A stretch of DNA of 64,000 nt from an uncultured Opitutia bacterium (GTDB taxonomy: Bacteria > Verrucomicrobiota > Verrucomicrobiia > Opitutales > Opitutaceae). The notes under the pieces were generated by a model, which was not told where the DNA came from, made no database searches, and worked only from the letters and a program-made list of their open reading frames with translations. Shown one piece after another: positions 1 to 64,000 of this stretch. The stretch lies in the NCBI GenBank assembly GCA_903825285.1, contig CAIJZY010000060.1, positions 1-64,000 on the forward strand, given 5' to 3'. Made by a program: the position numbers and the translations under genes. Within the stretch, counting starts at the first letter, position 1. The number at the start of each line of letters is the position of its first letter.

Positions 1-132
1 CCATTTCTTTATACCCACCCCACCTAAAATAGGCGCTTTTTGCCGAACATCCACGGACCAGAAATTTCTGTCCTCACTCTAAGAAAAGTCAGCGAACATT
101 GCGCTGAACATCGGCGAAAAAATCTGGGGGCC
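1..132. mobile_element. possible terminal part of an insertion element, mostly outside the window
   Basis: AT-richer than the rest of the window; interrupts a mutS N-terminal reading frame; on the minus strand carries three ATGTTC(A/G)GC-like repeats (GATGTTCAGCGC, AATGTTCGCTGA, GATGTTCGGCA), reminiscent of transposase-binding repeats. No transposase is visible. Confidence 0.3.
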
Positions 133-180
133 GACCTCGAAATACTGCTGCATCATCGGGGTGAGTTTCTCGGCCGCCAT
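133..180 (-). pseudogene. mutS: mutS 5' remnant (16 codons): MAAEKLTPMMQQYFEV, then GPQIFSPMFSAMFADFS-stop
   Basis: Manual minus-strand translation; LTPMMQQY is the characteristic MutS N-terminus; similarity stops after codon 16 and a stop follows 17 codons later. Confidence 0.6.
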
Positions 181-196
181 GAAGAATCCCGAGGAA

Positions 197-223
197 ACCA
201 CGAAACCCACGAAGCACACGAAA
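197..223. repeat. 3 x 9-bp degenerate tandem repeat (accacgaaa cccacgaag cacacgaaa)
   Basis: Read directly; CACGAA recurs every 9 bp. Confidence 0.7.
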
Positions 224-261
224 ATTTTTCAGAACCTTGCCTGCCTATTGTTTTCGGGTGA

Positions 262-4186
<3,925 letters not shown>

Positions 4187-4196
4187 CCCGCAGCGT

Positions 4197-4278
4197 CCGA
4201 TGTAGGGCGGGGTCGCCGACCCCGCCTGCTCGTCCTTCAACGTTAAAGGCGGGGTCAGCGACCCCGCCCTACATCGGG
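4197..4278. repeat. inverted pair of REP-like hairpins GGCGGGGTC-NNN-GACCCCGCC (BIME-like)
   Basis: ccgatgtagggcggggtcgccgaccccgcc ... ggcggggtcagcgaccccgccctacatcgg; each half is a hairpin and the halves are inverted copies. Confidence 0.85.
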
Positions 4279-4297
4279 CATGGCGCGGCTCTGCGAC

Positions 4298-5254
4298 TTA
4301 CTTTTGGGTCCAGAGCCGCAGGGACCCGAGCATGAAATCCTCGAGCGCCGCGGCCTCGTTGAGGTTCAGGCGCAGCAGTCCGACGTTGTGCTCGAGCTTC
4401 TCGATGGCGGCGGGATAGGCGCGGCGGGTCTTCTCGTCGCCGGTCGCCAGGCGCGGCAGTGAAAAGTCGCGCGTCGCGGCCTCGATCTCGGCGAAGAGCC
4501 GGGCGCGGAGTCCATTTGCGATGCCCGTCTCGATGGCAACCTGCTCGTCATCGGCCAGGTCGGCCGGCAGTTTTTCCTTCTGCCGCTTCCAGACCTCCTC
4601 GGTGCCGGCGTCCAGCACGGCGGAGAACCGCGCCACGAGGCCGTAGAGGGTGAAAATCTGCTCGGCGGCGGCGCCCTTGCCGCTCACGCCGCCGGCAAGC
4701 CGGCCCAGCCAGGCGCGGTAATCCTCCAGCCAGGCGGCCCAGCCGTCGGCCGCGACGGCGGTGGCGACGGCGGCGAAGCGGAAATGCAGGACGCGGCTCC
4801 GGATGGTCGGCAACAGCGCATAGGGACGGGTCGTCAGCAGGAGCAGCGTCGTGTTGGCCGGCGGCTCCTCGAGGGTCTTGAGGAACACGTTGGCCGCGGC
4901 GGTGTTCATGCGATCCACCTCGTGGAGGATGGCCACCTTGCGGGGCGCGACGGCGGGGGAGACCTGCACCTTGCCGATCAGGTCGCGCGTGGCGTCGGCC
5001 GAGATCTGCCGCATCTTGCCCGTGGGCCGCAGCACAAAGCAGTCGGGGTGCTGCTCGGGCGCGAACTGCGCGGGGGCCGGGGGCGCGTTCAGCAGCCGGT
5101 CGGCGATGGCGAGGGCGACGGACACCAGCGTGTCGTGGTCGTCGCCGTGGAGCAGCAGGCTGTGGGACAGCCGGTGGCGGGCGATGGCCTGCTCGATCAC
5201 GGCGACCGCGGGGGTGCCGGCGAGCGCGTCGGGCCAGGGCGAGGCGGCGGTCAT
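4298..5254 (-). CDS. holB: DNA polymerase III delta' subunit
   Basis: AAA+ clamp-loader features: SHSLLLHG, VDRMNTAAANVFLKTLEEPPANT; adjacent to tmk. Confidence 0.88.
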   Translation of the reverse strand: MTAASPWPDALAGTPAVAVIEQAIARHRLSHSLLLHGDDHDTLVSVALAIADRLLNAPPAPAQFAPEQHPDCFVLRPTGKMRQISADATRDLIGKVQVSPAVAPRKVAILHEVDRMNTAAANVFLKTLEEPPANTTLLLLTTRPYALLPTIRSRVLHFRFAAVATAVAADGWAAWLEDYRAWLGRLAGGVSGKGAAAEQIFTLYGLVARFSAVLDAGTEEVWKRQKEKLPADLADDEQVAIETGIANGLRARLFAEIEAATRDFSLPRLATGDEKTRRAYPAAIEKLEHNVGLLRLNLNEAAALEDFMLGSLRLWTQK

Positions 5255-5264
5255 GGTGCGGTGC

Positions 5265-5912
5265 TCAGCCCAGCCGCTCGCGGACGGTGGCCCAGATCTT
5301 CTTCTCCAGGACGTCCGGGGACAGCGTGCCGTCGAACACGGCGAAGCGGTCCGGCAGGCCCTGCGCGAGCACGAGGTAGCCCTCGCGGATTTTTTTGTAG
5401 AAATCGATGTTCTCGCGCTCCATCCGGTCCGGCAGGTCCGACGCGCGCTGCCGGATGCGGGCGAGGCTGACCTCGGTCGGCACGTCGATCACGATGGTGA
5501 GGTCCGGCATGACATTGCCGACGGCGAAGCGGTTGATCTGGGCGACCGGGTCAGCGGCGAGGTTGCGGCCGATGCCCTGGTAGACGGTGGACGAGTCGAG
5601 GTAGCGGTCGCTGAGGACGATGGCGCCGCGGGTGAGGGCGGGGGCGATGACCTCGCGGACGACCTGGGCGCGCGCGGCCGTGAAGAGCAGCAGCTCGGTC
5701 TCGGCGGACATCTCGTCGCCCTTGGAATTGTGCACGATGATGTTCCGGATCTGCTCGCCGATCTCGGTGCCGCCCGGCTCGCGCGTGGTGACGACCTCAC
5801 GTCCGGCTTCCTCGAGGCGCGCCGCAAGCCGCGACATCTGGGTGGACTTGCCGCTGCCTTCGGATCCCTCGAACGTGACGAGCCGGCCGGTGCGTTTGGT
5901 CTTCAGGGGCAT
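5265..5912 (-). CDS. tmk: thymidylate kinase
   Basis: VTFEGSEGSGKSTQMSRLAARLE P-loop, TREPGGTEIGEQIR, DRYLDSSTVYQG. Confidence 0.95.
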   Translation of the reverse strand: MPLKTKRTGRLVTFEGSEGSGKSTQMSRLAARLEEAGREVVTTREPGGTEIGEQIRNIIVHNSKGDEMSAETELLLFTAARAQVVREVIAPALTRGAIVLSDRYLDSSTVYQGIGRNLAADPVAQINRFAVGNVMPDLTIVIDVPTEVSLARIRQRASDLPDRMERENIDFYKKIREGYLVLAQGLPDRFAVFDGTLSPDVLEKKIWATVRERLG

Positions 5913-5930
5913 GGCGGGAGTCTGGAGGGA

Positions 5931-7043
5931 TTATTTCCAGTTCGCGAGGAACGTTTCGAGGTCGCCCAGCGAGGGGCTGCGGGCGGTGCGGACGTAGTGG
6001 CCGCTGGTGCAGACGCCGAGGGCGAGGGCGGACTCGGGCGGGCAGCCGAGCAGTTGCGCGGCGACAAAGCCGGCGTTGAAATGGTCGCCGGCACCGGTGG
6101 TGATCACCGGCTGCGCGCAGTAGGGTCCGGGCACCCAGCACGTGCCGTCGCGCGTGGCGCAGGCGGCGGACTCCTTCGGATGGATCACGACGGTGGTGAG
6201 GTCGAGGCGCGTGCGGATCTTGGCCGCCATGGCGCGCAGCCCGCTCTCGGTCTCCGTCTCCGTGCCGAAGCCCAGCACGCGGAAGACCTGCTGGGCCTCC
6301 TTGAGGTTCAGGCCGAGGGTGACGCGGCCGAACTGCTCGAACTTCGCCATCGTCTCCAGCGCGTAGGCCAGGTCGGCGGCCGAGCGCTTCTCCGGGTCCG
6401 CGAGGTCGAAGAAGAAGATGCGCCCCGGCCGCACCGGCACCTGCGGCAGCACGCGGGTCACGAGGTCCGTGAGCACCGCGGTGAGGTTGGGGATCATGGT
6501 CCAGTTGACCACGCCGACCAGGTCGGCGGCGGCGAGCGCGGCGCGGTAGGCCTCGGCGCCCATGACGGCGGTGATCTTTTCCGGCGTGATCTCGTCGAGG
6601 CTGCGCATCATGCCCAGCATGAGCTTGCCGTCGGTGAACTCGACCGCGGTGGTGGCCGCGGGCTCACAGAGCGAGACGACGGTCGCGTGCTTCGCGAAGT
6701 CGGCGAAGGCGGGATGGATGGCGCCCCGGCCGAGCGCGCCGATGTAGGTCAGCTGCGCGCCCTGGGAGAGGAGGGCCTGGGCCATGATCGGGCCGTTGCC
6801 GCCGAGCTTTTCCATGCGCGGGTAGAACTCGAGGTTGGTGCTCTTGCCCGCGGCGCCGAGGATGCGCTGGCCGAAGTCGGCGATGGTCGCGATGGGCGTG
6901 AAGTTCTCGCCCTGCCCGGCGCGCAGCGCCACGGGCGCCACAATCGTGTCGACGAAGCCGTCGAAGCCGATGACCGCCTGCTTGGCGGCGAGCTGGCCGC
7001 GGCGGGCGCGGAGTTCCTGCAGGGCGGTCGTCTTGAAGTCCAT
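5931..7043 (-). CDS. PfkB-family carbohydrate kinase
   Basis: GFDGFVDTI, GGNGPIMAQAL, C-terminal ITTGAGDHFNAGF; start MDFKTTALQ at 7043. Confidence 0.85.
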   Translation of the reverse strand: MDFKTTALQELRARRGQLAAKQAVIGFDGFVDTIVAPVALRAGQGENFTPIATIADFGQRILGAAGKSTNLEFYPRMEKLGGNGPIMAQALLSQGAQLTYIGALGRGAIHPAFADFAKHATVVSLCEPAATTAVEFTDGKLMLGMMRSLDEITPEKITAVMGAEAYRAALAAADLVGVVNWTMIPNLTAVLTDLVTRVLPQVPVRPGRIFFFDLADPEKRSAADLAYALETMAKFEQFGRVTLGLNLKEAQQVFRVLGFGTETETESGLRAMAAKIRTRLDLTTVVIHPKESAACATRDGTCWVPGPYCAQPVITTGAGDHFNAGFVAAQLLGCPPESALALGVCTSGHYVRTARSPSLGDLETFLANWK

Positions 7044-7153
7044 GCGAGGGTGCAGCGAAAAATCCCTCGCCCCCGCCCGCAAACAGAATCGCTCCCCGCC
7101 GCGCGGGAATTTCCGTTGAACGCGCCCCGCAAACCCTCCAACTGTTGCCGGTG

Positions 7154-7855
7154 ATGCCCGCCACGCTCCCGCTCCCCTCGCTTCTCGCCACCACCAATCT
7201 CTTCGAAGTCTTCCTCCGCTGCGACCCGGCCGGCCAGGTCATCACCAGCGGACTGGCCGTCTTCAGCATCATCGCCTGGTCGATCATGCTCGGAAAGCAC
7301 TTCGAGCTGAAGCGGCTCCAGCAGCTGAACCACTCGTTCGAGGCGCACCTCAACGACCAGAAGCGGCTGCTCGACCTGCCGGAGTCCTTCCGGAACAAGC
7401 GCTCGATCCCGTACGCCGACCTCTTCACCGACGCGGTGGAGGCCTACTGGCGCGCCGCGGCGATCAGCAAGGAGAAGGGCGACAACAACCCGCGCGCCCG
7501 GCTCGAGCACGCGGAGAACGCCCTGCAGCGCGCGCTTTCGCGCCAGACGCTGCGGTACGAGTCGAGCATGATCTTCCTCGCCACCATCGTCACGGGCGCG
7601 CCGTTCCTCGGCATGCTTGGCACCGTCTGGGGCGTGATGGAGGCCTTCAGCGCCGTCGCGGTGCAGGAGTCCGCCAGCATCAAGACCCTCGCGCCCGGCG
7701 TGTCCGCCGCGCTGCTCACGACCATCGCCGGCCTCGTGGTCGCGATCCCCTCGGTGTTCGGCTACAACCTGCTGCTCGGGAAATCCAAGCAGCTGATCAC
7801 CGAGCTGGAGAACTACGCCAGCGCGCTGGCCGACCGTCTCGAGCTCGAGACCTGA
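7154..7855 (+). CDS. exbB: MotA/TolQ/ExbB proton-channel family protein
   Basis: GAPFLGMLGTVWGVMEAF and APGVSAALLTTIAGLVVAIPSVFGYN. Confidence 0.9.
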   Translation: MPATLPLPSLLATTNLFEVFLRCDPAGQVITSGLAVFSIIAWSIMLGKHFELKRLQQLNHSFEAHLNDQKRLLDLPESFRNKRSIPYADLFTDAVEAYWRAAAISKEKGDNNPRARLEHAENALQRALSRQTLRYESSMIFLATIVTGAPFLGMLGTVWGVMEAFSAVAVQESASIKTLAPGVSAALLTTIAGLVVAIPSVFGYNLLLGKSKQLITELENYASALADRLELET

Positions 7856-7860
7856 CCGCC

Positions 7861-8295
7861 ATGGCCCGGACCTTCCGCCGCAAGAGCGCCCAGCATCCGA
7901 TCTCGGAGCTGAACGTCACGAACCTCATCGACCTGGGCTTCACGCTCCTGATCATCTTCATGATCGCGACGCCCCTGATCCAGCAGGAGCAGACGATCCC
8001 GGTAAACCTCCCGCAGGAGTCGAAGAGCGCGCAGGCCAAGCCCGACAAGAACACGCGCTACGTCGCGATCGCCATCGACGCGCGGGGCAACTTCTACCTG
8101 GACAACCGCACCGCGCCGGTGTCGTTCGCCGAGCTGCGGACGCGCCTGCGCGGGTACGCGGCCGAGCCCAAGACGCCGATCATCCGGATCCGGGGCGACG
8201 CCAAGCTGCCCTACGAGAAGGTGGTGCAGCTGATGGACGAGCTGAAGAAGAACAACCTGCTCAAGTTCACCCTCGACACCCAGTCCCCGAACTGA
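7861..8295 (+). CDS. exbD: ExbD/TolR-family biopolymer transport protein
   Basis: ISELNVTNLIDLGFTLLIIFMIATPLIQQ N-terminal TM; adjacent to exbB. Confidence 0.92.
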   Translation: MARTFRRKSAQHPISELNVTNLIDLGFTLLIIFMIATPLIQQEQTIPVNLPQESKSAQAKPDKNTRYVAIAIDARGNFYLDNRTAPVSFAELRTRLRGYAAEPKTPIIRIRGDAKLPYEKVVQLMDELKKNNLLKFTLDTQSPN

Positions 8296-8345
8296 GGCCC
8301 GGCGCCTAACAAAATCCCGGAACGAGCGTATAGTTTCCTGCTCCC

Positions 8346-9242
8346 ATGACCGCCCGCTCGCCCAGCGCCCTGCTCCTGTCGGCCACCCTGCACGGGTTGC
8401 TGGTGGGCATCGCGCTGCTGCTGGCCTACGCGGTCGAGAGCGACGTGAAGGAGCAGCCCAAGGTCTTCGAGCTGGTGGCAGGGGAGGGCGACAACTACGG
8501 CGCGCTGGAGGCCCCCGCGCTCGGCGTGCCCGGCGGCGTCAAAATCTCCATTCCCGAGCCACCCGCCGCGGCCCCCACACCGCCGGCCCCGGCACCGGTC
8601 GCCCCGCCACCGCAGGAGGCCGTCCCCGAGCCGGTGATCACCAAGGCGCCGGAGGAAAAGCCCGTGAAGGCCACGCCCAAGCCGGCGGAGACCAAGGCCC
8701 CGGATTTCTCGAAGCAGATCAAGCGGAAGATCATCCGCAGCGAGGCCAAGGCCAAGGCCGAGGTGAAAAAGGAGCGCGAGGCCGAGCAGAAGCGCCTCTC
8801 CAAGGAGGAATTTGACCGCCAGAACCGCGCCCGCGTCGCCGCGGCCAGCGGCGGGCGGGTGCAGCATGTGGACGCCGAAGGCATCGCGGGCGGCGTGGTC
8901 GGAGGCTCCGCCGCCAACAAGACCGGCGGCGCCGGGGGCAAGGCCCTGTCGCGCGAGGCAGGCGACCTGATGGACGCGTATTTCTCGCTGGTGAAGCGGA
9001 AGATGAAGGACGCCCTCGACAAGCCGCCGGGGCTCAGCGACTCGCTGACCGCAGTGGCGGAGTTCCACCTGGGGTCCGACGGCTCCGTCTCCGGCGCCCG
9101 GATCTCCCGCTCGTCGGGCAACGCGGAATTCGACCGGGCCGTGCTGGATGCCGTTTCCCGCTACCGCACGATCGGGGCGCGTCCGGATCACAAGGGCGAG
9201 ACGCTCGCCCTCACGTTCAAGATGAAGGAGGAGGACGACTAA
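8346..9242 (+). CDS. TonB-family energy transducer with Pro/Lys/Glu-rich linker
   Basis: N-terminal TM, PAPAPVAPPPQEAV linker, TonB-like C-terminus; follows exbB-exbD. Confidence 0.85.
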   Translation: MTARSPSALLLSATLHGLLVGIALLLAYAVESDVKEQPKVFELVAGEGDNYGALEAPALGVPGGVKISIPEPPAAAPTPPAPAPVAPPPQEAVPEPVITKAPEEKPVKATPKPAETKAPDFSKQIKRKIIRSEAKAKAEVKKEREAEQKRLSKEEFDRQNRARVAAASGGRVQHVDAEGIAGGVVGGSAANKTGGAGGKALSREAGDLMDAYFSLVKRKMKDALDKPPGLSDSLTAVAEFHLGSDGSVSGARISRSSGNAEFDRAVLDAVSRYRTIGARPDHKGETLALTFKMKEEDD

Positions 9243-9301
9243 AAAGTCCTTGCCTTCGCGCGCGGAAGTTTGATTTTCCACACCTCCCGTAGTTGGGAAT
9301 C

Positions 9302-9377
9302 GGGCTCTTAGCTCAGTTGGTAGAGCGCCTCAATGGCATTGAGGAGGTCACCAGTTCGAACCTGGTAGGGTCCACCA
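9302..9377 (+). tRNA. tRNA-Ala (anticodon GGC)
   Basis: Hand-folded cloverleaf: acceptor GGGCTCT/AGGGTCC with the G3:U70 pair typical of tRNA-Ala, anticodon loop ATGGCAT, TTCGAAC T-loop, encoded CCA. Confidence 0.97.
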
Positions 9378-9384
9378 CTTTACA

Positions 9385-9407
9385 CCCCGTCGAAAGACGG
9401 GGTTTTT
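9385..9407 (+). terminator. rho-independent terminator after tRNA-Ala
   Basis: CCCCGTC-GAAA-GACGGGG followed by TTTTT. Confidence 0.95.
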
Positions 9408-9478
9408 GCTTTCATCGGCGCCGCACTGCGACGCACGGCGGACTTGAAAAGTGACGGTGAGTGACAGAGGGTTCCGTC

Positions 9479-10348
9479 ATGATTCTTCCGCCGGTTCTGC
9501 GGCGCTGGTGGCCGGTCTGTTTTCTGCTGGCCAGCTTGGCCGCACCGCTTGCCGGCCAGCACACGCTGTTCGCCGAGCGCGACGGAAAATTCTTCCTGGT
9601 GCGCAGGGTGCACGGGAATACCCCGATCATGGAGGTTGAGGGAAAGCAGGTAGTGGCGGACGAGGGACAATACAGCCTGAAGCCGTGCGACGACTACCTG
9701 CCGGTCTTTGTCGAGGTGCGGGACGTGGAAGTGAAGGTCCGCCACCATAACTTGAGGGGCGCCACGATGAACCGCGAGTGGATGTTCCAGGCCACTTGTG
9801 AAACACCCTACGCCCTGGACGATGTTTATGTCGTCTTGGTCATGACGTCGGCGACCAAGGAGGAATTGCTCTTCGTGCAGGAGGTCGGGACCTTGGAACC
9901 GCACCAGTCCAAGTTGGTCGCGGCGAAGCTGCGCCTGGCCTTTGATCTGGGCAAAGGGAAGTACACGCTGCACCTGTTCTCCGGAGGTCAGGAGGTGCTG
10001 CAGTCGAGAATTCCGCCCGCGGAGCGCGAGGCGGCACTGGACCGCATGACGGCCCGGCGCATCGCCGGAGTGCAGGACGCCGCGCCCCAGCTTTTCACCG
10101 GAGCGTCGCCGGAATATCCACGCGAGCTCCTGAAGGAGAAGTCCAAGGGGCAGGCGGTCATTTCCCTTCGCATCGGCCCAAACGGCCAGGTTTACGATGC
10201 GGCCGTCAAGCACGCGACCGATTCGGCCTTCGGCCGATCCGCGCTGGAGGCCGTGCAGCAATGGCGTTTCCTGCCCCGGGTGCAGGGCGGCCGCCCGGTG
10301 GAGACGCGGGTGGATGTGCCGTTCAATTTCACGCCGCCCGCCAAATAG
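9479..10348 (+). CDS. secreted protein with C-terminal TonB-like domain
   Basis: Signal peptide; C-terminal GQAVISLRIGPNGQVYDAAVKHATDSAFGRSALEAVQQWRFLP. GTG at 9461 is an alternative start. Confidence 0.75.
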   Translation: MILPPVLRRWWPVCFLLASLAAPLAGQHTLFAERDGKFFLVRRVHGNTPIMEVEGKQVVADEGQYSLKPCDDYLPVFVEVRDVEVKVRHHNLRGATMNREWMFQATCETPYALDDVYVVLVMTSATKEELLFVQEVGTLEPHQSKLVAAKLRLAFDLGKGKYTLHLFSGGQEVLQSRIPPAEREAALDRMTARRIAGVQDAAPQLFTGASPEYPRELLKEKSKGQAVISLRIGPNGQVYDAAVKHATDSAFGRSALEAVQQWRFLPRVQGGRPVETRVDVPFNFTPPAK

Positions 10349-10374
10349 ATATAGGCCGGGCCAGGTGCATGGGT

Positions 10375-10396
10375 GGGAGCGAGCTTGCTCGCTCCC
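10375..10396. repeat. REP-like palindrome GGGAGCGAGC-TT-GCTCGCTCCC
   Basis: Perfect 10-bp stem; same core as the repeats at 16561 and 16768. Confidence 0.85.
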
Positions 10397-10433
10397 GCAG
10401 TCGACCCGTTCACCTAGTTAACCTAATTTCCAC

Positions 10434-11960
10434 TCAGGCCTTCGTCAGCCGGGCCAGCAATGCCGCGCGGGCATCGTCCACGCTCCAGTAGGTCTCCACG
10501 ACCTTGCCGTAGCTGGGCATGACGAACCCCAGCAGGCATTTTCCCAAATAATTCTTGAAGCCAGGCGCGGCCTTGTCCGCGAGATAGGCGCTCTGGGCCC
10601 GCACGAGCGCCGTCATGTCCCGCCGTGCGGCCAGCGCCTGCAGGTCAGCGGTGTGCGCGGCGTAGAGATTCGCTGTCCGGTGCCTATTGTAGAGGAAGGG
10701 TCCAACGAGGTTGAGCAAATGCCGCTGGGAAGCGACCAGGTCGCCCAATCCCTGCTCACCGGCTTTCTCCGTGATGAACGTACACTCGATGGCGAGCAGG
10801 TGTCGCACACCGGCCTCGCCGCTGATGCCGAGGGTGAGCGCAGTGGCCAGCCGCGCGCGCATGGCCGGCGAGACCACCGCGTGGTCCAAGACAAAGCCAC
10901 TGGTGGTCACGGCGAGCTTCTGCAGGACGCGGGCGACCATCGCACGAACCAAGGTGCGAGACGAGGGCTCAAGCTTAAGGCTCACCTGCAGCAACGGCAG
11001 CAGCGTCGCGATCGCATCGTCACCCCGGCCCGCGAGCGCCTGCAGGCCGGCGATGGCGCACGCATGCTGGCCGTAGGAGCGGAACGGGGAGAAGGCGATG
11101 ACCTCGGCATCAAGGCGGGCCGGCGTGAGATCGCCAATTCGGTCAGAACGGTTGAGCTCCTCAATCCAGGCCCGGACCGGCGCGAGATCCGCCCAGTCGG
11201 CCTCGACGGCCTCCCGGTGCCGCGTGAGCCAGGCCGTCCACTCGGCCGGCTTGCTTGCATCAACGAACCGGTCGGTACCCGAGAAAATGCGATCCGGCGC
11301 CTTGAATCCCTTGCCGAGCGGATGATACCGGCCGTAGCGCATGAGCACGTTGAAGCTCGCCTCCGCCTCGGGAAAGCCGGGCGAGAGTTGCTCGAGCGAG
11401 ACCGGGGCCACCAGGCGGGGGTCGTCCACGGCGAGATACGCCAGCAGGGACACGATCACAACGTAGCCCGCGGCAATCCTGGGCCACGAGCGGAGCCGCC
11501 ACACGACGATTGTCACCATCACCGGGAGGACCACGACCAAGCCGAAGAGGTAGCCCAGGTCGGTCAAGGGATTGAAGGACAGGTATGCGGCCAGCGGGTC
11601 CACGATGTCGGCGTAGAATCTCGACAGCACCGCCAGGTCCGCCACCAGCACGGCCGCGAGCATCAGCCCGGCATAGACCAGACTGCGCGAGCGCTGCGCC
11701 CACAGTCGCCAGCCGAACAACGCACAGGCCAGCACCGTGAACGCGAACAGCGCGGCGGCCGGCCCGAGGTTGCCCGGCACCTTGGGCAGCCCGCTCTGCA
11801 TCAACCGAGTGACAAACGAGGCGGAATGGGGGAGCAGCGCCAGCGCGCCCAGGTCGACCAGGAAGGACGCGCCGAGGGCAAGGACCACGCGAGCCACGAC
11901 CCGCAGCAGCGTGTTCCAGGCCGGCAGTGCCGACGGGGCGGGTTGCTCAGCGGGATTCAT
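10434..11960 (-). CDS. uncharacterised multi-spanning membrane protein (508 aa)
   Basis: Long ORF with several hydrophobic N-terminal segments and a soluble C-terminal half; no family recognised. Confidence 0.7.
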   Translation of the reverse strand: MNPAEQPAPSALPAWNTLLRVVARVVLALGASFLVDLGALALLPHSASFVTRLMQSGLPKVPGNLGPAAALFAFTVLACALFGWRLWAQRSRSLVYAGLMLAAVLVADLAVLSRFYADIVDPLAAYLSFNPLTDLGYLFGLVVVLPVMVTIVVWRLRSWPRIAAGYVVIVSLLAYLAVDDPRLVAPVSLEQLSPGFPEAEASFNVLMRYGRYHPLGKGFKAPDRIFSGTDRFVDASKPAEWTAWLTRHREAVEADWADLAPVRAWIEELNRSDRIGDLTPARLDAEVIAFSPFRSYGQHACAIAGLQALAGRGDDAIATLLPLLQVSLKLEPSSRTLVRAMVARVLQKLAVTTSGFVLDHAVVSPAMRARLATALTLGISGEAGVRHLLAIECTFITEKAGEQGLGDLVASQRHLLNLVGPFLYNRHRTANLYAAHTADLQALAARRDMTALVRAQSAYLADKAAPGFKNYLGKCLLGFVMPSYGKVVETYWSVDDARAALLARLTKA

Positions 11961-11970
11961 GAATTGTCAG

Positions 11971-12015
11971 CCGGATTCGGTGGCGAATCCGGTGTCACGC
12001 CTACAGTGACACCGG
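11971..12015. repeat. two consecutive palindromes: CCGGATTCG-GTGG-CGAATCCGG and CCGGTGTCAC-N7-GTGACACCGG
   Basis: Directly read; the second resembles 47438-47464. Confidence 0.75.
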
Positions 12016-12208
12016 CCTTGTCACGGGGCAATCCCGGTCTGCCGGAAGATATGCGTAGGAAGGGTCCGACGAGCGTGCCGGCCCTAAAGCCGGTCTTATT
12101 TTGACGCTCCCGCTTCACGCCGGGCTTGCCAGCCGCGGGCGGGCGCGCAGGGCTTACGTCAGGCCGGGTCCGACGCATCTCACGCCCGGTCCATTCAACC
12201 CGTTCACC

Positions 12209-12745
12209 ATGAAAACCCGGTGCCTCCGCCTTTGCACGCTCGCAGGATTTGTCCTGCTCGCCGGCTGCCAGTCCGCCCACCTGACTGCCGCCCGTATCCA
12301 GGAAAAGTCCGCCCTCTTCGCTGCACTGCCGGCGGACAAGCAGCAGAAGCTCCGCGACGGCATCGTCGAGGTCGGCGACACGGCCGACATGGTCTACATC
12401 GCGCTCGGCCAGCCGAACCGTGCCGAGATCACGGCGGACGGGACGGTGGGCGTGTGGACGTACGAAAACTTCTACCCGTCGGCCGCCGTCTCGCCGCATC
12501 CCCTCTACGCCGTCCGGCCGCATGTCCACTCGCACACGATGCTCGACACCGGTCCGTCCGATCCGGGCATGCGTGATGGCGTCATCAACGAAGGGCCGAT
12601 GATGGGCGCGACACCGCAGTCGGTGGAGGCCAGCCGGAACGTGAGCGGCGTGGCTTCGCTGCCCGACCTCCGTCCGGTCACCCTGCGCCTCGCCTTCCGC
12701 GAAGGCCGGGTCTTCCACCTCGGGCTGGAAGAGCACCGCGGCTAG
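12209..12745 (+). CDS. putative lipoprotein
   Basis: Lipobox LLAGC in MKTRCLRLCTLAGFVLLAGCQSAHLTAARIQ; start at 12209 rather than 12101. Confidence 0.75.
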   Translation: MKTRCLRLCTLAGFVLLAGCQSAHLTAARIQEKSALFAALPADKQQKLRDGIVEVGDTADMVYIALGQPNRAEITADGTVGVWTYENFYPSAAVSPHPLYAVRPHVHSHTMLDTGPSDPGMRDGVINEGPMMGATPQSVEASRNVSGVASLPDLRPVTLRLAFREGRVFHLGLEEHRG

Positions 12746-14121
12746 GCGGACTTGCGCGCAGCGGCGATGCCGAGCAGGCCAAGCGCGAGCACCAGCGCGG
12801 CGAACAAGCCCTGCCGCACGCGGTAGGTGTGCGGGCCGTCGGTGGGCAGTTTCGAGTAGGCCGCCGGCGGGTCGTAGAGGTAGCGCTTGAAATTGGTCCA
12901 GGCGAAGGTGCGGTTCTTCAGCAGCATCGAATACACGCCGCGGATGTCCTCCACGTTCGGCGGGTGCCGGTACTTGATGATGGCCTGCCGGCTGTACTCC
13001 TGCTTCGCGAGCCAGTTCACCGAGGCGAAGGGCACCTTGACCGGCGTGAACGGCCGGGCGGCGACGGGCAGGTTCTTCCAGTGCCAGTCCTTGAAGATCA
13101 TGGCGGTGATGCCGTCGAAGGCGTCATGCTCGCACAGGTCGAGGATGTCCGCCGTGTTGAGCAGCGCGCCGTGCTTGTCCGCCACGCCGTACAGCGACTG
13201 CGTCATGTCCACGTAGGTCCAGCGGTTCTGCTCCTTCACCCAGGACTCCGCCCAGGAGTGGCCGTTGTAGATGATGACATCGTCCTGGGTGTTGGCACCG
13301 AAGACGAAGCGGGTGGGGATGCCCGCGCGGTTGGCGAAGAAGACGTAGATCTGGGCGTTCTGCGTGCACCAGCCCTTGCCCGTGCCGTTGATCATCTCCT
13401 GGCACATGCTCCACGGGTCCATCCAGCGGAAGTCGTCCTTCGGCACGCCGCCGGAATCGGCCAGCTTGGTGCGGAGGTAGCGCATGACCTTCGCGATGCG
13501 CGTGAGGGTGTCGTCGGCCTCGGTCACGCCCATGTCCTCGCGCACGACCCGGTCGGCCGCGGCGAGCCGGTCGGCGCCGACGTAGGCATAGTCGTCGGCC
13601 CAGTAGCTGAGCGGCTTCCGCTCAAACTTGCCGACCGGCACGTCGGTCTGGACGAGGTAGATGTCGTTCGCGAACTGCATCCCGCTCTTCCGGTAGAACT
13701 CCGCCGAGATCTCGTTCACTGTGAAGCTGAGGTCGGGGCCGAAGCCGGCGGGCAGCGGCTTCAGGGTGTAAGTGTGCCGGAAATCCTCGAGCGCCTTGCT
13801 GCTGGAGCCGTCGAAGATCGGACCCGCCACGTAGATCCGCGGGGCCGAGCCGGGCATGACCTGCCCGGGCTGGCCGTCGACCAGCAGCTGCCACCGCTCC
13901 GGCTCGCGATTCCAGGCGAGGTCGAGGCGGAGGACGTTGCCCTTCTCGACGGTCCACTCGCGCAGGGTGGGCATGTCGAGCGGGTAGTAGAGCGAGGCGT
14001 AGCTCTGGGGGAGGTAGGATGACTCCCAGTCGCGCTTGAAGAAAACGTAGAGGTTCGCGGCGAGGACGATCAGGCAGAGCAGGCTCAGGCCGCGCAGGTT
14101 CTTCCGGGTGGGCAAGGTCAT
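12742..14121 (-). CDS. transglutaminase-like domain membrane protein
   Basis: GKGWCTQNAQIY / GHSWAESW / YVDMT Cys-His-Asp triad; hydrophobic helices at both ends. Confidence 0.85.
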   Translation of the reverse strand: MTLPTRKNLRGLSLLCLIVLAANLYVFFKRDWESSYLPQSYASLYYPLDMPTLREWTVEKGNVLRLDLAWNREPERWQLLVDGQPGQVMPGSAPRIYVAGPIFDGSSSKALEDFRHTYTLKPLPAGFGPDLSFTVNEISAEFYRKSGMQFANDIYLVQTDVPVGKFERKPLSYWADDYAYVGADRLAAADRVVREDMGVTEADDTLTRIAKVMRYLRTKLADSGGVPKDDFRWMDPWSMCQEMINGTGKGWCTQNAQIYVFFANRAGIPTRFVFGANTQDDVIIYNGHSWAESWVKEQNRWTYVDMTQSLYGVADKHGALLNTADILDLCEHDAFDGITAMIFKDWHWKNLPVAARPFTPVKVPFASVNWLAKQEYSRQAIIKYRHPPNVEDIRGVYSMLLKNRTFAWTNFKRYLYDPPAAYSKLPTDGPHTYRVRQGLFAALVLALGLLGIAAARKSA

Positions 14122-14185
14122 GGTGCGGATGTGCCGCCATCAAACAGGATTTTTCCCTCGTGGCCAGCGGCAAAGCCCGGCGCGC

Positions 14186-14953
14186 TCAGGGCGCCGGCCC
14201 GTTGAGCAGCGGCGGCTCCACGGCCGGCGGCGCGGCGGCCAGCCGGGCCAGCATCTCCCGCCACTCCGCGTCCTCGCGCTCGCGCCGCAGCACCGCGCGG
14301 TACTCCGCCTGTCCGGCAAAATAGATGAAGCCGAAGAGCACGGCGGTCAGGTAGCTCCGGAAGACAAACGCCGCGATGAGGCCGGCCAGCAGGGCGAGGA
14401 TCCGTCCGACCTGCGCGGCCCAGTACGTGGCCCGCAGGTACGGCAGGCGAGAGGCCAGCACCGCCCGTAGGATCCGGCCGCCATCCATGGGGAAGACCGG
14501 GAGCAGGTTGAACAGCCCCATCCAGAGGTTGGCGTTCAGCAGCAGCTGGCCGAAGCCCGTGGCATCGGCCGGATAATCGTCGCCGCCGAAGCCGACCAGC
14601 GGCCAGAGGATCGCGACGATGGCGAAATTCACCGCGGGGCCGGCCAGTGTGATGAGGAACTCGCGGCTCGGCTGCCGCGGGATCGAGTCGAACTCGGCCA
14701 TGCCGCCGATGGGCATGAGCAGGATCCGGCGCACACCTACGCCGAAGTGCATCGCGGTGAAGGAATGCCCGAGCTCGTGCAGCACCACGCAGGCGAAAAA
14801 CGCCCCGAGGATGCCCACGCTCCACAGCATCTGCTCCCAGCCGCCCTCGTTCCAGCCATCGAAGGCCACGTAGGCGAGCAGGAGGAGGAAGCTCGCGTGC
14901 AGGGCGAGCTGGATGCCGCGGATGCGGAACAAGTTGATTGACCAGCCTAGCAT
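14186..14953 (-). CDS. site-2 protease family (M50) metalloprotease
   Basis: [13 protein letters not shown] (HExxH), [15 protein letters not shown]; the longer track ORF to 16390 is antisense read-through. Confidence 0.88.
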
Positions 14954-15022
14954 GCCGGTAATCAAATCGCCGCCCGGCAAAGCGCCAGCGCGCTCTTTGC
15001 CCCCGGGATTCACCCCCCTGCC

Positions 15023-16540
<1,518 letters not shown>

Positions 16541-16560
16541 CCGCCGTCCCAGGCCTGAAG

Positions 16561-16619
16561 GTGGGAGCGAGCTTGCTCGCGACTTTCGCCGCGGAGGTCG
16601 CGAGCAAGCTCGCTCCCAC
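16561..16619. repeat. BIME-like inverted REP pair with perfect 23-bp arms
   Basis: GTGGGAGCGAGCTTGCTCGCGAC (16561-16583) and its exact reverse complement (16597-16619). Confidence 0.9.
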
Positions 16620-16705
16620 ACCCACTGGACCGGATTCAAGCCAGCCAGTTATTCCGGGTAGTCCCGTCCGGATGGGCGGAGTGCCTTTTCAGGCACCGCT
16701 ACCAG

Positions 16706-16911
16706 CTGGGACTCACACCTACGGCAGCCAAAGAAATAGCTGCCGTAGCGCAGTCCGAGGGCCGAAGGTGGGAGCGAGCTTGCTCGCGACTTTCGCGCCG
16801 GAGGTCGCGCGCAGGCTCGCGACCACACCCACTGGACCGGATTCAAGCCAGCCAGCTATTCCGGGTAGCCGTCCGGATGGGAGGAGTGCCATTTCCAGGC
16901 CGTCGCCACGA
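16706..16911. repeat. tandem duplication, copy 2 (vestigial ntrC-like 3' end + REP pair + true galE 3' end)
   Basis: Left REP arm 16768-16790 identical to copy 1; right arm 16804-16826 degenerate. Confidence 0.85.
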
Positions 16912-17845
16912 TGCTGTCGATGGTCGGAAACTTCACCTTCCAGCCGAGTTCGCGCTGCGCCTTGGTCGAATCCGCGTAAAGCGCCGGCGGATCTCCCGCT
17001 CGGCGCGCGCGCTCCAGCACGGTGATCTTGCGGCCGGTAACCAGCTCGACGGCGCGGATGACCTCGCGGTTCGAGGTCGGGCGTCCGGTGCCGAGGTTGT
17101 AGAACAAAGCCGCGCCAGGGGAGGCCAGCCGCGGGAACACCGCGATGTGGGCGCGGCTGAGGTCGTCCACGTGCACGTAGTCCCGCAGGCAGGTGCCGTC
17201 CGGGGTGGGGTAGTCCGTCCCGTACAACTCGAGGTTCGGCCGGCGGCCGGTTGCAGCGTCGATGGCGAGCGGGATGAGATGCGTCTCGGGCGAGTGATCC
17301 TCGCCTATCACGCCGTCCTCCGAGGCGCCGGCGGCATTGAAGTAGCGGAACGCGGCAAAGCTCATCCCGTGCGCCGCCGCGAGCGCGAGCAGCACGCGCT
17401 CCACGTCGAGCTTGGTCTGGCCGTAGGGATTGATGGGCGCCTGCGGCATGTCCTCCGTGAGCGGCAGCGCCACCGGCACGCCGAACGTTGCGCACGTGGA
17501 GGAGAAGACGAACTTGCCGACCCCCGCCGTGCGCATCGCGGCCAGCAGGTGCAGGGTCGCGGCCACGTTGTTGAGGTAGTACTTGAGCGGCTCCTTGACC
17601 GACTCCCCGACATAGCAGAACGCGGCGAAGTGCATCACGAGCTCGATCTTCTCCGCCTGCAGGACGCGCGCGACCGCCGGCTCGTCCCCGAGGTTCAGCT
17701 CATGCAGGGCCACGCCCGGCGCGACGGCGGCACGGTGCCCGTAGACCAGGTTGTCGAGCACCACGGGGCGATGGCCCGCGGCGAGCAGCTGGCGCACACA
17801 ATGACTGCCGATGTAACCGGCGCCTCCGACGACGAGCACGTTCAT
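16856..17845 (-). CDS. galE: UDP-glucose 4-epimerase
   Basis: VVGGAGYIGSHCVRQLLAAGH, SSTCATFG, NPYGQTKLDVE, FRYFNAAGAS. Confidence 0.94.
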   Translation of the reverse strand: MNVLVVGGAGYIGSHCVRQLLAAGHRPVVLDNLVYGHRAAVAPGVALHELNLGDEPAVARVLQAEKIELVMHFAAFCYVGESVKEPLKYYLNNVAATLHLLAAMRTAGVGKFVFSSTCATFGVPVALPLTEDMPQAPINPYGQTKLDVERVLLALAAAHGMSFAAFRYFNAAGASEDGVIGEDHSPETHLIPLAIDAATGRRPNLELYGTDYPTPDGTCLRDYVHVDDLSRAHIAVFPRLASPGAALFYNLGTGRPTSNREVIRAVELVTGRKITVLERARRAGDPPALYADSTKAQRELGWKVKFPTIDSIVATAWKWHSSHPDGYPE

Positions 17846-17904
17846 GCGTCGAGGCTTGTATTGCTTTCGGCGGCGGGTTGGCTAGCGATTTCCGTTCTTC
17901 CGCA

Positions 17905-19143
17905 ATGAAGCCCTCCCGCATCGTCATCACCGGCATCGGCCTGACCGCCCCCAACGGCGACTCCCTGGCCCAGTTCCGCCAGAACCTCCTGAATGGCGTC
18001 GCGGGCATCGAGCGGATGGAGATCCGCTACATGGGTTCGCAGCTCGCCGGGGTCTGCCATTACGACCCGCTCCGCTACCAGACGAAGAAGGAGGTCCGCG
18101 TCGGCACGCGCGCCGGCAGCATCAGCATCTACTGCGCCCGCGAGGCGGTGAAGGACAGCGGGCTCGACTGGGCCGCCCAGGCCAAGGACCGCGTCGGCAT
18201 CTACATCGGCTGCACCGAGCACGGGAACGTCGAGACCGAGAACGAAATCTACAACATCTCCCAGTTCGCCTACGACACGAAGTACTGGTCGCACTACCAC
18301 AACCCGCGCACGGTCGCGAACAACCCCGCCGGCGAGGCCTCGCTCAACCTCGGCGTCACGGGTCCCGCCTACACGATCGGCGCCGCCTGCGCCGCGGGCA
18401 ACCTCGGGCTCATCCACGCCACGCAGATGCTGCGCCTCGGCGAGGTGGACCTCGCGATCTGCGGCGGCATCAGCGAGAGCATCCGGACCTTCGGCATCTT
18501 CGCCGGATTCAAGAGCCAGAACGCGCTGGCCACCCACGCGGACCCGCTCAAGGCCAGCCGGCCGTTCGACAAGGCTCGCAATGGCATCGTCGTGTCCGAG
18601 GGTGGCTGTCTCTACACGCTGGAGCGGCTGGAGGATGCCCAGGCCCGCGGCGCGAAGATCTACGCGGAGATCGCCGGTTATCACGTGAATTCCGACGCCA
18701 GCGATTACGTGCTCCCGAACCCGGTCCGCCAGGCCGAATGCATCCGCGCCGCGGTGCGTCACGCCGGGCTCACCCCCCGCGACATCCACATCGTCAACAC
18801 CCACGCCACGGCCACTCCACTGGGCGACATCCAGGAGTGCGAGGCGATCCGCGCGGTCTTCGGCGAGGGCTGTCCCGACACCCATATCAACAACACCAAG
18901 AGCTACATCGGGCACTGCATGGGCGCGGCCGGTGCCCTGGAGCTGGCGGGCAACCTGCCATCGTTCACGGACCTCACCGTGCATCCCACCATCAACGTGG
19001 ACGACCTCGACCCGGCCTGCGCCCTGCCCGGGCTGGTGCTCAATCACCCGCGCAAAGTGGCCAAGGTGGACACCATCCTGAATAACTCCTTTGGCATGCT
19101 TGGGATAAATTCCACGTTGATTGTTAAACGCTTTCTGCCGTAA
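17905..19143 (+). CDS. beta-ketoacyl-ACP synthase (KAS I/II-like)
   Basis: Active site Cys (GAACAAGN) and His residues (NTHATATPLGD, KSYIGHCMGAAG). Confidence 0.9.
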   Translation: MKPSRIVITGIGLTAPNGDSLAQFRQNLLNGVAGIERMEIRYMGSQLAGVCHYDPLRYQTKKEVRVGTRAGSISIYCAREAVKDSGLDWAAQAKDRVGIYIGCTEHGNVETENEIYNISQFAYDTKYWSHYHNPRTVANNPAGEASLNLGVTGPAYTIGAACAAGNLGLIHATQMLRLGEVDLAICGGISESIRTFGIFAGFKSQNALATHADPLKASRPFDKARNGIVVSEGGCLYTLERLEDAQARGAKIYAEIAGYHVNSDASDYVLPNPVRQAECIRAAVRHAGLTPRDIHIVNTHATATPLGDIQECEAIRAVFGEGCPDTHINNTKSYIGHCMGAAGALELAGNLPSFTDLTVHPTINVDDLDPACALPGLVLNHPRKVAKVDTILNNSFGMLGINSTLIVKRFLP

Positions 19144-19162
19144 GACCCTACCTCCAGCTAAT

Positions 19163-19426
19163 ATGACCAAAGACGAATGCAAGAAGGTGGTAGTCGATAT
19201 TATCGCCGACATCGCGCCGGATGAAGACCTGTCGAACCTGAAGCCCGAGGTGCGCCTGCGTGACCAGCTGCAGCTCGATTCCATGGACTTTCTCGACATC
19301 GTGATGGAGCTGCGCAAGCGGCACGGCATCGAGGTGCCCGAGGCCGACTACATCCAGCTCGCGTCGTTGGACAGCTGCGCGGAGTACCTGACGCCGAAGT
19401 TCAACGCGCTCGCGGCCAAACGCTGA
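19163..19426 (+). CDS. acyl carrier protein
   Basis: LQLDSMDFLDIVMEL phosphopantetheine-Ser motif; small acidic protein next to KAS. Confidence 0.88.
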   Translation: MTKDECKKVVVDIIADIAPDEDLSNLKPEVRLRDQLQLDSMDFLDIVMELRKRHGIEVPEADYIQLASLDSCAEYLTPKFNALAAKR

Positions 19427-19445
19427 GCGCCGCTGGCGCGGCGCA

Positions 19446-19550
19446 GTTGGTGGTTGAAGGTTGAAAATTGAAAGCGGGGCAGAGTCGCGTCGCCGCATGG
19501 CGATGCAGCCGCACGGGTTTTGCTTTCAACCCGCGACATTCAACTTTCAA
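19446..19550. repeat. heptad-repeat inverted element C
   Basis: Left gttggtg-gttgaag-gttgaaa-attgaaa; right ctttcaa-cccgcga-cattcaa-ctttcaa, each in exact 7-bp phase. Confidence 0.8.
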
Positions 19551-19570
19551 CTAGCGGGCGAAGCCCGCTT

Positions 19571-21004
19571 ATGAATTCCCGCACGCACTACGATGTCGCC
19601 ATCATCGGCGCCGGCATGTCCGGACTCGCCGCCGGCATCCGGCTCGCGCACTTCGGCAAGCGCGTCTGCATCTTCGAGCGGCACAACACGGTCGGGGGCC
19701 TGAACAGCTTCTACAGCATCGGCGGACGCAAGTTCGACGTCGGCCTGCACGCGATGACCAACTTCGTCCGCCCGGGCGTGAAGGGCACGCCGCTCGGCAA
19801 GCTGCTGCGCCAGCTCCGCATCGACCGCGACGAGTTCGCCCTCTGCGAGCAGAAGCAGTCGCGGATCGCGTTCGGCGCCCGCGGCGAGACCTCGCTGCGC
19901 TTCACCAATGATTTTGCCGTGCTCGAGTCCGAGGTCGCCACGCGGTTTCCCGCGCAGGTCGACGGCTTCCGCCGGCTCGCGGCGGCGGTCCGGGCGCATG
20001 ACGATGTCGCCCTCGACGCCCAGCCGGTCTCCGCCCGGCAGGTGGTTCGCCAGCACCTCACCGACCCGCTGCTCGAGGACATGCTGTTCTGCCCGGTCAT
20101 GTACTACGGCAGCGCCACGGAGCACGACATGGATTTCGGGCAGTTCACCATCATGTTCAAGGCGCTCTTCTTCGAGGGGTTTGCACGGCCGTTCGACGGC
20201 GTGCGGGTGATCCTGCGCGTGCTGCTGGACAAGTACCGGGCCGCCGGCGGCGAGCGCCGCATGAAGGCAGGCGTGCGGCACATCGTCGCCCAGGCCGGCC
20301 GCGCCACCGCGCTGATCCTCGACCAGGGCGAGGAGATCACCGCCGACCATGTCATCTCCTCCATCGGCGCCCCCGAGACCGCCCGCCTGGTCCAGTCCGG
20401 CCACCATCCGGCGACCGCGATCGCGCCCGGACGCCTCTCGTTCGTCGAGACCATCACCATCCTCGACCGCCAGCCGGCGGAACTCGGGTGGGGGAGCGAC
20501 ACCATCGTGTTCTTCAACGACTCCGCCCGCTTCGACTATGCCTGTCCCAAGGACCAGGTGGACCCGCGCAGCGGCGTGATCTGCATCCCGAACAACTTCG
20601 ACTTTGGCGCCGGGCGCCACCTGCCTGAGGGCATCTTCCGCTGCACCTGCCTCGCGAACTACGAGCGCTGGGCTCATCTGCCCGAGGGCGCCTACCGGGC
20701 CGACAAGCAGCGCTGGTACCAGTCGCTGCAGCGGAGCGCGCAGCGCTTCCTGCCAAAGCTCGCGGATCCCGCCGCGCTGGCGCACGCCACCGTGACGACC
20801 GACATGTTCACCCCCCGCACCATCACGAAGTTCACGGGCCACCTCGGCGGGGCCATCTACGGCGCGGCCCAGAAAAACCGCCAGGGCCGCACCGAGCTGG
20901 CCAATCTCTATCTGTGCGGCACGGATCAGGGCTTTCTGGGCATCGTGGGCGCCATGCTGAGTGGCATTTCCATGGCCAACTACCATATTCTCCAAAAGAG
21001 CTAG
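19571..21004 (+). CDS. FAD-dependent phytoene desaturase-like (CrtI/CrtISO-type) oxidoreductase
   Basis: DVAIIGAGMSGLAAGIRLAHFGKRVCIFERHNTVGGLNS dinucleotide fold. Confidence 0.85.
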   Translation: MNSRTHYDVAIIGAGMSGLAAGIRLAHFGKRVCIFERHNTVGGLNSFYSIGGRKFDVGLHAMTNFVRPGVKGTPLGKLLRQLRIDRDEFALCEQKQSRIAFGARGETSLRFTNDFAVLESEVATRFPAQVDGFRRLAAAVRAHDDVALDAQPVSARQVVRQHLTDPLLEDMLFCPVMYYGSATEHDMDFGQFTIMFKALFFEGFARPFDGVRVILRVLLDKYRAAGGERRMKAGVRHIVAQAGRATALILDQGEEITADHVISSIGAPETARLVQSGHHPATAIAPGRLSFVETITILDRQPAELGWGSDTIVFFNDSARFDYACPKDQVDPRSGVICIPNNFDFGAGRHLPEGIFRCTCLANYERWAHLPEGAYRADKQRWYQSLQRSAQRFLPKLADPAALAHATVTTDMFTPRTITKFTGHLGGAIYGAAQKNRQGRTELANLYLCGTDQGFLGIVGAMLSGISMANYHILQKS

Positions 21005-21058
21005 GCCATATGGCACGAATCCAACCTTTTGCGGTCTATTCCTGAATCCCCATCCCCA

Positions 21059-22348
21059 ATGAAGACCCCAATCTGCTTTCGCATTTCCACCGGGCTGCTG
21101 CTCGGCCTGACTCTGGCACTGGGAGGACTCACGCCGGCCCGGGCCGCTGAGCCGGTGCCCGTTTCCTCCGGTTATCTCACCCTGACACCGCAGCAGCTCG
21201 AGCAACTGCTTGGCCCGATCGCACTCTACCCCGATGCCCTGGTCGCGCTCATCCTCCCGGCCTCGACGAATCCCACAGAAATCGTACTGGCGGCACGGTA
21301 TGTCAGTTCCGGGGGCGACCCGACGCAGGTGGACCTGCAGCCTTGGAGCGACCCGATGAAGGCGCTCGCCCGGTATCCGGAGGTGGTGAAGTGGATGGAT
21401 GAAAACCTCGAGTGGACCCAGCAGCTCGGGACCGCCTTCCAAAGCCAGCCGGACGCGGTGATGGATGCGATTCAGCGTCTGCGCTCCCGCGCCGTGGCGA
21501 CCGGGGCCCTGGTCAGCACGCCGCAGCAGAAGGTCGTGGTGGAGGACGGCGAGATCGAGATCGTGCCGGTCCAGCCGGACGTCATCTACATTCCCCGTTA
21601 CGACCCCGACGTTGTCTACGACATGCCGCCTCCGGGGTACATCTACCCGTACAGCTCGTACCTTTCGTTCGGTGTCGGCTATCCGGCTGGTGCGTGGCTC
21701 AGCTTCGACTTCGACTGGTATCACCGCACGATCTGGGTGGGCGACCGCCGCCATGACTGGCGTGAGCACCGCGACTGGCGGCACCACGAGACCTCGAACG
21801 CACATGTCAGTCCCAGCAACTCGAACTGGCACGCCTGGCATCCGCCGGCGAACCGTCCGCTGCCGCCCAGCGACCATCGCCACCCCAACTCCGTGATAGA
21901 GCACCCGCGGCCGCTGCCCGGAGTTCCCGTTGCGCCGCGTCCGCCGCACCGCACCGACGAGCCGCGCCAGACGCATCCGGAGACGACTCTCCATCGGCCC
22001 CCGGCGAACATCCCCAGCGTGCAGGCCCCGCCACATTCAGACCGCCCGGCGAGGACGGAGCGTCCGCCGGCGCCCGCGGCGAAGCCGGTGCCGGCACCCG
22101 CCGCGGTCACACCCAACCCGCGGACCGCCCCGGAGCGTCCGGCCTCGGCGCCCAACCCGCCCGCCCGCACCTTCCAGCCGCCCGCGACGCAGCCCGTGCG
22201 GACGCCGCCCGCGCCGGCGAACCTCCCGCCGCCCGCCAGCCGCCCGGCGCCGCAGTACAATCCCCCGGCGCACGTGGTGAATCCCTCGACCGCGACGACG
22301 CCGCCCACCCGGAACAAGGATCCCGACGCCAAGGACAAGCCGAACTGA
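21059..22348 (+). CDS. DUF3300-type secreted protein with Pro-rich C-terminus
   Basis: Signal peptide; LTPQQLEQLLGPIALYPDALVALILPAST characteristic of DUF3300. Confidence 0.82.
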   Translation: MKTPICFRISTGLLLGLTLALGGLTPARAAEPVPVSSGYLTLTPQQLEQLLGPIALYPDALVALILPASTNPTEIVLAARYVSSGGDPTQVDLQPWSDPMKALARYPEVVKWMDENLEWTQQLGTAFQSQPDAVMDAIQRLRSRAVATGALVSTPQQKVVVEDGEIEIVPVQPDVIYIPRYDPDVVYDMPPPGYIYPYSSYLSFGVGYPAGAWLSFDFDWYHRTIWVGDRRHDWREHRDWRHHETSNAHVSPSNSNWHAWHPPANRPLPPSDHRHPNSVIEHPRPLPGVPVAPRPPHRTDEPRQTHPETTLHRPPANIPSVQAPPHSDRPARTERPPAPAAKPVPAPAAVTPNPRTAPERPASAPNPPARTFQPPATQPVRTPPAPANLPPPASRPAPQYNPPAHVVNPSTATTPPTRNKDPDAKDKPN

Positions 22349-22426
22349 GGCGGGCGGGGGTTTTGACAGGGGCGGGTGCAAAACCCCTTGCCCTCGTCCC
22401 GGCGCCGCTTTCACTCTGCCCCTTCC

Positions 22427-23881
22427 ATGGCTTATGACTGGCTCAAAGGGGTCGCCGACGAGTATGACGTGATCGTCATCGGCAGCGGTCTCGGCGGATT
22501 GACCGGCGCGAACGTGCTGGCCAAGGCCGGGCACAAGGTGCTGCTGCTTGAGCACCACTACCAGTTCGGCGGACTCGCCACGTGGTTCACGCGGAAGGGC
22601 GGGCACATCTTTGACATCTCGCTGCACGGCTTCCCGGTCGGGATGATCAAGTCCTGCCGCAAGTACTGGACCAAGGAGATCGCCGACGCGATCGTGCAGC
22701 TGAAGGACATCCGCTTCATCAACCCCCAGATGGACGTCTGGACGACGTTCACGCGCGAGGACTACACGCGGGTGCTCGTGGAGCAGTTCCACCTCGACCG
22801 CGCGCACGTGGAGCAGTTCTACGATCACCTCCGGTCGATGAACTTCTACGACAACAACCCGGAGACCACCGGCGAGATGCTGGATCGGTTCTTCCCGGGC
22901 CGCGACGACGTGAAGCGCCTGCTGATGGAGCCGATCGCCTACGCGAACGGCTCGACGCTCGACGACCCGGCCATCACCTACGGCATCGTCTTCTCCAATT
23001 TCATGGGCTCCGGGGTCTACACCTTCCGCGGCGGCTCCGACCTGCTCATCGAGAAGATGGTCGCGGAGCTCAAGAAGAACGGCGTCGAGGTGCGGAAGAA
23101 GGTCATGGTGGAGCGCATCCTCGTCGAGGAGCGCGACGGCCGGAAAGTCGTGGCCGGCATCGTGGGCGCCAACGGCCGCGTCGTGCGCGCCAAGGCCGTG
23201 CTCTCCAACGCGAACATCAAGAACACCATCTTCCGCCTCGCGGGCGAGGAGAACTTCCCGGCCGACTACGCCGCGGCCGCGCGCGCCGTGCGCATCAATG
23301 CCAGCTCCTGCCAGGTCTACCTCGGCATCCGCCAGGGCGAGACCCTCCCGCACATCGGCGACCTCGTGTTCACCTCGGAAAACCCGCACTTCAGCAGCGA
23401 GGAGCTCACCGACTTCCACACCACCAGCCGCACGTTCTCGGTGTACTACCCCGAGACGCGTCCGGGCTCGGGCCGGTACACGGTCGTGGTCTCGCTGAAC
23501 GGCAAGTATGGCGACTGGCAGGGTCTGGACGAGGCCGCATACGAGCGGGAGAAGGCCCGGCTGGTGGAGGAGTCCATCGCCGCCCTCGAGCGCTACATCC
23601 CCGGCGTGCGCGCCAAGATCGACTGGTCCGAGGCCGCCACGCCGCGCACCATCGAGCGCTACACCACGCATCAGGGCGGAACCTCGTTCGGCACGAAGTT
23701 CGAGGGTCTCAAGGTCTCCATGGACCTGCCCGAGAAGCTCCCCGGCCTCTTCCACGCGGGCTCCGTGGGGATCATCATGTCAGGCTGGCTCGGGACCATC
23801 AATTATGGCGTGATCACCGCCAACAAGGTCGACCAGTATCTCTTCAACTCGCGTCCGCAACCCGCCGCCACCCCCGCATGA
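22427..23881 (+). CDS. second FAD-dependent CrtI-like oxidoreductase
   Basis: [39 protein letters not shown]-terminal [21 protein letters not shown]. Confidence 0.85.
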
Positions 23882-24330
23882 GCGCCAGCCCCACGGTCCT
23901 CCAACTCATCCCGCACCGTCCGCCGTTCCTCTTTGTGGACGAGATCGTGTCCGAGGGCGCCGACACGCTCGTGGCCAAGCGCACGTTCCATGCGGAGGAG
24001 GATTTCTACAAGGGGCACTACCCGCACGCCCCGATCACGCCCGGCGTGCTGCTGTGCGAGGCGGTGTTCCAGACGGGCGCGCTGCTGATGGCGCGCACCA
24101 TGACCGGGCAGGGGACCGCCGGCGGCGTGCCGCTCCTCGCCAAGATCAGCGACGTGCGCTTCCGGAATCCCGTGTTCCCGGGCGAGACAATCATCATCGA
24201 GGTCAGGAAAAAGGAGTCGCTCGGCGGCTTCACCATGATGAGCGGGAGCGTGAAGAGCGGCGAGAAACGCGTGCTCACGGTGGAGTTCGCGGTTGCCTGG
24301 AAAACCCCGGAGGGAGCGCCGGCATCGTGA
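23878..24330 (+). CDS. fabZ: 3-hydroxyacyl-ACP dehydratase (FabZ-like)
   Basis: Hotdog motif [24 protein letters not shown] overlap with the upstream gene. Confidence 0.88.
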
Positions 24331-25166
24331 GCGACTTCCTCCAGCTGTCCGGCCAGACCTTCCTCGTGTTCGGCGTCGCCAACCGGAAGAGCGTGGCGTG
24401 GTTTGTGGCGAAGTCCCTCGAGGAGCAGGGCGCCCGCGTGCTCTACAGTGTGCGCTCGGAGGCGCGGCGGAAATCCCTCGAGGCCCAGCTCGCGGGCAAG
24501 CCCGTCTTCCTCTGCGACGTCGAGCTGCCCGGCGCCGTCGAGCGGCTGGCGGCCGAGGTGGCCGCGGCCGGCCACACCGAGCTGCACGGCATCGTGCACT
24601 CGATCGCCTTCGCGAACTACAGCGAGGGCTTCCAGCCGTTCCACGAGACCAAGCGCGCCGACTTCCTCCAGGCCACCGGCGTCTCGGCCTTCTCGCTCGT
24701 GGAGATCGCCCGCGCCTTCAAGCCGCAGCTCGCGCGCCAGGCGTCCGTGGTGACCATCGGCATCTCCTCGCTCCAGGTCACGCCCGACAACTACGGCTAC
24801 ATGGGCCCGATCAAGGCCGCGCTCGAGTCCTGCGTGCGCTTCCTCGCCAAGTCCTTCAGCGCCGACACGGCCGTGCGCTTCAATGCCGTCGGCGCCGGCC
24901 CGCTCAAGACCAGCGCGTCGGCCGGCATCCCGGGCTACCTCGAAAGCTATCTCTACGCGGAGAAGCTCACGTTCCGGAAGAAGAACCTCGAGACCCAGGA
25001 GGTCGCGAACGCCGTGCTGTTCCTGCTCAGCGCGCGCAGCAGCGGCATCAACGGCACCACGCTGGTTGTGGACGCCGGCCTTGGCTCGAACTACTTCGAC
25101 GCGGAGATCATCCGGCTGGCCATGCGGACGCCGGTTCCGCCGGCGCCCACGCCAAAGGCCACATGA
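24327..25166 (+). CDS. fabI: enoyl-ACP reductase (FabI-like SDR)
   Basis: FLVFGVANRKSVAWFVAKSLEEQGA, SIAFANYSEGFQPF; GTG start overlaps the fabZ stop (GTGA). Confidence 0.88.
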   Translation: MSDFLQLSGQTFLVFGVANRKSVAWFVAKSLEEQGARVLYSVRSEARRKSLEAQLAGKPVFLCDVELPGAVERLAAEVAAAGHTELHGIVHSIAFANYSEGFQPFHETKRADFLQATGVSAFSLVEIARAFKPQLARQASVVTIGISSLQVTPDNYGYMGPIKAALESCVRFLAKSFSADTAVRFNAVGAGPLKTSASAGIPGYLESYLYAEKLTFRKKNLETQEVANAVLFLLSARSSGINGTTLVVDAGLGSNYFDAEIIRLAMRTPVPPAPTPKAT

Positions 25167-25221
25167 GCAAACGCCAAACCGGCCGAACCCACGGATGCGT
25201 TGGGCGGGGAAATCCTGGCCG

Positions 25222-26256
25222 ATGAAATTTGAGCACGTGTGCATCGAGTCGCTGGCGGTCGCGCTGCCCGAGGAGGTCTGGACTTCCGCGCAGATCGAGG
25301 ATCGGCTGCGCCCGCTGTACGAGCGCCTGAAGCTGCCCGAGGGCCGGCTGGAGCTCATGACCGGCATCCGCCAGCGGCGGATGTGGCCGGCGGGCACGCG
25401 ACCCTCCGACGCCAGCGCCGCCGCCGGCAAGGCGGTCCTCGCCAAGTCAGGCCTGGCGGCATCCCAGGTCGAGCTGTTCATCCACGCCGCCGTCAGCCGC
25501 GACATGCTGGAGCCCGCCACGGCGTCGTTCGCGCACCGCAAGATCGGGCTGCCCGGCACCGCGCAGATCTTCGATGTCTCCAACGCCTGCCTCGGCTTCC
25601 TCAATTCCCTCACCGTGGCCGCCGGCCTGATCGAGTCGGGCCAGATCCGCTGCGCGCTCGTCGTGGCCGGCGAGAACGGCCGACCGCTAGTCGAGCAGAC
25701 CCTGGCCACGCTGCTCGAGCGCCCGCTGAACCGGAACGAGATCAAGCCGTACTTCGCCAACCTCACCATCGGCTCCGGCGCGGTGGCGGCGGTGGTCTGC
25801 CACGACTCGCTCGTGCGCGGCCGCGCCCACCGGCTGCTCGGCGGTTTCGCCCGCGCGGCCACCCAGCACAGCGAGCTCTGCCAGGGCGACACCCACGGGG
25901 CCGACGCGCTGGCGATGCAGACCGACTCCGAGTCGCTCCTCGTGGCGGGCGTGGCGCTCGCGCAGGAGACCTGGCGGGAATTCATCGGCCCGAACGGCTG
26001 GCCCGGTGCCGGCTTCGACCGCTTCATCTGCCACCAGGTCGGCAGCACGCACCGGCGCAAGCTCTACGAGCAGCTCGGGCTGGACCTCGCAAAGGACTTC
26101 TCAACCTTCGAGACGCTGGGCAACACCGGCTCCGTGGCGCTGCCCGCGACGCTCGCCGCCGCGATCGACGCCGGAGCCGTGCGCGAGGGGAGCCGCGTCG
26201 GATTGCTCGGCATCGGCAGCGGGCTCAACTGCCTCATGCTCGCCCTCGAATGGTGA
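25222..26256 (+). CDS. oleA: OleA-like thiolase / KAS III-like synthase
   Basis: FDVSNACLGFLNSL active Cys, SRDMLEPATAS (OleA-type LEP glutamate), C-terminal LGIGSGLNCLMLALEW. Confidence 0.8.
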   Translation: MKFEHVCIESLAVALPEEVWTSAQIEDRLRPLYERLKLPEGRLELMTGIRQRRMWPAGTRPSDASAAAGKAVLAKSGLAASQVELFIHAAVSRDMLEPATASFAHRKIGLPGTAQIFDVSNACLGFLNSLTVAAGLIESGQIRCALVVAGENGRPLVEQTLATLLERPLNRNEIKPYFANLTIGSGAVAAVVCHDSLVRGRAHRLLGGFARAATQHSELCQGDTHGADALAMQTDSESLLVAGVALAQETWREFIGPNGWPGAGFDRFICHQVGSTHRRKLYEQLGLDLAKDFSTFETLGNTGSVALPATLAAAIDAGAVREGSRVGLLGIGSGLNCLMLALEW

Positions 26257-27143
26257 CCGCTGTCCAGCTCCCCGCGGACCTGGCCCGCGAGTATCCGTTT
26301 ACGCCGCAGGCATTCGTGACGCCGCGCGGCGCCCGGATGAGCTACCTCGACGAGGGTCCGCGGTCTGACGAGGCCGTGCTCCTGCTGCACGGCAACCCGA
26401 CCTGGTCGTTTTATTACCGGATTCTGGTGCGAGAACTGGCCCCGAAACTTCGCTGCATCGCCCCCGACCACATCGGCATGGGGCTCTCGGACCAGCCCGA
26501 GGACTACGATTACACGCTCGGCACGCGCATCGCCGACATCGAGGCGCTGGTCGCGTCGCTGGGCCTGCGCCGCATCCACCTCGTGGTGCACGACTGGGGC
26601 GGGGCGATCGGCTTCGGCTTCGCGGCGCGGCATCCCGAGATGATCGGCCGGATCGTCGTGCTGAACACCGCGGCCTTCGCCTCGCCACGCATTCCTTTTC
26701 GCATCGCGCTATGCCGGCTGCCCGGGATCGGGCCGCTGCTGGTGCGCGGGCTCAATGGCTTCGCGTGGCCCGCGACTTGGATGGCGATGCACCGCCGGAG
26801 GCTCACGTCGGCGCAGAAGCGCGGCTACCTGCTGCCGTACGGGTCATGGCAGGCGCGCATCGCGGTGAGCGCGTTTGTCCGCGACATCCCGCTGGCGCCA
26901 TCGCATGTGAGCTGGGCGCCGCTGGCCGAGACCGCCGCCGCGCTGGGAAAATTTCGGGACCGGTCGATGCTGATCGTGTGGGGTGGGCGGGACTTCTGCT
27001 TTGACGACACCTTCCTCGCGCGCTGGCGCGAGCTGTTCCCCGCCGCCAACTGCGTCCGCCTGGACGACGCGGGGCACTACGTGCTCGAGGACGCCGCGGA
27101 GGAAGTGATTCCGCTCATTCGCGACCACCTGCTTGCGCAGTAG
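26250..27143 (+). CDS. oleB: OleB-like alpha/beta hydrolase (haloalkane-dehalogenase family)
   Basis: LLLHGNPTWSFYYR, DHIGMGLSDQPEDYDYTL, VHDWGGAIGFGFA; ATG overlaps the oleA stop. Confidence 0.8.
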   Translation: MVTAVQLPADLAREYPFTPQAFVTPRGARMSYLDEGPRSDEAVLLLHGNPTWSFYYRILVRELAPKLRCIAPDHIGMGLSDQPEDYDYTLGTRIADIEALVASLGLRRIHLVVHDWGGAIGFGFAARHPEMIGRIVVLNTAAFASPRIPFRIALCRLPGIGPLLVRGLNGFAWPATWMAMHRRRLTSAQKRGYLLPYGSWQARIAVSAFVRDIPLAPSHVSWAPLAETAAALGKFRDRSMLIVWGGRDFCFDDTFLARWRELFPAANCVRLDDAGHYVLEDAAEEVIPLIRDHLLAQ

Positions 27144-27146
27144 GTG

Positions 27147-27297
27147 TGTAGGGCGGGGTCGCCGACCCCGCCAATTGGGCCTTGGCCCGATTCTGAAGTC
27201 GGCGTAATGCCGACAAACTCGCGGTGATTCGTTTCTATTTCCAGCAAGCGCAGGGCGCTGGTTATTCCGAGCAAGGCGGGGTCAGCGACCCCGCCTT
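27147..27297. repeat. intergenic mosaic: two GGCGGGGTC-NNN-GACCCCGCC hairpins in inverted arrangement with an internal GTCGGCG-TAA-TGCCGAC hairpin
   Basis: Same hairpins as 4197-4278, about 100 bp between them. Confidence 0.8.
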
Positions 27298-27309
27298 GCA
27301 ATTACTTGG

Positions 27310-28839
27310 CTATCGGCGATACAGCTCGGCGAGCTCGAGCAGGTATTTCGCGGCGTTGCGCTGCAGCGTGGCGAGGTCATCGGCGCGGTAGCGCCAGGAC
27401 CAGTTGCACTGTGGCTCGCCCGGGGTGTTGAAGCGGGCGCTGGAACCGAGCCCGAGCAGGTCCGGCAGGGGAACGACCGCAAGCGCGCAGACGGAGGCGT
27501 AGGCGGAGCGCAGGAAGTCCCAGTGGATGTCCTGGCCGCTCACGCGGAGGTAGCGGCGCACGTGGTCGCGGGTCTTTTCCGCGGCGGCGGCATACCAGCC
27601 GATCGTCGTGTCGTTGTCGTGGGTGCCGGGGTACACCACGCAGTTCGCGCGCTGGTTGTGCGGCAGATAAAAGTTGTCCGACTCGCCGCCAAACGCGAAC
27701 TGCAGCACCGCCATGCCCGGCAGGCCGGTGGCGTCGCGGAGCGCCAGCACCTCGGGGGTGAGGGTGCCCAGATCCTCGGCGATGAGGCGCGCGTCGGGCA
27801 GCGCGGCGTGGACGGCGCGGAAAAAGTCTAGCCCTGGTCCGTGCACCCAGCGGCCGGGTCGGGCGGTGGTCGACCCAGCCGGAATGGACCAGTAGGATTC
27901 AAAACCGCGGAAATGGTCGATGCGCACGACGTCAAAGAGCGTGAAATTCGCCCGCAGCCGGGCGAGCCACCAGGCGTAGCCGGTCTTGGCGTGAGCCGGC
28001 CAGTCGTAGAGCGGGTTGCCCCAGAGCTGGCCGTCGGCGGAGAAATAGTCCGGCGGACAACCGGCGACGGCGATCGGTCGGGAAGTCTTGGAATCGAGCT
28101 GGAAGAGCGCCGGGTTGGCCCAGACATCGGCGCTGTCCAAGGCGGCGAAGATGGGCGCGTCGCCGATGATGGAGATCTCGCGCTTGGCGGCTTCGGCCCG
28201 GATCAGGGCCCATTGGCCGAAAAAGAGGTATTGGATGAACTCGTAGGCCTCGATGCGCTCGGCGAGCTGCTTGGGCAGGGATGATTTCCGGGCCGCAGCG
28301 GGCGTCCGGGCCGCGGCGGGCCATTCCCACCAGGGCTGGCCACCGAAATGACCCTTCAGGGCGGAGAACAGGGCGTAATCGGGCAACCAGGCCGCGTGCT
28401 GGCGCCGGAACTCGGCAAAGTCGCCGTAGGGCGCCTGGCGACGTCCGCCGGCCACGAACTGCGCATGCGCCCGGAACAGGGCGGGCCACTTGACCTGATA
28501 AAGCTGACCGAAATCCACGCGGTCCGCCGGCAGCGCCTTCAGCGCTGCAACATCCGCCGCAGTAAGCAAACCCGCGCTCACCAGCGCCGCGACATCAATC
28601 AGGTAGGGATTTCCCGCGAACGCGGAGAAACATTGATAGGGTGAATCGCCGTATCCCGTCGGTCCGAGCGGGCAGATCTGCCAAGATTTGAATCCTGCCG
28701 CGGCCAGAAACTCCAGGAAGGCGACCGCATTCTCGTCCAACGAACCAACCCCAAAGCCGCCGGGGAGCGAGGTCGGGTGCAGCAGCACACCCGCATGGCG
28801 ATCCCTCAACCATGAATAGAGCGGCTCAGTCATGCACAA
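27310..28839 (-). CDS. malQ: 4-alpha-glucanotransferase
   Basis: GVLLHPTSLPGGFGVGSLD, VRIDHFRGFESYW, IAEDLGTLTPEVLALRD, YPGTHDNDTTIGW. Confidence 0.95.
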   Translation of the reverse strand: MCMTEPLYSWLRDRHAGVLLHPTSLPGGFGVGSLDENAVAFLEFLAAAGFKSWQICPLGPTGYGDSPYQCFSAFAGNPYLIDVAALVSAGLLTAADVAALKALPADRVDFGQLYQVKWPALFRAHAQFVAGGRRQAPYGDFAEFRRQHAAWLPDYALFSALKGHFGGQPWWEWPAAARTPAAARKSSLPKQLAERIEAYEFIQYLFFGQWALIRAEAAKREISIIGDAPIFAALDSADVWANPALFQLDSKTSRPIAVAGCPPDYFSADGQLWGNPLYDWPAHAKTGYAWWLARLRANFTLFDVVRIDHFRGFESYWSIPAGSTTARPGRWVHGPGLDFFRAVHAALPDARLIAEDLGTLTPEVLALRDATGLPGMAVLQFAFGGESDNFYLPHNQRANCVVYPGTHDNDTTIGWYAAAAEKTRDHVRRYLRVSGQDIHWDFLRSAYASVCALAVVPLPDLLGLGSSARFNTPGEPQCNWSWRYRADDLATLQRNAAKYLLELAELYRR

Positions 28840-28886
28840 AACAACTTAACATAATATACATTGTGCGTGGTTTACCTATGGGAAAG

Positions 28887-30191
28887 CTACCGGGCAGGAC
28901 CCCAATGTCGGCTTAGGGGGTAATAGATGAACAAGGGCCGGCCCATGACCTCGCTGGCCGGGACAAAACCCCAGTAACGGCTATCCATGCTGTAGCCGGA
29001 ATTGTCTCCCATGGCGAAGAAGGAGTTGGGCGGGACCACCACGGATTCATCGGCAGTAAGCAGATAGTGGGCGCCGTTGTCGGCCGGACCGACATAATAG
29101 CCGCGATAGACCCCTTCGCGGCGGGCGTTCTTCTCAAAAGCGGAGGCGCCGGTGATCGGACGGCCGTTGCGGTAGATCATGGGCTCCCGGATCTGGAGCG
29201 TGTCGCCGGGCAGTCCGACCAGCCGCTTCACGAAATACTGGTCGGAACCGATCAGCGGGATGTTGCGGGTCGCGAAGACGAATCCCTGCCCTACTTCCGG
29301 CCGGACGAAATTGTAGCTGAGCCGGTCCACGAAGAGCTGGTCGCCGGTCAGTTCATCAAAGGAGAGCATGCGATCGCCGGCCTTCACCATGCGGCCGGTC
29401 CGGATGCAGTAGGTCGGCACGCCATTGACCAGGCGGGTCTCGTAGGCGCCGCTGCGCATCTTTTCCTGCAGCCGGGACGAGAATTCGCGGATGTTCTTGC
29501 TGTTGGTGCCGCCAAAGAAGGCCTCGGAGATCACCCAGTCGAAATCGAAGTCCAGCGGGAGCTGCACCGTGACCGGCTTTTCGTCCACGAAGAGCGTGTA
29601 TTCGCGCAGCTGGGTCGGGAAAATGATCCACGTGCGGCCGGGGACCAAGTGCGAATGCACAAGTCCTCGGTTCTCGGTGCCGCCGCCGATGGGCACGATG
29701 ATCTCGCCATCAACCGGGGCGTCGAGGCGGTGCGGCCAGGCGCCGAACGCGATGGCCCGCGCGACCACGGACACCGGGCCGGGCTCGTCGGCCGGATGCG
29801 CGAAAATCTCAGGTGTCATGCCGTTGTACGTCGGCCACATGGAGTTCGTCGGGATCTTGAACGGCTGCACGAAGAACGTGCGGAGGCCGATGATCACGAT
29901 CGCCGCGACCAGGAGGAACTCGACGTTCTCGACCAGCGCGGTCTTCGGGTAGATCGAGCCGCCGGTGCGGCGGAGCACTTCCTCCAGTGCCTCGATGCTC
30001 AGCTTGAGCTGCGCGGTCTCGGCCTTCGCCTTGAGGCGCTGCCGGAGCGCATCCGTCCGCTGCTGCAGCTCGGCGCCCTCCTTGGCCGTGATGACGTCGC
30101 GGCGGAAGTGCCAGACCTTCTCCGCGACCTCGAGCCAGTTGGCCGCGTTTTCGCGCATCTTGGTCGCTTGTGAGTCGAACAGGCCGAACAT
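28887..30191 (-). CDS. lepB: signal peptidase I with extended N-terminal region
   Basis: IPTNSMWPT catalytic Ser, YFVKRLVGLPGD catalytic Lys, FAMGDNSGYSMDSRYWGFV. Confidence 0.92.
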   Translation of the reverse strand: MFGLFDSQATKMRENAANWLEVAEKVWHFRRDVITAKEGAELQQRTDALRQRLKAKAETAQLKLSIEALEEVLRRTGGSIYPKTALVENVEFLLVAAIVIIGLRTFFVQPFKIPTNSMWPTYNGMTPEIFAHPADEPGPVSVVARAIAFGAWPHRLDAPVDGEIIVPIGGGTENRGLVHSHLVPGRTWIIFPTQLREYTLFVDEKPVTVQLPLDFDFDWVISEAFFGGTNSKNIREFSSRLQEKMRSGAYETRLVNGVPTYCIRTGRMVKAGDRMLSFDELTGDQLFVDRLSYNFVRPEVGQGFVFATRNIPLIGSDQYFVKRLVGLPGDTLQIREPMIYRNGRPITGASAFEKNARREGVYRGYYVGPADNGAHYLLTADESVVVPPNSFFAMGDNSGYSMDSRYWGFVPASEVMGRPLFIYYPLSRHWGPAR

Positions 30192-30200
30192 GGGAGAAAA

Positions 30201-32000
30201 TCAGTTGTTCTGGAGGACCTTGATGAAGGCATCAGGTGGGATGGACACCTTGCCAATTTGTTTCATCTTCTTTTTGCCCTCTTTCTGCTTGTCGAGGAGC
30301 TTCCGCTTGCGGCTGATGTCGCCGCCATAGCACTTCGCGGTCACGTCCTTGCGCATCTCGCGGACGTTGTCGCGGGCGATGATCTTGCCGCCGATGGCGG
30401 CCTGGATGGCGACCTTGAACATCTGCGGCGGGATGATCTCCGCGAGCTTCTCGCAGAGCTGGCGGCCCTTCCCGTCGGCCTTCTCGCGGTGCACGATGCA
30501 GGCGAAGGCATCCACCGGGTCGCCATTGATGAGGATGTCCATCTTCACGAGGTCCGAGACGATGTACTCGCCGAGCTCGTAGTCCATCGAGCCGTAGCCA
30601 TGCGTGATGCTCTTCAGGCGGTCGTTGAAATCGACCAGGATCTCGTTCAGCGGCAGGATGCAGTGCAGCATCACCCGGTTCATGTCCAGGGTGTCGGTGT
30701 GCTCACACACGCCGCGCTTCTCCATGATCAGGGAGAGAATGTCGCCCATCCCGTCGTTGGGGATGATGAGCGAGGCCTTGATGGTGGGCTCGCGGATCTC
30801 GAGGATGGTGCCGGGGTCCGGCATGTTCACCGGGTTGTCGACCTCCATCAGCTCGCCGCCGTGCTTGATCACATGGTAGATCACGCTCGGGTACGTGGAG
30901 ATGATCTCCACGTCGTGCTCGCGGCGGATGCGCTCCTGGATGATCTCCATGTGGAGCAGGCCGAGGAAGCCGCAACGGAAGCCGAAGCCGAGCGCCAGCG
31001 AGCTTTCCGAGGCGTAGACGAAGGCCGAGTCGTTCAGGCGCAGGCGGCCCAGCGCCGCCTTCAGCTTCTCGTAGTCGTCGCTCTCCAGCGGATAGAGTCC
31101 GCAGAACACGAGCGGCCGCACCTCCTTGTAGCCGGGCAGCATGGCCGTCGCCGGGCGCGCGGCGTGCGTGATGGTGTCGCCGGTCTTCACGTCGGAGGTG
31201 TTCTTGATGCTGGAGACGACGTAACCGACATCGCCGGCGCCGAGCGATGCGATCTTGGTCATCTTCGGCATGAACACGCCGACCTCCTTCACCTCGGCCT
31301 TCTGGCCGTTGCTCATCAGCATCATCATCTCGTTTGCCTTGATCGTGCCGGAGAACACCCGGACGTAGGCGATGCAGCCGCGGTAGGAATCGTACAGCGA
31401 GTCGAAGACCAGCGCGCGCAGCTGCGGGTAGTCCGCCCAGCGCGGCGGCGGCACGCGGCTGACCACGGCCTCGAGGATGTCCACGATGCCGATGCCGGAC
31501 TTGCCGCTGGCGAGGATGGCCTCCTCGGCCGGGATCGAGAGGATGTCCTCCAGCTGGCGCGTGCAGAGCTCGAGGTTGGCGCTCGGGAGATCGATCTTGT
31601 TGATGACCGGGATGACCTTGAGCTTCTGGCCGAACGCGAGGTGCGCGTTCGCCACGGTCTGGGCCTCGACGCCCTGCGCGGCGTCGATCAGCAGCACCGC
31701 GCCCTCGCAGGCCGCGAGGCTGCGCGAGACCTCGTAGGAGAAGTCCACGTGGCCCGGCGTGTCCATGAGGTTGAGCTTGTAGTCATGCCCATCCTTCGCG
31801 CGGTACGTCATCGTCACCGGATGCGACTTGATCGTGATGCCGCGCTCCTTCTCGAGGTCCATCGAGTCGAGGTGCTGGTCGGTCATGACCCGGTGCGCGA
31901 CCGTGTTCGTGAACTCGAGCAGGCGGTCAGACAGCGTGGTCTTGCCGTGGTCGACGTGCGCGATGATGCAAAAGTTGCGGGTGTATTTGGGCGACATCAT
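30201..32000 (-). CDS. lepA: elongation factor 4
   Basis: RNFCIIAHVDHGKTTLSDRLLE, DTPGHVDFSYEVSRSLAACEGA; C-terminal GGDISRKRKLLDKQKEGKKKMKQIG. Confidence 0.97.
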   Translation of the reverse strand: MMSPKYTRNFCIIAHVDHGKTTLSDRLLEFTNTVAHRVMTDQHLDSMDLEKERGITIKSHPVTMTYRAKDGHDYKLNLMDTPGHVDFSYEVSRSLAACEGAVLLIDAAQGVEAQTVANAHLAFGQKLKVIPVINKIDLPSANLELCTRQLEDILSIPAEEAILASGKSGIGIVDILEAVVSRVPPPRWADYPQLRALVFDSLYDSYRGCIAYVRVFSGTIKANEMMMLMSNGQKAEVKEVGVFMPKMTKIASLGAGDVGYVVSSIKNTSDVKTGDTITHAARPATAMLPGYKEVRPLVFCGLYPLESDDYEKLKAALGRLRLNDSAFVYASESSLALGFGFRCGFLGLLHMEIIQERIRREHDVEIISTYPSVIYHVIKHGGELMEVDNPVNMPDPGTILEIREPTIKASLIIPNDGMGDILSLIMEKRGVCEHTDTLDMNRVMLHCILPLNEILVDFNDRLKSITHGYGSMDYELGEYIVSDLVKMDILINGDPVDAFACIVHREKADGKGRQLCEKLAEIIPPQMFKVAIQAAIGGKIIARDNVREMRKDVTAKCYGGDISRKRKLLDKQKEGKKKMKQIGKVSIPPDAFIKVLQNN

Positions 32001-32911
32001 CAGGCGGCCACGTCGGCGTATTCGGCGAGGCTTTTCACCACCCAGCTTTTCTCCGTGCGCCGGGCCAGGCCCGCCAGCACGCCACCCGGTCCCAGTTCCC
32101 AGAACTCGGTCGCCCCGGCGGCCGCCGCGGACCGCATGCAGTCCTCCCAGAGCACCGACGACACGACCTGCTTCACCAGCGCCGCCTTGAGGTCCGCCGG
32201 CTCGCGCACGGCCTGGCCGGTGGTGTTCGTGAAGACGGTGAATCGCGGCGCGGCGAAGGCCACGCCCTCGAGGTGCGCGGCGAAGGCGGCCCGGGCGGGC
32301 TCCATCAGTCGCGAGTGATAGGCGCCGGCGACATTGAGGGGGATGATCTTCTTGATGCCCCGCTCCTTGGCGGCGGCGACCGCGGCGTCGATGCGGGACT
32401 TCTCGCCCGAAACGATGATCTGGCCGGGGGCGTTGAAATTGGCTGCCTCGATGTCGAACTCGCGGCAGAGTTCCGACACCTTGCCGCGCTCCTCACCCAT
32501 GATGGCGGCCATGCCGCCGGTGGTCTGCTCGCACGCCTGCTGCATGAGCCGGCCGCGCTCGGCCACGACGCGGAGCCCGGTCGAAAAATCAAACACTCCG
32601 GCCGCGCAGTAGGCCGTCACCTCGCCGAGACTAAGCCCCAGCGCGAAGTGCGGCTCGCCCGCCGGCAGCTTGCCCAGCTCCCGCAACGCGGCCAGCAGCG
32701 CCATCCCGTGCACGAACAGCGCCGGCTGGCAGACCTTCGTCTGCGTCAGCTCCGTCTCGGGACCCTCAAAGCACACCTTGGCCAGATCCCAGCCCAGCAC
32801 CGCGTTCGCCTCGTCGTACAGCGCCCGGGCCGCCGGCGACTGCTCCGCAAGCGTGCGTCCCATGCCGACTTTTTGGGCGCCCTGACCGGAAAAAATAAGT
32901 GCCAATGCCAT
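32000..32911 (-). CDS. fabD: malonyl CoA-ACP transacylase
   Basis: ALIFSGQGAQKVGMGR, FALGLSLGEVTAYCAAG (GxSxG); stop overlaps the lepA start. Confidence 0.94.
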   Translation of the reverse strand: MALALIFSGQGAQKVGMGRTLAEQSPAARALYDEANAVLGWDLAKVCFEGPETELTQTKVCQPALFVHGMALLAALRELGKLPAGEPHFALGLSLGEVTAYCAAGVFDFSTGLRVVAERGRLMQQACEQTTGGMAAIMGEERGKVSELCREFDIEAANFNAPGQIIVSGEKSRIDAAVAAAKERGIKKIIPLNVAGAYHSRLMEPARAAFAAHLEGVAFAAPRFTVFTNTTGQAVREPADLKAALVKQVVSSVLWEDCMRSAAAAGATEFWELGPGGVLAGLARRTEKSWVVKSLAEYADVAA

Positions 32912-32955
32912 GGTGAAACGATTAGAAAATGGCCCACCGCCTCAAAAACCAAGCC

Positions 32956-33879
32956 CTAAAAGCGCTTCAGCTGCTTGAAATACTTCGCATCGCTCGACGG
33001 CTTGAGCGGATCGGCCGGCGGAGGAGCCTCCGGCGGCGGGGTTTGGTCGACCCGGACCGTCGTGTTCGCCGGTGCGGCGGGGCCAAAACTCGGCAGGCCC
33101 GGCGCGGTGGTTCCCGGGGCCTCCTTCACGGTTTCCAGCCCGGGAATCGGCCCGAAATCGGCCACGTACGGGTTGGCCTTGGTCTCGCCGGCCGGGTTCG
33201 CCAGCGGCGCCGGCGGCGGGACGGATTCACCCCGCAGCAGGCTGTCGAGATTCGCCGGATCACCGCCGCGCGACGCGGTGGTTCCCTCGGGGATCGGCGC
33301 CAGGCTGTTGTCCGCCGGCTTCACCTTCAGCACGTCGTAATCCCTCGGCGTCATCCAGCCCGCCATGTAGTTCGACAGCGGGTTGTCCGCGTTGACGGGG
33401 GGCTTGGCCGCACGTTCACGCTTTGACTCGGTCGCAACGGAGGCTTCCGTCGTGCCCGCCAGGGCGAGATGCGCCGGATCCACCTCGTCGCTGCCGGTGC
33501 CCAGCGTTGCCGTGCCGTCCTTGTCCTTCTCGCCCGTCTTCTGCTCGTTCATGGCGTCGAGGAGCCAGCTGGAGGAGCGCTTCGCCTTGCCGCCGGCCTT
33601 CTCCTTGTCGCGCTGCTTCTCGGCGGCCTGCATGGCGAGGAAGGCGGTCAGCTCGTCATTGGACATCTGCGGCGGCGGCGCGGTCACGCCCTGGACCTGG
33701 ACGTCGAGCCGCTGCTGCTCGGCCGGGGCACGGGCACTCTTGATGGCCTCGAACTGCCGCTTGGCGGCCGTGATCGAGTCCTCCGTCGGGACCGGCGGAG
33801 CGGCAGCCGGGTCCGCGGCCTGCGCGCCCCCCGCGAGAGCCGCGAGCAACAGGAGGTGGCTGCACCGCGGACCGCGCAT
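32956..33879 (-). CDS. secreted Pro/Ala-rich protein of unknown function, downstream of pilT
   Basis: Signal peptide MRGPRCSHLLLLAALAGGAQA; co-directional with pilT. Confidence 0.65.
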   Translation of the reverse strand: MRGPRCSHLLLLAALAGGAQAADPAAAPPVPTEDSITAAKRQFEAIKSARAPAEQQRLDVQVQGVTAPPPQMSNDELTAFLAMQAAEKQRDKEKAGGKAKRSSSWLLDAMNEQKTGEKDKDGTATLGTGSDEVDPAHLALAGTTEASVATESKRERAAKPPVNADNPLSNYMAGWMTPRDYDVLKVKPADNSLAPIPEGTTASRGGDPANLDSLLRGESVPPPAPLANPAGETKANPYVADFGPIPGLETVKEAPGTTAPGLPSFGPAAPANTTVRVDQTPPPEAPPPADPLKPSSDAKYFKQLKRF

Positions 33880-33887
33880 GCGGAGGG

Positions 33888-34979
33888 TCAGGACTTGATG
33901 AAGATGCCCTTGAGGTTCATCTCCAGCGCCTGCGGGTTCGGCGAGAACCGGAGGCCCTCGGCCTTGCTGATCTTGCCCGCCTTGATCAGGCGGAAAATGT
34001 CCTTGTTGAAGGAGAAGCTGCTCGAGTCGGTGCTGCCTTCCAGGATGCCCTGGATCTTCTCGAACTGGCCCTCGAGGATGAGGTTCTTCACGACGACGTC
34101 GGCGTTGAGGATCTCGTTCGTCGGCACGCGGCCGCCGCCCTCCATCGCCGGGATGAGCTTCTGGCAGATGAAGCCGCGCAGCGAGCCCGAGATCGCGCGC
34201 CGGGCCTGGATCTGCTCCTCGGGCGGGAAGAACTCGAAGAGGCGCGTCAGCGACTGCGACACCGTCGCGGCGTGCATGGTCGAGAACACCAGGTGGCCCG
34301 TCTCGGCCGCGGAGATCGCGGTCTCGAAGGTCTCCCGGTCGCGCATCTCACCGATGAGGATGATGTCGGGGTTCTGGCGCAGCACCGCCTTGATCGCCAA
34401 CTCGAAGCTCGGGACGTCGAGGCCGATCTCGCGCTGCTGGAACAGCGACTTCTCATCCTGGAACGTGTACTCGATCGGGTCCTCGATCGTGACAATGTGC
34501 TTGTCCATGTTCTGGTTGATCCAGTTCAGCATGGCGGCCATCGTGGAGCTCTTGCCCGAGCCCGTGGCGCCGCAGATCAGCAGGATGCCGTCCTTCGCCT
34601 GCGCCAGCTTCAGCAGCGGGTCCTGCTGGATGCCGAGGTCCTCGAAGTTCGGCACGCGGCTCTTGATGTGACGCATGACGATGCTGACGAGCCCGCGCTG
34701 GTGGAAGGCGTTGACGCGAAAGCGCCCCACGCCGTCGGCGGCATAGGCGAAGTCCACCTGGCCGTCGTCGTCCCACTTCTTCTTGAAGACCTTGGGCACG
34801 TGCTCGTCCACGAAGGCCTGGGCCTCCGGGCAGGAAATCGGATCCATCTCCACGGGCTTCAAGCGCCCCGAAAGCCGCACGTAACCGGGTTTGTTGGATT
34901 TGACGACGATGTCGCTCGCGCCGCTGTCGACGGCGAGCTTCAGCAGGTCGTTGATGATTTCCGTGTGAGGTGTGGCCAT
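33888..34979 (-). CDS. pilT: type IV pilus twitching ATPase (PilT/PilU family)
   Basis: ICGATGSGKSSTMAAML Walker A, IEDPIEYTF, LIGEMRDRETFETAISAAETGHLVFSTMHA. Confidence 0.93.
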   Translation of the reverse strand: MATPHTEIINDLLKLAVDSGASDIVVKSNKPGYVRLSGRLKPVEMDPISCPEAQAFVDEHVPKVFKKKWDDDGQVDFAYAADGVGRFRVNAFHQRGLVSIVMRHIKSRVPNFEDLGIQQDPLLKLAQAKDGILLICGATGSGKSSTMAAMLNWINQNMDKHIVTIEDPIEYTFQDEKSLFQQREIGLDVPSFELAIKAVLRQNPDIILIGEMRDRETFETAISAAETGHLVFSTMHAATVSQSLTRLFEFFPPEEQIQARRAISGSLRGFICQKLIPAMEGGGRVPTNEILNADVVVKNLILEGQFEKIQGILEGSTDSSSFSFNKDIFRLIKAGKISKAEGLRFSPNPQALEMNLKGIFIKS

Positions 34980-35050
34980 GGGTAAAAAAGCGTTGCGGAT
35001 TCCCTATTTCACCATGCGCTCTACGGCAAGGCTACATTGCCCCTGCTCCC

Positions 35051-35938
35051 ATGAAACTCCGCCCGCTGACTGGAACGATCACGGCGCTCGTCACGCCCTT
35101 CAGAAATCACGAGGTGGCCTACCGCGACCTCGCGAAGCTGGTGGAGTATCAGATCAAAGGCGGCGTCAACGGGCTCGTCCCGGTCGGCACGACCGGCGAG
35201 TCCCCCACGCTGAGCCACGAGGAGCACATGGAGGTGGTCCGCGCCGTGATCGCCGCGGCCCGTGGACGCGTGCCGGTGATCGCCGGCACGGGCTCCAATT
35301 CCACACACGAGGCCGTCGAGCTGACCCAGCACGCGCATGCGGCCGGCGCCGACGGCATGCTCGTGGTCGCGCCCTATTACAACAAGCCCAACCAGGAGGG
35401 CCTGTTCCGCCACTTCTGCGCCGTGGCCGAGGCCACCGACCGGCCGATCATCCTCTACTCCATCCCGGGCCGCTGCGGCATCGAGATCGGCGTCGGCGTG
35501 GTCGAGCGGCTGCGCGCCCGCTACGGGCACGTCCGGTGGATCAAGGAGGCCGGCGGCAACGTTGACCGCGTCGACCAGCTCAAGTCGGCCCTGGGCGCGG
35601 ACATCACCGTGCTCAGCGGCGACGACTCCCTCACCCTGCCCTTCATGGCCGTGGGCGCCGAGGGCGTGATCAGCGTCGCCTCCAACCTGGTCGTCCGCGA
35701 GGTCAGCCAGATGGTGCGCCTCGCCCTCGCCAACGACTTCACGCAGGCGGCCCGGCTGCACCGGCGGCTCTATCCGCTGTTCAAGGCGGTGTTCCTCGAC
35801 CCGAACCCGGTGCCGATCAAGGTCCTCCTCGCCCGGGCGAAGCTCATCGGCTCCCCGGCCGTGCGCCCGCCGCTGTGCGAGCTCACGCCCGCCCACCTCC
35901 CGATCCTGCTCAAGGCCCTCGCCACCGCCCGCCGCTAA
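35051..35938 (+). CDS. dapA: 4-hydroxy-tetrahydrodipicolinate synthase
   Basis: GTITALVTPF, GTTGESPTLSHEEH, YYNKPNQEGLFRHF, IKEAGGN. Confidence 0.96.
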   Translation: MKLRPLTGTITALVTPFRNHEVAYRDLAKLVEYQIKGGVNGLVPVGTTGESPTLSHEEHMEVVRAVIAAARGRVPVIAGTGSNSTHEAVELTQHAHAAGADGMLVVAPYYNKPNQEGLFRHFCAVAEATDRPIILYSIPGRCGIEIGVGVVERLRARYGHVRWIKEAGGNVDRVDQLKSALGADITVLSGDDSLTLPFMAVGAEGVISVASNLVVREVSQMVRLALANDFTQAARLHRRLYPLFKAVFLDPNPVPIKVLLARAKLIGSPAVRPPLCELTPAHLPILLKALATARR

Positions 35939-35942
35939 TCCC

Positions 35943-36674
35943 ATGGCTCCCCGTATCCTCATCAATGGCGCCAAGGGCCGCATGGGCCAGGCGATCGCCG
36001 CCGCCGCGCCGGAGCTCGGCCTGACGGTCGGTGCCGCCGTCGACGTCGGCGACGACCTCGGCCGCGCCCTCGACTCGGCCGACGTCATCGTCGACTTCAG
36101 CTCCCACCACGCGACCCGCGCGGTGCTCGAGCTCGCCGCGGCGCGCCGCAAGGCCGTCGTGATCGGCACCACCGGGCACAGCGCCGCGGCCAGGGCGGAG
36201 CTGCTCGCGCTCGCCGCCAAGGTGCCCTGCGTGTGGGCCGGCAACTTCTCGGTCGGCGTGAACCTGCTCTTCGCCCTCACGCGCCGCGCCGCCGCCGTCC
36301 TCGGCTCCGACTACGACGCGGAGGTCGTCGAGATGCACCACCGGTTCAAGAAGGACGCGCCCAGCGGCACCGCCGCGCGCCTGCTCGAGATCATCCTCGA
36401 GGAGCGCAAGCTCACCGCCGCGGCGCTGCGCCACGGCCGCCAGGGCATCACCGGCGAGCGCACGCCTTTCGAGGTCGGCATCCACGCGCTGCGCGGCGGC
36501 GATGTCGTCGGCGACCACACCGTGATCTTCGCCGCGCTGGGCGAGCGCCTCGAGCTGAGCCACAAGGCCAGCGACCGCGGCATCTTCGCGCGCGGCGCCC
36601 TGCGCGCCGCCCAGTGGGTCGCCACCCAGCCGCCGGGCGTGTACGACATGCAGGATGTGCTGGGGCTGAAGTGA
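35943..36674 (+). CDS. dapB: 4-hydroxy-tetrahydrodipicolinate reductase
   Basis: INGAKGRMGQAI, VIGTTGHS, EVVEMHHRFKKDAPSGTA. Confidence 0.96.
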   Translation: MAPRILINGAKGRMGQAIAAAAPELGLTVGAAVDVGDDLGRALDSADVIVDFSSHHATRAVLELAAARRKAVVIGTTGHSAAARAELLALAAKVPCVWAGNFSVGVNLLFALTRRAAAVLGSDYDAEVVEMHHRFKKDAPSGTAARLLEIILEERKLTAAALRHGRQGITGERTPFEVGIHALRGGDVVGDHTVIFAALGERLELSHKASDRGIFARGALRAAQWVATQPPGVYDMQDVLGLK

Positions 36675-36678
36675 CGCC

Positions 36679-37269
36679 ATGATCACCTCCATCCAGGGCA
36701 CGCTGACCGCGGCCACGCCGTTGCACGCGGTCGTTGAGCTCAACGGCTTCGGCTACGAGGTGAACATCCCGGTCACCACGGCCGAGAAACTCCCGGCCCC
36801 CGGCGCAACCGTCAAGCTGCACACCCACGTGATCTACCGCGAGGACGCGCAGACCCTCTACGGCTTCGCCACGCCCGCCGAGCGCGACTTCTTCCGGCTG
36901 ATGATCGAGCACGTCACCGGCGTCGGCCCGAAGGTCGCACTGAGCATCATGAGCCGGCTCTCGCTCCCCCTGCTGGAGGAGGCCATCCGCATCGGCGACA
37001 TCGCCACGCTGGCCAAGTGCCCGGGCATCGGCAAGAAGACCGCCGAGCGACTCGTGGTGGAATTGAAGTCCAAGGTCGGCGGCACCGCGACCACCGTGGA
37101 GCCCGGCGCCCCGGCCGAGGTATCGCCGAGTTCGCACCGGGATGCCGTCGCCGCGCTCACCGCACTGGGCTACAAGGCCGCGGACGCCGACCAGGCGGTC
37201 CGGCGGGCCGCGCTCACGCTCGGGCCGAAGGCCACGACGGAGGCGCTGATCAAGAAGGCGCTGGCCTGA
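36679..37269 (+). CDS. ruvA: Holliday junction branch migration protein RuvA
   Basis: MITSIQGTL, LMIEHVTGVGPKVALSIMS, CPGIGKKTAERLVVELKSK HhH motifs. Confidence 0.96.
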   Translation: MITSIQGTLTAATPLHAVVELNGFGYEVNIPVTTAEKLPAPGATVKLHTHVIYREDAQTLYGFATPAERDFFRLMIEHVTGVGPKVALSIMSRLSLPLLEEAIRIGDIATLAKCPGIGKKTAERLVVELKSKVGGTATTVEPGAPAEVSPSSHRDAVAALTALGYKAADADQAVRRAALTLGPKATTEALIKKALA

Positions 37270-37270
37270 C

Positions 37271-37933
37271 TTACTTCTGGAAGCGGACGGCGGCCATCTC
37301 GACCTTGCCCTGGAACGGGCGCACGGTGCGGATCGCGCGGTTGTTGGCCGGCAGCGGCGTGCGCCCGTCGAAATGCAGGTCGTCGATCGAGACCGTCTCC
37401 ATCGAACTGAGGCGGACGTCGTTCATCCAGTCACCGAAGGCCACCTGGTCGCCGTTGGAGGCCAGCTCGACGGCCTCCCCGGTCGTCTCGCGCAGATTGA
37501 GCGAGCGCGGGCCGAGTACCGGCTGCAGGACCGGGCGGGCGGCGGTGGTCGCGGCCATGGCCGGGACCGCGGCGGGCGCGGTGACCTGGGCCATGGTGTC
37601 GGGAGCCACGGCGACCGGGCGGTGCGAGCGAACGACAAAGACGAGCGCGAGGCAGGCCGCGGCGGCCACCAGCGTGCCGGCGTAGGCCGGCCAGCCGAGG
37701 GTGCGGCGCGGCTTGATGGCCACGGTTTCGGGCGCGTGCGCGGGCTCGGGGGCCTCGGTGCGGAACGCCTCGCCCAGCTGCACGCAGGCCTTCTGCATCT
37801 GGCAGTACTGGCGATAGACAACGCGGCGCTCGGGACTTGAGCGAACCTCGGCCTCCAGCAGCGCGGCATCTTCCGGGCTGATCTGGTGGTCAACGTAGAG
37901 GTTCAGGAGTTCGATGAACTTGGACTCTTTCAT
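37271..37933 (-). CDS. putative membrane anti-sigma factor
   Basis: LLNLYVDHQISPEDAALLEAEVRSSPE N-terminus plus one TM; immediately downstream of the ECF sigma gene. Confidence 0.75.
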   Translation of the reverse strand: MKESKFIELLNLYVDHQISPEDAALLEAEVRSSPERRVVYRQYCQMQKACVQLGEAFRTEAPEPAHAPETVAIKPRRTLGWPAYAGTLVAAAACLALVFVVRSHRPVAVAPDTMAQVTAPAAVPAMAATTAARPVLQPVLGPRSLNLRETTGEAVELASNGDQVAFGDWMNDVRLSSMETVSIDDLHFDGRTPLPANNRAIRTVRPFQGKVEMAAVRFQK

Positions 37934-37974
37934 GGTGGTGTTGGGTCAGGTGCGGCAGAGGTCAGGCTGCCTGG

Positions 37975-38580
37975 TCAGGTCTTGAAATCTTCTCCGAGCT
38001 TGGCGCGCAGGCTCTCGCGGGCGCGGGCAATGCGGCTTTTCACGGTGCCGACGGAAATGCCGAGGATGTCGGCGATCTCCTCGTAGGACAGGTTCTTGAT
38101 GTTGCGGAGGGTCAGGATCTCGCGGTGCTTCGCGCTGAGCCGCTCCATCGCCTGCCCGATGCGGGCGACGAACTCCGAGGTCACGGTGATGTCGCCCGGG
38201 GTTTCCACCTCAGCCGGGATCAGGTCCGCCAGGGTCGTCGGGTTGTCTCCGCTCACCGGGGCGTCGAACGACACGGACTTGTCCCGCTTGCGGCGCCACC
38301 AGTACCAGTAGCGGTTGCGGGCCAGGTTGGTCGCGATCTGGTAAAGCCAGGTGGAGAACGCCGAGTCGCCCCGGAAGTTGACCAGCCCGCGGTGGGCCCG
38401 GATGAAGGCGTCCTGGGTGACCTCCTCGGCATCCTCCGCATTGCGCAGCAGCTGGTGCACCATCGCGTAAATGCGGTCCCAATAGCGCGAAACCATTTCA
38501 TCGAACGCCGCCTGGTCGCCGTTTTTGAAGCGATCGACGAGCATCTGATCAAGGGCTACTTCCTGAGCTTTGGTTGACAT
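37975..38580 (-). CDS. ECF-type RNA polymerase sigma factor
   Basis: DAEEVTQDAFIRAHRGLVNFRGDSAFSTWLYQIATNLARNRYW region 2; LSYEEIADILGISVGTVKSRIARARESLR region 4. Confidence 0.94.
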   Translation of the reverse strand: MSTKAQEVALDQMLVDRFKNGDQAAFDEMVSRYWDRIYAMVHQLLRNAEDAEEVTQDAFIRAHRGLVNFRGDSAFSTWLYQIATNLARNRYWYWWRRKRDKSVSFDAPVSGDNPTTLADLIPAEVETPGDITVTSEFVARIGQAMERLSAKHREILTLRNIKNLSYEEIADILGISVGTVKSRIARARESLRAKLGEDFKT

Positions 38581-38761
38581 GCGTTCAACCTCGCTCTGAT
38601 GGGCATATTTCTGGATTGTTCCCAATTTCGTGGTGAGTGGATGCGTGGATTATGCCGGCGCGTCGGTGCGGTCAATGCCGCCCCGTCGCTCTCGCCCCCG
38701 AAATTACTTGCCAAAGCACGATGGCGGAACCTATTTCGCGCTTTTCCTTTACTTTGCCCGG

Positions 38762-38836
38762 GGGCTGGTAGCTCAATGGTAGAGCAGTTGCCTTTTAAGC
38801 AATTGGTTCTGGGTTCGAATCCCAGCCGGCCCACCA
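38762..38836 (+). tRNA. tRNA-Lys (anticodon TTT)
   Basis: Acceptor GGGCTGG/CCGGCCC, anticodon loop CTTTTAA in GTTGC/GCAAT stem, T-arm CTGGG-TTCGAAT-CCCAG, encoded CCA. Confidence 0.96.
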
Positions 38837-38872
38837 TCTTTACAACTCCGCCCACAACCTGCGATCGCCCAA

Positions 38873-39520
38873 ATGAAGCGTCTGATCATCATTGAAGACC
38901 AAACAGCGGTGAGGGAGATGCTTGCGGAGATTCTTAGACTCGATCCGAACTACGAGCTCGTCGGTGAGAGCGGCGACGGCCAGAACGCCGTGGCGCTCTG
39001 CCTGGAAACCAAGCCCGACCTCCTGATCCTCGACGCCAAGCTCCCGGGCCTCAACGGCGTCGATATCCTCCGGCGGACCGCCAAGAAATTGCCCGGCATG
39101 CGCGTGCTGGTGTTCTCGGGCTACGAGAACCCCGTCCTGGTCCGCGAGATGCTCGAGGCCGGCGCCCATGGCTTCGTGGAAAAGACCGCCGGCCTCGGCG
39201 AGTTCAAGAAGGGCCTCGAGACGGTCGGCAACGGCGGCACCTACTTCGGACCCGCGGTCGCCGCCCTGCTGCGGGACGTGGTCGCGAACCCCGACGCCAG
39301 CAGCGCCTCCGACTTCCTCACCGACCGCGAGCGCGAGATCCTGCAACTCGTCGCCGAGAGCCACAGCACCCGCGAGATCGCGGCCAAGCTGGGCATCAGC
39401 ATCAAGACCGTCGACAACCACCGCACCAACCTCATGCGCAAGCTCAACCTCCACGACATCGCCAGCCTCACCCGCTACGCGCTGGAGGTCGGCCTGATCG
39501 AGCAGAAGAAGGCGCAGTAA
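38873..39520 (+). CDS. NarL/LuxR-family response regulator
   Basis: REC domain ([27 protein letters not shown]) and LuxR HTH ([43 protein letters not shown]). Confidence 0.93.
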
Positions 39521-39580
39521 AACCTTGCCGCCGCGGACTCGTTGCCCAATAGAATTTCACCGACCACCCTCGACCACTCC

Positions 39581-40132
39581 ATGAATATCGCCTCGAAGAA
39601 ACTGATCCTCGTCATCGCCAGCGCCGTGTTCCTCCTTGCGGGCTGCAAAAAGAAGCCGGCACGCCCCGATCCGAGCGCGACGGTGCTCGGGCCCACCGGC
39701 ACAGTTTCGCCGGAGACGCTCGCGCCGGCTGCTGATCCGAACGCGGCCGGACTCCAGCAGCGCGACCCGAACATCATCGAGACGGACGACATGATTAAGG
39801 GCCTGCTCGGCGCGGTCTACTTCGACTTCGACAAGTCCAACGTCAAGGAGAGCGAGCGCGCGAAGATCCAGGCCGCGAAGGACTACCTCGCGAAGAACCC
39901 GACGCACCGCATCCTCTTCGAGGGCCACTGCGACTGGCGCGGCACCGACGAGTACAACCTTAGCCTCGGCGACCGCCGCTCCACCGCCGCCAAGAAGTAC
40001 CTCATCTCGCTCGGCGTTCCCGCCGACAAGGTCGAGGCCAACTCCAAGGGCAGCCTCGAGGCCGCCAAGAACGCCGACGACGCGACGATGGCCAAGGACC
40101 GCCGCGCCGAGATCATCGTGCTGAAGAAGTAA
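39581..40132 (+). CDS. pal: OmpA-family peptidoglycan-associated lipoprotein
   Basis: Lipobox LLAGC; OmpA motif VYFDFDKSNVKESERAKIQAA ... FEGHCDWRGTDEYNLSLGDRRS. Confidence 0.9.
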   Translation: MNIASKKLILVIASAVFLLAGCKKKPARPDPSATVLGPTGTVSPETLAPAADPNAAGLQQRDPNIIETDDMIKGLLGAVYFDFDKSNVKESERAKIQAAKDYLAKNPTHRILFEGHCDWRGTDEYNLSLGDRRSTAAKKYLISLGVPADKVEANSKGSLEAAKNADDATMAKDRRAEIIVLKK

Positions 40133-40154
40133 ACTTCCCCCACTCTGCCAAAAA

Positions 40155-40182
40155 GCCCCGGTGCAAACCGGGGCTTTTTTTT
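40155..40182 (+). terminator. rho-independent terminator after pal
   Basis: GCCCCGGT-GCAA-ACCGGGGC followed by eight T. Confidence 0.96.
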
Positions 40183-40193
40183 GGTCGTCCGGG

Positions 40194-40304
40194 CGAACGC
40201 CGAACGCTCAACGCCGCACGCCCAACGTCCTTGTGAATTTCAGCGCGCGGCTAGGCCGCGGGAACGATGCTTCGACGTTCGATGTTCGGCGTTGGGCGTT
40301 CGTC
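40194..40304. repeat. heptad-repeat inverted element A
   Basis: Left: cgaacgc-cgaacgc-tcaacgc-cgcacgc-ccaacgt; right: cttcgac-gttcgat-gttcggc-gttgggc-gttcgtc; exact 7-bp phase on both sides. Confidence 0.88.
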
Positions 40305-40318
40305 CGGAAACGCAATAT

Positions 40319-41692
40319 CTACGGCTGCGCCAGCGCCGCAAGAATTCGCTTCGAGGTCGCGATGCCTTTCTTCATGACCTCGAGGTTGAAGCTCTCGTTC
40401 GGCGCGTGCAGGTTGTCCTGCGGCAGGAAGAGGCCCATCATCACGGAATCGAGTCCGAGCACGCGCTTGATCTCGCCGATGATCGGCACGCTGCCGCCCT
40501 CGCGAAGATAGAGCGGGGCCCGGCCCCAGATCTCGGTCACGGCGGCATCCGTCGCGCGGAACGCCCGTGCCAGCACCGGCGACTGGTCCTTGGGGGTGTT
40601 CGTGCGGTCGGGTGGCACCACCACGTAGGGCTCGCCGCTGTGCCCGGGCACAATTTTCAGGCGCACGCCCTTCGGCGCCCGCGCCTCGATCGCGCTGATG
40701 ACGAGGGCCCGGATCTTGTCGGGCACCTGGTTCGCCACGAGCCGGCACGTGATCTTCACGAAGGCGCGGCTGGGGATCACCGTCTTGCTGCCCTCGCCCT
40801 GGTAGCCGCCGCCAAATCCATTGAACTCCAGCGTCGGGAGGAAGCGCACCGCCTCGAAGGGCGTGATGCCCGGCGGCACGTGAAACGCATCAATGCCGAG
40901 GAATTTCCGGTAGTCCTCCTCCTTCGCCCCTAGCTTGCGCAGCTCCTCGCGCTCCCACGGCTCCACGTCGAGCACGTCGTCATAGAAGCCGGGGATGTTC
41001 ACGCGGCCGTCGGGAGTGTGCAGCGACGCGCACAGCTCGGCGAGCGCCTGGATCGGGTTCAGGAGGACGCCGCCGTGCAGCCCGGAATGCAGGTCGCTGT
41101 TCGGGCCCGTCGCCTCGACCTCGAGCGCCACCAGCCCGCGCAGCCCGGCCGTGATCACCATCTGCTGCTCGTTCGGGATGCCCGTGTCGGAGAGAAACAC
41201 AAAGTCCGCGGACTTCAGCCGCTCGCGGTAGGCGCGGATGAAGGGCCCGAAGCTGGGGCTGCCCATCTCCTCCTCGCCCTCGATCATGAACGTGATCCGC
41301 AGCGGCAGATTCGGATTCTCCTCGAGCAGCTGGCCGACCGCCGTGATGTGCGTCAGGAGCGGTCCCTTGTTGTCGGCCGCGCCGCGACCGTACATGCGGT
41401 TGCCGCGGATGGTCGGCTCGAAGGCCGGCGACTCCCACAGGTTGAGCGGGTCCGCCGGCTGCACGTCGTAGTGGCCGTAGATGATCACGTGCGGCCAGGA
41501 CGCGGGGCCCGGGCGCTGCGCCAGGATGATCGGATGCAGGTCGGTCTTCACCACCTCCACGTCAAAGCCCATCGAGCGGAGCAGGCCGGAGACGAACTCC
41601 TGGGCGCCCCGCATGCCGTCCTTGAACTTGGAGTCGGCGGAGACGCTCGGTTGGCGGATGAATTCCTTCAGTTTTTCAACGGGGTCGAACAT
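40319..41692 (-). CDS. M20-family metallo-dipeptidase/deacylase
   Basis: IIYGHYDVQPADP, YGRGAADNKGPL, MIEGEEEMGSP. Confidence 0.93.
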   Translation of the reverse strand: MFDPVEKLKEFIRQPSVSADSKFKDGMRGAQEFVSGLLRSMGFDVEVVKTDLHPIILAQRPGPASWPHVIIYGHYDVQPADPLNLWESPAFEPTIRGNRMYGRGAADNKGPLLTHITAVGQLLEENPNLPLRITFMIEGEEEMGSPSFGPFIRAYRERLKSADFVFLSDTGIPNEQQMVITAGLRGLVALEVEATGPNSDLHSGLHGGVLLNPIQALAELCASLHTPDGRVNIPGFYDDVLDVEPWEREELRKLGAKEEDYRKFLGIDAFHVPPGITPFEAVRFLPTLEFNGFGGGYQGEGSKTVIPSRAFVKITCRLVANQVPDKIRALVISAIEARAPKGVRLKIVPGHSGEPYVVVPPDRTNTPKDQSPVLARAFRATDAAVTEIWGRAPLYLREGGSVPIIGEIKRVLGLDSVMMGLFLPQDNLHAPNESFNLEVMKKGIATSKRILAALAQP

Positions 41693-41749
41693 GCCGCCAC
41701 GCTGGCGCATTTCCCGCGCCCACGCCAACCGCAAAACAGCCCGCTCGGC

Positions 41750-43297
41750 TCAGTGCTTGAAGTGCCGGATGCCGGTGAAGACCATCGCCACGCCGCGCTC
41801 GTCGGCCGCCTTGATGACCTCGTCGTCGCGCACCGAGCCGCCCGGCTGGATCGCCGCCGTGGCGCCCGCGTCGGCCGCGGCGATCAGGCCGTCGGCAAAC
41901 GGAAACAGCGCCTCGCTCGCCACCACCGAGCCCTTCAGGTCCAGCCCGGCCGCGCCGGCCTTCCAGACCGCGATGCGCGAGCTGTCCACGCGGGCCATCT
42001 GCCCTGCACCCACGCCGAGCGTCTGCTCGCCGCGACAGTACACGATGGCGTTCGACTTGACGTGCTTGCCCACGATCCAGCCGAACATCAGGCCCGCCCA
42101 CTCCTCCGGCGTCGGGCTGCGCTTCGTGACGACCTTGAACTTGGACGGATCCCCGAGCGTGGCGTTGCGGTCCTGCACCAGCATGCCGCCCACCACGCTG
42201 CGCACCTCGCGGAGCGAGTCGGCCCCGAGCCCGCCCTTCGCGATCATGAGCCGGAGGTTCTTCTTCGCCGCGAAGATCGCCAGCGCCTCGTCGCTGAACC
42301 GCGGCGCGATGATCACCTCGGTGAAGATCTCGGCGATCGTCCGCGCCAGCGGCGCCTCCAGTGTGCGGTTCACCACGATGATCCCGCCGAACGGCGCCTG
42401 CCGGTCGGTCGCGAACGCCTTCTCCCACGCCGCCTCGAGCGTGTCCGCGCTCGCCACGCCGCAGGGGTTCGTGTGCTTCAGGATCGCCACGGTCGGACGC
42501 TGGAACTCGCCGATGAGGTACGTCGCCGAGGTGATGTCCAAGATGTTGTTGTAGCTGAGCTCCTTTCCCTGGAGCTGCTGGAAGTGCTCGTGGAAGCTCC
42601 CGTACAGCGCGGCCTGCTGGTGCGGGTTTTCGCCGTAGCGAAGGCTCTGCGCCTTCCGGTAGGTCAGCGTCAGGTTCTCGGGGAAGCCGGCCAGCGCCGC
42701 GAGGTCCGGACCCGCGGCCTGCGCCTCGAGGTACTGCGCGATCGCGGTGTCGTAGCGGCCGGTCCGCTGGAAAACCTTCAATGCGAGCCGGCGCCGCAGC
42801 TCGGCCAGCGCGGCCGGCTGAGCCAGGGCCGCGAGCACCGCGCCGTAGTCGGCGGGATCGCAGACCACCGTGACGCTCTCGTGGTTCTTCGCGGCGCTGC
42901 GCAGCATGGAGGGCCCGCCGATGTCGATGTTCTCGATCGCCTCCTCCAGTGTCACATGCGGCTTCGCCACCGTGGCCTCGAAGGGGTACAGGTTCACGAC
43001 CACGAGGTCGATCAGGTCGATGCCGGCCTTCGCCGCCTGGGCCAGGTGCTCGGGCTTGTCGCGCCGGCACAGCAGGCCGCCGTGGATCTTCGGGTGCAGC
43101 GTCTTCACGCGCCCCTCCATCATCTCGGGAAAGCCGGTGTGCTGGCTCACCTCCGTCACGGGCAGCCCGCGCTCCGCGAGGAGCCGGGCGGTGCCGCCCG
43201 TCGAGAGGAGCGTGTAGCCGTGCTGCCGCACGAGGGCCGTGGCGAAGTCCGCCAGGCCGTTCTTGTCGCTGACGGAGAGAAGGGCGTATTTGGCCAT
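41750..43297 (-). CDS. purH: bifunctional AICAR transformylase/IMP cyclohydrolase
   Basis: [47 protein letters not shown]; start MAKYALLS at 43297. Confidence 0.96.
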
Positions 43298-43386
43298 GCT
43301 GGATCCCGAGTGTTGAGCCCGCGCCAAACCGCCAGCAAGTCCGAAAGCCTCTTGCTCCGCGCAAGTTCCCGCGTCTCTTATGCGGC

Positions 43387-43770
43387 GTGTCCTGCTCCTG
43401 CGAACTTCCCGGCCTCTCCGCGCGCCTTGACCAGCTCCATTACCACCACGGGGGCGCCACGCTGCCACCGGACCAGCCGCACGCCTTCGTCTATTACATC
43501 ACGATCCGCAACGGCTCCGACCGCACCGTCACCCTGCTGGGCCGCAAGTGGGTCGTGGAGCACGCCAACGGCAGCCAGCTCGTGATCGAGGGCGACAAGA
43601 TCGTCGGCGAGACGCCCCGGCTGGCCCCGGGCGAGCAGTTTTCCTACAACAGCTACCACGTGACCGGCTGCGACGCCACCGCGCGCGGCTCGTTCCATGG
43701 CGTGGACGAGCTCGGGCGCCGCATCCACGTGCTGCTGCCCGCGTTCACCATGACCATCCCGCGGAGCTGA
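43387..43770 (+). CDS. apaG: ApaG domain protein
   Basis: [27 protein letters not shown] ... [27 protein letters not shown]. Confidence 0.88.
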
Positions 43771-43821
43771 GAAAAAGAACCTCGTTCTCCGGTGCTTTCT
43801 CGTTCTGTGTCGGCCCACTAA

Positions 43822-45180
43822 ATGAAGCTCATTGATTTGAACCGCGACGGTGGCATCGGCGCCAACAGCATGTTTGTCCAGCTGGGCGACCTCCGCCTCC
43901 TCATCGACTGCGGGCTTCATCCCAAGAAGGCCGGCCGCGGCGCGACCCCCGACCTTTCCCTGCTGCGCGGCCAGGCCCTCGACCTGATCATCATCACGCA
44001 CTGCCACCTCGACCACATCGGGAGCCTGCTGGTCGCGATGCGGGAGCACCCGAACACGCCGGTGATCATGACCACCTCCAGCCGCATGCTGATCGAGCGC
44101 ATGCTGCACAACTCGGCCAACGTGATGCTGCGCCAGAAGGAGGAGAACAACATCCCGGAGTACCCGCTCTTCACCCATGACGAGATCGACCGCTGCGCCG
44201 GGCGCATGACGGGCCTGCCGTTCGGCCACGCCAAGAAGTTCCGCGGCGCCAAGGACGAGATCGAGGTCATCTTCCATCCCGCCGGCCACGTCGCCGGCGC
44301 CGCCGGCGTCGAGCTCCACCACAAGCACCGCCAGGTGTTCTTCACCGGCGACGTCCTCTTCGAGAACCAGCGCACGCTGCCCGGCGCGAAGTTTCCCGCC
44401 GGCCACTTCGACACGCTGGTCATGGAGACCACCCGCGGCACCACCGAGCGGCCGCTCGGCAAGGAGCGCGTCAACGAGGTCGCCCGCCTCATCCAGAGCA
44501 TCAACGACACCATCAAGCGCGGCGGCTCCTTCCTCATCCCCGTCTTCGCCCTCGGCCGCATGCAGGAGATCCTGGCGATCATCCACGACGCCCGGAAGTT
44601 CGGCCGCCTCGCCGAGTGCCCGATCTTCGCCTCCGGCCTGGGCATGGACCTCGCCGACTACTTCGACGAGATCAGCCGCAAGACCCGGCACGTGAACTTC
44701 AACCGCGGCATCATCAAGGAGCTCAAGATCAAGCCCACGCCGCGCAAGCTCACCCCCGGCGAGGACCCGCAGCAGAACGCGCTCTACATCATCAGCTCGG
44801 GCATGCTCGTGGAGCGCACGCCGAGCTACACGCTCGCCTCCGGCCTGGTCGGCCACGCGCGCAACACGATCGGCTTCGTCGGCTACTGCGATCCCGACAC
44901 CCCCGGCGGCCGCCTGCTCGCCGCCAAGCCGGGCGACACCATCCTGTTCGAGACGGCCCACGTGAAGGCCAAGCTCAAGGCCCACGTCGAGCGCTTCGAG
45001 CTCAGCGGCCACGCCGACCGCGAGGAGCTGCTCGAGTTCGCCATCCAGACCCAGGCCCGCTGCATCGTGCTGACCCACGGCGACCCGCCCGCCCGCGCCT
45101 GGTTCGCCGCCCAGCTCGCCGCCCAGGCGCCCAAGATCAAGGTGCTCGATCCGGTGCCGCTGAAGACGTACCAGGTGTAG
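43822..45180 (+). CDS. beta-CASP metallo-beta-lactamase-fold RNase
   Basis: ITHCHLDHIGSLL (HxHxDH), GDVLFENQRTLPGA, beta-CASP C-terminus FELSGHADREELLEF. Confidence 0.88.
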   Translation: MKLIDLNRDGGIGANSMFVQLGDLRLLIDCGLHPKKAGRGATPDLSLLRGQALDLIIITHCHLDHIGSLLVAMREHPNTPVIMTTSSRMLIERMLHNSANVMLRQKEENNIPEYPLFTHDEIDRCAGRMTGLPFGHAKKFRGAKDEIEVIFHPAGHVAGAAGVELHHKHRQVFFTGDVLFENQRTLPGAKFPAGHFDTLVMETTRGTTERPLGKERVNEVARLIQSINDTIKRGGSFLIPVFALGRMQEILAIIHDARKFGRLAECPIFASGLGMDLADYFDEISRKTRHVNFNRGIIKELKIKPTPRKLTPGEDPQQNALYIISSGMLVERTPSYTLASGLVGHARNTIGFVGYCDPDTPGGRLLAAKPGDTILFETAHVKAKLKAHVERFELSGHADREELLEFAIQTQARCIVLTHGDPPARAWFAAQLAAQAPKIKVLDPVPLKTYQV

Positions 45181-45189
45181 AGAATCAGA

Positions 45190-45271
45190 CGAACGCCCAA
45201 CACCGAAGCTGATTCCAGCACGCGGCTGGGCGGCAGGAGGAACCTTCGACGTTGGACGGTCGGCGTTCGCC
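45190..45271. repeat. heptad-repeat inverted element B
   Basis: Left cgaacgc-ccaacac-cgaagct; right cttcgac-gttggac-ggtcggc-gttcgcc; core resembles element A. Confidence 0.82.
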
Positions 45272-45283
45272 CGGTGGCCCGCC

Positions 45284-46081
45284 CTACTCCGCCACCAGTT
45301 TCCGCAGCGTCGCGCAGATCTCGGGATTGCCGGCGATGTAGCGGATGCGGGCCATGTCCTGGTCGAACTGCCTCAGGGGAAACTGCTCGCCGTTGAGGAA
45401 CTCCACGCAGCCGCCGGCCGCGAGGCACAGCGGCACCGCCGCGGCGATGTCCCAGATCTTCACATTGTGGTCCACCGTGCCGTCAAGGATGCCGGCCGCC
45501 ACGTAGGCGAGGTGGAGCGTGCTGCTGCCGAGCGCCCGGATCTTGAAGTTCTCCACGAGCGTCCGCGCATGCGGCGCGTAGCGGCGGTCGTAGGGCGTGT
45601 GAAAGCCGATCACCGTCTGCGGATTCGGCGGCTCCGTCCGCACGCGCACCTCCCGGTCGCCGTCGTGCACGCCGAAGCCCGGGCCGCCGTGGATCAGCCG
45701 GCGGCGCGCCAGGTCGTAGACCACGCCATAGACGGGCTGGCCGTGCTCCAGCAGCGCGAGCGAGATGGCGCAGAACGGGATGCCCAGCGCGAAGTTGTTC
45801 GTGCCGTCGATCGGGTCGAGCACCCAGGCAAACCGCCGCGTCAGCGGCCGCGGGCCGTCGCCCTGCGGCAGCTCCTCGCTGAAGATGTCGTCCTCCAGGA
45901 ACTGCGCCTGCAGCGCCGCGGTGATGCCCGCCGAGATCGCCAGATCCGCCGCGGTCACGCGCGACCCGTCGCTCTTCCACTCGCTCTTCACCCGGCCGAA
46001 CTCCCGGTGCAGCCGCTCCGTCTGGCCGAGCACCGCGGACTGCGCGGCGGCAATGCGGACGGTCAGCTCGGGATTCGTCAT
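45284..46081 (-). CDS. inositol monophosphatase-family phosphatase
   Basis: FSEELPQGDG, WVLDPIDGTNNFALGIPFCAISLALLE, KIWDIAAAVPLCLAAGG; start MTNPELTVR at 46081. Confidence 0.9.
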   Translation of the reverse strand: MTNPELTVRIAAAQSAVLGQTERLHREFGRVKSEWKSDGSRVTAADLAISAGITAALQAQFLEDDIFSEELPQGDGPRPLTRRFAWVLDPIDGTNNFALGIPFCAISLALLEHGQPVYGVVYDLARRRLIHGGPGFGVHDGDREVRVRTEPPNPQTVIGFHTPYDRRYAPHARTLVENFKIRALGSSTLHLAYVAAGILDGTVDHNVKIWDIAAAVPLCLAAGGCVEFLNGEQFPLRQFDQDMARIRYIAGNPEICATLRKLVAE

Positions 46082-46233
46082 GGCTCCGCCAGTCCGCGCC
46101 ATCCGTGCCCAAGCGCCAATCAAAAAAAATACGGAGGCTTTTGGGTCCAGCGCGGAAACGCGGAGGGGCGGAAGCTCGGAAACGGAGGGATCCCTCCGCT
46201 CGCCCGCTCCTCTGCGTCTTCGCGATGAATCCC

Positions 46234-47412
46234 TCACCCTTTCGGCGGGTCCCGCGTGAGCTGGTGACCGTGCCGCACCACCTGCTCCCGGCCGCCGCGA
46301 TTCAGGTGGTCGAGCACGCCGGCGAGCCGGCGGCGTTTCTCCGTGTCCTGCGCAAACATCTCCAGCTGGCCGCCGCCCTCCTCCACCCCGGAGAACCGCA
46401 CGCTCACCAATCGCAGCGGCCGGCGGCGCCGCCAGGCCGCGCGGAGCAGCGGCGCGATGAGGGGATAGAACGGCGCCTCCAGGTCCGTGGCCGATTCCAG
46501 GCTCTGGCCGTGCGCCTCCTGCGTGAAGTCCGGGTAGCGCACCTTCACCGTCAGGGTGCGGACGCGCTTCCCGTCCGCGCGGATCTTCGGCAGCAGCTCG
46601 TCCACCATCCCCTTGGCCACGCGCTCGATGGCGGCGAAATCCCCGATGTCCTCGCCAAAGGTCTCCTGCTGCGAGTAGCTCTTCGCGTCGTCGCGCTCGG
46701 TCTCCACCGGACGGTCGTCCTGGCCGAGGGCGATGGCCCGCATCTCCCGCAAGCCGGGGCCGAAGATGGCCTCCAGCTCGCTTTCGTTCCGCGCGGTCAG
46801 GTCGCGCACGAGCCGCAGGCCGTGCCGCTCCGCCAGCGCCGCCTCCGTCTTGGCGCCGATCCCGGGCAGCTTGCCGAGTGGCAGCGGCGCAAGGAACTCC
46901 GCCTCGGCGCCCGGGGGCACGACCACGAAGCCGCGGGGCTTGCGCAGCTTCGAGGCGATCTGGGCGATGAGCTTGTTGGCCGCGAGGCCGAAGGAGACCG
47001 GGAGCTCCAGCTCGCGCGCGATGCGCGCCTGCAGGCCGCGGACCTTCGCCTCCACCGCGGCGGCGGTCGTGAAGCCGCACGGCCCGAGGTCGAGGTAGCC
47101 CTCGTCGATCGAGTTGCGCTGCACAAGCGGCGTCAGCGTCTCGCAAAGGTCGAACATGCGCCGCGACATCTTGCCGTACAGGCCCGAGGTGTGCGGCAGC
47201 AGGATCAGGTCCGGGCAGACCTTGAGCGCCCGCGCCGTCGGCATCGGCGTGTACACGCCGCAAGCCCGCGCCTCGTAGCTGGCGGACGAGATGATGCCGC
47301 GCTCGCGCCCGCCCACCGCGCACTTCGTCCCGCGCAGCTCCGGCTTCAACGCCAGCTCGCACGACACGAAAAACGCGTCGGCATCGAGATGCACGATGAG
47401 CGGCAGCGGCAT
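46234..47412 (-). CDS. dinB: DNA polymerase IV (Y-family)
   Basis: IVHLDADAFFVSCELALKPELRG, SIDEGYLDLG, GLAANKLIAQIASKLRKP. Confidence 0.94.
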   Translation of the reverse strand: MPLPLIVHLDADAFFVSCELALKPELRGTKCAVGGRERGIISSASYEARACGVYTPMPTARALKVCPDLILLPHTSGLYGKMSRRMFDLCETLTPLVQRNSIDEGYLDLGPCGFTTAAAVEAKVRGLQARIARELELPVSFGLAANKLIAQIASKLRKPRGFVVVPPGAEAEFLAPLPLGKLPGIGAKTEAALAERHGLRLVRDLTARNESELEAIFGPGLREMRAIALGQDDRPVETERDDAKSYSQQETFGEDIGDFAAIERVAKGMVDELLPKIRADGKRVRTLTVKVRYPDFTQEAHGQSLESATDLEAPFYPLIAPLLRAAWRRRRPLRLVSVRFSGVEEGGGQLEMFAQDTEKRRRLAGVLDHLNRGGREQVVRHGHQLTRDPPKG

Positions 47413-47437
47413 GCCGGTAGTTCAGACCCGGCCAACC

Positions 47438-47464
47438 CCGGTGTCACGCCCTACGTGAAACCGG
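47438..47464. repeat. palindrome CCGGTGTCACGCCCTACGTGAAACCGG
   Basis: Near-copy of the 11989-12015 palindrome. Confidence 0.7.
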
Positions 47465-47469
47465 CGCGG

Positions 47470-50346
<2,877 letters not shown>

Positions 50347-50545
50347 GTTATCTAAAATCCGGCCACGTCAAAGCGATAAGCGTTGCTCAAAGGTGCCGAT
50401 GCCTGGAATTAGTTCTTGAACTACCCTGGGCGAAACCGTTTCTTGCCCGGGAAATCACCCCGGCTCCGAGCCGGCCCCAACCACCCCACCGCTGTCCCGC
50501 AGATGGATTCCAGGGAGGAAGTCTGCGTGGCGAAAACACCACCCT

Positions 50546-52531
50546 ATGAACGTTATGTCGTCTCCTCGCCGCCTGCGCCCCCTCGCGCGCATGGCCCTCG
50601 CCCTTGGACTGGGCGCCCTGCTGCTGGCCCCCGCCGGTCGTGCCTTTGAATTCTACAACGGCGACCTGAAGGGCAGCTTCGACAGTACCTTCTCCTTCGG
50701 CGAGCTGTATCGCCTGGAGAACCCCAGCCCCGGTTTCTACGGCACGACCAACTCCTTCGCCGGGGTCGTGGGCCAGCAGAACTCGGTCAACAGCGACGAC
50801 GGCAACCTCAACTACGGCAAGGGCTGGGTCTCCCAGCTGTTCAAGGGCTCGCATGACCTCGAGCTCAAGTACCACGACTACTCGTTCCTCGCCCGCGGCT
50901 ACTACTTCGGCGATCTCAAGTCCGACCACACCATGCGGACGCAGCTGAGCTCCCAGGCCCGCGAGCGCGTCGTGCACGGGTCGGAGCTGCTCGACCTCTA
51001 TGTCGACGCCAAGTTCGACCTGACCCCCGATTTCCCGGTCGACCTGCGCATCGGCCGCCAGGTGCTGAGCCTCGGCGAGAGCACGTTCATCCCGAACGGC
51101 CTCAACGTCGTCAACCCGGTCGACCTCTCCAAGCTCCGCACCCCCGGCGCCGAGCTCAAGGAGGCCTTCCTCCCGGTGAACATGATCCGGCTCTCGGTGA
51201 ACCTCGCCAAGAACGTCACCTTCGAGCCCTTCTACCTCCTCGAGTTCCGCCACAACGAGCTCGAGCCCGCCGGCACGTTTTTCTCGACGAATGACTTCGC
51301 CACCCGCGGCGGCAGCAAGGTCATGCTGGGCTTCGGCACCCTGGCCGACACCGGCACGCTGGGCTCCATCCCGCGCTCCGTGGACCACATGGCGAGCAAC
51401 CACAACCAGTTCGGCGCCTCGCTGCGCATCCTGGCCCCGAGCCTGAACGACACCGAGTTCGGCCTGTATTTCGTCAAGTACAACAGCCGCTCCCCCGTCA
51501 TCAGCGCCACGACCCCGACCGATCCCATCAGCTCGGCCCTGGTCGTCTCCACCGCGACCAGCCTCGCCACCACCAACCTGGTGCCGGTCATGCTCGCCAA
51601 CGGCTACCCGGCCGCCGGCATCCCTTCCGCCCTCAACACCCTCATCGGCGCCGCGCTGACGGGCGTGCCGATCGGCAATCTGCCCGCCACCCTGCAGCCG
51701 TTCTATCCCGCCGCCCAGTCGATCGCCGCCGGCGCGAGCAAGATCGGCCTGCTCACCGCGGCCGCCACCGGCCGCTACTATGACGAGTACCCCGACGACA
51801 TCCGCATGTTCGGCGCCTCCTTCAACACCTCGATCGGCAGCACCGGCATCTCCTGGCAGGGCGAGTTCTCCGTGAAGAACAACGTCCCGCTCCAGATCGA
51901 CGACGTCGAGCTGCTCTTCGAGACGCTGTCCTCGCTCACGCCGACCTTTGGCGCCAACAATCAGGTCGGCAGCCTCCTGGGCCAGTTGAACACTGCCGTC
52001 CCGGGCTACCGCCGCCACCGCGTGGTCACCGCCCAGTCGACCATCACCAAGGTCTTCGGCCCGGTCCTCGGCTCGCAGCAGCTGACGCTCGTCGCCGAGG
52101 CCGGCGGCGTCTGGGTCAACCTCCCGAGCAAGGACTATCTCCGCTACGACGGCCCCGGCACGTTCACCGCCGGCAGCGCATCGGAAATGGTCAACACGGG
52201 CTTCGGGGCGATCCCGCCGACCCCGGCGAGCGCCTTCGCCGATAGCTTCTCCTGGGGCTACCAGGTCCTGGCCAAGCTTGATTACAACAACGTGTTCGCC
52301 GGCGTGAACCTCTCGCCGTCCGTCGCGTTCGCGCAGGACCTGCGCGGCACCACGCCGCTGCCGCTGGGCAACTTCATCGAGGGCCGCAAGAGCCTGACGC
52401 TCTCCGCCGAGTTCACCTTCCAGAATGCGTGGGCGTGGGAGGTCCGCTACGTGAACTACTCCGGCGCCGGCAACTACAACCTGCTCAGTGACCGCGACTA
52501 TGTCGCCACCACGCTGAAGTACTCCTTCTAA
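50546..52531 (+). CDS. DUF1302-family beta-barrel outer-membrane protein
   Basis: AFEFYNGDLKGSFDSTFSFGELYRLENP N-terminal pattern; GRQVLSLGESTFIPNGLNVVNPVDLSKLRTPGAELKEAFLPV; terminal aromatic beta-strand LKYSF. Confidence 0.85.
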   Translation: MNVMSSPRRLRPLARMALALGLGALLLAPAGRAFEFYNGDLKGSFDSTFSFGELYRLENPSPGFYGTTNSFAGVVGQQNSVNSDDGNLNYGKGWVSQLFKGSHDLELKYHDYSFLARGYYFGDLKSDHTMRTQLSSQARERVVHGSELLDLYVDAKFDLTPDFPVDLRIGRQVLSLGESTFIPNGLNVVNPVDLSKLRTPGAELKEAFLPVNMIRLSVNLAKNVTFEPFYLLEFRHNELEPAGTFFSTNDFATRGGSKVMLGFGTLADTGTLGSIPRSVDHMASNHNQFGASLRILAPSLNDTEFGLYFVKYNSRSPVISATTPTDPISSALVVSTATSLATTNLVPVMLANGYPAAGIPSALNTLIGAALTGVPIGNLPATLQPFYPAAQSIAAGASKIGLLTAAATGRYYDEYPDDIRMFGASFNTSIGSTGISWQGEFSVKNNVPLQIDDVELLFETLSSLTPTFGANNQVGSLLGQLNTAVPGYRRHRVVTAQSTITKVFGPVLGSQQLTLVAEAGGVWVNLPSKDYLRYDGPGTFTAGSASEMVNTGFGAIPPTPASAFADSFSWGYQVLAKLDYNNVFAGVNLSPSVAFAQDLRGTTPLPLGNFIEGRKSLTLSAEFTFQNAWAWEVRYVNYSGAGNYNLLSDRDYVATTLKYSF

Positions 52532-52552
52532 CCGCCCGGATCCACCCCCTCC

Positions 52553-53899
52553 ATGAAAAAGCTCATTCTTTCTACCCTGTTCATCTTCGCCGCGGCGGGA
52601 CTCTCCGCCGCCATCACCGCGGACCAGGCCGCCCGGCTCGGCGCCGACCTCACCCCGCTCGGCGGTGAAAAGGCCGGCAACGCCAGCGGCGTGATCCCGG
52701 CCTGGGACGGCGGCATCACCACCCCGCCCGCCGGCTACAAGGTCGGCGACCACCATCCGGACCCGTACGCCGGCGACCAGCCGCTCTACACCGTCACCGC
52801 GGCGAACCTCGCGCAGTACCAGGACCAGCTCACCGCCGGTCACATCGCGCTGCTCAAGGCCTATCCCGACTACAAGCTGGTCGTCTACGCCACGCACCGC
52901 AGCGCCTCCAATCCGCAGCGGATCTACGACGCGACGAAGCAGTACGCCACCACGGCCCGCCTCACCAACGGCGGCAACGGCATCACCGGCGCCGTCGTCG
53001 GCATCCCGTTCCCCATCCCGGCCAACGGCCTCGAGGTCGTCTGGAACTTCCTCACCCGCTACCGCGGCGTCGCCGCCACGCGCCACATCGGCCAGGCCGC
53101 GCCCCAGCGCAACGGCAGCTACACGCTGGTGGATTTCGAGGATGAGTTCCTGTTCAACTACTGCCGCGAGGGCATCACCGAGGCGGACATCGACAACACG
53201 CTGATCTACTTCAAGCAGGCCGTCGTCGCCCCCGCCCGCCTCGCGGGCACCATCCTCCTCGTCCACGAGACGATGGACCAGGTCACGGAGCCCCGCCGCG
53301 CCTGGGTCTACAACGCCGGCCGCCGCCGCGTCACCCGCGCCCCGAACGTCGCCTATGACAACCCCGGCACCGCCGCCGACGGCCAGCGCACGAGCGACCA
53401 GTTCGACATGTTCAACGGCGCGCCGGACCGCTACACGTGGACGCTCGTCGGCAAGAAGGAGATGATCGTCCCGTACAACTCCTACCGCCTGCACAGCGAT
53501 CACATCAAGAATGCCGACATTCTCCGTCCGCTGCACATCAACCAGGATCTCGCCCGCTATGAGCTGCACCGTGTCTGGGTCGTGGACGCCACGCTCAAGC
53601 CCGGCACCTCGCACCTCTACTCGCGGCGCACGTTCTACATCGACGAGGACAGCTGGCAGATCCTCGCCGCCGACCAGTACGACGGCCGCGGCGCCATCTG
53701 GCGCGTCTCCGAGGCGCACTGCATCAACTACTATGATGCCCACGTCTTCTGGAGCACGCTCGAGGTCCACACCGACCTGCAGAACGGCCGCTACCTGGTC
53801 ATCGGCCTCGATAACGAGGGCCAGACCTACAACTTCAACCTCAAGCGCGTCCCTTCCGACTACAGCCCCGAGTCGCTGCGCCGCGAGGGCACCCGCTGA
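52553..53899 (+). CDS. DUF1329-family outer-membrane-associated protein
   Basis: Signal peptide; RLGADLTPLGGEKAGNASGVIPAWDGGITTPPAGYKVGDHHPDPY. Confidence 0.87.
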   Translation: MKKLILSTLFIFAAAGLSAAITADQAARLGADLTPLGGEKAGNASGVIPAWDGGITTPPAGYKVGDHHPDPYAGDQPLYTVTAANLAQYQDQLTAGHIALLKAYPDYKLVVYATHRSASNPQRIYDATKQYATTARLTNGGNGITGAVVGIPFPIPANGLEVVWNFLTRYRGVAATRHIGQAAPQRNGSYTLVDFEDEFLFNYCREGITEADIDNTLIYFKQAVVAPARLAGTILLVHETMDQVTEPRRAWVYNAGRRRVTRAPNVAYDNPGTAADGQRTSDQFDMFNGAPDRYTWTLVGKKEMIVPYNSYRLHSDHIKNADILRPLHINQDLARYELHRVWVVDATLKPGTSHLYSRRTFYIDEDSWQILAADQYDGRGAIWRVSEAHCINYYDAHVFWSTLEVHTDLQNGRYLVIGLDNEGQTYNFNLKRVPSDYSPESLRREGTR

Positions 53900-53944
53900 T
53901 GCCCCGCCGCGCCGCCCGCTGGTTGCAGCCATAGTAAGGCACAG

Positions 53945-53973
53945 GAAGGCGGGCCTGGGCCCGCCTTCTTTTT
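53945..53973 (+). terminator. hairpin + T-tract between the DUF1329 and YCF48-like genes
   Basis: GAAGGCGGGC-CTGG-GCCCGCCTTC then TTTTT, 5 bp before the next ATG. Confidence 0.85.
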
Positions 53974-53977
53974 ATCC

Positions 53978-54895
53978 ATGAATCCCGCCCACCTCGCCCG
54001 CACGTGCCTGCTGGGGGCCGTGCTGGCCGGCGGGGTCATGGCCGGCGAGGTCCGGCCCAACATGCTGCTGCTCGACGGCGCGGTCGCCGGCCCGGCGATC
54101 GTCGCCGTCGGCGAGCGCGGCGCCATCCTGCGCTCCACCGATGGCGCGCACACCTGGGAAGCCGCCGAGTCGCCCACCACCGCCACGCTCACGGGGGTGA
54201 GCTTCGCCGCCGACGCCCGCCACGGCTGGGTGGTCGGCCATGACGCCCTCATCCTCGCCACGACCGACGGTGGCGTCACCTGGCGCAAGCAGTGGCAGGG
54301 GGACAACCTCCAGGATTCCTTCCTCGACGTGCTGGCCCTCGACGCCCGCCGCGTCATCGCCGTCGGCGCCTACGGGCTGTTCGTCACCACCGTCGACGGC
54401 GGTCGCACCTGGACGCGGCGCAAGCTCAGCGAGGACGACTTCCACTTCAACCGCCTCACCCGCGGCCCGACCGGCACGCTCTACCTTGCCGGCGAGCGCG
54501 GCACGCTTCTGCGTTCGCGCGACCAGGGCGGCCACTGGGACCGCATTGACGCGCCCTACGACGGCTCCTTCTACGGCATTCTCCCGCTCGGCGAGCGCAC
54601 GCTGCTGGCGCACGGGCTGCGCGGCCGCATTTACCGTTCCACGGACGACGGCGCCACCTGGACCCTCGTGCCGAACGAGAACCGCGTCCTGATCGCCACC
54701 GCGGCGCGGCTCGATGACCGCCGGATCGTGCTGGGCGGACAGTCGCGCTCGCTGTTCGTGAGCCGCGACGCCGGCGCGACGGTCTCTCCCTGGACCCCCG
54801 GCTTCACCGCCGCCGTCGCGGAGCTCATCGCGCTCCCCGACGGCTCGATCCTGGCGCTCGGCGAGGCCGGCGCCGCCGTCCTGTCTCCGCCCTGA
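53978..54895 (+). CDS. YCF48-related/BNR-repeat beta-propeller exported protein
   Basis: Repeated STDGAHTWEAAESP, TTDGGVTWRKQW, TVDGGRTWTRRK, STDDGATWTLVP units. Confidence 0.85.
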   Translation: MNPAHLARTCLLGAVLAGGVMAGEVRPNMLLLDGAVAGPAIVAVGERGAILRSTDGAHTWEAAESPTTATLTGVSFAADARHGWVVGHDALILATTDGGVTWRKQWQGDNLQDSFLDVLALDARRVIAVGAYGLFVTTVDGGRTWTRRKLSEDDFHFNRLTRGPTGTLYLAGERGTLLRSRDQGGHWDRIDAPYDGSFYGILPLGERTLLAHGLRGRIYRSTDDGATWTLVPNENRVLIATAARLDDRRIVLGGQSRSLFVSRDAGATVSPWTPGFTAAVAELIALPDGSILALGEAGAAVLSPP

Positions 54896-54902
54896 TCCCG
54901 CC

Positions 54903-57212
54903 ATGCTCGCCAAGTTCGCCACCTGGATGTTCCGCCACCGCCTCCCCCTCGTGGGGCTGATCGCGGTCGTCACGGTCGTGATGGCGGTCTACGCGAGCCG
55001 GCTGCACGTCGACGCGAGCTTCAACAAGTCGCTGCCGCTCGGCCACCCGTACATCCAGACCTTCACCAAGTACCAGAGCGACTTCGGCGGCGCGAACCGC
55101 GTGCTGATCGCGCTCATGACGAAGGAGGGCGACATCTTCACGCCGGAATTCTTCGCCCAGCTGCGCCAGGTCACGGACGAGACCGTGTTCCTGCCCGCCG
55201 TGGACCGGTCGCAGGTCCAATCGCTCTTCACGCCCAACGTCCGCTACATCGAGGTGGTCGAGGACGGCTTCGCCGGCGGCAACGTCATCCCGGCCGACTT
55301 CAAGCCCACGCCGGCGGACTTCGCCCGGGTCCGGGAGAACATCATCAAGTCCGGCAAACTCGGCCAGCTGGTCGCCACCGACTTCAGCGGCGCCATCGTC
55401 AGCGCGCAGCTGCTGGAGGTCGACCCGCGCAGCGGGGCCAAGGTGGACTACATGAAGGTCGCCGCCGGGCTCGAGGCCATCCGCACGCGGGTCGAGCGCG
55501 AGAGCCATGGCGCCATCACGGTCCACATCATCGGCTTTGCCAAGGTCATCGGCGACATCAGCGACGGCGCCCGCGGCGTGCTCACGCTCTTCGGCATCTC
55601 GATCATCATCACCGCGCTCCTGGTCTGGAACTACGCCGGCCGCTGGAAGCTCGCGGCCGCCCCGATCATCTGCTCGCTCATCGCGGTCGTCTGGCAGCTC
55701 GGCGCCCTGACCGCGCTCGGCTACGGCATCGACCCGTTCTCGATCCTGGTCCCGTTCCTCGTGTTCGCCATCGGCGTCAGCCACGGGGTCCAGAAGATCA
55801 GCATGTTCCGGAACGAGATGTTCAAGGGCCACGACGGTCCCACCGCCGCCCGCTCGGCCTTCATGCAGCTGATCGTGCCGGGCGTGGTGGCGCTCATGAC
55901 CGACACCGTGGGCTTCATCACGATCCTCGTGATCAAGATCCCCACCATCCAGGAGCTGGCCATCATCGCCAGCCTGGGCGTCAGCGTGATCGTCATCACC
56001 AACTTCTTCCTCCTGCCGATCATCCTCTCGTACCTGCACCTGCCCGCCACCTACGGCGCCTGGGTGGCCGGCCGCCGCGCCAAGACCGACCGGGTCTGGG
56101 CCCGGCTCGCCCGCGAGATGAAGCCCGGTCCGTCGCTGCTCATCATGCTCGGCTGCTTTGCGCTCGGTGCCTGGGGCTTCTGGAAGGCCGAGCAGGTCCG
56201 CATCGGCGACACCCAGGCCGGCGTGCCGGAGCTCCGGCAGAATTCCCGCTACAACCGGGACACGCGCATCATCACCTCCAAGTTCAGCATCGGCGTGGAC
56301 ATCCTCTCGGTGATCGTGGAGACCGCGCCCAACGGCTGCGTGGACTACGACGTCGTCACGCTGATGGACCAGTTCGAGGGCGTCGTGCGCAACGTGCCGG
56401 GCGTGCAGTCGGTGATCTCGCTGCCTGCCATGGCCAAGCTGGTGAACTCCGGCTACAGCGAGGGCTCGCTCAAGTGGCGCATCCTTCCGCGCAACCCGCA
56501 GGCGCTCGCCCAGGCGGTCTCGCCGATCGAGACCGCCACCGGCCTCCTCAACGCCGACGCGAGCGTGATGCCCGTCATGATCTTCCTGGCCGACCACAAG
56601 GCCGAGACGCTCCACGCGGTCACCACCGCGGTGAAGGCGTTCGCCGCCGCGCATCCCGGCGCCAAGGCCCGGTTCCTCCTCGCCAGCGGCAACGCCGGCG
56701 TCATGGCCGCCACCAACGAGGTGGTGCAGGCTGCGCAGACCCCCATCGTGCTCTGGGTGTTCGGCGCCGTCATCGCCCTCTGCCTGCTCACCTTCCGCAG
56801 CGTCCGCGCCACGCTTTGCATCGTTGTCCCGCTCGCCATCACGAGCTGGCTGGCCTACGCGCTCATGGTCTACCTCGGCATCGGCCTGAAGACCTCCACC
56901 CTGCCGGTCGTCGCCCTCGGCGTCGGCATCGGCGTGGATTACGGCATCTACCTCTTCGCCCAGCTGCACGCGCCGCTGCGGGCCGGGGGCGAGTTCACCG
57001 AGACGATGTTCGCGGCGCTGAAGGACACGGGCGCGGCCATCGTGTTCACGGGCTTGACGCTCGCCATCGGCGTGAGCACGTGGATCTTCTCCGACCTGAA
57101 ATTCCAGGCGGACATGGGCCTGCTGCTGACGTTCATGTTCCTGGTGAACATGCTCGGCGCCATCATCCTGCTGCCGGCGATGGCGCGCTGGTTCTTCCGG
57201 CGCCGGAACTGA
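54903..57212 (+). CDS. RND-superfamily (MMPL-like) transporter
   Basis: N-terminal TM, two clusters of TM helices, FLVFAIGVSHGVQKISMF and GVGIGVDYGIYLFAQL signatures. Confidence 0.9.
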   Translation: MLAKFATWMFRHRLPLVGLIAVVTVVMAVYASRLHVDASFNKSLPLGHPYIQTFTKYQSDFGGANRVLIALMTKEGDIFTPEFFAQLRQVTDETVFLPAVDRSQVQSLFTPNVRYIEVVEDGFAGGNVIPADFKPTPADFARVRENIIKSGKLGQLVATDFSGAIVSAQLLEVDPRSGAKVDYMKVAAGLEAIRTRVERESHGAITVHIIGFAKVIGDISDGARGVLTLFGISIIITALLVWNYAGRWKLAAAPIICSLIAVVWQLGALTALGYGIDPFSILVPFLVFAIGVSHGVQKISMFRNEMFKGHDGPTAARSAFMQLIVPGVVALMTDTVGFITILVIKIPTIQELAIIASLGVSVIVITNFFLLPIILSYLHLPATYGAWVAGRRAKTDRVWARLAREMKPGPSLLIMLGCFALGAWGFWKAEQVRIGDTQAGVPELRQNSRYNRDTRIITSKFSIGVDILSVIVETAPNGCVDYDVVTLMDQFEGVVRNVPGVQSVISLPAMAKLVNSGYSEGSLKWRILPRNPQALAQAVSPIETATGLLNADASVMPVMIFLADHKAETLHAVTTAVKAFAAAHPGAKARFLLASGNAGVMAATNEVVQAAQTPIVLWVFGAVIALCLLTFRSVRATLCIVVPLAITSWLAYALMVYLGIGLKTSTLPVVALGVGIGVDYGIYLFAQLHAPLRAGGEFTETMFAALKDTGAAIVFTGLTLAIGVSTWIFSDLKFQADMGLLLTFMFLVNMLGAIILLPAMARWFFRRRN

Positions 57213-57264
57213 CTTTCGCTCGGTTTTACTTGGCCTGCGTCCGGGCTTGGGCGAAGGTCGCCCC

Positions 57265-58413
57265 ATGTCCGAGAACCCGCCAGGCCCGTTTTTCTCCGCC
57301 GCGCAGCGGCGCGCGCTGGGCGGCGCCCTGGTCCTCCTCGCGAGCACTGCCGCCCTGGCCACCGTCCTCGGCGCGTTCTGGCTCCTGGGCCAGCTCATCA
57401 GCTATTTCGCCGGCGTGCTCTGGCCGCTGGCCGTCGCGGCCGTGCTCGCCCTGATCCTGCGCCCGGTGGTTGCCGTGCTCGAGTCTCGGCTGCACCTCCA
57501 CCGCACGTCCGCCGTGATCCTGCTCTACGGCGTGTTCGTCCTTGCCGCGACGGGCGCACTCGTCCTCGTGGTGCCGCCCATCGCCGACCAGGTCCTCGAT
57601 TTCATCAGCTACGCTCCGACGCTCTGGGACAACGGCCGCGGCTATGTCGAGCAGCACTACCCACAGTGGGTCGAACTGCTCCGCCGCCAGCTGGCCCATC
57701 CGCTCGTGCGCCAGGCCGTGGACCAGGTCGGGGGCGAGCTCCGGACCATGGCCACGCACGCGCTGCCCTCGATCCGCGCCGCCGGCGGCGGACTGCTGGG
57801 GCTGCTCGCCTTCGGCGCGCACCTCGCCATCGTGCCGGTCTACCTGTTCTTCTTCCTCCTCGCCCGCGGCAGCTCCGTCGAGCAGGTCCGGCCGCACCTG
57901 CCGTTCCTTAGGCCGGGCGTGCGCGACGACGTGCTCTTCCTCCTCCGGGAATTCATCGGGATCGTCGAGTCCTTCTTCCGCGGCCAGCTGCTCATCGGGC
58001 TGATCATGGGCGTGCTGCTTGCCCTGGGCTTCACGCTGGTCGGACTCAAGTTCGGCCTGGTTCTCGGGCTCGTGGTTGGCGTGCTCAATGTCGTGCCCTA
58101 CCTGGGCACGATCCTCGGCCTCGCCACGACGCTGCCGCTGGCGCTGCTCCAGCCCGACGGCGGCTGGCGACTGGTCGCTCTGGTCCTGCTCGTGAAGGTC
58201 GTGGTGCAGGCAATCGAAGGCTGGCTGCTCACGCCGCGCATCATGGGGCACCAGACCGGGCTGCATCCCGTGACGATCATCGTGGCCGTCTTTTTCTGGG
58301 GCACCGCCTTCCAAGGCGTCCTCGGCATGCTGCTCGCCATTCCGCTCACCGCCTTCTTTGTGACCGCCTGGCGGCTGCTGAAGCACAAGTACCTGGAGGG
58401 CGCGGAAGGTTGA
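57265..58413 (+). CDS. AI-2E (PerM)-family transporter
   Basis: Multiple TM; GLVVGVLNVVPYLGTILG and LTPRIMGHQTGLHPVTIIVAVFFWG. Confidence 0.9.
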   Translation: MSENPPGPFFSAAQRRALGGALVLLASTAALATVLGAFWLLGQLISYFAGVLWPLAVAAVLALILRPVVAVLESRLHLHRTSAVILLYGVFVLAATGALVLVVPPIADQVLDFISYAPTLWDNGRGYVEQHYPQWVELLRRQLAHPLVRQAVDQVGGELRTMATHALPSIRAAGGGLLGLLAFGAHLAIVPVYLFFFLLARGSSVEQVRPHLPFLRPGVRDDVLFLLREFIGIVESFFRGQLLIGLIMGVLLALGFTLVGLKFGLVLGLVVGVLNVVPYLGTILGLATTLPLALLQPDGGWRLVALVLLVKVVVQAIEGWLLTPRIMGHQTGLHPVTIIVAVFFWGTAFQGVLGMLLAIPLTAFFVTAWRLLKHKYLEGAEG

Positions 58414-58439
58414 GGGCCCCGGCCGCGCGCCGAACCGCC

Positions 58440-58467
58440 TCTCCACCTTCCACGTTCGACCTTCAGC
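58440..58467 (+). repeat. single-arm heptad array D (tctccac-cttccac-gttcgac-cttcagc)
   Basis: Four units in 7-bp phase just before the ATG at 58469. Confidence 0.6.
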
Positions 58468-58468
58468 G

Positions 58469-59452
58469 ATGCCCTGGGACATTCATCACCGCAAGGGCCT
58501 CTGGCTGCCCCAGGTTGGCTGGTGGCTCGACGCGCAGGCGCGGGCCGAGCGCTCGTTCGTGTCCCACGCCCACAGCGACCACATCGCGCGTCACCGCGAG
58601 GTGCTCTGCACGGCCGCGACCGCCCGCCTGCTGCATGCGCGCCTGCCGGGCCGGCGCGCCGAGACGGTCCTGCCCTTCGGCCGCACGCACGCGCTCGAGT
58701 TCGGTGTCACGGCCACGCTGCAGCCCGCCGGCCACATCCTGGGCTCCAGCCAGATCCTGCTGGAGCACGAGGACCACGGCTCGCTGCTCTATACCGGCGA
58801 CTTCAAGCTCCGCCCGGGCCTCGCCGCCGAGCCGTGCGCCACGCCCGCGGCGGACACGCTGATCATGGAAACGACCTTCGGCCTGCCGCGCTATGTCTTC
58901 CCGCCGGAGGCCGAGACCATCGCGCGCCTGATCGCGTTCTGCCAGCAGGCCGTTGCCGACGGTGCCACGCCGGTGCTCCTCTGCTACAGCCTCGGGAAAA
59001 GCCAGGAGGTCCTCCGCGCCCTCGCGCCCGCGGGCCTGCCCGTGATGCTGCATGCCGAGACACTGCGGCTCACGCGCATCTGCGAGCAGTTTGGCCTGGT
59101 CTTCCCGCCCTACCGAGAGTTCGACGCCGACACGGCCGCCGGCCACGTCGTGATCTGCCCGCCGTTCTCCACCGGTTTGCTCGCCCGCATCGCCTCGGCC
59201 CGCACGGCGGCGGTCACGGGCTGGGCGCTCGATGCCGGCGCCACCTACCGGCTGCGGACCGACGCCGCGTTCCCCCTCTCCGACCACGCCGGCTACGACG
59301 ACCTCCTGACCTTCGTGGAGCGCGTCCGGCCCCGCCGGATCCTCACTCTGCACGGTTTTGCCAAGGAATTTGCGCAAACATTGCGGGAACTTGGATGGGA
59401 CGCTCTTGCCATAGGGCAAGGCAACCAACTTGAGTTTAAACTGTCCGGTTGA
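58469..59452 (+). CDS. MBL-fold (beta-CASP/SNM1-like) exonuclease
   Basis: FVSHAHSDHIARH (HxHxDH), PAGHILGSSQILLE, LYTGDFK, METTFGLPRYVFP. Confidence 0.87.
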   Translation: MPWDIHHRKGLWLPQVGWWLDAQARAERSFVSHAHSDHIARHREVLCTAATARLLHARLPGRRAETVLPFGRTHALEFGVTATLQPAGHILGSSQILLEHEDHGSLLYTGDFKLRPGLAAEPCATPAADTLIMETTFGLPRYVFPPEAETIARLIAFCQQAVADGATPVLLCYSLGKSQEVLRALAPAGLPVMLHAETLRLTRICEQFGLVFPPYREFDADTAAGHVVICPPFSTGLLARIASARTAAVTGWALDAGATYRLRTDAAFPLSDHAGYDDLLTFVERVRPRRILTLHGFAKEFAQTLRELGWDALAIGQGNQLEFKLSG

Positions 59453-59463
59453 GTTCCAACTTC

Positions 59464-60240
59464 ATGCGTCGACTTTTCATCCTCCCACTCCTCCTGGCCT
59501 CACCCGCCCTGGCCAGCACGCCGCTGGCCCTTCATCCGGGGGAGGAACTCATCTACCGCGTCGCCTGGGGGGTGTTTGGCCATGCCGGCGAGATTCACAT
59601 CACGGCCCGGTCCGAGACCAACGACGGGCAGCCGTGCACGCTGGTGGTGACCACGACGTCCACCCGCGGCGTGCTGCGCGGGCTCTACCAGTTCGATGCC
59701 CGGGCGGAGTCGGTGTTCAGCGACTCCACCAACCGCATGCTCGTCCACACCGAGCGCAGCGCCTCGGGCAAGAAGCCCACCGACACGCTGATGACCTTCG
59801 ACTACAAGGCCCGCACGGCCGAGTACCGCGACTTCATCCGGCCGGAGCGCAACCAGACCGTGCAGGTCCCGGGCGGCGATCCCATGGACCTGATCACCTG
59901 CCTCGTGCAGACGCGGGTCTGGAACCTGAAGCCCGGCGACCAGCGCGATGTCGTGGTGATGTTCGAGGAGGAGCCCTACGAGCTGACGTTTCATGCGCTG
60001 GGCTACGAGACGGTGGAAACCCCGATCGGCACGTTCAACGCGCTGGTGCTCGAGCCCCGGATGGAGCGCACCGCCGCCAAAGGCATGTTCAAGCGCGGCT
60101 CTAACGTGCGCGTCTGGATTTCCCAGGACGAGCAGCACCTGCCCGTGAAATTCGAGGTCGAGTTCAAGTTCGGCGTCGGCGTCTCCACGCTCACCAGCTA
60201 CACGGCGCCACCGGTCGCCCATGCGGATTCTCGTCCTTAG
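59464..60240 (+). CDS. DUF3108-type exported protein
   Basis: Signal peptide; ALHPGEELIYRVAWGVFGHAGEI, FEVEFKFGVGVSTLTSY. Confidence 0.8.
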   Translation: MRRLFILPLLLASPALASTPLALHPGEELIYRVAWGVFGHAGEIHITARSETNDGQPCTLVVTTTSTRGVLRGLYQFDARAESVFSDSTNRMLVHTERSASGKKPTDTLMTFDYKARTAEYRDFIRPERNQTVQVPGGDPMDLITCLVQTRVWNLKPGDQRDVVVMFEEEPYELTFHALGYETVETPIGTFNALVLEPRMERTAAKGMFKRGSNVRVWISQDEQHLPVKFEVEFKFGVGVSTLTSYTAPPVAHADSRP

Positions 60241-61087
60241 GGGCGGCGCGCTGGGCGACTTCCTGGTCACGCTGCCCGCGCTCGCCCGGCTCCGCCAGCA
60301 GTGGCCGGAGGCCCGGCTGGAACTCGCCGGCAACGCCACCGCCGCCGCCTTGGCCGTGCGCCAGGGCCTGCTCGACGCGGCCCACTCGCAACACGAGGCC
60401 CGTTGGAGCGCCCTTTACGCCGACGCCCCGCTCCCGGCCGCCTTCGCCGAATGGCTGGCCGGCTTCGACCTCGTGGTGAATTTCTGGCCCGATCCCGACG
60501 GGCTGCTGGCGCGGCGATTCCCACTGCGGGCGGGCCAGACCTTTCTCACGGCTTCCGCCACGCCCGACACCGTTCCGGCCGCCGCCCATTTCTGCGCGCC
60601 GCTGGCCGCGCTGGGAGCGGCCAAGGGGAATTTTCACCACCCGCTTCGGACCTATACCCCGGTCAAACCTGCGCGCATCGCCCTGCACCCGGGCAGCGGC
60701 TCCCCGCGCAAGAACTGGCCGTTGGACCGCTGGCTGGCACTGGCCCACTGGCTGGAGGCTGACATGGGACTGGACGTGTTTGTCATCACCGGTGAGGCCG
60801 AGCCCGCGGGCCTGCTGTCCGGCGTGGGCCGATCACTGCATGCCCGTCCGCTCGATGACGTGGCGGATCTCCTGGCTGGCTGCCGGCTCTTCATCGGCCA
60901 CGACTCCGGCATCAGCCACCTCGCCGCGGCGGCCGGGGCACCCAGCGTCCTGCTCTTCGGGCCGACCGATCCTGCGATCTGGGCGCCACCGTCGCCGTCA
61001 GTCCGCGTGCTGCGACGCGGCGCCGACCTCAGTGCCATTTCGCTGGATGACGTCTGCCTTGCGGTGCGGGGGGCACTGGCTGGCTAG
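60221..61087 (+). CDS. glycosyltransferase family 9 (heptosyltransferase-like)
   Basis: ILVLRGGALGDFLVTLPAL, IALHPGSGSPRKNWPLDRW, FIGHDSGISHLAAAAGAPSVLLFGPTDP. Confidence 0.9.
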   Translation: MRILVLRGGALGDFLVTLPALARLRQQWPEARLELAGNATAAALAVRQGLLDAAHSQHEARWSALYADAPLPAAFAEWLAGFDLVVNFWPDPDGLLARRFPLRAGQTFLTASATPDTVPAAAHFCAPLAALGAAKGNFHHPLRTYTPVKPARIALHPGSGSPRKNWPLDRWLALAHWLEADMGLDVFVITGEAEPAGLLSGVGRSLHARPLDDVADLLAGCRLFIGHDSGISHLAAAAGAPSVLLFGPTDPAIWAPPSPSVRVLRRGADLSAISLDDVCLAVRGALAG

Positions 61088-61110
61088 GGATCTCGAAGCA
61101 GACCGGAATT

Positions 61111-61201
61111 GATGTGGGAATCAGGAAATCAGGGAGCGTGCGCCCTGTGCCAGTGCTCACCAATTCCCGGATTTCATCCCTGATTTCCTGAGTCCCACAT
61201 C
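61111..61201. repeat. 25-bp inverted repeat (1 mismatch) at convergent gene junction
   Basis: GATGTGGGAATCAGGAAATCAGGGA (61111-61135) vs reverse complement of 61177-61201. Confidence 0.85.
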
Positions 61202-61202
61202 C

Positions 61203-61742
61203 TCAGCATCCGTGCATCAGGAAGCGATAATGCTTCTTCGACCAGACCGGCCCGGCATAACCAACACCGATGCGCGGCGAGGTCTTCACGCGCGGATGCG
61301 GCGCCCCGGTGGGCGGCGCCTCGACCCACACACCCGTCGCCCGGGAGAGCCTTCGGCCGTTGATCCTGCCGGTGATGCCGAGCGCCTTGGTCAGCTTCGC
61401 GGGGCCGTCATGATCCGCGGTGCCGTCGAGCGCGCGAACACCGCGGATGAGCACCGCGGCCGGGTAGCCGGCGGGGCCCGTCACGAAGTTGAGCATCCAG
61501 TGCATCCCGTAGATGAAGTACACGTAGATGTGGCCTGCCTGGCGGAACATGATCTCGTTCCGCGGCGTTTGTCCACGCGCGGCATGGGAGGCCAGGTCCT
61601 CGAAGCCATCGTAGGCCTCGGTCTCGGTGATCAGGTAGCGGCGGATCCGGCCTTTGCGTCGGACCGCCAGCTGGCAGCCCACCAATTCCCGGGCGACCCG
61701 CAGCGTGGGCCGGTTGAAAAAGGAGGCGGGCAGTGGTTTCAT
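61203..61742 (-). CDS. DNA-3-methyladenine glycosylase (AAG/MPG family)
   Basis: ARELVGCQLAV, TETEAYDGFEDLASHAARGQTPRNEIMF, YVYFIYGMHWMLNFVT. Confidence 0.94.
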   Translation of the reverse strand: MKPLPASFFNRPTLRVARELVGCQLAVRRKGRIRRYLITETEAYDGFEDLASHAARGQTPRNEIMFRQAGHIYVYFIYGMHWMLNFVTGPAGYPAAVLIRGVRALDGTADHDGPAKLTKALGITGRINGRRLSRATGVWVEAPPTGAPHPRVKTSPRIGVGYAGPVWSKKHYRFLMHGC

Positions 61743-61906
61743 GCGAGGGCGACGGATGTCACCGACTTGTCACCCGAGGATGGTCGAAAACTCGCCCAGC
61801 CGGTTGAACATTCTCCCCGGTTCGGTGATGTGTCGCGGGGCATGACTCGATTGTCGTGATTTCGGGCATGACTTTGCCGACCCACGCTGTTTTAGCCTGA
61901 AACCTA

Positions 61907-63328
61907 GTGCACGCAAATCCCGTCCAGGGCAAAAAGGACACGCCGCTCCGCCGGAACCTCCGCTTCAGCACCATCGACGGTGTCTGCGCGATGTCCCTGG
62001 TGGCGCTCAGCCAGCCGGGCAACTTCGTCCTCGCCGCGCTGCTGACCACCACGTTCGCGTTTTCCACCAGCACCTACGGCATCATCACGTCGCTGCCGTT
62101 CTGGTTCAATTTTCTCCAGGTGCTCCTGACGCCGCTGCTGGCCCAGCGGCTGCACGCGCGCTCCATGACGATCCTCAGCGCGTGGCTGCACACCGTCGGA
62201 TGGATCGCGCTGCTGGTCGCCCTGCCCTTCCTGCCGCGCAGCGAGCACCCGCACACCATCGCGGTCTTCGTCATCACGTTCTCGATCATCTCCCTCTCGG
62301 CCGCGATCAACGGCGTCGCATGGAACGCGTGGATGCAGGAGTGCGTGCCGGTGCGGCTGCGCGGCAAGTATTTCGGCTTCCGCAACCGCCTCCTCTATCT
62401 CTCCCAGGTTTGCTTCATGCTCGCCGTCTCCGGCCTGCTCGCGTGGCTCGACGGCGCGCTGCTCGCCTACCAGTTGCTCTTCGGCGGTGCGATCGTGCTG
62501 CGGATCTGCTCGGTGCTCTCGCAGCACCAGATGCACTCCACCTCCGGCGCCCACCAGCCCGCGCCCGAGCCACCCTGGCAGGAGCAGGTCCGCACCGTGT
62601 GGCGCGATTCCAACCTCGTCCGCTTCATCCTCTTTGCGTCCGTCATGGGCTTCACCGTCAACGTCGTCGGTCCGTTCACCCCGGTGTTCATGTTCGAGCA
62701 GCTGAAGCTGACCGCCGCGCACACCAACCTGCTCCTCCTGCTCGGCGTGCTCGGCGCCGCCATCTCGTTCCCGGCGTGGGGCCGGCTGCTCGACCGCTTC
62801 GGCAACGTGCCCGTCATGATCGTGTCCGTGCTGCTCTGGCAGCTTTCGAGCTTCTTCCAGTGCTTTGCCGTGCCGACCAACCACTGGATCTTCTACCTGA
62901 TCATGCCCGCCGGCGGACTGCTGAGCGCCGGCTACGGCATCGGGCTGTTCAGCCTGCTGCTCAAGCTGACGCCGGCCCAGGCCCGCACCATGGGGATGGC
63001 GCTCTTCGTCTCCGTCTCCTCGCTCACCGCCGCGCTCGGGCCGATCACCGGCGGCTTCCTGCTCAACGCCGCCAAGGCGCACGGCATTCCGCTGATGGAC
63101 GCCTACCACGTCGCCTTTGTTGTCAGCTCACTGCTCGTCGCCGCCACCTGCTTCCTGCTCCGCCGCGTCCACGAGCCGAACTCGGCCGACGTCACCGAGG
63201 TCATGGGCGCCATGCGCAGCGTGCGCACCGTCGCCTCGCTCTTCGGCCTCACCTTCCTCGTCAACCAGGTCTTCTTCCGCATCGGCACCGGCCGCTTCTC
63301 GACCCGCCTGCGGAACACGCTGCGCTGA
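61907..63328 (+). CDS. MFS transporter
   Basis: About 12 predicted hydrophobic segments; WNAWMQECVPVRLRGKYFGFRNRL. Confidence 0.87.
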   Translation: MHANPVQGKKDTPLRRNLRFSTIDGVCAMSLVALSQPGNFVLAALLTTTFAFSTSTYGIITSLPFWFNFLQVLLTPLLAQRLHARSMTILSAWLHTVGWIALLVALPFLPRSEHPHTIAVFVITFSIISLSAAINGVAWNAWMQECVPVRLRGKYFGFRNRLLYLSQVCFMLAVSGLLAWLDGALLAYQLLFGGAIVLRICSVLSQHQMHSTSGAHQPAPEPPWQEQVRTVWRDSNLVRFILFASVMGFTVNVVGPFTPVFMFEQLKLTAAHTNLLLLLGVLGAAISFPAWGRLLDRFGNVPVMIVSVLLWQLSSFFQCFAVPTNHWIFYLIMPAGGLLSAGYGIGLFSLLLKLTPAQARTMGMALFVSVSSLTAALGPITGGFLLNAAKAHGIPLMDAYHVAFVVSSLLVAATCFLLRRVHEPNSADVTEVMGAMRSVRTVASLFGLTFLVNQVFFRIGTGRFSTRLRNTLR

Positions 63329-63391
63329 CGCCCGCGGCGTCTGGCCGCTTGCCCCCGGGCACCGGGGCTGTTGACTCCACCCGGCCCGACC

Positions 63392-64000
63392 ATGAGCGCC
63401 TCTCCGCCCATCCTCACGCTGACCGGCAATCTGCTCTGCGAGCGCACCCAGGACTTCGCCGCCTGGGCGCCCGGCCGCACCCAGCGCGCGCAGCGCGAGT
63501 CGTTCCAGGTCGGCGGCAAGGGGATCAACGTCTCCAAGATGCTCCACCGCCTGGGCGCCCCGACCACCGCGCTCTGCTTCCTCGGGGGCGCCACCGGCGC
63601 GGAGGCCGCGGCCTGGCTCCAGGCCCAGCCCTTCCGCCACCACGGCTTTGCCACCCGCACCGCCTCCCGCGCCGGCCTCGTGGTCCGCGGCGGCGGCCAG
63701 CCCGAGACCACCTTCCTCGGCCCCGATGCCGCGCCCGACGCCGCGGCCGTTGCCGCCTGCGCCGCGCATCTCGACGCCCAGCCGGCCGGGACCATTCTCG
63801 CGATCTGCGGCAGTCTCCCGGGCTGGGCCACGCCCGCGTTCGAGCCGCTGCGCGCCGCGCTGGTCCGCTGGCAGCAGCGCGGCGTCCTCGCCGCCGACAC
63901 CTACGGCCCGCCGCTGGCCTGGTTCGCCGCCCAGCCGCTGGCCCTCGTCAAGATCAACGCCACCGAGCTCCGCACGCTGTTTCCCGACGAATCCACGAGC
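63392..64000 (+). CDS. 1-phosphofructokinase/PfkB-family kinase, truncated by window end
   Basis: Hand translation MSASPPILTLTGNLLCERTQ...FQVGGKGINVSKMLHRLG...ICGSLPGW...VKINATELRTLF; absent from the ORF track because no stop is in the window. Confidence 0.85.
   Translation, partial: MSASPPILTLTGNLLCERTQDFAAWAPGRTQRAQRESFQVGGKGINVSKMLHRLGAPTTALCFLGGATGAEAAAWLQAQPFRHHGFATRTASRAGLVVRGGGQPETTFLGPDAAPDAAAVAACAAHLDAQPAGTILAICGSLPGWATPAFEPLRAALVRWQQRGVLAADTYGPPLAWFAAQPLALVKINATELRTLFPDESTS

Follow-up and report, generated by a model that had tools for sequence, protein, structure and literature searches.

A dispersed intergenic element with inverted arms of seven-base units in an Opitutia genome and related repeats in other genomes of the phylum

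The closest described counterparts of the element analyzed here are the heptamer arrays of Xanthomonas. There, heterogeneous GGGAATC/(GGGANTN)n heptamers form dispersed arrays, mostly of about four units, that are about 90% intergenic and lie nearer to the preceding gene than to the next one; in each genome, 70–75 pairs of arrays are inverted and convergent (Rehm et al., 2015; PMC4692102). The same article points to an excess of heptamers among the short repeats of bacteria, for which no explanation is agreed on. The TAACTGA repeats of Beggiatoaceae, Cyanobacteria and Bacteroidetes are also dispersed intergenic heptamers, with a few units per array and a patchy distribution (MacGregor, 2015; PMC4679880).

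We analyzed a window of 64,000 nt (the whole stretch of DNA under study, to which positions without another designation refer), for which the original prediction had described five heptads facing five inverted heptads across a core of about 40 bp. A lag-7 scan and the alignment of the units confirmed the period-7 arms, their inverted layout, their coordinates and their phase. The locus, termed element A, comprises 119 bp (40189–40307) and is located between the gene for an OmpA/Pal-like lipoprotein (PF00691, Pfam; stop at 40132) and the convergent gene for an M20 peptidase (PF01546, Pfam; stop at 40319). As predicted, it follows the Rho-independent terminator of the OmpA/Pal gene (40146–40182, plus strand), which lies just outside the element and is kept in 10 of the 11 congeners without it. 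Read from the outside to the inside, each arm consists of a terminal heptad, CCGG(G/A)CG, followed by units that conform to AAC-R-Y-Y-S. On the left, the arm begins with CCGGGCG (40189–40195, plus strand; family consensus YCRGRCG) and continues with the five heptads AACGCCG, AACGCTC, AACGCCG, CACGCCC and AACGTCC (40196–40230, plus strand). The core (40231–40272, plus strand) has a length of 42 bp and contains a GC hairpin, CGCGGC-tag-GCCGCG. The right arm, on the minus strand, has four heptads (40273–40300; reverse complement, from outside to inside, AACGCCC, AACGCCG, AACATCG and AACGTCG) and ends, according to the terminus alignment, with the heptad CCGGACG (40301–40307, minus strand, reverse complement). 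Hence, the predicted five heptads were found on the left, whereas on the right there are four units plus the terminal heptad; the right arm is one unit, exactly 7 bp, short of the family norm, because most copies have five. A second copy of the same family (45185–45274, plus strand) has two left units, four right units and the same type of core.

In an autocorrelation scan, the best two lag-7 places of the 64-kb window were the two arms of element A. They scored 43.6 bits (left) and 41.3 bits (right), compared with 21.2 bits for the best single arm after the window had been shuffled 150 times (order-2 Markov), and none of the 150 shuffled windows contained a facing pair of arms. The strict heptad pattern AACRYYSAACRYYSAACRYYSAAC had 42 exact matches in the genome versus none for the reversed control. 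Within 311 kb of the genome, 42 lag-7 arrays were observed versus 0.7 expected; this sequence was partly picked around known copies, so that the value is not a genome average and the unbiased figures on the excess are the window scan and the pattern count. Lags of 4, 5, 8, 10, 11, 13 and 16 were at background in the same 311 kb, and the other enriched lags were multiples of 3, reflecting coding sequence, or of 14. The genome search for an excess over shuffled sequence, by which the original prediction could have been refuted, thus did not refute it. Relatedness between copies is not taken into account by the shuffles behind the family statistics.

Element A also proved to belong to a repeat family. 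BLAST searches with it revealed copies on many contigs, and the search matches and fetched stretches, which yield lower bounds, comprise at least 22 distinct two-armed copies at unrelated sites in the genome, together with solo arms. The copies are 90–158 bp long; about 20 of them, with similar cores, could be aligned through the core, and one core (L002) carries a paired change, GTGGC/GCCAC, in its hairpin. When 59 arms of this genome were aligned at the terminus, YCRGRCG was common to both arms, and conservation dropped abruptly from 0.4–1.7 bits on its inner side to about 0.1 bit immediately beyond it. The units vary, and the gaps between copies within the arms are exactly 7 bp, in line with the predicted degenerate arms that keep their period. 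Solo arms are common and have no partner within kilobases in the stretches around copies. In five genome groups, the two-armed copies have nearly always one polarity, with the left arm first (LR) in 69 cases and the reverse order (RL) in two. Most of the 42 called elements are intergenic, usually at most about 30 nt from a stop codon and nearer to the stop than to the start; the underlying gene calls were simple ORF and GC3 calls, so that the placement is approximate. Among the 31 elements from all genomes with both neighbors called, the neighbors are convergent in 10 cases, co-directional in 18 and divergent in three. On another contig of the same genome (L118 990–2363; G000:C46), genes for GNAT, VOC/glyoxalase and pentapeptide-repeat proteins (Pfam) are flanked by a solo left arm on one side and by a two-armed element on the other; three congeners (G004, G006 and G007) have just 9–16 bp at this position.

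The nearest precedent named in the original prediction was the heptanucleotide STRR repeats of cyanobacteria. STRR heptanucleotides, as in Calothrix (cited in PMC4692102), consist of seven-base units in tandem and are not known to form inverted arms with defined ends. The likeness to element A extends to the seven-base tandem units; however, the units of an STRR array are near-identical, whereas here an exact period goes together with degenerate units whose order depends on their position. The sharp arm end and the position-specific order also distinguish the family from simple STRR/SSR arrays. The TAACTGA repeats differ in having near-exact units, in being almost always direct, and in being located upstream of starts rather than behind stops (PMC4679880). 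The closest system in print is that of Xanthomonas (PMC4692102): degenerate 7-bp units, dispersal, a location nearer to the preceding gene than to the next, intergenic convergent pairs (here 69 LR versus two RL) and a purine-rich strand in the 5' arm are found in both. The Xanthomonas unit, however, is G-quadruplex-forming and comes from another phylum, and no fixed terminal heptad, position-specific order of units or core is described in the part of the article consulted. As the unit sequences are unrelated, the two kinds of inverted array work alike rather than being proven kin. The suggestion that an inverted-arm form with a conserved core might be undescribed therefore does not hold as a whole, given the 70–75 convergent pairs per Xanthomonas genome mentioned above: inverted degenerate heptamer arrays were already known. 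In our literature search, no paper was found that describes the heptad sequences of the family of element A.

The syntenic intergenic regions of congeners were compared, as the original prediction had proposed. The flanking genes of both window sites are present in 12 of the 12 genus genomes searched. At site A (40189–40307), with synteny kept, an element of this heptad family is missing in 11 of 11 congeners, and at the syntenic site B (45185–45274) it is missing in nine of the nine congeners examined. The congeners are about 80–85% identical, and their intergenic regions have diverged too far for an empty site to be defined to the exact base. These are the sole empty sites found; none was found inside other repeats. 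The spread of the element is therefore well supported, in contrast to the mechanism of its movement.

We lean towards the reading that element A, with its defined ends, multi-copy spread, family-wide arm consensus, absence at both sites in the examined congeners and location at the 3' ends of genes, represents a dispersed, MITE-like and non-autonomous element with heptad arrays as end repeats. The single polarity of the two-armed copies, the five-unit mode and the positional code shared with a genome of another family, the combination of the same arms with unrelated cores in the congener G008, the 7-bp indels between copies and the very high copy number in G273 also speak for this reading. Like MITEs, the elements are shorter than 600 bp, multi-copy, intergenic and non-coding, have terminal inverted repeats with a defined end, and are absent at syntenic sites, although not base-exactly. 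Unlike in MITEs, the terminal repeats are heptad arrays, and no target-site duplication was detected at any length or offset tried; no register of 2–12 bp rose above permuted flanks. Some transposase types leave no target-site duplication. No autonomous partner, long arm-gene-arm copy or linked transposase was found in about 300 kb read around copies in this genome or in 421 kb of G273, a genome of another family; a 600-bp L-R spacing on contig C62 of G273 was rejected as a composite copy, because the two arms there are unrelated. These negative results, together with the lack of a base-exact empty site and the common solo arms, count against the MITE-like reading, and so does the existence of further, unrelated heptad families that are laid out in the same way, each of which would need a cognate enzyme if the arms are read by sequence. 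The element thus works like a MITE but is not classified as one here.

In the MITE-like reading, the arms would be terminal inverted repeats of about five 7-bp units each, bound as an array by a putative recombinase or transposase encoded elsewhere, and the whole element would move as a unit into intergenic DNA, with inserted elements surviving mostly behind stop codons. Slippage might add or remove single heptads inside the arms, so that the period of 7 is kept while the letters drift, and the core would be cargo that is freely replaced between species. Alternatively, the arrays might have originated locally, through replication slippage or through copying from a hairpin template, without dedicated mobility; inverted arms would then be produced by fold-back template switching, and similar sequences would be spread by recombination. 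Variable unit numbers, 7-bp indels, long pure arrays such as the 26 GAACATC units of G236 (L264) and the presence of several unrelated heptad sequences with the same layout in one genome would all fit such an origin. We nevertheless regard it as unlikely, because the terminal heptad common to the copies lies outside the arrays, the core is shared by copies at unrelated sites, the position-specific order of units is common to two families, and partner arms resemble each other in sequence identity no more than arms taken from different copies do, which local templating would not give.

The latter result also bears on the possibility that the element is a 3' UTR RNA, either a bidirectional terminator or an mRNA-stabilizing hairpin, that is kept by selection. 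The location of the elements shortly after stop codons, in many cases with convergent neighbors, and a single-strand fold below that of shuffles (z of −2.6) are consistent with such a function. However, arms of the same copy do not pair better than arms of different copies (duplex energy, p = 0.17), covariation contributes next to nothing to the consensus fold (0.05 kcal/mol), the element has not been kept at the window sites in any congener examined, and site A already has a terminator, all of which makes an RNA element quite improbable. An Rfam search returned sub-threshold matches only, mostly on the pal terminator. Because partner arms do not co-vary, pairing is not the conserved property of the arms. 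The lack of additional likeness between partners, the unimproved pairing energy and the near absence of covariation suggest that the arms are an array read by a protein rather than a hairpin under selection.

Intergenic location, dispersal, palindromic structure and high copy number are shared with REP, BIME and REPIN elements. In this genome, though, no REP palindrome is present at the ends, outside the terminus, and the arms consist of seven-base units. We consider it very improbable that the element is a REPIN mobilized by a RAYT (Y1 transposase), with the heptads as a spacer. Many copies in G273 are indeed flanked on one or both sides by an outward REP-like TTAAGTTGACGCGCATGCCC (L188, L196, L199, L201–L203 and L208), and one RAYT locus of that genome (L208) has a similar TTAAGTTGACGCGCATGCCC site about 150 bp from the Y1-transposase gene. 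Yet across seven high-copy genomes heptads occur near only two of 30 Y1 loci, which both belong to the genome in which heptads are most numerous, and the three Y1 genes of the present genome have their own, different palindromes, without heptads. A link to RAYT/REP was therefore rejected for the Y1_Tnp genes of this genome and the seven high-copy genomes, and the original statement that the element is not REP-like held. Also in G273, an insertion sequence that is IS3-like by eye, with a first ORF beginning MSTVMRYSEAFKLQVIREVESGR, lies directly against a heptad element, at the CGTTCG end of the latter, in four of the four copies seen (L284 7133, L293 120 and 8911, and L294 5550). Some insertion sequences target REPs (PMC1525189), and by analogy this one may target the ends of heptad elements.

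The units, RYYSAAC/GTTSRRY, are also close to the boxes of integron attC sites, with the same polarity and the same location behind genes. attC boxes have the consensus RYYYAAC/GTTRRRY. Across the phylum, IntI and heptads co-occur (58 genomes with both; odds ratio 5.9, and 3.4–5.6 after a size split), an association that may, however, reflect lineage or lifestyle, and the above-mentioned group of GNAT, VOC and pentapeptide-repeat genes, which is enclosed by heptad arms and missing in three congeners, also speaks for an attC-like site. We give this explanation hardly any credence: at the TIGR02249 cut-off, IntI was found neither in the genus (this genome and 11 congeners) nor in G273, the genome richest in copies; heptads do not cluster around intI, 18 of 20 intI windows being without them; and position 4 is G in about half of the cases, off the attC consensus. 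In addition, each arm has five tandem RYYSAAC units instead of a single outer pair of boxes. As the genus has no IntI, the attC likeness and the IntI association are only a lead.

Of 394 genomes searched in the phylum, 104 contain the heptad pattern, with the maximum, up to 644 overlapping matches, in G273, where many copies are located at contig breaks. Five units per arm is the mode in three genome groups. A positional code, compared in one genus and G273, is common to both: unit 2 is AACAT, unit 4 ends in C and unit 5 is AACGTCG. In the congener G008, the same arms enclose cores that are unrelated and for the most part longer, in about a dozen two-armed copies, and arms but not cores recur between the genus and G273. 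The conserved part is therefore the arms, and the conserved core of the original prediction applies to the copies within the present genome but not across congeners. The exact core pattern had four matches in named genomes, three without heptad arms and one with a weak two-unit match, which we take as chance. In G236, a 26-unit GAACATC array adjoins a nine-fold tandem array of whole two-armed elements with a unit of about 111–118 bp (L264 17205–18915).

Inverted heptad arrays with unrelated units and other cores were also detected in the present genome and in G008, namely GTAGCGA, GTTGAAA, CAAGTGA, GTCAGAG, TTTACGA, GAAGTTC/GGAGATC and GGTATTC. One of them lies in the window (19443–19555), where GTTGAAG/GTTGAAA faces TTTCAAC/TTCAACT across a core with a CGTCGCCGCATGGCGATG hairpin; the layout is that of element A and the letters differ. 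In the clear pairs of these other alphabets, the purine-rich strand is found in the 5' arm, which is also the case for the GGGAATC pairs of Xanthomonas. Possibly, if doubtfully, all these arrays represent a phylum-wide mobile class with a five-unit heptad code that would be read by a putative modular DNA-binding recombinase, with several independent alphabets (GTTCGGC, GTAGCGA, GTTGAAA, GTCAGAG, CAAGTGA and TTTACGA) coexisting in one genome and the Xanthomonas heptamers as a distant example. Such a class, if real, would explain the over-representation of heptamers among bacterial short repeats. Independently of this, the period of 7 is linked here to a single architecture of inverted five-unit arms with fixed ends and one polarity behind genes, across a phylum and in several unrelated unit sequences, so that its cause can be sought in whatever binds or moves these arms. 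Arms with a fixed number of five units, defined ends, a distribution across the phylum and the common construction of several unrelated heptad families go beyond what was described before; for annotators, the family is one that at present carries no label and that breaks the assemblies of high-copy genomes.

The two window sites hold other repeats in some congeners. At site A, G007 has GTAGCGA heptads with inverted arms (L107/L097), and at this site and at site B of G008 (L110) and G003 (L115), GTAGCGA inverted heptads and period-9 arrays of CACGAAGNN were observed. A purine-rich stretch of the window (46151–46186; GCGGAAACGCGGAGG...) has many recurrences in most congeners and is another dispersed repeat.
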